Source: Bhargavaea cecembensis
GTDB lineage: Bacteria; Bacillota; Bacilli; Bacillales_A; Planococcaceae
Assembly: GCF_000826125.2 (NCBI RefSeq)
Contig: NZ_LN651371.1
Location: forward strand, 384,808 to 422,722
Direction of reading: 5' to 3'
Length of the DNA: 37,915 nucleotides
Shown here: positions 1 to 37,915 of the stretch, in pieces
How positions within the stretch are numbered: position 1 is the stretch's first letter
How the letters are laid out: each line of letters begins with the position of its first letter
The notes under the pieces: model-generated
The model's input: the letters and a program-made list of their open reading frames with translations, nothing else
Databases searched by the model: none
Told to the model about the DNA's origin: nothing
Program-made: the position numbers and the translations under genes

Positions 1-154
1 CCCGCCGGTAATACGGAAAGTTGAGCCCCGTTCCCGAGCCGATTTCAAGCACTCGTCCTTCCGCATCCCCGGCAATCTGCCTCCGCATTTTGCAGAAGCT
101 GGCGGCCTCCAGCGGTGTCATCAGATGATCATACAGCCTGGAAAATAAGGTCAT
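1..154 (-). CDS. Class I SAM-dependent methyltransferase, N-terminal fragment
   Basis: This is the first 51 codons of a gene that runs off the left edge. The translation begins MTLFSRLYDHLMTPLE and reaches LEIGSGTGLNFPYY, the glycine-rich motif I that binds S-adenosylmethionine in Rossmann-fold methyltransferases. The ATG at 152-154 is preceded by an AGGAGGA site seven bases upstream, so the start is firm. It lies downstream of the catalase gene on the same strand, separated from it by a hairpin terminator, so it is probably a separate unit. The substrate (small molecule, lipid or quinone-type) cannot be told from this fragment. Confidence 0.8.
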   Translation of the reverse strand, partial: MTLFSRLYDHLMTPLEAASFCKMRRQIAGDAEGRVLEIGSGTGLNFPYYRR

Positions 155-182
155 GCGGCTTCCTCCTCATTTAAAAAGAAAC

Positions 183-215
183 GGGCGGAGGAAAACAAAC
201 CGTCTCCCTCCGCCC
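183..215 (-). terminator. Rho-independent terminator after katA
   Basis: A perfect 9-bp stem (GGGCGGAGG at 183-191 with CCTCCGCCC at 207-215) is followed on the minus strand by GTTTCTTTTTAA. It sits between the catalase stop codon and the methyltransferase start. Confidence 0.75.
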
Positions 216-242
216 ATTTTCATTCATGATTTGCCTTTTCGA

Positions 243-1898
243 TCAGTACCGGTCGGCTTCCCGGCTTTTCTCGACAGCTTCGTCCACCGCTTCGTTCTGT
301 GCGGTCGTGCCGCCTTCGCCGTATTTCGATTTGATGCCGGCTTCCTGGCCCGGAATGCGCTCGTCTGCACCTTCGGCCTCCAGTTCCTTCATCTTGGCCT
401 CGATGCCTTCTTTCACCCTGCGGCCGTAGTCCTCGTCCGCTTTCGTGAAGTGTTCGACCATCGCATCTTGGATCTTCTTATCGCAGATCGCCAGCACGTC
501 GGACAGGTTGCTGATGAGTTCCTCGCGCTCCCAGTCCTCGAAGCTGCGGTACGTTTCGCCGGCCTGGCCGTAATTGTTCGTGCGGTCGATCGGCTCGCTC
601 ATGACATCCGCCGCCTCATAGTGGGGGCGGTACTGAGGGCGCTCTTCCTTGCTCGCCTCATCCAGGCCTCCGAGCATCGACGGCTCGTAGTTGATGTGCG
701 GATTGCCGCCGGCTTCCTCCGGCGTGCGCATGCTCATCATGCCGCGGTGCTGGTTCGTGCGCACTGTCGTCTTCGGTGCGTTCGTCGGCAGCTGGAGATA
801 GTTCGCGCCGATCCGGTAGCGCTGGGTATCAGAGTAAGAGAAGGTCCGGCCCTGAAGCATCTTATCGTCCGAGAAGTCCATCCCGTCGACGAGGACACCG
901 GTGCCGAATGCCGCCTGCTCGATCTGGGAATGGAAGTCCGTCGGGTTCTCGTCCAGGACCATCCGGCCGACCGGCAGCCAAGGGAACTTGTCCTCAGGCC
1001 ACAGTTTCGTGTCATCCAGCGGGTCGAAATCGAGTTCCGGATGATAGCCGTCTTCCATGATCTGGACAAAGAGTTCCCACTCCGGATAATCGCCGCGCTC
1101 GATCGCTTCATACAGATCCTGCGTGGCGTGGGAGTGGTTCTTCGCCTGGATCTCCATCGCCTCTTTCGTCGTCAGGTTGCGGATGCCCTGCTTCGGCTCC
1201 CAGTGGTACTTGACGAGAACCGCTTCGCCTTTGTCGTTCACCCACTTGTACGTGTTGACGCCGGAACCCTGCATATGACGGTAGGTCGCAGGGCGGCCCC
1301 ACGGGGAAAACAGGAAAGTGATCATGTGGATCGCTTCAGGCGAGCGGGAAACGAAATCGAACATGCGGCGGGGATCCGGGACGTTCGACGCGGGATCCGC
1401 CTTGAATGCATGGATCATATCCGGGAATTTCATCGCATCACGGATGAAGAAGATCTTCAGGTTGTTCCCGACGAGGTCCCAGTTCCCGTCTTCCGTATAC
1501 ATCTTCACGGCGAAGCCCCTCGGGTCGCGGTCAGTTTCCGGAACGTCCTTCGAGCCTGCGACGGTGGAGAAACGGACAAGGACCGGCGTCCGTTTGCCCG
1601 CGCCCTGGAACACTTTCGCGCGCGTATACTTCTCGGCAGGTTCGTCGCCCACTTTGCCGTACGTCTCAAAGTAGCCGTACGCTCCGGTTCCCCGTGCGTG
1701 CACGACCCGCTCCGGAACTTCCTCGCGGTCGAAGTGCGACATCTTCTCGATGAAATGGTAGTTCTCCATCATGGCCGGGCCGCGGTCCCCGAGCGTCTTG
1801 ATGTTCTGGTTGTCCGTTACGGGGTGCCCCTGGCGCGTCGTGAGCGTCTCGCGCTCAGCCTGTTCGTTTGAAGCGTTCATTTTCTTCTCTTCCGACAA
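243..1898 (-). CDS. katA: Heme catalase (KatA/KatX type)
   Basis: Monofunctional heme catalase, which converts hydrogen peroxide to water and oxygen. The 551-residue length fits a small-subunit clade enzyme with a charged C-terminal extension of about 50 residues. Visible motifs: the active-site [12 protein letters not shown] (distal His68), DLVGNN (distal Asn145), and the heme-binding [12 protein letters not shown] with proximal Tyr356. The start chosen is TTG at 1896-1898, eight bases after an AGGAGG site; the in-frame ATG at codon 7 is too far from it. The promoter region carries two PerR-like boxes, so peroxide induction is expected. Length and extension also resemble the spore catalase KatX, so the symbol katA rests mainly on the PerR operators. 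It is transcribed alone, with its own terminator. Confidence 0.93.
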
Positions 1899-1945
1899 AA
1901 TGAAAACCTCCTCATTGATTGTGGATGCCTTTATACTACCTGTTA

Positions 1946-1960
1946 TCTGAATAATTATAA
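1946..1960. promoter_or_regulatory. Second PerR-like box in the katA leader
   Basis: TCTGAATAATTATAA matches the PerR consensus TTATAATnATTATAA at 11 of 14 defined positions, with a perfect right half. It lies 36 bp nearer the catalase start than the first box, inside the expected 5' leader. Confidence 0.5.
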
Positions 1961-1995
1961 AGTATAAAGAACTTCTGTTTGTAATAAGTACTTAA

Positions 1996-2010
1996 CGATA
2001 ATTATTCTAA
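1996..2010. promoter_or_regulatory. PerR box at katA promoter
   Basis: CGATAATTATTCTAA matches 11 of 14 defined positions of the PerR consensus. It lies just downstream of the -10 element, where a bound repressor would block transcription. The same core, AATAATTAT, is found at the equivalent place before ahpC. Confidence 0.65.
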
Positions 2011-2024
2011 ATAACGTTAAACCA

Positions 2025-2053
2025 AGTATAAGAGACCCGAAGCAGAGTTGCAA
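2025..2053 (-). promoter_or_regulatory. Sigma-A promoter of katA
   Basis: On the minus strand, TTGCAA (2048-2053) and TATACT (2025-2030) are separated by exactly 17 bp. Transcription would start near 2017, leaving a leader of about 120 bases that contains both PerR-like boxes. Confidence 0.6.
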
Positions 2054-2121
2054 CTCTTTTGGTTTGCGCATGACTCTGTTTTCCCCGGTCACACATTGTT
2101 TATGCACAGAAAAGCACGGCA

Positions 2122-3111
2122 TCAGGCAAGACGATAATGCCAGACACCGCGCTTCATTGACTTTTCCACTTGCTCCCGCGATTCGAGCCAGTCCAGGTGG
2201 CCGATGATCTCGGACATGACGAGAGGGAATTCGGTCTCATATTTAGGTCCATAATAAGCTCGGGCAATGCCGGCCGGCACGGATTGGCCTTCCCGGATCA
2301 GCTTCAGGATCCGCTCGTCCTTCCGGTCCATTTTCGCGAGCTTTTCTTCCGCAAGACTGCGGTGGTTCCAGATCTCGTTCCGGTGTCCCGGGAAAAGCAC
2401 ATCCGCCTCCGTCCCGGCGATCAAGCCGAGCGATCCTCGCTGCTGGGCGACGGACGGAAGGCGCTGTCCATCACGTCCGGGATCGATGATGGCATTGACC
2501 GACGTACCGTCAAGGATCACGTCTCCGGAGAACAGACGGCGACCGCCCCGGTCCAGGAAGCTGATGCAGTCAGGGGAATGGCCCGGCGTCCCGAGCACTT
2601 CCAGCCCCGCCATGACATCCCCCGCGTGCAGCGGCAAAATCCCGGTGCGGAGTCCGAGGCGGTCCGCGTCACGGATCGTCTCTTCGAGCTTCCTGAACCG
2701 GTCCGCCCCCATCTCCCCGCATCCCATTTCGCTGTAGAGCCTGCGGAAGAATTCCAGCCGCATCTTGAGGAATTCCCGGTCCGCCTTCAATCGCGGAATA
2801 GCCTCGGGATGCGCATGCACGGGGATCTCCTTCTCTTTTAGGATCCGCGGGAGAAGGCCGGCATGGTCCTCATGATGGTGGGTCAGGAGGATCCGGCTGA
2901 TGTCCCTGACCGATGCCCCGATCGACTTCAGTTCGTCCAGAAGACGTTCCCAGCAGGCATCAGAATCGGCCCCGGCATCGATCAGGGTGAGCTGCCCGCC
3001 TTGCTCAATCAAATAAAAGTTGATGGAACCGATCGTTCCGTAGTCGATATCCCAGATGACGGGATGGACGGCTGTAATGGCCGGGCTGCTCGTTTTGTCC
3101 AACTTGTTCAC
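2122..3111 (-). CDS. MBL-fold metallo-hydrolase
   Basis: Metallo-beta-lactamase superfamily hydrolase of about 329 residues. The metal motif THHHEDHAG (HxHxDH type) is clear. Further ligands are GTPGHSPD and FSGDVI, and a later FPGHRNEI is consistent with the last metal His. A C-terminal helical part (about residues 235-329) resembles the extra domain of glyoxalase-II-like or LACTB2-like members. The substrate is unknown. The start is a GTG at 3109-3111 very close to a GGGA site; a TTG at codon 4 is an alternative. It lies 14 bases behind the next upstream gene on the same strand, so the two form an operon. Confidence 0.85.
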   Translation of the reverse strand: MNKLDKTSSPAITAVHPVIWDIDYGTIGSINFYLIEQGGQLTLIDAGADSDACWERLLDELKSIGASVRDISRILLTHHHEDHAGLLPRILKEKEIPVHAHPEAIPRLKADREFLKMRLEFFRRLYSEMGCGEMGADRFRKLEETIRDADRLGLRTGILPLHAGDVMAGLEVLGTPGHSPDCISFLDRGGRRLFSGDVILDGTSVNAIIDPGRDGQRLPSVAQQRGSLGLIAGTEADVLFPGHRNEIWNHRSLAEEKLAKMDRKDERILKLIREGQSVPAGIARAYYGPKYETEFPLVMSEIIGHLDWLESREQVEKSMKRGVWHYRLA

Positions 3112-3125
3112 TTCCCTGTCTTTGA

Positions 3126-3659
3126 TTACTTGTCCCCGCTTGCCCGGATCTGCCCAATGGCGTCCATCGCCTCGAGCACCGAGTCGATGAACGGTCCGAG
3201 CTCATTTATATTTTCTTCGCCGAGTTTCGCATGGAACTTCGCCTCAATCCGGTTCAGCCACACCGGTTCTTCTTGCGGATAAACGAAGCTGAGCGTCTGT
3301 TCCACCCGGATGCCTTCCTCCCATATTCGATTAAGCATTGCTTCGATGCGCTCACATCCGGTGGAGATCCGCTCCATCTTCGCAAAAAACCGGACGGCCA
3401 GCGTGCAGCCCGGATCCGGAACGCTCTTCTCCAGGATTTCGCCGGCAAGTTCCTCCGCTCCCGCCGACAGACAAATCTCCGCCTCAACGTCCGGCTGACC
3501 TGTTCTGATGAAGCGAAGAGACAGGCTCCTCCCGAGAACAGCAAAATCCATCAGGTCGGACCGCCCGGTGATGGAGATGATTTCATCGAGGTTATCCAGA
3601 TCATACAGACGGTTCTCAAATGCGACTTTCAAATTTTCAAACACGGTCGGATCAAACAT
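3126..3659 (-). CDS. Conserved hypothetical protein, cytoplasmic
   Basis: I do not recognise this roughly 177-residue protein. It is acidic and soluble, with no signal peptide or membrane segment, and looks mainly alpha/beta. The N-terminus MFDPTVFENLKVAFENRLYD and the C-terminal helix around FIDSVLEAMDAIGQIR are distinctive. The start chosen is the ATG at 3657-3659, seven bases after GGAGG; a GTG two codons earlier would overlap that site. It is the first gene of a two-gene unit with the MBL hydrolase and is divergent from the 5'-nucleotidase gene. Confidence 0.7.
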   Translation of the reverse strand: MFDPTVFENLKVAFENRLYDLDNLDEIISITGRSDLMDFAVLGRSLSLRFIRTGQPDVEAEICLSAGAEELAGEILEKSVPDPGCTLAVRFFAKMERISTGCERIEAMLNRIWEEGIRVEQTLSFVYPQEEPVWLNRIEAKFHAKLGEENINELGPFIDSVLEAMDAIGQIRASGDK

Positions 3660-3794
3660 GGGCACCCCTCCCCTTCTTCGTTGCCTCTATCCTACTCCAG
3701 CGAGGCACCTCCGTCCATCACCTTTCCACGCCGGGTTAGCCTGGACAATAGGGGGGAAGAGGAAGGATTGAGTGATCCGCCCAGGAGGGATTCC

Positions 3795-5234
3795 ATGAAA
3801 ATCACTTTACTTCAACAAAACGATACGCACGGCGTGCTCTGGGAACACGAGGAAATGTTCTGGCAGGACGGGCAGCCTTCTCTCAGGAAAACAGGCGGCC
3901 TCGCCAGGATCAGCCGATATGTGCAGGACGTCAAGGAAGAAACTCCGCGTGTCCTGTTTTTCGACGGCGGCGATACGTTCCACGGCACGCTGCCGCTCAC
4001 GGACACGGACGGGCAAGCGGCGCTTGATGTGATCGGGGATATGCCGATCGACGGCTTCGTGCCCGGAAACTGGGACTATGCCTACGGCAAGGAGCGGCTG
4101 AAGGACATCGCCTGCCGGCTGCCCGGTCCGATGCTCGCCTGCAACTGTTTCATGAAAGAGACCGGCGAGCCGTACTTCCGGGAATACGCCATTTACGCAT
4201 TCGACGGGATGAAGGTCGGCGTGATCGGACTGACTTACCCGCATGAAGATAAAACGATGCCGCCATCCTTTTCGGAAGGCCTCTCGTTTTCGAACGGCGT
4301 CGAGGAAGTGCGCCGGCTCGTGGGAAAACTGTCCGCCAAGACCGACCTGATCGTGGTCCTCAGCCATATGGGACTGCCGCTTGACGGAAAGCTCGCCGGT
4401 CTTGTCGACGGAATCGACGTCATCTTGTCCGGGCACAGCCATGACCGGGTCCTTGTCCCGGACGTCATCAACGGAACCTATATCATCCAGGCCGGATTCA
4501 GCGCCTCATTCGTCGGCCGGCTGGACTTGGACGTGGAGGACGGCAAGGTGAAAAGCGCCGATTACCGGCTCGTCCATCTTGACGAATCGTTCGAAGAAGA
4601 CCCGGTCATCCGGGAGCGGGTGGACGCAATCCTCGCCAACTACGCAAACGAACGAAATGAAATCGTCGGAGAAACCGGTGTTGTCCTCCACCGGATGGCA
4701 CTGGAAGAGACGCCGATGGACAAGCTGATCACGGACAGCTATATGGACGCTCTGGACGTGGATGCGGCGTTCTCCCACGGCTGGCGGTACGGGCCTCCGA
4801 TGGCGCCGGGCCCGCTTTCCCTGTTCGATTTATTCACGATCATCCCGACCGATCCGGAACTGTTCACGCTCCGGCTGACCGGCCGGGAACTGACGGAATC
4901 CCTGGAGAAGAACCTGCAGCATGTCTTTGCAGCGAATCCGTTCGGACAGCAGGGCGGCTATATCCTCCGGTCGAGCGGCCTCTCGATGACCTACAAACCC
5001 TACAATCCGGAAGGCGGCCGGCGAGCAGGCGTTCAGCACCTTCAGAGACCGCCGGGAGATGAAAGGGATCCATGCGGTCGAAGCCATCCGGAACTACTTG
5101 AAGACCCATGGCCCGTATCCCGGCATCCGGAAAAAACAGATCATCAGTGCTTGAATTCAAAGCGGCACCCCGGCATCAATCCTGCCCGGGTGCCGCTTCT
5201 TTTCGGCCGGATCCTTAAACCGGACGGACCGTGA
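3795..5234 (+). CDS. YunD-like metallophosphatase/5'-nucleotidase, frameshifted C-terminus
   Basis: Two-domain 5'-nucleotidase / 2',3'-cyclic phosphodiesterase family. The N-terminal metallophosphoesterase domain has QNDTHG (Asp10, His12), GGDTFHG, GNWDYAYG, SHMG and SGHSHD, all metal-site motifs. The C-terminal nucleotidase domain starts near residue 290. There is no signal peptide, so it is cytoplasmic like B. subtilis YunD. The ATG at 3795 follows AGGAGG at 3783-3788. After residue 409 the reading frame turns into nonsense and runs to a stop at 5234. The natural C-terminus is in the +1 frame from about 5014 to the TGA at 5152-5154 (AAGEQAFSTFRDRREMKGIH and onward). As read, the last roughly 70 residues are aberrant and the nucleotidase domain is incomplete; it may be a pseudogene. 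Confidence 0.8.
   Translation: MKITLLQQNDTHGVLWEHEEMFWQDGQPSLRKTGGLARISRYVQDVKEETPRVLFFDGGDTFHGTLPLTDTDGQAALDVIGDMPIDGFVPGNWDYAYGKERLKDIACRLPGPMLACNCFMKETGEPYFREYAIYAFDGMKVGVIGLTYPHEDKTMPPSFSEGLSFSNGVEEVRRLVGKLSAKTDLIVVLSHMGLPLDGKLAGLVDGIDVILSGHSHDRVLVPDVINGTYIIQAGFSASFVGRLDLDVEDGKVKSADYRLVHLDESFEEDPVIRERVDAILANYANERNEIVGETGVVLHRMALEETPMDKLITDSYMDALDVDAAFSHGWRYGPPMAPGPLSLFDLFTIIPTDPELFTLRLTGRELTESLEKNLQHVFAANPFGQQGGYILRSSGLSMTYKPYNPEGGRRAGVQHLQRPPGDERDPCGRSHPELLEDPWPVSRHPEKTDHQCLNSKRHPGINPARVPLLFGRILKPDGP
5161..5197. terminator. Bidirectional terminator between nucleotidase and SDR genes
   Basis: AGCGGCACCC (5161-5170) pairs with GGGTGCCGCT (5188-5197), followed by TCTTTT on the plus strand. 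The hairpin begins seven bases after the in-frame TGA at 5152-5154. This supports that stop, not the one at 5234, as the original gene end. Confidence 0.75.
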
Positions 5235-5916
5235 TTTCATTGACGTTCACGTGCGACGGCTGGGAAACCGCATAGACGATCGCCTGGGCGATGTTTTCCG
5301 GATCAAGGATTTTCCGGTCCACGCTCCGCGAACCCATGAGCGGCGTGTCGACCATGCCGGGTGAAATATTCGTCACCCGGACCCCCGTGCGCGCAAGTTC
5401 CTTCTCAAGGCCCATCGAGATCGCACGGACGGCGAACTTCGTCGCGCTGTACACCGTGCTCGTCTTCGTCACTTCGTGTCCTGAAACAGAGTCGATGTTG
5501 ATGATATGGCCGGAACCGCGGTCGATCATCCCCGGCAGGACGGCGTGGATGCCATAGAGGACGCCTTTGATGTTGACGTCGATCATGTTTTCCCACTCGT
5601 CCGTCTTCCCGGAGCGGACCGTTCCCGACAGCATCTGGCCGGCATTATTGACCAGAATGTCGACCGAGCCGTATGCCTCCTTCGCTTTCCGCACCGCCGC
5701 TTCCACACTTTCCCGGTCCGCCATATCCGCCCGCACGGCGATCGCCTCGCCACCGCCGGCGCTGTTGATCTTCTCCTCAAGTTCGGCCAGCCGTTCGGCG
5801 CTGCGGGCGGCCAGGATTACATTCATCCCTTCTTCGGCGAGCCGGATGGCAACCGCCTTTCCGATCCCGCTGCTTGCACCTGTCACGATTGCCGTTTTTC
5901 CCTGTAATTGTGTCAT
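5215..5916 (-). CDS. Short-chain dehydrogenase/reductase (SDR)
   Basis: Classical SDR of 233 residues, an NAD(P)H-dependent oxidoreductase. TGASSGIG (residues 13-20) is the dinucleotide site, NNAG follows in the central sheet, a serine lies in DSVSG, and YSATK carries the catalytic Tyr and Lys. An Arg after the second strand (AARSAERL) favours NADP(H). The closest type is the YdfG-like serine/3-hydroxy-acid dehydrogenase group, but the substrate cannot be assigned. Its ATG overlaps the TGA of the upstream DUF2339 gene by four bases (ATGA), so translation is coupled. Confidence 0.9.
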   Translation of the reverse strand: MTQLQGKTAIVTGASSGIGKAVAIRLAEEGMNVILAARSAERLAELEEKINSAGGGEAIAVRADMADRESVEAAVRKAKEAYGSVDILVNNAGQMLSGTVRSGKTDEWENMIDVNIKGVLYGIHAVLPGMIDRGSGHIINIDSVSGHEVTKTSTVYSATKFAVRAISMGLEKELARTGVRVTNISPGMVDTPLMGSRSVDRKILDPENIAQAIVYAVSQPSHVNVNEITVRPV

Positions 5917-8267
5917 TGGTTTTCCTCCCCTTCATGGTCATTCCCTTTTCCTTTACCCGAATCTTGCTGAAGCGTCCTCGAATAGACGAGGCCCGCGATG
6001 CCGACGAGGATGAAGAGGATCGCTCGGATCATGATGGAGACCGTCGCCATATCGACAATGAACAGCTTCAGGAAGCTGAAGCCGAGCAGCACAAACCCCG
6101 CGATGCGCACCGCTCTCCAGTCCCGGCTTCTTCCGGCCGTGATGGAGAGGAATGCGAACAGGAACAGGAGGAATGTGTGGACAAACAAGGTGGTCTCGCT
6201 CCCCCATCCATGTTCCCGGACACCTGCGAAAAACCATTTGTTCAGCAGCATGAAATAGATCAACTGCAGGACGAAGGCGGCTGCGGGCAGCGGAAGCCGT
6301 TGCCGGACCGGGAAGCGGTCTTTTGCAACCTGGACGAACAAATAGGTGATGCCCGCCGCAAACAGCAGCCCGACTGCCAGGCTGATCCAGTAGCCGCCGC
6401 CTCCCCAGTTGCTCATCGGCAAAGCGAAGAGGACCACGCCGATCAACAGGACTTCAGCCGCTCCGGCAAGGGAGACGAACCGGCCGTTCCTGAACCTTTG
6501 GAGGAAATAACTTCCGAAAGCCGCGGCTCCGAGAATGCCGAGCCTCACATGCCATTCCGGCCCGTACATCAAGCTCGTGTTTTGCATCAGGATGCCCGTC
6601 ATCTTGAAGAAGTAGACCATCACGGCGACCTGGCCGGCGATGAGCGATGCATCGAGATTCTCACGCTTCAACCAGACCGGAGGATGTTGATAGAACGCCG
6701 CGTAGACAATGGCGAACGTCCCGAGGAACATCAGCCAGGCGGCATGCTCCAATGAGAAGAAAACATCGAACGAGCCGAACAGCAACGTAAACATCGCTGT
6801 CATGGCATACAGTACGCCGGAGACTGCGAGCGTCCGGATTGATCCGAAGCGGAGTGCGGCCCAGATGCCGGCCGCTCCGGTGATGAACAGGATCATGAAC
6901 TGCACTGCAGGCTCTTCCAGCCGGAAACTGAGGATGAACACGGCGGCCGCCGCCACCGTGATCGCCGACAGGATATCCTGGAGCGGCGTGTCCTTCAGCA
7001 ATCTTGCATAAACGGCCAGCGCCGCGTAAAGAACGGCCGTCACGCCGTACACAACCTGCATGAGCGGCTCGTCAAACAGCCCGGTCCACATGAGGCCGGC
7101 GGCAAAGTTGACGTACAGCAGCACTTCGGTGAAGACTTGCCGAGGGATGTTCCCTTTTAAATAGAAGAACAGCAGCACCAAGTGCTGGATCAGTGCAGTC
7201 CCCGCGACCAGGTTTTCATGGCCGCCCCGGATGCCGTCCAGCGCCAGATAGGCGAGGAGCGTCAGGTTGAACAAAGCGAACACCACGTAAAACGTCACGC
7301 GGTGATGGCCGCGGACCGACACTCCGAACACGGCCAGGAACAGGAAAAGGATATACGCACAGAACATCAGCGCCGACGCCCCTTCGCCATCCAGCAGGAA
7401 CGGCAGGAGGAAGCCCGCAATGGCGGTGAACACCGTAAGTGTCTCCGAGTCGGTTCTGAGAGCTGCATAAAGACCGGCGGCGACATACCCGACGCCGACC
7501 GCGAATGCCGCGGGGAGCGGCAAAAATCCGTACAGCTGGTTCGCCGCAAATGTCGTCAGGATGCCAAGCGCAACCGTGCCGCCCCAGAGTGTCAGGCCAT
7601 AGCCGCGCCGCGCCCGGCGGACCGAGCGGAAGCCGAGATACCCGAGCAGGATGGAAGCAAGATATCCGAGGACGATGCGGACCCCCGGCGTGATCCATCC
7701 CATGTCAAAACTGACCTTGAGTCCCCACAGCACTCCGAGGAGCAGGATGACCATGAAGACGCGCGGAAGCCAGACGGACAGATGATGCTCAAAGTCGGGC
7801 TCTTTTGCCGGAACACGCGGTGCAGCGGGCCTGCCCGGTGATTTCTCTTCATCGCGCCGCTCGTTGACGGCGGGCGGGCGGCGGACTGTTTCTTCTTTGC
7901 CCTGGGCGAGTCCGAGTCCCGCCAGCATCGCTTCAAGAGAGCGCGGTCCGGCATCCGCTTCACCCGCTTCCGCCCCCGTGGCCTCATCGGCGGCATCAGG
8001 CTCTTTTTCCCTTGAGGTCTCATCCGGGACGTCCCGCGGGATCGGGGCCTCCTCGGCCTCCACGATCCTCGGCATGTCAGGTACAGCCAAGCGGTCCACG
8101 GGTGTTTCCATGAGACCGGGATCCAGCGGCTCCGTTTCAGGGCCTTCTCCTTGGCTGCTTTGAATCTCAGAGGCCGGACGGAGTGCCTGCAATTCTTCCC
8201 GGATCTCTTCCATCTGTTTCTCCAGGCCGTCAATCCTTCCGAGAATCTCCTTCAATTCTTCATTCAC
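5913..8267 (-). CDS. DUF2339 multi-pass membrane protein
   Basis: Very large integral membrane protein (784 residues) of the DUF2339 type. Residues 1-40 form a coiled coil (NEELKEILGRIDGLEKQMEE). A charged, Pro- and Glu-rich linker continues to about residue 165, and roughly 20 or more hydrophobic segments fill the rest. The function of the family is unknown. The GTG at 8265-8267 is chosen because it lies eight bases after an AAGGGGGGA site; an upstream TTG would sit on that site. It is co-transcribed with, and overlaps, the SDR gene. A candidate extended -10 (TGCTATAGT on the minus strand, 8333-8341) lies about 70 bases upstream. Confidence 0.85.
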   Translation of the reverse strand: MNEELKEILGRIDGLEKQMEEIREELQALRPASEIQSSQGEGPETEPLDPGLMETPVDRLAVPDMPRIVEAEEAPIPRDVPDETSREKEPDAADEATGAEAGEADAGPRSLEAMLAGLGLAQGKEETVRRPPAVNERRDEEKSPGRPAAPRVPAKEPDFEHHLSVWLPRVFMVILLLGVLWGLKVSFDMGWITPGVRIVLGYLASILLGYLGFRSVRRARRGYGLTLWGGTVALGILTTFAANQLYGFLPLPAAFAVGVGYVAAGLYAALRTDSETLTVFTAIAGFLLPFLLDGEGASALMFCAYILFLFLAVFGVSVRGHHRVTFYVVFALFNLTLLAYLALDGIRGGHENLVAGTALIQHLVLLFFYLKGNIPRQVFTEVLLYVNFAAGLMWTGLFDEPLMQVVYGVTAVLYAALAVYARLLKDTPLQDILSAITVAAAAVFILSFRLEEPAVQFMILFITGAAGIWAALRFGSIRTLAVSGVLYAMTAMFTLLFGSFDVFFSLEHAAWLMFLGTFAIVYAAFYQHPPVWLKRENLDASLIAGQVAVMVYFFKMTGILMQNTSLMYGPEWHVRLGILGAAAFGSYFLQRFRNGRFVSLAGAAEVLLIGVVLFALPMSNWGGGGYWISLAVGLLFAAGITYLFVQVAKDRFPVRQRLPLPAAAFVLQLIYFMLLNKWFFAGVREHGWGSETTLFVHTFLLFLFAFLSITAGRSRDWRAVRIAGFVLLGFSFLKLFIVDMATVSIMIRAILFILVGIAGLVYSRTLQQDSGKGKGNDHEGEENQ

Positions 8268-8621
8268 GTTCCATATCCCCCCTTGCAAAAGCCGCTCCGA
8301 TGGACGCTTTGAACCTTACCTTCCTGTCTCAAACTATAGCACAGTATGAAACCGGTTTTTCCGGCGGCATGAAAGTTTTTCGCCGAATAGTTAATGAACC
8401 CGGTCCGGAACCCCCGACAGCCGCTCCGCTGTATAAAAAACCCTTCTTTCAAGGCCTTTCGGGATGTTTTCGGGCGAATCCTCCGATTTGCGGTTTTAAA
8501 CGATGCGTTTCAGGAAAGAGTGAAGGAAGGAAGTGGCGGCTTACCGGCTTTCTCACTTCTTCGCAGCAATACATAAGCGCCGGTCATCCGGCGCCTATAC
8601 ATGAAAAAGGAGGCATGCAAA
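8268..8621. other. Divergent intergenic region (354 bp)
   Basis: No convincing gene. On the minus side there is a candidate extended -10 (8333-8341) for the DUF2339 gene. On the plus side a perfect 7-bp hairpin (GCGCCGG 8577-8583, CCGGCGC 8588-8594, TCAT loop) lies just before the ribosome binding site of the next gene and could affect its messenger. A GTTTTA/GGAAAG pair near 8493-8518 resembles sigma-B elements only weakly. Confidence 0.4.
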
Positions 8622-9482
8622 ATGGCAGAACCCAATGATACGCAAACGCCGGGGAAAGGCGGAGTGGACCGCAGGACATTCCTGAAAAACTCGGGGCTGC
8701 TCGCCGGCGGCCTGATCGGAGGCGGACTTCTCGGAAGTCTCATCACAAATGAAGTCAAAGACAATGACAGCGGGACGAAAGGCGGCAGCACGGGCGATGA
8801 CGGCGGCACTGACCACCTGGCCGATGCACGCATCTTCTTCAACCGGCAGGAGGACTTCGAAGTACTCGCCGCCGCGACGGAGCGCATCTTCCCTGAAGAC
8901 AAAAATGGACCGGGTGCCATCAAGCTCGGCGTCCCTTATTTCATCGACCGGCAGCTCGCCGGCGAATGGGGCCTCAATGCGCGCGAATACATGAAGGGGC
9001 CGTTCCTGAACATCCCGGAAGCCAACCAATATGAAGATATGAGCCTGACATCCGAAGGCCGCGATGAACAGGGGCCGAGCGGTGATACCCTCAATCCGCT
9101 GCCGACTCCCCGCTATCAGACCCGCATGACACGGGCCGAAATGTTCGTCGTCGGCGTACGGGCCATCGACCAGGCGGCTCGCGAGAAATTCGATAAAGGC
9201 TTCAAGAGCCTGGAACCCGAACAGCAAGATGAAATCCTTACACACTTTGACAAGGACGAGGCGAAAATGCCCGGCGTCTCTTCCTCTACATTTTTCAATC
9301 TGCTTGCACAGACCACACTTGAAGGCGCCTACTCGGATCCTGTCTACGGCGGAAACCGGAATATGGACGGGTGGAGAATGATGGAGTACCCGGGACCGCG
9401 GGCGAGCTATGCGGACCAGATCGAGCCGGATGAATTCATCGTGCTCGAACCGCAGGGTCTCACCGACTATCAGGGGCATTAA
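8622..9482 (+). CDS. Gluconate 2-dehydrogenase subunit 3 family protein, Tat-exported
   Basis: Small (gamma-type) subunit of a membrane-bound sugar or polyol dehydrogenase, about 286 residues. The N-terminus has a textbook twin-arginine signal, DRRTFLK at residues 16-22, followed by a Gly/Leu-rich hydrophobic stretch. The mature part (about residues 70-270) shows the subunit-3 pattern with FLNIPEANQY and MTRAEMFVVGVRAIDQAA. The start is the ATG at 8622, eight bases after AAAGGAGG; an ATG at 8601 lies upstream of that site and would contain it. The FAD subunit follows 17 bases downstream. Folded export through the Tat system is expected, and tatA-tatC are in this window at 33-34 kb. Confidence 0.88.
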   Translation: MAEPNDTQTPGKGGVDRRTFLKNSGLLAGGLIGGGLLGSLITNEVKDNDSGTKGGSTGDDGGTDHLADARIFFNRQEDFEVLAAATERIFPEDKNGPGAIKLGVPYFIDRQLAGEWGLNAREYMKGPFLNIPEANQYEDMSLTSEGRDEQGPSGDTLNPLPTPRYQTRMTRAEMFVVGVRAIDQAAREKFDKGFKSLEPEQQDEILTHFDKDEAKMPGVSSSTFFNLLAQTTLEGAYSDPVYGGNRNMDGWRMMEYPGPRASYADQIEPDEFIVLEPQGLTDYQGH

Positions 9483-9499
9483 TGACTGGAGGAATGTAA

Positions 9500-11251
9500 A
9501 TGGCTAGGAAATTGGAAAAAGTCGATGTCGTGGTCGTCGGAAGCGGATGGGCCGGCGGCATCGTCGCAGCAGAAGCAGCAAAGGCGGGCCATAAAGTCAT
9601 CGTGCTCGAACGGGGCAAGAACAAGAAACGCTCAGACTACATCGGAGCAAAAGACGAACTGCGTTACACGGACCGTTTCGACATGATGCAGCCCCTCTCA
9701 TCAGAGACGATTACATCACGTGTCGGCATCGATGACACGGCGCTGCCCGTCCGCACCCAGCAGGAAATGATGGTGGGCGATGATCTCGGAGGCGGAAGCG
9801 TGCACTGGGCGGGCTCCACTTACCGTTGGCGTCCATATGACTTTGAGATCCGCTCCAAGACAATCGAGCGGTACGGCGAGGAAAAGATTCCGGAGGGCAG
9901 CACCATTGCCGACTGGGGCATCACATACGAGGAAATGGAACCCTACTACGATAAGTGGGAAAAAACCGCCGGCGTCTCGGGCGAGCCGGATCCGCTCGGC
10001 CCTCCGCGTAAAAATGACTGGCCGAATCCGCCGCTGAAGGAATCACCGCCGCTGAAGCTGTTCAAGAAGGCCGCGAAAGACCTCGGGTACCATCCATACC
10101 AGCTGGCAGCCTGCAACCTGTCCCAGGCCTACACGAATCCCGACGGTGAATCGCTGAACCCGTGCATGTACTGTTCTTATTGCACGATGTACGGCTGCGA
10201 CTTCAGCGCCAAATCAGACCCGCTCGCGACGGTCATCCCGACCGCCCAGAAAACGGGCAATGCCGATTTCAGGACGAACGCCCTCGTCCGACGCGTTCTC
10301 TATGAGGGCGGAAAGGCAACGGGCGTCTTGTACACGGATGTGCTGACGGGCGCAGAATACGAGCAGCCTGCAGATGTGGTCGTCCTGGCCGCATTCACCT
10401 TCTCGAACAACCGCCTCCTCATGCTGTCGGAGATCGGAGAACCGTATGATCCCAAAACCCGAAAAGGCGTGATCGGCAGAAACTTCACGATCCAGGGCGA
10501 CATCACTTTCCTCGGCGCAAGAGGATTCTTCGAAGACAAGAAGTTCAATCTGTACGCCGGGGCAGGCGCGCTCGGCGCAGGGCTCAGTGACTTCGATGCC
10601 GATGAATTTGACCATACCGATCTGGACTTCATCCACGGCGGCGGCATCGAGCTCCGCCAATACGGGTACGCGGCCATCGGACTGAACCACGTACCCCAGG
10701 GAACGAAGAAGTGGGGCGCCGAGTTCAAGGAGAAATCCTTGCATTATGCCTACCGGAACCTGAACGTCTGGTACACACCGGCCGTCATGTCCTACTGGCA
10801 CAACTACCTGAGCCTCGATCCGACGTATAAAGACGACTACGGCGATCCGCTCCTGCGCGTCACGAACAAGTACACTGACCAGGAGCGCAACATCGCAAAG
10901 TTCGGCATCGAGAAATGTGCACAGATCCTCGAGGAAATGGGCGCGGACATCATCGACAAAGATACGGTCGCGGATGACGAGGAGTTCGACCATATCTACG
11001 ACGGCGGCCACTACACAGGCGGCGTCATGATGGGACCGGATCCCGAAACGTCGGCGGTCAACTCCTACCTGCAGATGTGGGAAATGGAAAACCTGTTTGT
11101 CGTCGGCGGCTCCGCCTTCCCTCAATTCGGGAGCCATCACCCGACACCGACCATCGGGGCGCTCGGATACCGGGCGGCCGAAGGCGTCAATAAATACTTG
11201 GAAAGCGGCGGCATGCTCGTTGAAGCGAAAACCGCCAAGGCCAACGCCTGA
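9500..11251 (+). CDS. GMC-family FAD-dependent dehydrogenase, large subunit
   Basis: Flavoprotein subunit (583 residues) of a gluconate-2-dehydrogenase or sorbitol-dehydrogenase type enzyme, which oxidises a sugar, sugar acid or polyol. VVVVGSGWAGGIVAAEAA is the FAD-binding Rossmann motif. A second signature, GDDLGGGSVHWAGST, follows. The C-terminal GMC part has GSHHPTPTIGALGYRAAEG with the catalytic-type His. A CMYCSYCTMYGC cluster at about residues 222-233 is typical of this branch. No signal peptide is present, so export probably depends on the Tat signal of its partner. ATG at 9500 follows GGAGGA. No cytochrome c subunit gene follows; a terminator does. Confidence 0.9.
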   Translation: MARKLEKVDVVVVGSGWAGGIVAAEAAKAGHKVIVLERGKNKKRSDYIGAKDELRYTDRFDMMQPLSSETITSRVGIDDTALPVRTQQEMMVGDDLGGGSVHWAGSTYRWRPYDFEIRSKTIERYGEEKIPEGSTIADWGITYEEMEPYYDKWEKTAGVSGEPDPLGPPRKNDWPNPPLKESPPLKLFKKAAKDLGYHPYQLAACNLSQAYTNPDGESLNPCMYCSYCTMYGCDFSAKSDPLATVIPTAQKTGNADFRTNALVRRVLYEGGKATGVLYTDVLTGAEYEQPADVVVLAAFTFSNNRLLMLSEIGEPYDPKTRKGVIGRNFTIQGDITFLGARGFFEDKKFNLYAGAGALGAGLSDFDADEFDHTDLDFIHGGGIELRQYGYAAIGLNHVPQGTKKWGAEFKEKSLHYAYRNLNVWYTPAVMSYWHNYLSLDPTYKDDYGDPLLRVTNKYTDQERNIAKFGIEKCAQILEEMGADIIDKDTVADDEEFDHIYDGGHYTGGVMMGPDPETSAVNSYLQMWEMENLFVVGGSAFPQFGSHHPTPTIGALGYRAAEGVNKYLESGGMLVEAKTAKANA

Positions 11252-11259
11252 ATGAATCA

Positions 11260-11299
11260 AAAAAGTTCCGCGGAGCGATCGTGCCCCGCGGAACTTTTT
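11260..11299. terminator. Bidirectional terminator (GMC gene / hybrid kinase)
   Basis: A perfect 14-bp stem (AAAAAGTTCCGCGG at 11260-11273 with CCGCGGAACTTTTT at 11286-11299) and a 12-base loop. Because the stem ends in A/T runs it works on both strands, serving the two convergent genes. Confidence 0.9.
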
Positions 11300-11318
11300 G
11301 CATTTCGGACCGGCTCCT

Positions 11319-14300
11319 TCATTCAACGGCCTTCTTGGGAATATAAAACCGGATGGTGGTGCCCGATCCCGGACGGCTCTCGACCACCAATCCCTTGCCG
11401 TACAGCTGCTTCAGCCGCGCGTCGATATTCCGCAGTCCCACGCTCGTCCTTCCCGGCGACCGGTTCCTGCTGAACAGGCTGGCGACCTTTTCGGGCGGCA
11501 TTCCGACTCCGTTGTCTGCAACAGAAACTTCTGTGAAACTGTCGCAATCCCGTATCCGGATGATGATCTTCCCGCCCTGCGGAACTTTTAAAATACCATG
11601 TCCCACCGCATTTTCCACGAGCGGCTGGATGGAGAGCGGCGGTACCAGGATGTCCGGACGCTCATCGATGTCCCATTCGACCGCCAGGCGGTCTTGAAAC
11701 CGTGCCTTTTCGATGTACAGGTACGAACGGACCAAGGACAGTTCCTGTTCCACGGGCACCAACGGCTCTGCGTTGTGGAAGTCAAAACTCAGGCGCAGGT
11801 AGTTGCTGAACTCTTCCAGCAGCTCCTGCATCCGGTCCGGGTCCAACATGCCGAACGCAGAGATGGAATTGAGTGTATTGAAGATGAAATGCGGTTGTAT
11901 CTGTGACTGCAGCCAAGCCGCCTCCATGCGCATCCGGTCTTCGATTGATGTCTTCAGGGCCATCAGCGCACCGACCCTTGCCTTCAATTCCAGCGGGTCT
12001 GCGGGCTTCAGCACATAATCATTTGCCCCTGCCCGAAAACCGGCCACGGCATCCTCGGTCCGTACCCGGGCAGTGAGCAGCAATACGGGCAACTCGGCGA
12101 TGGAGTAGCGGTCCCGGATCATCCGGGTCAATTCATAACCGGACATCTGCGGCATCATGACATCGGAGATCACCAGATCGAACGCCTCTTCCCCAAGTCT
12201 TTTCAGAACGTTGAGCGGATTGGTCTCACCGATGGCCGAATATGCCTCCCCCTCCAGGATCGAGATGAGGATATCCACATTCACGGGATCGTCGTCGACA
12301 ACGAGAATCTTCGCATTCGCAGTCGGGGACCCAGTCGGAGCCTGTTCCAGGGGACCATCCGGCCGGGGCGGCATCCATTCCTCAACCGGCGAGCTTTGCT
12401 CCGGCCGGTCCGGCTCCGTCGGGCTTTGCTTTTCTTCCGCCCCGTCCGGCAACGGCAGCGTGAAGGTGAAGACCGAGCCTTCGCCCGGTGCGGATTGCGC
12501 GGTAATCGTTCCTCCATGCATTTCCACCAGCTGCCGGGTGATGCTGAGTCCCAATCCGAAACCGCCGGAGTTCCGTACTTTCACAGCCTCGCCTTGTTCA
12601 TAGGGATCAAAGATGCTCTGCAGCTCTTCCGGCTTCATCCCGATTCCTGTGTCTTCAATCTGAATGGAGGCCATTCCCCGTTCAGCCGTTGCCCGGACGG
12701 CCACCCATCCTTCATCTGTGTATTTCACGGCATTGTGGATCAGGTTGAAAAGAATTTGAGCAAGACGGTTTTCATCCGCCAGGACAGCGGGAAACCCTTC
12801 GGGGATCTCCATCCGCAATCGGACCGGCTTCCCTCTCATGATGAATCCGGTCATATCCAAAACTCCCGTGGCCGCCGCCCTCATGTCAATCCGGTCGATC
12901 TCCAACTCAATGGTCTGGTCTTTCAGTTGTGAAATATCCATCAAATCTTCTACCAGCCGGGACATCCGCCGGCTTACGCCGATCAATAAGGACAACTGCT
13001 TTCGGTGGACTTCATGAACCGGACGCCTGCTGTCATCCAGCATCGTCTGGACGACGGCAGATATGCCATGCAGCGGATTTCTCAGCTCATGGGAAGTGTT
13101 CACCAAAAACTCATCCTTGCGCCTGTTCTCCAGCTGCAGTTTCTCCGAAAAGCGCACCGCATCCGTTGCCACGCGAGAAAACCGCTTGAACCAGAATGCG
13201 GCAAAGCAAAGAAGCGCGATGATCAAATCGAACGGATAGTGCATCCTGTCCGCTCCGGTGCTGTTGCGCATCACGGTCACCCACGCGATATTCACTCCGA
13301 TGCTGATGCACCCGAGGAGCAGATAGATGCCCTCGTCCATCCTCAAAGGAGTTTTGCGGATCCGGACGATTGAAGCGAAAACAGGCAAGACCAATACGGC
13401 GAGAAGTAAAACTCTTGCCGTTGCGATGACGTCTCTGGGCGGTGCCAGCATGACGAATAGCGCATATCCAATGCAATAAACAATGACAGCTCCTGTCAGC
13501 CGTTTCTGGTCCTCCACCGGAAAGATCTGTTTCACAACCAGGAGAAGAAATGCCCCAACACCGATATAAGAGAGAAAAGTGAGTTTCAGGCTCCATTCCT
13601 CGCCAACAGGAAACCACCGGTACAACAACTTATCGTCGGATGTCAAAACACTGACGATGGCACAAAGCAGCAACAGGGAAAAGTAGAGCAATCCTTTGCG
13701 CGGCTTCACGCGCATGAGAAACAAAATGATTCCATAGACGCTGTGAAGCAACAAAATCAGGCAAAGCAACAACTGTAAACCATAAGAGAGCATCGTTCGG
13801 TTTTTGATGGCTTCCGCGCTGCCAAAGTGAATCGGAGTGATCATTCCGCCCTTGCCGACATCACCGGAGACGGAAATGACCAACTCCATTTCTTCTTGGT
13901 CAGCCGGGAAGTAAACCTCGTAGGGTCGATTTTGCCCCTTATATTCCTTTTCTGAAGCCGCGACGGTTCCCGCTCCCCCGTACTTTTTCCCGTTAACGGA
14001 CACAGAAGAGGCGCGCGGCAATTCGTGGATTCTCAGTCCCATAAAAGTCTTCATATCCGGATCGAGCAAAACCTTGAGACGATAGGTCCCGTAATAATAG
14101 GAATCCTCTTTCGCAAAAAATGCTTTCCAATTGCCCGGCACATCAGTGAAAGTCTCTGAAGTGTCCGGCAACCCGCCTCCGGTTTCAGGCAATGCGGAAG
14201 GATAAAACCCCCACTCACCTGACAGCCGGAGCGTCTGCCTGTCATTAAACGTCCATCCGCGCAGATCGATGACGCCCCGTTCTGCCCGGGGCTGTTCCTC

Positions 14301-14408
14301 GTACTCCAGCGTCCCCAAAAAATTCATCCATGCAAGCCGCAGCGCGATCAGGAACACGACAAAAACCACAATTGCCAAGGAACTCTTATATTTCTTCATA
14401 GGGCCCAT
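11319..14408 (-). CDS. Hybrid histidine kinase: 7TM sensor, HisKA, receiver, LytS-type kinase
   Basis: Membrane signalling protein of about 1029 residues. Order: one N-terminal membrane helix, an extracytoplasmic jelly-roll-like domain (about 40-190), seven membrane helices (about 200-400; 7TMR-DISM arrangement), HisKA with NTSHELRNPLHG (His440), a HATPase with DTGIGM and GFGLGLSI, a receiver with VDDDP and phospho-acceptor Asp749 in SDVMMPQMSG, then a second kinase of the LytS/YehU kind with QPHFIFNTLNS (His840) and a second HATPase with DNGVGM. The start is uncertain: ATG at 14406-14408, ATG at 14397-14399 and an upstream ATG at 14447 are all possible, none with an ideal ribosome site. No response-regulator gene lies beside it. 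The ligand is unknown. Confidence 0.88.
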   Translation of the reverse strand: MGPMKKYKSSLAIVVFVVFLIALRLAWMNFLGTLEYEEQPRAERGVIDLRGWTFNDRQTLRLSGEWGFYPSALPETGGGLPDTSETFTDVPGNWKAFFAKEDSYYYGTYRLKVLLDPDMKTFMGLRIHELPRASSVSVNGKKYGGAGTVAASEKEYKGQNRPYEVYFPADQEEMELVISVSGDVGKGGMITPIHFGSAEAIKNRTMLSYGLQLLLCLILLLHSVYGIILFLMRVKPRKGLLYFSLLLLCAIVSVLTSDDKLLYRWFPVGEEWSLKLTFLSYIGVGAFLLLVVKQIFPVEDQKRLTGAVIVYCIGYALFVMLAPPRDVIATARVLLLAVLVLPVFASIVRIRKTPLRMDEGIYLLLGCISIGVNIAWVTVMRNSTGADRMHYPFDLIIALLCFAAFWFKRFSRVATDAVRFSEKLQLENRRKDEFLVNTSHELRNPLHGISAVVQTMLDDSRRPVHEVHRKQLSLLIGVSRRMSRLVEDLMDISQLKDQTIELEIDRIDMRAAATGVLDMTGFIMRGKPVRLRMEIPEGFPAVLADENRLAQILFNLIHNAVKYTDEGWVAVRATAERGMASIQIEDTGIGMKPEELQSIFDPYEQGEAVKVRNSGGFGLGLSITRQLVEMHGGTITAQSAPGEGSVFTFTLPLPDGAEEKQSPTEPDRPEQSSPVEEWMPPRPDGPLEQAPTGSPTANAKILVVDDDPVNVDILISILEGEAYSAIGETNPLNVLKRLGEEAFDLVISDVMMPQMSGYELTRMIRDRYSIAELPVLLLTARVRTEDAVAGFRAGANDYVLKPADPLELKARVGALMALKTSIEDRMRMEAAWLQSQIQPHFIFNTLNSISAFGMLDPDRMQELLEEFSNYLRLSFDFHNAEPLVPVEQELSLVRSYLYIEKARFQDRLAVEWDIDERPDILVPPLSIQPLVENAVGHGILKVPQGGKIIIRIRDCDSFTEVSVADNGVGMPPEKVASLFSRNRSPGRTSVGLRNIDARLKQLYGKGLVVESRPGSGTTIRFYIPKKAVE

Positions 14409-14492
14409 CCGGAGTTTATCTCCCTGTCCTTTTGATAGACCTATCATACGTCATCTCGGTGCAGCGGTCATCCATTGACTGAAAATCATGAA

Positions 14493-14524
14493 AAAGGACA
14501 GGCCCGATGTTGAGCCTGTCCTTT
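14493..14524 (-). terminator. Terminator after ahpF
   Basis: AAAGGACAGGC (14493-14503) pairs with GCCTGTCCTTT (14514-14524). On the minus strand the stem runs into CCTTTTTCATGATTTT. Confidence 0.85.
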
Positions 14525-14532
14525 CCTTTTTA

Positions 14533-16083
14533 TTAAACGCTGACCGTCTCGGTCTGATGACGGACGAGATAGTCGAATGCACTGAGCGATGCGGTCGCAC
14601 CGGAGCCCATCGAGATGATGATCTGCTTGAATGCGCTGTCCGAGCAGTCCCCGGCTGCGAAGACGCCCGGCACATTTGTTGCACCACGCTTATCGACGAC
14701 AACCTCGCCGGCCCGGTTGCGCTCAACCGTGTCGCCCAGCCAGTCGGTGTTCGGCACGAGTCCGATCTGGACGAACACGCCTGCCAGTCCGACGTGATGT
14801 TCTTCGCCGGTCTCGCGGTCGATATAGGAGATGCCATCGACCTTGTCGGTACCGGTGATTTCCGTCGTCTGGGCATTTTTGATGACCGTGACATTCGGGA
14901 GGCTGTACAAGCGGTCCTGAAGGACGCTGTCGGCTTTCAGTTCGGAACCGAATTCCAGGACCGTCACGTGGTTCGTGATGCCTGCGAGGTCGATCGCAGC
15001 TTCGATGCCCGAGTTGCCGCCGCCGACGACCGCGACGTCCTTGCCCTCAAAGAGCGGTCCGTCACAGTGCGGGCAATAGGCGACTCCTTTGTTCCTGAAC
15101 TCCGCCTCGCCCCGGACGCCGATATTGCGCCAGCGCGCACCGGTGGCCACGATCACGGACTTGCTCTTGAGCACCGCCCCGTTTTCAAGCTCGAGCTCAA
15201 ACAGGTCTTTTTTCTCAAGGCGTTTCGCCCGCTGGAGGTTCATGATGTCCACATTGTATTCCTTCACATGCTCTTCAAGACCGGTGGCAAGCTTCGGTCC
15301 TTCCGTGTGCTTCACACTGATGAAGTTCTCGATCGCCGCCGTATCCAGGATCTGCCCGCCGAAACGCTCGGCCACGATGCCGGTCCGGATGCCTTTCCGT
15401 GCCGCATAGATCGCCGCACTCGCACCGGCCGGTCCGCCGCCGACTACAAGGACATCAAACGGCTCCTTGCCTTCGAATTCCGATGCATCGGTACCGCTGC
15501 CGAGCTCCGCGAGGATTTCCTCGAGCGTCTTGCGTCCGTTCGTGAACGGCTCGCCGTTCAGGTAGGCTGTCGGAACGGCCATGATGTTCTTGCGCTCGAC
15601 TTCATCCTTGAACACCGCTCCGTCGATCATCGTGTGGGTGATGTTCGGGTTGAGGACGCTCATCGTATTCAGCGCCTGGACGACTTCAGGGCAGTTCTGG
15701 CAAGTGAGGCTGATGTACGTCTCGAAATGAAGCGTATCTTTGATATTCTTCACTTGCTTGATCACTTTTCCGTCCACTTTGGGTGCCCGGCCGCTCACTT
15801 GAAGCAGCGCGAGGACAAGCGAGGTGAATTCGTGGCCGAGCGGAGTGCCGGCAAAGACGATGCCGGTCTCTTCGCCCGGACGGTTGACGCTGAAGCTCGG
15901 TGTTCTTTCCAGTTCGGCCTTCTCCACTTTGATGCGGGAAGACATGGCGGCCAGCTCATCCGTAAGCTCCAGCATGTTCTCCGAAGCCTTTTCGGAATCC
16001 GCACTCACTTTGAGGACGACGTCGCCCTCCATCAGTTCAAGGTACTGGGCCAGCTGTTGTTTGATCTCTTTATCAAGTGCCAT
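14533..16083 (-). CDS. ahpF: Alkyl hydroperoxide reductase subunit F
   Basis: NADH-dependent flavoprotein disulfide reductase that re-reduces AhpC. The 516-residue length is standard for AhpF. The N-terminal double thioredoxin-like domain carries TCQNCP (Cys128, Cys131). The FAD domain begins at [22 protein letters not shown], and the thioredoxin-reductase-like redox pair is YCPHCDG (Cys337, Cys340). The NADH domain has [14 protein letters not shown], and the C-terminal FAD motif is [10 protein letters not shown]. It starts 12 bases downstream of ahpC on the same strand and is co-transcribed with it under the PerR-type operator. Confidence 0.97.
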
Positions 16084-16095
16084 GTTATCCGCTCC

Positions 16096-16665
16096 TTAGA
16101 TCTTGCCTACGAGGTCCAGGCTCGGCTTCAGTGTTTCTTCGCCTTCCTGCCATTTTGCCGGGCACACTTCGCCAGGGTTGTTGCGCACGTATTGTGCCGC
16201 TTTGATCTTGTTCACGAGCGTGCTTGCATCACGGCCGATGCCGTCTGCGTTGATTTCTGCCGCCTGGACAACACCGTCCGGGTCGATGATGAATGTGCCG
16301 CGCTGTGCAAGGCCTTCCTCTTCGTCGAGGACGTCGAACGCACGGGAGATTTTCTGGGAAGGGTCGCCGATCATGATGTACTCGAGCGTGCTGATCGCTT
16401 CGGAGTGGTCATGCCAAGCTTTGTGAGTGAAGTGAGTGTCCGTCGAGACAGAGTAGACTTCAACGCCGAGATCTTTCAGCGTGGCGTACTCTTTCTGAAG
16501 GTCGCTCAGTTCAGTCGGGCAGACGAACGTGAAGTCTGCAGGGTAGAAGCAGACGATGCTCCACTGGCCTTGCATGTTTTCGTCTGTCACGTCGATGAAT
16601 TCGCCTGTACCTGCGTTGTACGCCTGTGCTTTGAATGGTTCGATTTTCTTGTTGATAAGGGACAT
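16096..16665 (-). CDS. ahpC: Alkyl hydroperoxide reductase subunit C (2-Cys peroxiredoxin)
   Basis: Typical 2-Cys peroxiredoxin, 189 residues, which reduces hydrogen peroxide, alkyl hydroperoxides and peroxynitrite with AhpF as reductant. The peroxidatic motif DFTFVCPTE contains Cys49 and the resolving EVCPAKW contains Cys168. The ATG at 16665 is preceded by AGGAGGAATTGACAA. First gene of the ahpC-ahpF operon; a promoter and a PerR box lie within 120 bases upstream. Confidence 0.98.
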
Positions 16666-16728
16666 TTGTCAATTCCTCCTGTTGGTATGTATTTATAGTA
16701 TGACCGGACGGATGTGCGTCCATTCAAA

Positions 16729-16743
16729 CTATAATTATTCTAA
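16729..16743. promoter_or_regulatory. PerR box of ahpCF
   Basis: CTATAATTATTCTAA matches the PerR consensus TTATAATnATTATAA at 12 of 14 defined positions. It lies just downstream of the -10, as in the katA promoter. Confidence 0.75.
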
Positions 16744-16754
16744 TCACATACTCA

Positions 16755-16782
16755 TTATTATATGATTCAGCGTGTAAGTCAA
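16755..16782 (-). promoter_or_regulatory. Sigma-A promoter of ahpCF
   Basis: Minus-strand TTGACT (16777-16782) and TAATAA (16755-16760) with 16 bp between them. A PerR box begins 11 bases after the -10. Confidence 0.6.
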
Positions 16783-16931
16783 CCTCTTTGCTTCTGATTC
16801 GGCGAAAGACATGAATTGTTCAAAAAGCCGCCAACAACCGGTCAAACCTGCATTCGCTCCGTCCTTCCGCCTCCTGGTGGCCCAATGCCCCGCTTCTTCG
16901 TCCGACGCGTTCCGCTCATCCCGCCGATTAT

Positions 16932-16957
16932 CAACTGATTCTCTTTCTTATCAGTTG
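16932..16957. repeat. Short inverted repeat in the ahpC-cupin intergenic region
   Basis: CAACTGAT (16932-16939) and ATCAGTTG (16950-16957) are perfect 8-bp inverted copies around a pyrimidine-rich 10-base loop. The surrounding 16790-16975 has no convincing gene. There is no T-run on either side, so it is not an obvious terminator. Confidence 0.45.
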
Positions 16958-16977
16958 CCCGCCAGGCGATCAAAGAA

Positions 16978-17005
16978 GCGCCGCCCCGTTTTATCAGGGC
17001 GGCGC
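16978..17005 (-). terminator. Probable terminator after cupin gene
   Basis: GCGCCGCCC (16978-16986) pairs with GGGCGGCGC (16997-17005). The stem lies just past the cupin stop codon. The minus-strand tail, TTCTTTG, is only moderately T-rich. Confidence 0.6.
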
Positions 17006-17013
17006 CGAAATCA

Positions 17014-17436
17014 TTATTGCTCGTCCGGATCGTTTCTCGCATCTTCGTGCGTCTTGTGGACGGTGCCCGGCTTGTGGTCCGGATCCGCATAGATGGAGTA
17101 AATCTTCAGCGGCTCATCGCCCTTGTTTGTGATGTTGTGCCAAGTGTTCGCCGGAACGAGGATCACATCATCATCCCCGACTTCCTTTTCGAAGTTCAGA
17201 TTATCTTCCGCAGGTCCCATCTGGCAAAGTCCCTTCCCGCTTTCAATCCGCAGGAACTGGTCGATGCCCTTGTGGATCTCGAGGCCGACGTCATCCCCCG
17301 CCGGTATGCTCATGAGCGTCACCTGGAGCTTCTCGCCCGTCCAGATCGTTGTCCGGAAGTTGTCGTTTTGCAGTGTCGCCTCTTCAATGTTCAGTACGTA
17401 CGGTTCTTTTCCGTGGTCTTTGAAATCAATCGTCAT
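17014..17436 (-). CDS. Cupin domain-containing protein
   Basis: Small cytoplasmic protein (140 residues) with a single cupin beta-barrel. Conserved cupin features: IPAGDDVGLEIHKGIDQFLRI (motif 1, with His and Glu/Asp metal-ligand positions) and DVILVPANTWHNITN (motif 2, last His ligand). The acidic C-terminal tail after about residue 120 is outside the fold. Such proteins bind a divalent metal and have mixed roles, so no reaction can be assigned. It stands alone with its own promoter; the sigma-B-like elements upstream suggest general stress control. ATG at 17436 follows AGGGAGGG. Confidence 0.88.
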   Translation of the reverse strand: MTIDFKDHGKEPYVLNIEEATLQNDNFRTTIWTGEKLQVTLMSIPAGDDVGLEIHKGIDQFLRIESGKGLCQMGPAEDNLNFEKEVGDDDVILVPANTWHNITNKGDEPLKIYSIYADPDHKPGTVHKTHEDARNDPDEQ

Positions 17437-17460
17437 CGAAAAATCCCTCCCTGCCTATCT

Positions 17461-17485
17461 ATACACTTGTCCGCAAAAATTAAAC
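17461..17485 (-). promoter_or_regulatory. Candidate sigma-B promoter of cupin gene
   Basis: Minus-strand GTTTAA (17480-17485) and GTGTAT (17461-17466) are 13 bp apart. This fits the general-stress consensus GTTTAA-N12-14-GGGTAT with one mismatch. Confidence 0.55.
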
Positions 17486-17510
17486 TCTTCCGCGGTCCGT
17501 CAATGAACAA

Positions 17511-17535
17511 AGCGCCCCCCAAAAGGGACGGCGCT
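17511..17535 (-). terminator. Terminator after the hydroxylase-linked small gene
   Basis: AGCGCC (17511-17516) pairs with GGCGCT (17530-17535) with inner CCC/GGG pairing. It abuts the stop codon of the upstream minus-strand gene. The T-tail is short. Confidence 0.5.
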
Positions 17536-18035
17536 CAGTTCAGGTTCATCGGACACAGAACGATGATGCGGTATGGGACAGTTTGGGCGGGGATGCTTCT
17601 CGTTGACGGGCCATACAGCACGATTAAATCACGGTTTGCCGGATACTTTGTAAAAAGCTGCCCGTTCGTCGACAACACCAAAGTCGCCGGGGACAGATTG
17701 AGTTTCAGCATTTGGTCGCTGCTCACCAATTGGCTGTCATAGTGAGCGACTTTTACATTCTGTGCCGGATTATCTTTCACCATGACAAGCGCCGGATACT
17801 GCGGAGGGTAAATCAGGATTGCCGGTAAATCCCCGTCATAATAACCTGTCACCTGATCTCCCACGCGGATGATTTCATGGCCCACGAAATAAGTGGACGG
17901 CGAAACGACAAAGTTTACGATGGAACCGAATCCGTTCTCCATTGTAAACAGTTGATGGCAACCTTCGCTTCCGGGATTTATACCAAAGTCACTGATTGCA
18001 GTGACCGTGCCTTGAAATGCATAGAAATTTGTCAT
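17535..18035 (-). CDS. Conserved hypothetical protein
   Basis: Not recognised as a named family. About 166 residues, soluble, beta-rich, no signal peptide. The N-terminal half contains NFYAFQGTVTAISDFG and GSIVNFVVSPSTYFVGHEII, then VGDQVTGYYDGDLPAILIYPP, which reads like an OB-like or split-barrel domain. The C-terminal half (LKLNLSPATLVLSTNGQ, then DLIVLYGPSTRSIPAQTVP) looks like a second beta domain. The ATG at 18033-18035 is chosen because GGAGGGA lies nine bases upstream. It follows the HpaB-type hydroxylase by 32 bases on the same strand, so the two are probably co-transcribed. Confidence 0.7.
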   Translation of the reverse strand: MTNFYAFQGTVTAISDFGINPGSEGCHQLFTMENGFGSIVNFVVSPSTYFVGHEIIRVGDQVTGYYDGDLPAILIYPPQYPALVMVKDNPAQNVKVAHYDSQLVSSDQMLKLNLSPATLVLSTNGQLFTKYPANRDLIVLYGPSTRSIPAQTVPYRIIVLCPMNLN

Positions 18036-18067
18036 GTCATGACGTCCCTCCAATAACAAGATGAGGA

Positions 18068-19519
18068 CTACTGTTCATCTGTGATTCCCAAGAGCCTCCT
18101 GACCACGTTCACATATGGTTCCTTAGGATACTCATTATACAAAGAGCTGGCGATGCGGACCGGATCACCGAAAAAGTATCGTTCATACTGCATTCCCCTC
18201 GTTCCGAACGAACTCATCGTCAAATCCCAGGCCAGCCGGAAAATCTTCACCCGTTCTTCGGCGGATCTCGTGGCGCCTTGAAGATAGAGATCAAGGTCCG
18301 GCCTGATGCCGGAATGGAAAGCGGTCTCGGTCGGAATCGTAATCATTCCGCTGGCTCCGATGATCTGGATGATCTCAGTGAAGCGCGGATACAGCTTTGG
18401 AAACACGGCGCTTGCCGTATTCAGCGGAATCACATTTGGCCTCATCACGCCAAATTCATCGATGGCAGCATGGTTTTCCGCCTTCTCCAGCAATGCCTTC
18501 ATCGTTTCAAGGCCTATAATGATCTCCGATACTTTTTCCTGTATATGCTGGTAGCCATCCACCTTGATGGTTTCGGACAATAACTGGGCGAGCCCTAAAA
18601 TAAATTCGGTCTTCACAATTTGCCGTGTCACGACTTGATGCTTGGCAAATGCGTGAAAAGAACTACGCTTGATGAATTCTTCAGCCACTTCACCATCATT
18701 GTAATAGAACACCCGGTCCCAAGGGACCAAAACATTGTCGAACACAACAACTGAATCCATTTCCTCGTATCGCGCGCTTAATGGATGGTTGAACGGCGAG
18801 GACCCTCCGATGAATGTATCCCGGCAAATGAATTTCAACCCCTTCGCATTGGATGGGATTGAAAATGCAAATGCCTCGTCTTCATTGAATAGGAATTTGC
18901 CGACACTAAAAACAAGGACCTCATCGGTCAATCCGCCCTGTGTGGCGAGTAAACGCGCACCTTTGATGACAATCCCGTCCGGTTTCACATCCACCACTTT
19001 CGCAGCGATGGGTTCTTTGCTGGTTTCGACATAGATTTGGGAGCGGTTTACCTGCGGACTGACGAATGTATGAGTGAACGATAAGTCCTTTTCCCTGGCC
19101 TGTTTATAAAACGCAACAAGATTTTGCGGATAACTATTTTCCTTGCCCTCCAAAAACCCGGCGCAAGAAGCAAAGCTCATCAAGACAGAGTTCAAGTAAT
19201 CGGGACTTCTCCCCATCATCCCAAAGCTTCGGGCAGCCCAATGTTCCATCATTTCCCGTCTTCTTTTCAGATCTCCCATGCTTTTTGGCTGCATATACGA
19301 CAGTCCGATCGGATCACCTGTTTCAGGCGAACGAAACGTCATCTTGTCTTTGAACCGGGGATCGAGTTGCATGTCGTAGAGAGCCGCTTTTTCCCGGATG
19401 ATTCCCTTGAACACAGGGTGACTGGAAATCGGCCCTTCCACTTTTTTGCCGTCCAGCCAGATTTCATTGTTCAGGCTGTCAATTCGCTCGATGTACGCCT
19501 TCCCGTTGATGGCTCCCAC
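18068..19519 (-). CDS. 4-hydroxyphenylacetate 3-hydroxylase family flavoprotein
   Basis: Large, oxygenase-type component of the HpaB family (483 residues with this start), acyl-CoA-dehydrogenase-like fold. Signatures: an N-terminal HpaB_N region (AYIERIDSLNNEIWLDGKKV), FTHTFVSPQVNRSQ, DSVVVFDNVLVPWDRVFYY, and the C-terminal SFGTRGMQYERYFFGDP. Members use reduced FAD to hydroxylate phenols; related members act on 4-hydroxybutyryl-CoA, so the substrate is open. No HpaC flavin reductase gene is adjacent. The start is the GTG at 19517-19519, seven bases after AGGAG. A small unknown gene follows in the same operon. Confidence 0.88.
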   Translation of the reverse strand: MGAINGKAYIERIDSLNNEIWLDGKKVEGPISSHPVFKGIIREKAALYDMQLDPRFKDKMTFRSPETGDPIGLSYMQPKSMGDLKRRREMMEHWAARSFGMMGRSPDYLNSVLMSFASCAGFLEGKENSYPQNLVAFYKQAREKDLSFTHTFVSPQVNRSQIYVETSKEPIAAKVVDVKPDGIVIKGARLLATQGGLTDEVLVFSVGKFLFNEDEAFAFSIPSNAKGLKFICRDTFIGGSSPFNHPLSARYEEMDSVVVFDNVLVPWDRVFYYNDGEVAEEFIKRSSFHAFAKHQVVTRQIVKTEFILGLAQLLSETIKVDGYQHIQEKVSEIIIGLETMKALLEKAENHAAIDEFGVMRPNVIPLNTASAVFPKLYPRFTEIIQIIGASGMITIPTETAFHSGIRPDLDLYLQGATRSAEERVKIFRLAWDLTMSSFGTRGMQYERYFFGDPVRIASSLYNEYPKEPYVNVVRRLLGITDEQ

Positions 19520-19799
19520 TTGGTCACTCCTAATCAAAGTCTGGAGGCGATAGCACCGGATGGCCGCCCTTTCTATGCTATGCATCAGCCCGCTATTCCT
19601 GAACCCCGGAAAATTAAGCGGACATTGAAAATCATTGTGGTATTTCGTACTTTCCCTCTCCTGCAGCCGGCACTTTACGCATCCACCCGTCGGCAGATTG
19701 AGAGATTTGAACTATTGGAATGCTGCGGTTCATTGTTACACTAAGATAGGAGATCCACTCGTTGGATCAAACATCATTCAAAATAAATGGGGATTTGAG

Positions 19800-20852
19800 A
19801 TGCTAAGGGCTTTGAAAATCGCCGGGGCTTTCGTCGGCGTCATTGTCGGTGCAGGCTTTGCATCCGGTCAAGAGGTTTTGCAGTACTTCACCAGCTTTGG
19901 CTACAAGGGGACGATTGCAGCAGTCGTCGCGACTGCGCTGTTCGCCTATCTCGGAATGATCTTGACGAATATCGGAAGCCGGTTGAAGGCAGATTCACAT
20001 AAAACCGCCATTTATGAAATCAGCGGGCGCTATCTTGGCGTGATTGTGGATGCCATCATCATCTTCACCCTGTTCGGTGTCGGCGTCGTGATGATCGCGG
20101 GCGCGGGGGCAACGGTCCATCAGCAATTCGGTCTGCCTGTTTTTGTCGGCAGTCTCATCATGTCGGTCCTTGTGATCCTTGCCATGATGCTCAAGATTGA
20201 TAAGGTGATCGCGGTGATCGCGAGCATCACCCCGTTCCTCCTCGTGTTCATCGTCATCATTTCGGTGTACAGCATGAGCACGATGGACGCATCATTTGCT
20301 GCACTGAACGCGGTCGCCGAAAGTCAGGAAAAGTCGTTTCCGAACTGGTTGGTCTCTGCGATCAACTATGTCTCCTTCAACATCGCGGTCGGAGCCGGAA
20401 TGGCATTGATGACAGGAGGATCGGAAAAGAATCCGCGGATCGCGGGCTTCGGCGGACTGCTCGGCGGACTGGCCATCGGCGTGATGATCATCCTGTCCCA
20501 CTTCGCCATCTTCGCCAAAATCGAAGAAGTGGCATCGTATGACCTGCCGTTGCTGAAAATTGTGGAGGACATTTCACCTGTCCTCGCGATCCTGATGTCC
20601 ATCGTCCTGTTCGGGATGATCTTCAATACGGCGCTCGGGATGTTCTACGGATTTGTCGCCAGATTCTTTGAAATGGATACGAAAAAAGCCCATACGGCGA
20701 CGATCATCACCGTGGCCATCGGATTCGTCCTGAGCTTTGTCGGCTTCACCACACTGGTTTCCAAGTTCTACTCACTGATCGGCTATCTGGGGCTGTTCCT
20801 GATGGTGGCCCTCATTTACGCGCCGTTCAAGCTGAAGCGGGAAGGTAAATAA
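19800..20852 (+). CDS. YkvI-family multi-pass membrane protein
   Basis: Integral membrane protein of 350 residues with about ten hydrophobic helices, resembling the YkvI group of transporter-like proteins (LeuT-like/APC fold by my recollection). The N-terminus, KIAGAFVGVIVGAGFASGQE, contains the glycine-rich unwound first helix typical of that fold, which would bind the substrate. No substrate is known. The ATG at 19800 is taken because the sequence upstream in frame does not look like coding DNA; the ribosome site (GGGGA) is weak. It is divergent from the hydroxylase gene and ends in a strong terminator, so it is not part of the downstream mnx-like operon. Confidence 0.85.
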   Translation: MLRALKIAGAFVGVIVGAGFASGQEVLQYFTSFGYKGTIAAVVATALFAYLGMILTNIGSRLKADSHKTAIYEISGRYLGVIVDAIIIFTLFGVGVVMIAGAGATVHQQFGLPVFVGSLIMSVLVILAMMLKIDKVIAVIASITPFLLVFIVIISVYSMSTMDASFAALNAVAESQEKSFPNWLVSAINYVSFNIAVGAGMALMTGGSEKNPRIAGFGGLLGGLAIGVMIILSHFAIFAKIEEVASYDLPLLKIVEDISPVLAILMSIVLFGMIFNTALGMFYGFVARFFEMDTKKAHTATIITVAIGFVLSFVGFTTLVSKFYSLIGYLGLFLMVALIYAPFKLKREGK

Positions 20853-20865
20853 TCCTGATATCCGA

Positions 20866-20904
20866 AAAGGCCCCTCCTCCATATCGCATGGAGGAAGGGC
20901 CTTT
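20866..20904 (+). terminator. Terminator after ykvI-like gene
   Basis: A 17-bp stem with one mismatch (20866-20882 with 20888-20904) and a tight five-base loop; its 3' arm ends in CCTTT, followed by CTTC. Confidence 0.85.
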
Positions 20905-21067
20905 CTTCGATGCGAAAGGTGGATAAGCTTAGATCCATTAATACAAGGAATGGCCAAACTTTATTATTAAGCCAGTCAATTCGCTCAAGGCGCATGTGCC
21001 TGATCCGCATCAGCCGGACAAGTTTCATTTGAGGACTGGGCGGAATAGCGTAGACGGAGGTGATCGG

Positions 21068-21484
21068 TTGGAACATCTGGTTCCGATTGCAGTGTACCTG
21101 GATGGCTGCCTGTTCATCGCCCTGTATGCGCACCTGTGGAAAGTGAGGAAGCGGGTCGGATTCCATCTGGGCATGAACATCAGTTTGGCCACGGGCGGCA
21201 TGGCTGCTCTGTTGTTTGGTGTTTTGCTCATCAACCAATATCCGTTTCATTTCACTTACATTACGATTTTATCAGCACTGGTCGGGATGGCTGCAGGCGC
21301 GTTGTTCGGCAGGCTGTTTGATTACCAGACTTTCGTCACCGGCCTGACGAATGGGATTGTCGCCGGGCTGATGGCACCGATGATCGGAACAGTCGTTGAC
21401 ATGCCTCTTTTGTTTATCGGCTGCCTTCACATTTTGTTTGTGCTCTGCCTCTGCGTGATCTGGATTTCCGTCATAAGGTCGTGA
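21068..21484 (+). CDS. mnxA: Small four-helix membrane protein, first gene of mnx-like operon
   Basis: A 138-residue hydrophobic protein with about four membrane segments. I do not recognise a domain. Glycine spacing in LVGMAAGALFGRLF and GLTNGIVAGLMAPMIGTVV suggests close helix packing. The start is TTG at 21068-21070, six to seven bases after GGAGGTGATC; upstream codons lack gene character. The symbol is assigned by position only: it opens a seven-gene run that matches the mnxA-G order of manganese-oxidising Bacillus spores. It resembles the next gene product in size and pattern. Possible role: metal or copper movement across the spore membranes; this is inference. Confidence 0.65.
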   Translation: MEHLVPIAVYLDGCLFIALYAHLWKVRKRVGFHLGMNISLATGGMAALLFGVLLINQYPFHFTYITILSALVGMAAGALFGRLFDYQTFVTGLTNGIVAGLMAPMIGTVVDMPLLFIGCLHILFVLCLCVIWISVIRS

Positions 21485-21490
21485 AGACGC

Positions 21491-21943
21491 ATGATGATCA
21501 TTTTAGGAGCGTTTGTATGGAGTGCGCTCGATGCCGGCAACATTTACCGGGTGTTCAGGAAAAAGCACCTTCTCTTTGATGACCGGTACTCGAAGACCAT
21601 GGGCACGGCGTTATCCTCCGTCACTTCACTTGTCATCGCCCTCTACCTCACCCTGCTTCTTCCCCCGTCCTGGCAGATTCCAGCTGCCGCAGCCGGCTTG
21701 TGGGTCGGTTGGAAATTCGGTTCATTCATGAAAGCGCCCGCTTCACTGGCCGGCATCTATCACGGGGCCATGGGCGGCATCATGGGGATGATGCTCGGTG
21801 CGGTGATCCTGAACCCCGCTCTATGCAAAGTGCCGATTGATACCGAAACGATGATCCGAATGAACTTGTACACGCTGACAATCTTCTGCGCCTGTCTCCA
21901 CGCACTTGTGATCCGGCTCGTCCGTCATTCGCTGAAAGCCTGA
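21491..21943 (+). CDS. mnxB: Small four-helix membrane protein, second gene of mnx-like operon
   Basis: A 150-residue protein with about four membrane helices. Key part: GLWVGWKFGSFMKAPASLAG followed by IYHGAMGGIMGMMLGAVI, a Gly/Met-rich helix pair. The Met-rich helix (GGIMGMMLGAV) and a Cys in the following loop could bind copper, but that is only suggestive. It begins six bases after its neighbour, with GTGAAGACGC as a weak ribosome site, so translation may be coupled. Symbol by operon position. It appears to be a diverged copy of the gene before it. Confidence 0.65.
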   Translation: MMIILGAFVWSALDAGNIYRVFRKKHLLFDDRYSKTMGTALSSVTSLVIALYLTLLLPPSWQIPAAAAGLWVGWKFGSFMKAPASLAGIYHGAMGGIMGMMLGAVILNPALCKVPIDTETMIRMNLYTLTIFCACLHALVIRLVRHSLKA

Positions 21944-21962
21944 ACATGGAAGGAGACTGTTG

Positions 21963-22541
21963 ATGAAGTTCCTTTGGGGGGCATCGGCCCTTCTGCTCGG
22001 TTTCCTGGCTGTGTTCTTTTTTTGGCCAAAAACTGTTGAACTGCCCCGCATGGGCACTGTTGGAGAGTGGCCGCTCACCGACCTGGAGGGCCATCATCTC
22101 CGGCAGCCGGAGAAGCCGGTATTGGTCACCTTTTTCTTCACCAATTGTCCGGACATCTGTCCGACGACCTTATTTGACCTAAAACAGCTGGATGCCGAGA
22201 TGAAAAGCCGCGGTCACTCACCTGATGATTATTTGGTCCTGGCCGTCACGCTGGATCCTGAATATGATACAAATGAGCGCATCCATGAATACAAGAATAA
22301 TCTCGGAATCGATGCCCCCAACTGGCTGTTTGCCCGCGGGAGTGAAGCGGACACAAGGCGCTTCACCCGTTCGTTCAACTTCATCTATTCAAAAGACGAA
22401 CACGGATTTGTCACCCATTCAACGTCGATGTATATCGCCGATGCAGACGGTGTTGTACGGGCGCATCATGACATGGCGGTCGGCAGCAACCGGGTCGACA
22501 TCGGACAAATTGCCGATCATCTGGATTCATTGATCAAGTGA
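21963..22541 (+). CDS. mnxC: Sco1/SenC-family copper chaperone-like thioredoxin-fold protein
   Basis: 192 residues: an N-terminal signal anchor (about residues 5-21), then a Sco domain. The copper/redox motif TNCPDICP supplies Cys62 and Cys66 (CxxxC), and His152 in VTHSTSMYIAD is the third ligand expected for the family. Sco proteins deliver copper to, or reduce cysteines of, copper oxidases; here the evident client is the multicopper oxidase four genes downstream. ATG at 21963 follows GGAAGGAGA. mnxC of the known manganese-oxidase operon is also Sco-like, which supports the operon assignment. Confidence 0.88.
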   Translation: MKFLWGASALLLGFLAVFFFWPKTVELPRMGTVGEWPLTDLEGHHLRQPEKPVLVTFFFTNCPDICPTTLFDLKQLDAEMKSRGHSPDDYLVLAVTLDPEYDTNERIHEYKNNLGIDAPNWLFARGSEADTRRFTRSFNFIYSKDEHGFVTHSTSMYIADADGVVRAHHDMAVGSNRVDIGQIADHLDSLIK

Positions 22542-22557
22542 ACGGGAGGTGAATGCA

Positions 22558-23289
22558 ATGCCAAACGAACAATCCGCCAAACAAGACAGACTTCAACCGA
22601 CATATGCGTCTCCCCTTCACACATCGCCGACCAGCGCGGTCCCGACTGAAGAAACAAGGGTTCTCACGGAGTACATCCAACAGAAAAATTTGTTCAGGGT
22701 GGCAGCGAGGGATGAGTCCCGGCGAAAGTTCATCATGCTCAAACAGTTCTTCAAGATGAAGCGGCATCAGCAGGTCGTCGTCAACTCTGCTCTGGATGAG
22801 GGCGAGCTCATCACGACCGAGGGCAAGGTCGCCGCCATCGGAAGAGATTTTGTCATGCTGACGGACATCCGGAAACGGATATGGATCCCCTATGCCGCAA
22901 TTGACTCCGCAACCATCCCCTATGGCTTCCCCACCTACTCGAACCCCCACCAGAACCATATTTATGACAATCAACTCCGGCAAAAGCTCATCTTGAACTT
23001 CGGCGAAACCGTGAGCTGCAGAGAGGAACTTGTCCGCCAGTTCTTTGAAGAGACCTTTCACACGAACCTGTCTTCCTGGAAAGGAACATGGGTTCAAACC
23101 AGGACGGCAGATCGATCTTACGTCGGCAGATTGGAAAAAGCGACAAAGAAAGCATGCACCATTCGTTCCTTCAGATCCGGCCGGCTCATCCCGATGGATG
23201 ATCTGCGTTTTGTTGAAGTTCTCAGTGGGACGGATCTCCTCAAACGGTTTGCCGGACAACTGATGCCAAAGGTGTTCAAAAGAAAATGA
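22558..23289 (+). CDS. mnxD: MnxD-like protein with two barrel-like domains
   Basis: 243 residues, soluble, basic, no signal peptide. The first 50 residues look disordered. Two regions share an Sm/SH3-like beta pattern: GELITTEGKVAAIGRDFVML with RKRIWIPYAAIDSA (about 83-120), and RSYVGRLEKATKKACTIRSF with GRLIPMDDLRFVEVL (about 187-222). I read these as two copies of a small beta-barrel also seen in the next two proteins; this is by eye, not by alignment. The ATG at 22558 lies seven bases after GGGAGGT. Symbol by position and context. Likely a structural or assembly protein of the oxidase complex in the spore outer layers. Confidence 0.65.
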   Translation: MPNEQSAKQDRLQPTYASPLHTSPTSAVPTEETRVLTEYIQQKNLFRVAARDESRRKFIMLKQFFKMKRHQQVVVNSALDEGELITTEGKVAAIGRDFVMLTDIRKRIWIPYAAIDSATIPYGFPTYSNPHQNHIYDNQLRQKLILNFGETVSCREELVRQFFEETFHTNLSSWKGTWVQTRTADRSYVGRLEKATKKACTIRSFRSGRLIPMDDLRFVEVLSGTDLLKRFAGQLMPKVFKRK

Positions 23290-23304
23290 TCGGAGGCGGC
23301 TGCT

Positions 23305-23595
23305 TTGAAAAAGGCGGAGGCAACTTTATTTGACTCGCTTCACGGAAAACTGGGGGAGGAAGTTTTGATCGTCACGAAGGCTGCGCAACTCAACTTACTG
23401 GGACAGGTGTTCCGTCCCATTTTCGCGGGGACCGTCCACGAAGTCACCCTGGGGCACATCACGCTCTGGCCGGTCATCATCAAAATGGTGAATGCCCCCT
23501 TCTACCAATTCCCTTTCCCGCTCAGCATCCCGTTTGAGCAGGTGGTGTCGTATTCAACTGAAATCCCGAGCGATCTGCAATTCCCCCTAACTTAA
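23305..23595 (+). CDS. mnxE: MnxE-like small subunit of manganese oxidase complex
   Basis: 96 residues (about 11 kDa), mostly beta. LGEEVLIVTKAAQLNLLGQV followed by FRPIFAGTVHEVTLGHITLW suggests a single small barrel. The start is TTG at 23305-23307, eight bases after GGAGG. In the characterised manganese-oxidase complex, two proteins of about 12 kDa (MnxE and MnxF) associate with MnxG and bind copper; size, order and adjacency agree here. Histidines in the middle (HEVTLGHI) are possible metal ligands. Assignment is by position and size, as the sequence itself is not diagnostic to me. Confidence 0.7.
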   Translation: MKKAEATLFDSLHGKLGEEVLIVTKAAQLNLLGQVFRPIFAGTVHEVTLGHITLWPVIIKMVNAPFYQFPFPLSIPFEQVVSYSTEIPSDLQFPLT

Positions 23596-23611
23596 CGAAG
23601 GAGGTCTTACA

Positions 23612-23920
23612 ATGGAAAATCCCATGGAGAACAAAACGATCAACGATGTCCGGGAAGAAGCGCTCATCAGCCACTTCAGGGATCACGCCGGGCAAAGGGT
23701 GTTCATCCTGACAGAGGCCTTCCCGTTCATGTTCATCGGCAAAATCAAGAGGGTGGTCGATGACATGGCTTTCCTGCATGTGGAGACCACGTCCGTTCCC
23801 GCCCTGGAGGGCAAGGAATGGTCGATCCACCTGGATTCGGTCGAAGTGTTTTATATCGAAAAAGAAAATGAAAACAAGATTCCCTTCCTACAGGATAACT
23901 GGAAAAGAGGGAGGCCATGA
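23612..23920 (+). CDS. mnxF: MnxF-like small subunit of manganese oxidase complex
   Basis: 102 residues, soluble, with the same layout as its neighbour: HAGQRVFILTEAFPFMFIGK, KRVVDDMAFLHVETT, then EWSIHLDSVEVFYIE. This fits a small Sm/SH3-like barrel followed by a short basic tail. ATG at 23612 has AAGGAGGT upstream. Its TGA overlaps the ATG of the multicopper oxidase gene (ATGA at 23917-23920), so the two are translationally coupled, as expected for subunits made in fixed ratio. Confidence 0.72.
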   Translation: MENPMENKTINDVREEALISHFRDHAGQRVFILTEAFPFMFIGKIKRVVDDMAFLHVETTSVPALEGKEWSIHLDSVEVFYIEKENENKIPFLQDNWKRGRP

Positions 23921-26900
23921 TCCGGAAGTTCCACGTCGTGGCGATTCCCATCCGCATGGTCATCAATACGTTCGGCGACCATAATCCGAATGGCATGATG
24001 TACGTCCTGAAAGAAAATGAAGAGAAAGTGAAGGAACTCGTCAAAAAAAACCCGTTCACTCCCGTCGACCTCGTCCAGCCGCTCATCATCCGGGCGAACG
24101 AGGGAGATACGGTGGAAGTTCTGTTGGAAAACAAGCTCAGCTTCCATGCAGGCCTTCATTTCCAGCAGGCGGAGTATGACCCGGATCAATCCGACGGCGC
24201 GCATGTCGGGCTGAATGACGACAGCACAGTTGCTCCCGGGGAAACCGGACTGTACCGGATTCATCCCGTAGAGGAAGGCATTTATTATTTCTCCGACCTC
24301 GGCAACCCGGCAAGCAGCGAAAACGGGTCGAACATCAACGGCTTGTTCGGGGCCTTGTTCGTGCAAAAACGTTTTTCCTGGTGGACAGACCCCGAAACCG
24401 GAAAACCGATGAATTCCGGCACCTATGCAGATGTCCATCATCCGCTCCTCCCCTCGTTCCGCGAATATGCATGGGTCTTCCACGATGAGATGGAAGTGAA
24501 AGACCTGACCGGGAACCGGCCGATCCACCACTTGACCAACCAGGAGGAAGCTTCGTTCCACGGGGCGAACTACCGGTATGAACCTGTGAACAGGCGGCAG
24601 CAGCTCATTTCGGAGGGAGTGGTCTGTCCCACCTGCGAGGGAGAGGAAGTCCACCATGATTCCTGGGTGTTCGGGGATCCGTCCGCTCCGATCCTGCGCG
24701 GCTATGTCGGGGATCCGGCAAAGATCCGCGTGCTTCACGCCGGCGTGAAGGAAACCCACGTTTTCCATTACCATGTTCATCAATGGCTGAGCGATCCGTA
24801 TGACCTGGAATCGGAAATCTTCGACTCGCAGGCGACCAGCCCGCAGACGCACTACACCGTCGAGCCGCTCTATGGTTTGGGCAGCATGCAGGGTTCATTC
24901 GGCGACTGCGTCATCCACTGCCATCTGTATCCTCACTTTGCGGCGGGCATGTGGGGGATGAACCGGGTGTTCAATACGCTGCAGGACGGCAGCCAGTGCT
25001 ATCCGAACGGCGTTCCGATCAAACCGCTCCAGCCGCTCCCCGACCGGAAGGCGCCTCCAAAGCCGACTGCAGAAAAGCCCGGCTTCCCGAATTTCATCCC
25101 CGGAAAAGTCGGTTTCAAGGCCCCCCGTCCGCCGCTCGGCATTGTCGGCGGGCGCGGGCTGACGGAGCTTGAGCGGCATGCGGCCATCGAAAACCCGAGG
25201 CCCGGAGCCGTATTCACAGATCCGTGCCCGCCGGAAGCGCCGGTCATGGAGCTGAACATTTCCGTGATCGAGCTGCCGATCACCTACAACCGGCACGGGT
25301 GGAATGATCCAAAAGGGCGGATCTATGTGCTCGATGAGGAGCTGGAAGATGTCTGCTCCGGCAAGAAAGCCCCCGAACCGCTCGTCATCCATGCGCCGGC
25401 CAACACCTGTTTCAGGATCAACTATACAAACCGCCTGCCGCACGTGCTTGACGGAGATGCATTCCAACTTGTGACCCGGACATATGAGAACGGATTCCAT
25501 ATCCATTACGTCAAGTTCGATGTACTCGTGAATGACGGGGCCAATGTCGGCTGGAACTATGATTCCTCCGTCCTGCCGGGAGAAACGATCCGGTATTCCT
25601 ACTACGCGGAGTCCGAGCTGAAAGCCTGGTTTTTCCATGATCACCTGTTCCCGAACTCCCACCAGCAGCACGGCGTTTTCGGAGCCGGCGTGGTGCATCC
25701 GCGCTTCACCGAGTTCGTGGATTCCAAGACCGGGAAGCCTGTCGTCCACGGAACAGAAGTGACCTCCCAAAGCCCATTGGTACCGGATCAGCGTGAATAC
25801 GTGCTGTTTGCCCAGGACTTCACGATGCTGTTCGACAAAAACGGAAGACCGATCCAGCCTCCGAGATTCCCCGGATCAGATGATGACCCCGGCTTGTTCG
25901 CAGTGAACTACAGGAATGAGCCGCTGCAGTTCCGACTGGGACCGGACTGTGATCCCGCCTATACGTTCAGCTCCTATATGAATGGAGACCCGTTCACCCC
26001 CGTATTCAAAGCCTATCAAGGAGATTCCATCCGGATCCGGCTCCTTCAGGGTTCTCAGGAGGAATCCCACAGCTTCAACCTTCACGGACTGAGATGGCAC
26101 AAAAGACGAGGCAGCCTGAATTCGTTCCTCGATGATCAGCAGCATATCGGAATATCCGAATCGTTTTCCGTGGAAACGTATATCGCCGGAGCAGGAGATT
26201 ACTTCTGGGCGTTTGAAACGGTGGAGGACCTGTGGAACGGACTCTGGGGACTGATCCGCGCCTATGATGAAAAAGTGCCGGATCTCATCCCGCTGGCCGA
26301 TCGCCCGGTGCCGCCGGAACGCTCGAAACCTTTGCCCGAATGTACGGGCGATAAGCCGCCGCAGGCTGAAGGTCCCGCCTTGGTCCCGCACGGCCAAGGA
26401 CCGCTCCGCAAGTTCGATATCGTCGCGTTCCAAGTCCCGATCGAGTACAACAACTACGGCGACCATGATCCGCACGGCATCGTCTTTGCCCTGCAGGAAG
26501 ATGTGGAGGCCATACTCTGCGGGAAGAAAAAACCGGAACCGCTCGTCATCCGGGGGAACGTCGGCGATACGGTGGAAGTGACCCTCACGAGCCGGCTGGT
26601 ACCGGAAAAGTTTCCGTTCAAGGACGGCATTTATCCGTATCCGACAGTGAAGGAACAGGCCTTCTATCCGCCTTCGCTCCGGGTCTCGCTCCATCCGCAG
26701 CTGATCCAGTATGACGTGAGAAACTCATCTGGCGAAACGGTCGGCTTCAACGGCGACCAGACCGTCGGGCCGGGGGAAACGAGGACATACCGGTGGATTG
26801 TGGATACTCCGGTCGGCGTCTGCGGCCTGTGGGACATGGCGGATATCCGCAACCACAAACTGCACGGGGCGTTCGGCGCTTTCGTCGCAGAACCGAGAGG

Positions 26901-27558
26901 AACGAGTTATCTGGATCCCTATACGCTGAAGCCGATCAAGTCCGGTGCAGTTGCCGTGCTGCGCAATCCGCTTCTGCCGGTCACACGGGAATTGGTCCTC
27001 GTCATGCATGACGGCGTTCGGCTTCTGGATAAGAACGGGCAACTTATCTTCGACCCGGTGGACGGGATTTTGCTGCCGCCCCCGGAACTCGATGAAGATC
27101 TCCTGGATACGTATGATCAGGGGTCCCGCGGCTTCAACTACCGCTCGGAGCGCTTGATCAACCGGTACAGGGAAAAGCCGTTGCTTCAGGATTTGTTCAG
27201 TTCGCGCACGTTCGCCGATCCGGCCACTCCTCTTCTGGAGAGCTACCCGGGGGATCCGGTGACGATCCGTCTGGCAGCCCCGGCAGACCGCAGGCGCTCC
27301 CACACGTTCACCCTGCATGGCCACCGGTGGAACTTCGATCCGAAAAACATCAACTCCCGCACAGAATCATTTCTCGGATTCAACTTATCAGGGGCCACGA
27401 GAGATATTGAACTGCAGGGAGGCGCGGGGGCCTTCGGAAACCGTCCGGGTGACTATCTGTACCGCTCCGGCAATATCCGCTGGGACATCGAACAGGGCAT
27501 GTGGGGAATCCTCCGGGTCCACGGAGAGCCGGATGAACGCCTGCCCCGCCTGGAATAA
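23917..27558 (+). CDS. mnxG: MnxG-like multicopper oxidase (manganese oxidase)
   Basis: 1213 residues, close to the 1217 I recall for MnxG, built from repeated cupredoxin-like domains; several begin with a similar strand (VVAIPIRMVINTFGDHNPNG, VIELPITYNRHGWNDPKGR, VAFQVPIEYNNYGDHDPHG). Copper motifs: THVFHYHVHQW (His281, His284, His286) and HCHLYPHFAAGM (His334, Cys335, His336, His340, Met345), the type 1 and part of the type 2/3 sites. Later come FHIHY (His528, His530) and FHDHLFPNSHQQHG (His574, His576). The two motif pairs are thus in reverse order to laccases, as in MnxG. Two more HxxxxLHG motifs lie near 718-728 and 1129-1136. No signal peptide. Expected reaction: Mn(II) to Mn(IV) oxide with oxygen, at the spore surface. 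ATG at 23917 follows GAGGGAGG. Confidence 0.9.
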   Translation: MIRKFHVVAIPIRMVINTFGDHNPNGMMYVLKENEEKVKELVKKNPFTPVDLVQPLIIRANEGDTVEVLLENKLSFHAGLHFQQAEYDPDQSDGAHVGLNDDSTVAPGETGLYRIHPVEEGIYYFSDLGNPASSENGSNINGLFGALFVQKRFSWWTDPETGKPMNSGTYADVHHPLLPSFREYAWVFHDEMEVKDLTGNRPIHHLTNQEEASFHGANYRYEPVNRRQQLISEGVVCPTCEGEEVHHDSWVFGDPSAPILRGYVGDPAKIRVLHAGVKETHVFHYHVHQWLSDPYDLESEIFDSQATSPQTHYTVEPLYGLGSMQGSFGDCVIHCHLYPHFAAGMWGMNRVFNTLQDGSQCYPNGVPIKPLQPLPDRKAPPKPTAEKPGFPNFIPGKVGFKAPRPPLGIVGGRGLTELERHAAIENPRPGAVFTDPCPPEAPVMELNISVIELPITYNRHGWNDPKGRIYVLDEELEDVCSGKKAPEPLVIHAPANTCFRINYTNRLPHVLDGDAFQLVTRTYENGFHIHYVKFDVLVNDGANVGWNYDSSVLPGETIRYSYYAESELKAWFFHDHLFPNSHQQHGVFGAGVVHPRFTEFVDSKTGKPVVHGTEVTSQSPLVPDQREYVLFAQDFTMLFDKNGRPIQPPRFPGSDDDPGLFAVNYRNEPLQFRLGPDCDPAYTFSSYMNGDPFTPVFKAYQGDSIRIRLLQGSQEESHSFNLHGLRWHKRRGSLNSFLDDQQHIGISESFSVETYIAGAGDYFWAFETVEDLWNGLWGLIRAYDEKVPDLIPLADRPVPPERSKPLPECTGDKPPQAEGPALVPHGQGPLRKFDIVAFQVPIEYNNYGDHDPHGIVFALQEDVEAILCGKKKPEPLVIRGNVGDTVEVTLTSRLVPEKFPFKDGIYPYPTVKEQAFYPPSLRVSLHPQLIQYDVRNSSGETVGFNGDQTVGPGETRTYRWIVDTPVGVCGLWDMADIRNHKLHGAFGAFVAEPRGTSYLDPYTLKPIKSGAVAVLRNPLLPVTRELVLVMHDGVRLLDKNGQLIFDPVDGILLPPPELDEDLLDTYDQGSRGFNYRSERLINRYREKPLLQDLFSSRTFADPATPLLESYPGDPVTIRLAAPADRRRSHTFTLHGHRWNFDPKNINSRTESFLGFNLSGATRDIELQGGAGAFGNRPGDYLYRSGNIRWDIEQGMWGILRVHGEPDERLPRLE

Positions 27559-27567
27559 AAAGAAACG

Positions 27568-27600
27568 AAAAAAGAGAAGCCGGCTCCCTTCTCTTTTTTT
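27568..27600 (+). terminator. Terminator after mnxG
   Basis: AAAAAAGAGAAG (27568-27579) pairs with CTTCTCTTTTTT (27588-27599) ending in seven Ts. The next gene begins only 36 bases on, so read-through could still express it. Confidence 0.85.
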
Positions 27601-27635
27601 CTACATACATCTGACATAGAAAGGAGGGATAAAAA

Positions 27636-28295
27636 TTGCAAAAGGAATGTAAACTGCTTGGCTGTCCAAAACGGCCATCTTCCCCCCAGTTTCCTTCCCC
27701 GACGGATTGCCTGCCGGAAGGGGAGCTGGAGGAACTGCTCGGACGCATTGAAGAGGCCAATGAACTGTTGCTGGATCTGGCATTGGAGGATGGCCGCCCG
27801 TCCGATGAAGTATTCCGCGGCGCGTTTGACGGCCTCTTCGGCCGGCACGTTGAAGTCGCCACACTCGAAGACGAATCCATCAAAGGAACTGTCAAACTTG
27901 CCGGGTTTGACTTCACGCTGCTGGAAGACGGCAAGGAAAGCGCAGTGCTCCTGCCTTACGGACAGATCAGGGAAATCTCGCTTGCCGGATGTGCCGCCAG
28001 CCCGCCTCCGGTGCCCGGCTTGATCGGTACCGATGTCTGCCTGCGCAGCAGCCTCGTTTCCTGCTTCGGAGCGACCGTCTCTTCTTCGCCTGAGCTGATC
28101 CACCTGTTTTTCAGGATGCGCCTGCCTGTTTATCTGCTCACTCTGGAAGGCAGCCGGCTTGAGATCACAGTGGACCACAACCGGATGGAAGGCCTGCTCA
28201 CCGACGTCAACCGGGAAACCATCGTTTTGAAGACGGGGAAAGAAAGAAAAATTATTCCGATCGGGCACATTACGCTTGTCCGCGTGAAGCCGTGA
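27636..28295 (+). CDS. Unknown protein with two Sm/SH3-like repeats, next to mnxG
   Basis: 219 residues, acidic, soluble. The N-terminus has three cysteines (ECKLLGCPKR and TDCLP) and then a helix (about 30-52). Two barrel-like repeats follow: LFGRHVEVATLEDESIKGTV to LLPYGQIREISL (about 66-120) and RMRLPVYLLTLEGSRLEITV to IIPIGHITLVRV (about 165-217). This is the same pattern as in the MnxD/E/F-like proteins; the DUF2642 (YuzF-like) spore-coat-associated group is a possible relative. The start is TTG at 27636, after AAAGGAGG. It may be a further structural partner of the manganese oxidase; no function can be stated. Confidence 0.65.
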   Translation: MQKECKLLGCPKRPSSPQFPSPTDCLPEGELEELLGRIEEANELLLDLALEDGRPSDEVFRGAFDGLFGRHVEVATLEDESIKGTVKLAGFDFTLLEDGKESAVLLPYGQIREISLAGCAASPPPVPGLIGTDVCLRSSLVSCFGATVSSSPELIHLFFRMRLPVYLLTLEGSRLEITVDHNRMEGLLTDVNRETIVLKTGKERKIIPIGHITLVRVKP

Positions 28296-28335
28296 AAAAC
28301 AGGAAGCCGGCCTGAGGAGCCGGCTTTCTGTTTTT
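28295..28335. terminator. Bidirectional terminator between convergent spore-type genes
   Basis: Stem 28295-28311 with 28319-28335 (AAAAACAG...CTGTTTTT outer ends, one mismatch). It touches the stop codons of both converging genes. Confidence 0.85.
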
Positions 28336-29029
28336 ATTGGTCTCCCCGTTGTTCGCAGTGCCCGAAGACGACCTCCAAATAGGAGATCCGGTCAACCGGG
28401 AAAATGAGCGACCGCCCTTTGGAGTGAGGACGCTTCTTTAATACATACTTGATATTCTCTCGCCTTTTTGCGGCCGAAGCCGGTTTTTTCATCAGCCTCC
28501 CCTTCATCTGAGCGTCACTGTCCATCATGGAATGCCGGTCAATCTGCATTTCCACAAAGTTGGAGCCGACCGCCATCAGGGTGCCTTTCACCTCTTCCCC
28601 GCTGTCCAGGCTGAACTTGACCTTACAGCCGGTCAGGCGGTGGAGCCGGTGGACCAGTCCGTCCTGCAGATCCGCAAGACGCACGGAAAATCCGGTGCTG
28701 CAGAGATCATTCCGGCAACCGCAATGGCAAGTTCCACAGTTGCAGCCTGAACCATGCCCGCAGCTGCACCGGCCCTGTTTGCGTTCACCGCATCGGCAGT
28801 GTCCGCCGGAACGGGAATCCTTGCAGCCGCAGCCCCGGTTGCCGAGCCCCGGATGGTCGGATCCATCCCCGCGGCTATGATGTTTCGAACAATCACAGGA
28901 ATGTCCTCCATACGGCTTTCCGCACGTGCAGGCATGGCTGCCGTCCTTCCGCTCACAGCCGCACTCCTTGCAGTCCTGCAGTCTGGAACAGCCGCATGTC
29001 TCTTTAGTGCTGAATTTATCAGGTTTCAT
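28334..29029 (-). CDS. Cysteine-rich CxC protein with C-terminal Sm-like domain
   Basis: 231 residues in two parts. Residues 1-110 hold 21 cysteines, mostly as CxC pairs (12/14, 23/25, 34/36, 45/47, 67/69, 78/80, 88/90, 96/98, 101/103/105) plus many His and Gly: metallothionein-like or cross-linking coat-like. Residues about 125-220 form a barrel-like domain (GCKVKFSLDSGEEVKGTLMA, VGSNFVEMQID, then SLIFPVDRISYLEVVF), like the units in the mnx-region proteins. It has a very good sigma-K promoter match, so it is probably made in the mother cell and placed in the coat or exosporium. ATG at 29029 is eight bases after GGGAGG. Metal binding or thiol cross-linking are both possible. Confidence 0.75.
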   Translation of the reverse strand: MKPDKFSTKETCGCSRLQDCKECGCERKDGSHACTCGKPYGGHSCDCSKHHSRGDGSDHPGLGNRGCGCKDSRSGGHCRCGERKQGRCSCGHGSGCNCGTCHCGCRNDLCSTGFSVRLADLQDGLVHRLHRLTGCKVKFSLDSGEEVKGTLMAVGSNFVEMQIDRHSMMDSDAQMKGRLMKKPASAAKRRENIKYVLKKRPHSKGRSLIFPVDRISYLEVVFGHCEQRGDQ

Positions 29030-29056
29030 CTAATAACCTCCCTTCCCCCTCCCTAT

Positions 29057-29085
29057 TAATATATGTCCGCATTTGAGCGGGCGGT
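29057..29085 (-). promoter_or_regulatory. Sigma-K (mother-cell) promoter of Cys-rich gene
   Basis: On the minus strand CATATATTA (29057-29065) is a perfect match to the -10 CATAnnnTA. ACC (29083-29085) stands 17 bp upstream, as the -35 AC element requires. Transcription would start about 20 bases before the ATG. Confidence 0.65.
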
Positions 29086-29121
29086 GGATTCCAACCCACG
29101 GGACACAATTACTTCACGGCA

Positions 29122-29158
29122 AAAAACCCGCACACCCAAATGGTTGTGCGGGGTTTTT
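29122..29158. terminator. Orphan terminator-like hairpin between divergent genes
   Basis: AAAAACCCGCACA (29122-29134 region) pairs with TGTGCGGGGTTTTT (29145-29158), with T-runs on both strands. Neither neighbouring gene is transcribed towards it. The rest of 29030-29362 holds the sigma-K promoter on the left, an inverted repeat GATTG...CAATC near 29255-29275, and a TATAAT at 29321-29326 for the lipoprotein gene. No tRNA or small gene could be supported. Confidence 0.6.
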
Positions 29159-29362
29159 GCTTCTCCCAGATAGAGGGAAAGGAGATATGCGGAGCACTTC
29201 ACTTTCATCGGGGTGAGGATGCGCCGTAGTCAGATTCATTACAGATATTCAGGGGATTGCAATCTGTTTACAATCAAATTAAGAATCGCTCATATCGGCC
29301 TTTTTCCAAAGGTTTTCCTTTATAATGCGATGATACACTTCCATGGAAGGAGATCGTTATTC

Positions 29363-30118
29363 ATGAAAAAAATGATGTTCATTATAATGACCAGCTTTTT
29401 GGCTGTTGCTTTGGCGGCCTGCGGAGGAAATGACGAAAGCAAGGGAACCGCCAATGCCGATCAGGCTGCAACAGCGGAAAACGATCAGCAGAAGCAAATG
29501 GAAGACATGCAAAAGAAACTGGAAGCACAGCAAGTCGATGAAAAGAAAACCGTAGCCGTCGTGAATGACCAGGAAATTCTGGGGAGCGAATACAATGGCG
29601 CTTTGGCGTCTTCACAGGGACAAATGCAGCAAATGGGGCAAGACCCGACGTCCAAAGAAGCGGCCGAGCAATTAAAAAGCCAAACCATCGACAACTTGGT
29701 CGGACAGACTCTTATTCTGCAAGAGGCCGATAAAAAGGGCTATCAGGCTTCAAAGTCCGATATCGATCAGCGGCTGGACGAAGTGAAGGGACAATTTAAA
29801 ACCGAAAAAGAATTCGAAGCCGCGCTCGATGAATCGGGCATGGATTTGAAATCACTTCAAACTCAAATCGCCGAAGACCTTAAATTCCGTCAGTATGTGG
29901 AGAAAGAAGTGCCGGCAGGTGATATCACCGATGAAGAAATCCAAAAAACCTATGATCAATATGCGGAACAAGCAAAGGGTGCAGGTCAGGAAGTTCCAAA
30001 GCTTGAGGAAATGAAACCACAGATCAAGCAATCCCTCCAGCAGCAAAAGCAGCAGGAACAACTCGTTCAGCAAGTTGAAAAGCTGAAGGAACATGCGAAA
30101 ATCGATATCAAGATATAA
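29363..30118 (+). CDS. SurA N-terminal domain lipoprotein (foldase-like)
   Basis: 251 residues. A lipoprotein signal (about 1-19) ends in the lipobox LAAC, so the mature protein is lipid-anchored outside the membrane. A Gln/Lys-rich coil follows, then a SurA/PrsA-type N-terminal chaperone domain (VAVVNDQEILGSEYNGAL, LVGQTLILQEADKKGYQ) and a C-terminal helix pair. The parvulin rotamase domain of PrsA is absent, so it is probably a chaperone without isomerase activity. The ATG at 29363 follows GGAAGGAGATC; upstream in-frame codons precede a TATAAT box at 29321-29326 and are not coding. Its own terminator follows. Confidence 0.88.
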   Translation: MKKMMFIIMTSFLAVALAACGGNDESKGTANADQAATAENDQQKQMEDMQKKLEAQQVDEKKTVAVVNDQEILGSEYNGALASSQGQMQQMGQDPTSKEAAEQLKSQTIDNLVGQTLILQEADKKGYQASKSDIDQRLDEVKGQFKTEKEFEAALDESGMDLKSLQTQIAEDLKFRQYVEKEVPAGDITDEEIQKTYDQYAEQAKGAGQEVPKLEEMKPQIKQSLQQQKQQEQLVQQVEKLKEHAKIDIKI

Positions 30119-30133
30119 GAGATGCACAAAAGA

Positions 30134-30165
30134 GGTCAACCGTTCTCCGCGGTTGACCTTTTCTT
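30134..30165 (+). terminator. Terminator after lipoprotein gene
   Basis: GGTCAACCG (30134-30142) pairs with CGGTTGACC (30150-30158), followed by TTTTCTTTT. Confidence 0.9.
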
Positions 30166-30225
30166 TTGCCCCTTTCAAGCGGCAGCCCGGCACAAAGACT
30201 GGAATGGCGACTGCTCCAAAACTCA

Positions 30226-30256
30226 AAAAACCTCCCCGGCTTTTTCCGGGGAGGTT
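30226..30256 (-). terminator. Terminator after groEL
   Basis: AACCTCCCCGG (30229-30239) pairs with CCGGGGAGGTT (30246-30256). The minus-strand transcript ends in GGTTTTTTGAGTTTT. Confidence 0.9.
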
Positions 30257-30271
30257 AAGGAAATGCAACTC

Positions 30272-31924
<1,653 letters not shown>

Positions 31925-31972
31925 TCATTGTTCATGTAATAAAACCCGGTTTCAATCCATCCGGCCGGCAAA

Positions 31973-32257
31973 TCAGCCGAGGATGGCCAGTACGTCGTTT
32001 TCGCGCAGGATGAGGTATTCTTCCCCGCCGTATTTCACTTCGGTGCCTGCATATTTGGAGAAGATGATGTGGTCGCCCTCTTTGACTTCCAGGTCCACTT
32101 TCGTGCCGTTGTCGAGGTAGCGGCCGGTGCCGACTGCGATGACTTTGCCTTCCTGTGGCTTTTCCTTTGCGGAATCCGGAAGTACAATGCCGCTCGAAGT
32201 AGTTTCTTCCGCTTCGATCAATTCAATGATGATGCGATCACCCAATGGTTTCAACAC
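31973..32257 (-). CDS. groES: Co-chaperonin GroES (Hsp10)
   Basis: 94 residues, the exact family length. [20 protein letters not shown] starts the barrel, with the mobile loop at [17 protein letters not shown] and the C-terminal [15 protein letters not shown]. The start is GTG at 32255-32257, nine bases after GGAGG; the longer in-frame extension would read through the CIRCE region and is not coding. First gene of the operon, 72 bases before groEL. Confidence 0.98.
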
Positions 32258-32298
32258 GTGAAACACCCTCCTCTGAATCTGTCGATGATTGTCGTTTG

Positions 32299-32325
32299 TT
32301 AGCACTCGGTGAATAGGAGTGCTAA
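32299..32325. promoter_or_regulatory. CIRCE operator (HrcA site)
   Basis: A perfect TTAGCACTC (32299-32307), a nine-base spacer and GAGTGCTAA (32317-32325). This is the exact CIRCE consensus bound by the heat-shock repressor HrcA, placed in the groES 5' leader. Confidence 0.98.
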
Positions 32326-32335
32326 CACAATTATT

Positions 32336-32364
32336 ATGATAATCAATCTACAGAGGTTTTGCAA
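32336..32364 (-). promoter_or_regulatory. Sigma-A promoter of groES-groEL
   Basis: Minus-strand TTGCAA (32359-32364) and TATCAT (32336-32341) are 17 bp apart, and CIRCE begins 10 bases past the -10. Confidence 0.75.
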
Positions 32365-32388
32365 GCGGGATGCATGAGTCCCCCCTCT

Positions 32389-32417
32389 TTGAAATTTCCT
32401 CGGCGGAGCTCTACAAT
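32389..32417 (+). promoter_or_regulatory. Sigma-A promoter of CPBP protease gene
   Basis: TTGAAA (32389-32394), 17 bp, TACAAT (32412-32417); each hexamer is one base from consensus. It starts transcription downstream of the longest possible ORF start, which supports the TTG start at 32457. Confidence 0.7.
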
Positions 32418-32456
32418 CAATCTATACAGACTTTGCTGACAGAAAGGATTCTGACC

Positions 32457-33185
32457 TTGAAAAAACGCCATACCTCGCTTTGGATATTCCTGATTTACGC
32501 AGCGGCCCAGCTGTCGGGCAAACCGGCCCTTGACCTGATCATTCCGCGGCTCATCGATGCAGGCCGGAGTGAGCAGGAGGCCGCGCTGCTTGCGGCCGGC
32601 TGGTGGATCTTCATTTCATTCGGCATCGCCGTGGCGGCCACGCTCTGGCTGGCCTACTCCGACAAAATGTATTTCCGGACGCCGAAAGGGCCGAAGTCGT
32701 CGATCGGCATCACGGTCCTCCTCGGGATCGCCGGGTTCTTCCTCGTGCTGTTCGGACAGGGGCTGGCCGGCGTCATCGAGAAGGCGATCGGCATTGAAGC
32801 AGGTTCACAGAACACCGCGGCCCTCGTCACCGTCGCCGACATGGCACCGGCCGCCATTTTCGCGATCGTCTTCTTTGCGCCGATCCTCGAGGAATTCATT
32901 TTCCGGCGGATCGTGTTCGGCACGCTCGTCGACCGGACGAATTTCTTCGTCGCGGCAGCCGTGAGCTCGCTCGCCTTCGCCGCGATGCATATGGAGTTCA
33001 CGCATATTCTGCTGTACGCCGCGTCCGGGTTCATCTTCGCGTTCCTCTATCACCGGACGAAGCGCCTCCTCACGTCGATCATCGCCCACATGATGCTGAA
33101 CGGATTTGTCATGACCGTCCAGCTCAACATGGACAAGATCGAAGAATTTATCCGGCAGATGGAACGGATTGCGAACATCCAATAG
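32457..33185 (+). CDS. CPBP intramembrane metalloprotease (YdiL-like)
   Basis: 242 residues with about six to eight membrane helices. CPBP/Abi motifs: APILEEFIFRRIVFG (the EExxxR glutamates), AFAAMHMEFTH (His) and IIAHMMLNGF (His/Asn), which together form the membrane-buried active site. The family includes CAAX-type proteases and bacteriocin-immunity-like proteins. Gene order (groES and tatC as neighbours) matches B. subtilis ydiL. The start is TTG at 32457, six bases after AAAGGATT. It is divergent from groES and convergent with tatC. The substrate is unknown. Confidence 0.9.
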   Translation: MKKRHTSLWIFLIYAAAQLSGKPALDLIIPRLIDAGRSEQEAALLAAGWWIFISFGIAVAATLWLAYSDKMYFRTPKGPKSSIGITVLLGIAGFFLVLFGQGLAGVIEKAIGIEAGSQNTAALVTVADMAPAAIFAIVFFAPILEEFIFRRIVFGTLVDRTNFFVAAAVSSLAFAAMHMEFTHILLYAASGFIFAFLYHRTKRLLTSIIAHMMLNGFVMTVQLNMDKIEEFIRQMERIANIQ

Positions 33186-33194
33186 AAGAGAAGA

Positions 33195-33237
33195 AAAAAC
33201 GCCTTCCGCGGCACTTAGTCCGCGTGAAGGCGTTTTT
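33195..33237. terminator. Bidirectional terminator (CPBP gene / tatC)
   Basis: AAAAACGCCTTC (33195-33206) pairs with GAAGGCGTTTTT (33226-33237), with inner GCGG/CCGC pairing. The right arm overlaps the last codons of tatC. Confidence 0.85.
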
Positions 33238-34024
33238 GTTCTTCCTGTTCTTCGAGGATGCGTCGGCGTTCCGCCTCCATCTCCTCCTGCTGGCGCTTCT
33301 GTTCGGCTTTCAAGTATTTCCGGTGGCCCACGCGCGAGATGAACACGCTGATCTCATACAGGATGAGGAGCGGCACCGTCGTGAACAAGTGCGAGAACAG
33401 ATCCGGCGGCGTGATGAACGCTGCCAGGACGAACAGCCCGAAGTAGGCGTACTTCCGAAACTTGACGAGCAATGCCGGATCCAGGATGCCGAGCCGCGAG
33501 AAGAACAGCAGCACGACCGGCAGCTGGAAGACCAGCCCGAACGGCAAGGTGATCTGGAACAGGAAATTGAAATATTCGTTGACGCCGATCGTCTGCTGAA
33601 TGTCCAGGTTCTCGGACAGGTTCGTCATGAATGAGATCAAGTACGGGAACAGGACAAAATACGAGAACGAGATCCCGGCAATGAACAGGACGAAGGCGAA
33701 CGGGATGTAGCTGAGCGTCACCCGCCGCTCCGTCTCGTTCAGACCCGGGCTGATGAAGGCCCAGAGCTGATAAAGGATCACCGGCGATATGAGCACGAGG
33801 GCGATGAAGATGATCACTTTCAAGTAGATGAACATCGGATCGGCGACGTTGAACGCATTGAGCGTAAAATGTTTCGCCTCATCGCTGTTCTGGAGGAACT
33901 GGATGATCGGGCTTGCCAGGAAAAAGCCGCCGATGATCGCGATAACAAAGAAAACGACGATGATCATCAGCCGTTTTCTCAGTTCCTCTATATGTTCGAT
34001 GATCGACAGTTGTTTATCATTCAT
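33215..34024 (-). CDS. tatC: Sec-independent translocase subunit TatC
   Basis: 269-residue polytopic membrane protein with six predicted helices. It begins with the conserved cytoplasmic segment IIEHIEELRKRL. Further TatC marks are FISPGLNETERR (conserved Glu/Pro loop), FAYFVLFPYLISF-like helix 3 (SFSYFVLFPYLISF) and the AFITPPDLFSHLFTTVPLLILYE region. It forms the receptor that recognises the twin-arginine motif. The basic, Glu- and Gln-rich C-terminal tail is about 35 residues long. It follows tatA by 30 bases. A substrate with a clear RR signal is encoded at 8622. Confidence 0.97.
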   Translation of the reverse strand: MNDKQLSIIEHIEELRKRLMIIVVFFVIAIIGGFFLASPIIQFLQNSDEAKHFTLNAFNVADPMFIYLKVIIFIALVLISPVILYQLWAFISPGLNETERRVTLSYIPFAFVLFIAGISFSYFVLFPYLISFMTNLSENLDIQQTIGVNEYFNFLFQITLPFGLVFQLPVVLLFFSRLGILDPALLVKFRKYAYFGLFVLAAFITPPDLFSHLFTTVPLLILYEISVFISRVGHRKYLKAEQKRQQEEMEAERRRILEEQEEQKRLHAD

Positions 34025-34054
34025 AAAGGATGACTTCCTAACTAACGGGGCGTC

Positions 34055-34249
34055 TTATTTGACGTCTTTTTGTTCGGCAGCTTCTTTCTTGCTGGCCTCG
34101 TCATCATCGTCTACAAGACCTTTCGTCGCGTTCTTGAATTCACGCAGCGATGAACCGACCGCCTTGCCGAACTCAGGAAGCTTTTTGGGGCCGAAGATGA
34201 TCAATGCGACGATTGCGATCACGACAAGACTCATTGGACCTGGTGACAT
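34055..34249 (-). CDS. tatA: Sec-independent translocase subunit TatA
   Basis: 64 residues: a short N-terminal membrane helix ([15 protein letters not shown]), the [20 protein letters not shown] hinge and amphipathic helix typical of TatA/TatE, and an acidic-basic tail. It polymerises to form the translocation path with TatC. Because only one TatA-like gene is present beside tatC, this is likely a minimal TatAC system as in other Bacillales. ATG at 34249 follows AAGGGAGGT. Confidence 0.97.
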
Positions 34250-34322
34250 GCCGACACCTCCCTTGTTAATACATCAATTCTACACGATTCCGGGTGAAAA
34301 CTCCATTTCCCCGGTTGCCGGT

Positions 34323-34967
34323 TTATGTCGATTTTTCGTCATTGCGGATGGCGTAGATCAGTGCCTGCATCTCCACCGAGAGATCGATCGAATGGACCCG
34401 CACCCCTTCCGGCACCGACAGCCTCACAGGCGCGAAGTTGAGGATCCCCTTCACGCCGAGCGCCGCCAGCCGGTCCGCCATCTCCTGTGCCGCCCTCGAC
34501 GGGACGGTGAGGATCGCCATCTCGACATGGTATCCGGACAGCCGCTCCTCGAGTTCGTCCGGGCGGAAAATCGGGATGCCGTTCGAATCCGACCCGCCAT
34601 CTTCCACGTTCGGGTCAAATGCCACGACGATCCGGGTGTTATGGTTTTTCTGGAAGTTATATTTGAGAAAGGCGTTCCCGAGGCTTCCCACACCGATGAG
34701 CGCCACGTTCGTCACTTCATCCTGATCGAGCGTCTTCCGGAAAAATTCGAGCAGCCTGCGGACGTCATATCCGTAGCCTTTCTTGCCGAGCGCCCCGAAA
34801 TAAGAAAAGTCTCTCCGGATCGTGGCCGGGTCGATCTTCATCGCTTCGCTCAGCTCCTGCGAAGAGATGCGCTCCTTGCCCGAGTTGGCGAACTTCTGGA
34901 TGAACCGGTAATAGAGCGGAAGCCGCTTCGATGTCGCCTGTGGGACTTTATTTGTTTTTTCTTCCAT
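34323..34967 (-). CDS. rex: Redox-sensing transcriptional repressor Rex
   Basis: 214 residues. N-terminal winged helix (residues 1-80) with [20 protein letters not shown] and [16 protein letters not shown], then a Rossmann domain with [15 protein letters not shown] that binds NADH/NAD. When the NADH/NAD ratio rises, Rex leaves DNA and relieves fermentation and respiratory genes. ATG at 34967 follows CAGGAGGC. Positioned upstream of tatA on the same strand, as in B. subtilis. A sigma-A promoter lies about 40 bases upstream. Confidence 0.98.
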
Positions 34968-35006
34968 GATTGCCTCCTGTGGAGCCGTCCGTCTTGAGCC
35001 GATTCC

Positions 35007-35035
35007 ATCTTACAGCAGGCGCCCGTTCCTGTAAA
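35007..35035 (-). promoter_or_regulatory. Sigma-A promoter of rex
   Basis: Minus-strand TTTACA (35030-35035) and TAAGAT (35007-35012), 17 bp apart. No clear Rex operator was seen. Confidence 0.5.
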
Positions 35036-35096
35036 GGCGAGCCGTTGCGCCGCGCGGCTCCATCCATTAAACTAAGTGGGAATAGAGGTGGAAGCC

Positions 35097-37040
35097 ATGA
35101 TCGTCCTTCAAGTGAACAATGTGACGAAATCATTCGCGGGAGAGGAGATCCTCTCCGGCGTGAAATTGGAAGTTCAGCACCGCGACCGGGTGGCGCTCGT
35201 CGGCCGGAACGGTGCCGGAAAGTCGACCCTCCTGAAAATCATTACCGGCCAGATAAGCAGGGACGAAGGGGACATCATCATGCCGAAAGATGTCCGGACC
35301 GGCTATCTGGACCAGCATACCGGGCTCGACTCGGACCGCACGATCTGGGAAGAGATGATGACGATCTTCCAGCCGCTCCATGACATGGAGACGGAACTCC
35401 GTTCGCTGGAACAGCGGATGGCGGACCCGTCCGTCTATGAGGACGGAGAGGCATACCGGAAAGTGATGGAAGCGTACGATTCTCTTCAGCACCGCTTCGG
35501 GGAGTCCGGCGGTTACCAGTATGAATCGGAAACCCGCTCCGTCCTCCACGGCATGCGCTTTTATCCCGAGGATTATGAAAAACGGATCGACACCCTCTCG
35601 GGAGGGCAGCGCACCCGACTGGCCCTCGCCCGGCTGCTGCTGTCGAAGCCGGATCTCCTGATTCTCGATGAACCGACGAACCATCTCGACATCGAAACGC
35701 TCTCCTGGCTGGAAAGATACCTGCAGGGATATGAGGGAGCCATCCTCATCGTCTCCCACGACCGGTATTTCCTCGATCAGGTCGTAACGACCGTCTATGA
35801 AGTATCGCGGCGCAAAGTGACGAAATACGTCGGCAACTACAGCGCCTATCTCGATCAGAAAGCGAAGAACTATGAGCGGGACCGCAAGCTGTACGAAAAG
35901 CAGATGGGCGAAAAGGCGAAACTCGAGGAGTTCGTCCAGAAGAACATCGCCCGCGCCTCGACGACGAAAATGGCGCAGAGCCGCCGCAAAGTGCTGGAGA
36001 AGACCGACTGGATGGAAAGCCCGGACGGAGATGAGAAGTCGGCGGCTTTCACGTTCGGCATTGAGCGCAAAAGCGGCAACGATGTGCTGTCCGCACGGGA
36101 ACTCGCCATCGGATACGACGGACAGCCCGTCTCCGAGCACTTGGACTTCCGCGTGTACCGGGATGACCGGATCGCCTTCATCGGCCCGAACGGAGTCGGC
36201 AAATCGACCTTGCTCAAGACGCTCACCGGCCGGATCCCGGCGCTGGCCGGCGACATCGCTCTCGGGGCGAATGTCCTGTTCGGCTACTACGACCAGGAAC
36301 AGGCCGAGCTGACCGGCAACGGCACGGTGTTGCAAGAGATCTGGGATGAGTGGCCGCTCATGAACGAAAAGGATATCCGGACACTGCTTGGCCGGTTCCT
36401 GTTCAGCGGAGACGACGTGACCAAGCCGGTCCAGACCCTGTCCGGGGGCGAGAAGGCCCGGCTGGCCATCGCCAAGCTCGTCCTTGAAAAGGCGAACACG
36501 CTCGTCCTGGATGAGCCGACGAACCATCTGGACCTCGACAGCAAGGAAGTGCTTGAGAATGCGCTGCTTGATTATCCGGGCACGCTCCTATTCGTCTCAC
36601 ACGACCGGTATTTCATCAACAGGATTGCAACGAAAGTGATTGAACTGTCCCCCGAAGGGAACGAGGAGTTCCTCGGCGGCTACGATTACTACTTGGAAAA
36701 GAAGAAAGAGCAGGAGGAGCTCGCGCTTGAAATTGCGGCCGAGCAGCAGGCGGGCCGCCCCGCCGCATCCCCGCCGGCGGCCTCGCGTCCTGTTTCCGAA
36801 ACCAAGGAACAGCAGCGGGAACGGCGCCGCATCGAGCGGGCGCTCCAGGAAGCGGAGAAAGAGATGGAGTCCCTGGAAGCGGAAGTCGCCCGTCTTGAGG
36901 AAGACTTGAACGATCCGGCCCACGCGGACGACCATGTCCGGCTGGCAGAGATCCAGGAGGAACTGGACCGCCAAACGGAACTTCAAGAAGCATCCATGGA
37001 GCGCTGGATGGAACTGCAGACCTCGCTGGAAGAAGTCTGA
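35097..37040 (+). CDS. ABC-F family ATPase (YdiF-like ribosome-associated)
   Basis: 647 residues with two ABC domains and no membrane segments. Walker A: GRNGAGKST and GPNGVGKST. Signatures: LSGGQRTRLALA and LSGGEKARLAIA. Walker B: LLILDEPTNHLD and LVLDEPTNHLD. The linker between domains (about 240-320; KNYERDRKLYEKQMGEKAKL) fits the P-site tRNA interaction motif, and the C-terminal 100 residues form a coiled coil. Such proteins act on the ribosome as translation factors. Gene order beside rex and tsaD matches B. subtilis ydiF. ATG at 35097 follows AGAGGTGGAAG. Confidence 0.95.
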   Translation: MIVLQVNNVTKSFAGEEILSGVKLEVQHRDRVALVGRNGAGKSTLLKIITGQISRDEGDIIMPKDVRTGYLDQHTGLDSDRTIWEEMMTIFQPLHDMETELRSLEQRMADPSVYEDGEAYRKVMEAYDSLQHRFGESGGYQYESETRSVLHGMRFYPEDYEKRIDTLSGGQRTRLALARLLLSKPDLLILDEPTNHLDIETLSWLERYLQGYEGAILIVSHDRYFLDQVVTTVYEVSRRKVTKYVGNYSAYLDQKAKNYERDRKLYEKQMGEKAKLEEFVQKNIARASTTKMAQSRRKVLEKTDWMESPDGDEKSAAFTFGIERKSGNDVLSARELAIGYDGQPVSEHLDFRVYRDDRIAFIGPNGVGKSTLLKTLTGRIPALAGDIALGANVLFGYYDQEQAELTGNGTVLQEIWDEWPLMNEKDIRTLLGRFLFSGDDVTKPVQTLSGGEKARLAIAKLVLEKANTLVLDEPTNHLDLDSKEVLENALLDYPGTLLFVSHDRYFINRIATKVIELSPEGNEEFLGGYDYYLEKKKEQEELALEIAAEQQAGRPAASPPAASRPVSETKEQQRERRRIERALQEAEKEMESLEAEVARLEEDLNDPAHADDHVRLAEIQEELDRQTELQEASMERWMELQTSLEEV

Positions 37041-37064
37041 ATGAATAGAGAGCGTCATAATAAG

Positions 37065-37096
37065 GTGCATGCGGCCGTGTCTGCATGCGCTTTTTT
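37065..37096 (+). terminator. Terminator after ABC-F gene
   Basis: GTGCATGC (37065-37072) pairs with GCATGCGC (37083-37090, one G-U), followed by six Ts. Confidence 0.75.
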
Positions 37097-37131
37097 CATT
37101 TTCCTGCGAAAAAGGTCGAAATCCGCACAGG

Positions 37132-37302
37132 TTCTCCACATTGTTATTCACAAGGGATACCGCATAAAAACGGGATATTCACACAGTTACCCACATTATC
37201 CACAGACGTCCGCCGAGTTTTGCACACTCATTTTTCAAAGATGGAGGATAATCCGGGCGTAAATCCATAAGTTATGAACAAGTTATCCACAAATGTGTAT
37301 AA
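37132..37302. other. DnaA-box cluster
   Basis: Eight sites in 171 bp resemble the DnaA box TTATnCACA. Perfect copies: 37144-37152 (TTATTCACA), 37196-37204 and 37283-37291 (TTATCCACA), and 37294-37302 (TTATACACA on the minus strand). One-mismatch copies: 37132-37140, 37175-37183, 37187-37195 and 37218-37226. The last two perfect boxes face each other two bases apart. No dnaA or dnaN gene is present and there is no long AT-rich stretch, so a DnaA-titration or regulatory cluster is more likely than an origin. Confidence 0.85.
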
Positions 37303-37340
37303 GTACAAATGTTCCCTCTTGACAGCTTTCGCGCAATATG

Positions 37341-37381
37341 GAGAAAAAACAGGGAGTCCGTCCGCAGACAGACTTCCTGTT
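37341..37381 (-). terminator. Terminator after tsaD
   Basis: AACAGG(G)AGTC (37348-37358) pairs with GACT(T)CCTGTT (37371-37381). The minus-strand tail is TTTTTTCTCC. Confidence 0.8.
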
Positions 37382-37386
37382 CCAAT

Positions 37387-37915
37387 TCATTTTATAGCAT
37401 TTCCGCTCGGCGACCAGCTGAGGAGTTCCATGCCCGGCCGTCCGTTCATGGAGAGGTCTCCCCGGACTCCCGCTTTGTACATCGAAGTGCCGGCCGCGGC
37501 AATCATCGCCGCATTGTCCGTGCACAGTTTGAGCGGCGGTACATGGAAAGCGATCCCTTCCGCCTCCAGCGCCTCCGCCAAAGACGCCCGTAGCCCCCGG
37601 TTGGCCGCAACCCCGCCGGCCGCGATCACCTGGTGCACGCCGTATTCTTTGGCAGCCCGCACCGTCTTCGTTGTGACCACCTCAACCACGCTCTGCTGGA
37701 ATCCGGCTGCTACGTTTGCCTTGTCGACCGGCAGCCCTTTCTGTTCGGCGTTATGGACATGGTTGATCACCGCGGATTTCAGGCCGCTGAAGCTGAAGTC
37801 ATAGGACCCCTCTTCAAGCCAGGCCCTCGGGAAATCGACCGCGCCGTCCGCTTCATGGGCAAGCCGGTCGATATGCGGGCCGCCGGGATACGGCAGGCCC
37901 AGCACCCGGGCCACC
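37387..37915 (-). CDS. tsaD: tRNA threonylcarbamoyladenosine transferase TsaD, C-terminal part
   Basis: C-terminal 176 codons of TsaD (Kae1/Gcp family); the gene continues past the right edge. TsaD transfers the threonylcarbamoyl group to A37 of ANN-reading tRNAs. Seen here: [15 protein letters not shown], the [10 protein letters not shown] motif, [12 protein letters not shown] of the ASKHA nucleotide-binding fold, and [12 protein letters not shown] near the C-terminus with the conserved Asp metal ligand. Downstream on its strand are a terminator and then the DnaA-box cluster. Confidence 0.96.

Follow-up and report, generated by a model that had tools for sequence, protein, structure and literature searches.

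Gene content of the locus

The window, the 37,915 nt stretch of Bhargavaea cecembensis DNA analyzed here, carries seven + strand genes that the original prediction read as a spore manganese-oxidase operon. The first two, mnxA (21068 to 21484, 138 aa; an ORF with a TTG start after GGAGGTGA) and mnxB (21491 to 21943, 150 aa; an ORF whose orthologs adjoin mnxA in relatives), encode small membrane proteins with hydrophobic segments by hydropathy, and tblastn of relatives gave cross-matches between the two, marking them as paralogs. The product of mnxC (21963 to 22541; ATG start, with TTG at 21960 as an alternative) is a Sco-type copper chaperone of the SCO1/SenC family (PF02630, E 3.3e-21) with a CPDIC motif and a hydrophobic N-terminal segment. 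There follow mnxD (22558 to 23289, 243 aa; ATG start, with GTG at 22549 as an alternative), which encodes a predicted Sm/SH3-like protein and has orthologs in relatives, the hexamer subunit genes mnxE (23305 to 23595) and mnxF (23612 to 23920), and mnxG (23917 to 27558), which encodes a large multicopper oxidase of 1213 aa, the putative manganese oxidase. All seven ORFs are open, the gaps from mnxA to mnxF are 6, 19, 16, 15, and 16 bases, and mnxF and mnxG overlap by 4 bases, ATGA (start at 23917, end at 23920). The predicted order, the spacing of at most about 20 bases, the overlap, and the gene types of the spore enzyme (membrane proteins, a Sco protein, and the three complex subunits) were all recovered. 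The description of the host DNA as GC-rich holds to a moderate degree, at 48.9 to 60.5% GC over 2-kb stretches of the window.

Two further genes lie beyond mnxG. The first, for which we coin the name mnxH (27636 to 28295, + strand), encodes a 219 aa paralog of MnxD with two predicted Sm/Hfq-like barrels. Convergent with it on the − strand, the second (28334 to 29029) encodes a 231 aa protein with 23 cysteines, 13 histidines, and one predicted Sm/Hfq-like barrel at the C terminus, referred to here as the Cys/His-rich protein. A terminator-like hairpin with a U-rich 3′ arm stands between mnxG and mnxH on the + strand (27567 to 27600; −13.1 kcal/mol, z −3.2; listed by the pattern scan on the − strand only), so mnxH may be a separate transcript. 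Hairpins were flagged between mnxG and mnxH at no fewer than 9 of 54 loci, a lower bound because the search missed the window's own. A palindromic stem (28304 to 28326), visible in the sequence and found by the pattern scan, separates mnxH from the Cys/His-rich gene. Another palindrome is visible after the ykvI-like gene; as it is missing from the output of the terminator scan, we did not base the operon start on it.

Promoter-like elements were assigned by what we take to be the sigma-K −10 consensus. The sequence CATATATTA (29057 to 29065, − strand) lies 36 bases upstream of the Cys/His-rich gene start. Such an element falls within 60 bases before this gene at 29 of 66 loci, compared with 2.2 in shuffles; the shuffles preserve nothing but base composition and the loci share ancestry, so that this enrichment is not to be read as a probability. 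A weak candidate, AATAGCGTA (21044 to 21052, + strand), is found 24 bases before mnxA with one mismatch to the sigma-K-like −10, and a Filibacter locus has CATAGCGTA at equal distance before mnxA.

Among solved structures, the one closest to the 1213-residue protein is MnxG: alignment to PDB 9bxa_A gave 2001 bits across residues 1 to 1213. Its identity to MnxG of Bacillus sp. SG-1 is 73.0%. We also considered an ordinary laccase and rejected it; the next PDB rows, two-domain laccases and copper oxidases, scored at most 31.4 bits. MnxE matched 9bxa_B (E 2.2e-29), its sole PDB match, and MnxF matched 9bxa_E (E 7.8e-22), its best; the family alignments comprise 26 rows for MnxE and 27 for MnxF. 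The second PDB row of MnxF, a zinc-finger protein (E 5.9e-4), is taken as chance because each of its five repeats scores below 5 bits. MnxD matched no PDB entry at E up to 10, and a profile search placed its counterpart at the corresponding position of the SG-1 locus. Best matches to other oxidases, or D, E, and F products unlike Mnx proteins, would have spoken against the original prediction, and neither was seen. The protein contains the motif HCHxxxHxxxxM and further HxH motifs, which we take to be copper sites. Residues H334, C335, H336, H340, and M345 are invariant in 83 of 83 rows of the MnxG alignment, likewise H284 and H286, H528 and H530, H574 and H576, and H1134 and H1136, whereas H81 (80/83) and H1129 (75/83) are less fixed. 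Entry 9bxa is, by its title, an H340A mutant. Membership in NCBIfam NF041487 (copper_ox_MnxG) was rejected because the protein scores 313.5 bits where the cut-off is 3100. That model of 1894 positions presumably represents proteobacterial MnxG rather than the Bacillus type; it too describes a multicopper oxidase and has its name in common with the window protein, but is a different family.

Given the 9bxa matches of E, F, and G and the SCO1/SenC match of MnxC, the identification of the genes A to G is, as far as sequence can tell, far beyond chance. We consider it highly probable that positions 21068 to 29029 form a nine-gene spore manganese-oxidase module, which by its sequence is a new copy of already known spore Mn(II)-oxidizing machinery.

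Linkage of mnxH and the Cys/His-rich gene to mnxG

Among 250 genomes of the family, MnxH is strongly matched in 42 of the 44 that are MnxG positive and in none of the 206 that are MnxG negative, with every match adjoining mnxG. The Cys/His-rich gene was found in 35 of the 44 and in 1 of the 206; in one genome, G179, the match to its profile is interrupted by five stops. We also compared mnx loci, 79 of them named, drawn from the best 80 of 126 confirmed stretches, a choice that leaves distant relatives under-sampled. Genes were labeled with iterated HMMs by best-score assignment (the D and H profiles cross-match), and 15 of the 80 loci, the window included, have cut flanks. Seven loci, L010 to L016, were excluded from these counts, six of them being the same contigs as named loci.

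Relatives of the Cys/His-rich protein are present at 67 of the 80 loci. MnxH is missing at 10, of which 6 are cut contigs or come from genomes with two mnxG loci; the other four, L032, L041, L056, and L060, are not accounted for in this way. Five distant loci have E, F, and G together with MnxH and the Cys/His-rich gene, without A to D. Both genes remain linked where the gene order is altered (L073, L091, and L094). In L068, L071, L072, and one Priestia plasmid, the four cases checked, the mnxH start and the mnxG stop share an ATGA; overlaps or gaps of up to 5 bases occur at no more than 21 of 54 loci, an upper bound because the first possible mnxH starts were used. Against the linkage stands L016 (genome G025), counted among the 250 genomes and not among the 80 loci, where A, D, E, F, and G are present and B, C, H, and the Cys/His-rich gene are absent in 16.4 kb. 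Together, these data indicate that mnxH and the Cys/His-rich gene belong to the mnx locus. Calling the operon complete at mnxG, as originally proposed, is thus too short, because the co-inherited block extends to 29029. Among the papers listed in the mnx-operon literature search, none could be tied to either gene.

Predicted fold and kinship of the accessory proteins

Profile comparison relates MnxH to MnxD as full-length paralogs (hhalign 99.8%, E 2e-29) and the Cys/His-rich protein to MnxH (96.4%). The alignments A2 to A6 used 39 of 45, 35 of 49, 42 of 65 (window start set to 22558), 26 of 64, and 27 of 75 listed rows. Single members of the MnxD family match Pfam RimP-C SH3 (3/42) or DUF2642 (3/42). 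The structure model of MnxH (pLDDT 87.5) has two Sm/Hfq-like barrels and that of the Cys/His-rich protein has one at the C terminus; a common Sm/Hfq-like barrel is predicted for MnxD, MnxH, and the Cys/His-rich protein. MnxE and MnxF, at 80% with each other, are weakly linked to these proteins: hhalign gave 5% for D with F and 10% for the Cys/His-rich protein with F, 28% for MnxH with E and 2% with F do not establish a profile link, and Foldseek aligned the Cys/His-rich model to 9bxa_E with E 0.034 and an rmsd of 9.1. Among the matches listed, the MnxH barrel also matches the coat protein GerQ, tied with Hfq rows. Over 72 rows of the Cys/His-rich family, the number of cysteines varies between 3 and 40, and the relative on a Priestia plasmid contains 4 Cys with 5 His; metal binding, therefore, cannot be family-wide.

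Host, probable origin, and a proposed model of the spore enzyme

Bhargavaea is not known as a spore former. Passages of PMC6971209 and PMC9781867 neither confirm nor deny that it lacks spores. A host without sporulation genes was rejected: SpoIVA and CotE genes score over their cut-offs in all eight genomes of the genus searched, G000 included. The sigma-K model, which matches every one of the 61 genomes as well as 11 of 14 controls and so discriminates by score only, gave 282 bits in G000, below its cut-off of 298.65 as in the whole family sample. Full-length MnxG occurs in 8 of 46 SpoIVA-positive and 0 of 15 SpoIVA-negative genomes, numbers too small for a claim. A 20-bit match in G055, considered as a ninth, was rejected as not MnxG.

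The closest relative, G003, has a different gene at the site of the mnx block, and within the best 80 of 126 stretches the window's MnxG groups with Sporosarcina luteola, the closest named organism (81% identity, support 100). These two observations suggest that the block was acquired by transfer. Occurrence in Sporosarcina, Paenisporosarcina, Bhargavaea, others, and on Priestia plasmids suggests that the trait moves among spore formers. Third-position GC was rejected as a mark of foreign DNA, the block (0.61 to 0.71) being within the range of its eight neighbors (0.50 to 0.80). Searches for repeats within each block end and for words of at least 9 bases common to both ends gave nothing that bears on mobility, and we accordingly claim no transposon mechanism.

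Three other readings deserve weighing. The two additional genes might encode ordinary spore-coat proteins that merely adjoin mnx, a minor but real possibility: the MnxH fold recurs in GerQ and hairpins separate mnxG from both genes, but among 206 MnxG-negative genomes strong MnxH matches are found in none and the Cys/His-rich gene in one, linkage outlasts changes of gene order, and the ATGA overlap of mnxH with mnxG recurs in four checked cases. We regard it as unlikely that the block is intact yet silent or useless, a recent gain in a host that rarely or never sporulates. The different gene at the G003 site, the grouping with S. luteola, and a genus not known for spores would fit such a history; the open state of all mnx genes, the SpoIVA and CotE genes throughout the genus, a sigma-K score like that of the family sample, and a third-position GC inside the neighbors' range argue otherwise. 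Less probable still is that the protein is Mnx by descent, with another metal or an organic compound as its natural substrate in this lineage. Substrate is unreadable from sequence and full-length MnxG relatives with 33 to 35% identity occur in haloarchaea and actinobacteria, but the identity to SG-1, the intact copper motifs, the retention of E and F, and the position of the window's MnxG inside a supported set of the tree that also contains SG-1 all favor manganese.

On the spore manganese-oxidase reading, the mnx block would be expressed in this strain. Copper would be delivered by MnxC; MnxE and MnxF would form a ring-like, copper-carrying E3F3 hexamer holding MnxG; and the complex, placed in the outer spore layers, would use oxygen to convert Mn(II) through Mn(III) to Mn(IV) oxide. 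MnxA and MnxB, which probably reside in the membrane of the mother cell, may serve in loading or export, whereas MnxD and MnxH may cap or anchor the complex at the spore surface. The Cys/His-rich protein may be a partner at the surface and could, in this species, bind metal as a copper store or a binder of Mn or mineral. Homology, synteny, copper motifs, co-occurrence, and predicted fold were computed here; what is stated of the E3F3G complex, of its activity, and of spores as the agents of oxidation is taken from published work on PL-12 (PMC5622069).

The evidence leaves evenly balanced a broader proposal, namely that the machine is larger than E3F3G and consists of one multicopper oxidase surrounded by Sm/Hfq-like barrel proteins, among them MnxD, MnxH, the Cys/His-rich protein, and, as divergent members, MnxE and MnxF. 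The locus would then have a constant core of E, F, G, H, and a Cys/His-rich family protein, with the published A to D as optional parts, and the two overlooked proteins would put the enzyme together, load it with metal, or hold it in the spore surface. The genes mnxH and that for the Cys/His-rich protein, which are nearly always retained at the locus, also where A to D are missing, are targets for functional study and may account for the metallation of the oxidase or its attachment to the spore. Should MnxE and MnxF turn out to be members of the Sm/Hfq-like family, accessory proteins said to be without known homologs would gain a structural origin.

Set beside known systems, MnxH differs from Hfq/Sm-like proteins and the spore-coat filament protein GerQ (8zra) in having two barrels with a helical segment between them; it scores over no Pfam cut-off, and the likeness does not imply an RNA role. 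Few multicopper oxidases are known to have Mn(II) as their main substrate, and PL-12 Mnx is the one expressed in active form, with E, F, and G obtained from an mnxDEFG construct; it is an E3F3G complex, mnxEFG is required, and oxidation is carried out by spores (PMC5622069). The window's E, F, and G match all three subunits of this complex (PDB 9bxa), whose published form includes neither MnxH nor the Cys/His-rich protein. The two mnx loci of S. luteola have a nine-gene order identical to that of the window, and none of the window's non-mnx genes was found within 10 kb of them at E up to 1e-10. In SG-1 (L050), of a different genus, the mnxG–mnxH gap is 15 bases, with no hairpin with a T-run flagged there; the single-strand order from mnxA to mnxG, with A, B, C, and D preceding E and with E and F just upstream of mnxG, is shared with the window, and MnxH and the Cys/His-rich gene are present there too.

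Two further genes at the mnx locus

An ORF check confirmed the positions originally predicted for the seven genes mnxA–G (21068–27558), including their gaps and the ATGA overlap. On the forward strand, the preferred starts are TTG 21068 for mnxA, which has a good Shine–Dalgarno sequence, ATG 21963 for mnxC, and ATG 22558 for mnxD. The 1213-residue MnxG is of the Mnx type: it matches chain A of the solved Mnx complex of Bacillus sp. PL-12 (PDB 9bxa) end to end with 2001 bits, and 886 of its 1213 positions are identical in MnxG of Bacillus sp. SG-1. A PDB search matched MnxE to chain B and MnxF to chain E of this complex. MnxC is a Sco protein. MnxD lacks a PDB match (E up to 10); its orthologs occupy the equivalent place in relatives' mnx loci. 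The assignment to an Mnx operon was right, and the operon is of a known type.

The operon had also been regarded as complete at mnxG, which it is not: two more genes belong to the locus. The next gene, named mnxH here (27636–28295, forward strand), encodes a full-length paralog of MnxD (hhalign 99.8%, E 2e-29, 205 columns). Convergent with it lies a gene on the reverse strand (28334–29029) whose product, with 23 Cys and 13 His, has a Cys/His-rich N-terminal half and a predicted C-terminal barrel, which itself aligns with MnxH (hhalign 96.4%, E 1.2e-9, 58 columns). Because the number of Cys spans 3 to 40 among 72 relatives, it is the barrel that characterizes the family, and the Cys/His array varies. 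In the Cys/His-rich protein of B. cecembensis (L031:15106–15807), a unit of the GGCKG-CHGQ type is repeated almost perfectly, likely forming a metal-binding array. What this analysis adds to the known operon is the pair of nearly constant companions and the barrel family.

Companion genes across loci and genomes

Gene content was counted in 80 loci, comprising the window and 79 named loci drawn from the best 80 of 126 confirmed stretches. Per 80 loci, G was found in 80, F in 78, E in 74, MnxH in 70, the Cys/His-rich family in 67, D in 66, A or B in 63, and C in 41; the SG-1 locus carries both companions. MnxH lies directly downstream of a mnxG on the same strand in 54 of the 80 loci. Its ATG overlaps the mnxG stop (ATGA) in L068, L071, L072, and on the Priestia plasmid, and the junction in L076 is TAATG. 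Five loci that group together in the MnxG tree with support 96 (L067, L069, L075, L076, and L095) contain E–H plus a member of the Cys/His-rich family, and A–D are all missing within 10 kb; in L073 and L091 H immediately precedes E-F-G, with D downstream on the other strand. Therefore, H and the Cys/His-rich family gene track E-F-G more closely than A–C do, and slightly more than D. Counter-cases among full-flank loci are three with D and without H (L032, L056, and L060) and four with neither (L041, L052, L062, and L087), of which L052, L062, and L087 are each one of their genome's two mnxG loci. The record that contains L095 bears the title Tissierella creatinophila. This species is an anaerobe, and the locus could be real or its contig mis-assigned. 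Two mnxG genes occur inside one stretch of ~23 kb in L033, L036, L051, L058, and L059; in L033, L058, and L059 these are, judged by the tree, duplications within the lineage, because both copies pair.

As a specificity control, 250 family genomes were searched, of which 44 contain MnxG. Strong matches to the MnxH profile (E at most 4.1e-54) were found in 42 genomes. All of these are MnxG-positive, and the coordinates listed put every match on the strand of mnxG and at most 250 bases from it. The remaining MnxG-positive genomes, G025 and G143, gave a D-type match only. The 206 MnxG-negative genomes gave no strong MnxH match and one D-type match, in G242, containing a stop. The Cys/His-rich profile (E up to 1e-6) matched 36 genomes, namely 35 MnxG-positive genomes and G242, and was absent from nine MnxG-positive ones; the match in G179 contains five stops. 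In G242, the stop-containing D-type gene lies near the Cys/His-rich family gene without mnxG (G242:C8:86313–87432), which looks like a decayed mnx locus. A previous search of 61 relatives agreed: the seven genomes with strong MnxH were also those with the Cys/His-rich gene, G025 had MnxG without either, and two weak MnxH-profile matches lay elsewhere (E 5e-4 and 7e-4). Since related genomes are not independent, these co-occurrence counts are stated without a p-value.

Promoter-like and terminator-like signals

The sigma-K-like -10 motif CATANNNTA occurs at most 60 bases before the start of the Cys/His-rich gene in 29 of 66 loci (shuffle mean 2.2, maximum 7). Counts were 8/70 before H (mean 1.6, maximum 6), 11/75 before E (mean 2.0, maximum 7), 2/79 before F, and 0/87 before G; they derive from related loci and were compared with 200 shuffles keeping base content only. 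In the window, CATATATTA lies 36 bases before the Cys/His-rich gene start, and AATAGCGTA, before mnxA, has a single mismatch from the -10. TRGGY, part of the GerE consensus, was found 20 to 55 bases upstream of the -10 of the Cys/His-rich gene in 12 of the 29 loci (shuffle 1.7). The genus is Bhargavaea, of the family Caryophanaceae/Planococcaceae, and SpoIVA and CotE were found in all eight of its genomes (8/8); the best match to the sigma-K model reached 282 bits, which is below the cut-off, and the other family members sampled likewise stayed under it. In the host genome, a tandem array of two equal-score sigma-factor matches plus a fragment (G000:C3:1067591–1070864) is perhaps an assembly duplication adding to the assembly's contamination rating of 6.7%.

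The intergenic region between mnxG and mnxH contains a hairpin that resembles a terminator (-13.1 kcal/mol, z -3.2), given which H may be produced at a level different from that of G in this species. The hairpin between mnxH and the Cys/His-rich gene is palindromic.

Origin of the block and the MnxG copper motifs

By its sequence context, the mnx block is located in host DNA despite the contamination rating, because the flanking genes closely match those of G003, which by groEL DNA is the nearest genome in the genus: protein identities are 90.7 to 98.9%, except for prsA (88%), gdhG (83%), and p174 (82%), and an ABC-protein match at 35% is a different gene. G003 has the sequence left of 20904 at 93% and right of 29222 at 89% identity, with a 1411-aa TPR gene (L106 3506–7741) replacing the 8.3 kb nine-gene block. 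In B. cecembensis and B. massiliensis, the 10 kb on either side of mnx contain none of the window's flanking genes. In the MnxG tree (FastTree), the window's protein groups with that of Sporosarcina luteola (support 100), and the two other Bhargavaea rows stand apart from it, with Rummeliibacillus and Ornithinibacillus (support 100). Transfer of the whole module is the simplest reading of the block's origin; loss and replacement could also explain it.

Beside the block, the ORF originally labeled ykvI-like stands as the left neighbor; it gave no Pfam match at E up to 0.01. An HpaB-type 4-hydroxyphenylacetate hydroxylase gene and a small unnamed partner (17535–19585) jointly adjoin this ORF in six of seven genus stretches, the seventh being a cut contig. 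Genes at 8601–11251 resemble a two-subunit gluconate/sugar dehydrogenase of GMC type, their translations judged by eye only.

Plasmid copies of mnx occur in four Priestia megaterium records. One (L113; NZ_CP085418.1, 94780–114421) encodes A (or B), D, E, F, G, MnxH, and a Cys/His-rich family relative of 141 aa with only 4 Cys and 5 His; it adjoins a CopC/CopD gene, and everything except MnxG and CopC is annotated as hypothetical. Distant full-length MnxG relatives (33–35% identity; plasmid-collection matches H5–H10) occur in the haloarchaea Natronococcus, Halalkalicoccus, and Haladaptatus and the actinobacteria Nonomuraea and Pseudonocardia.

Among the 83 aligned MnxG rows scoring >2000 bits, H, C, H, H, and M of the motif HCHLYPHFAAGM (residues 334–345) are kept in 83/83, as is HxH at 284–286, 528–530, 574–576, and 1134–1136; some other His, H81 (80/83) and H1129 (75/83) among them, are less constant. 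H340, which according to the title of 9bxa is mutated in the PL-12 structure, is intact in the MnxG of the window.
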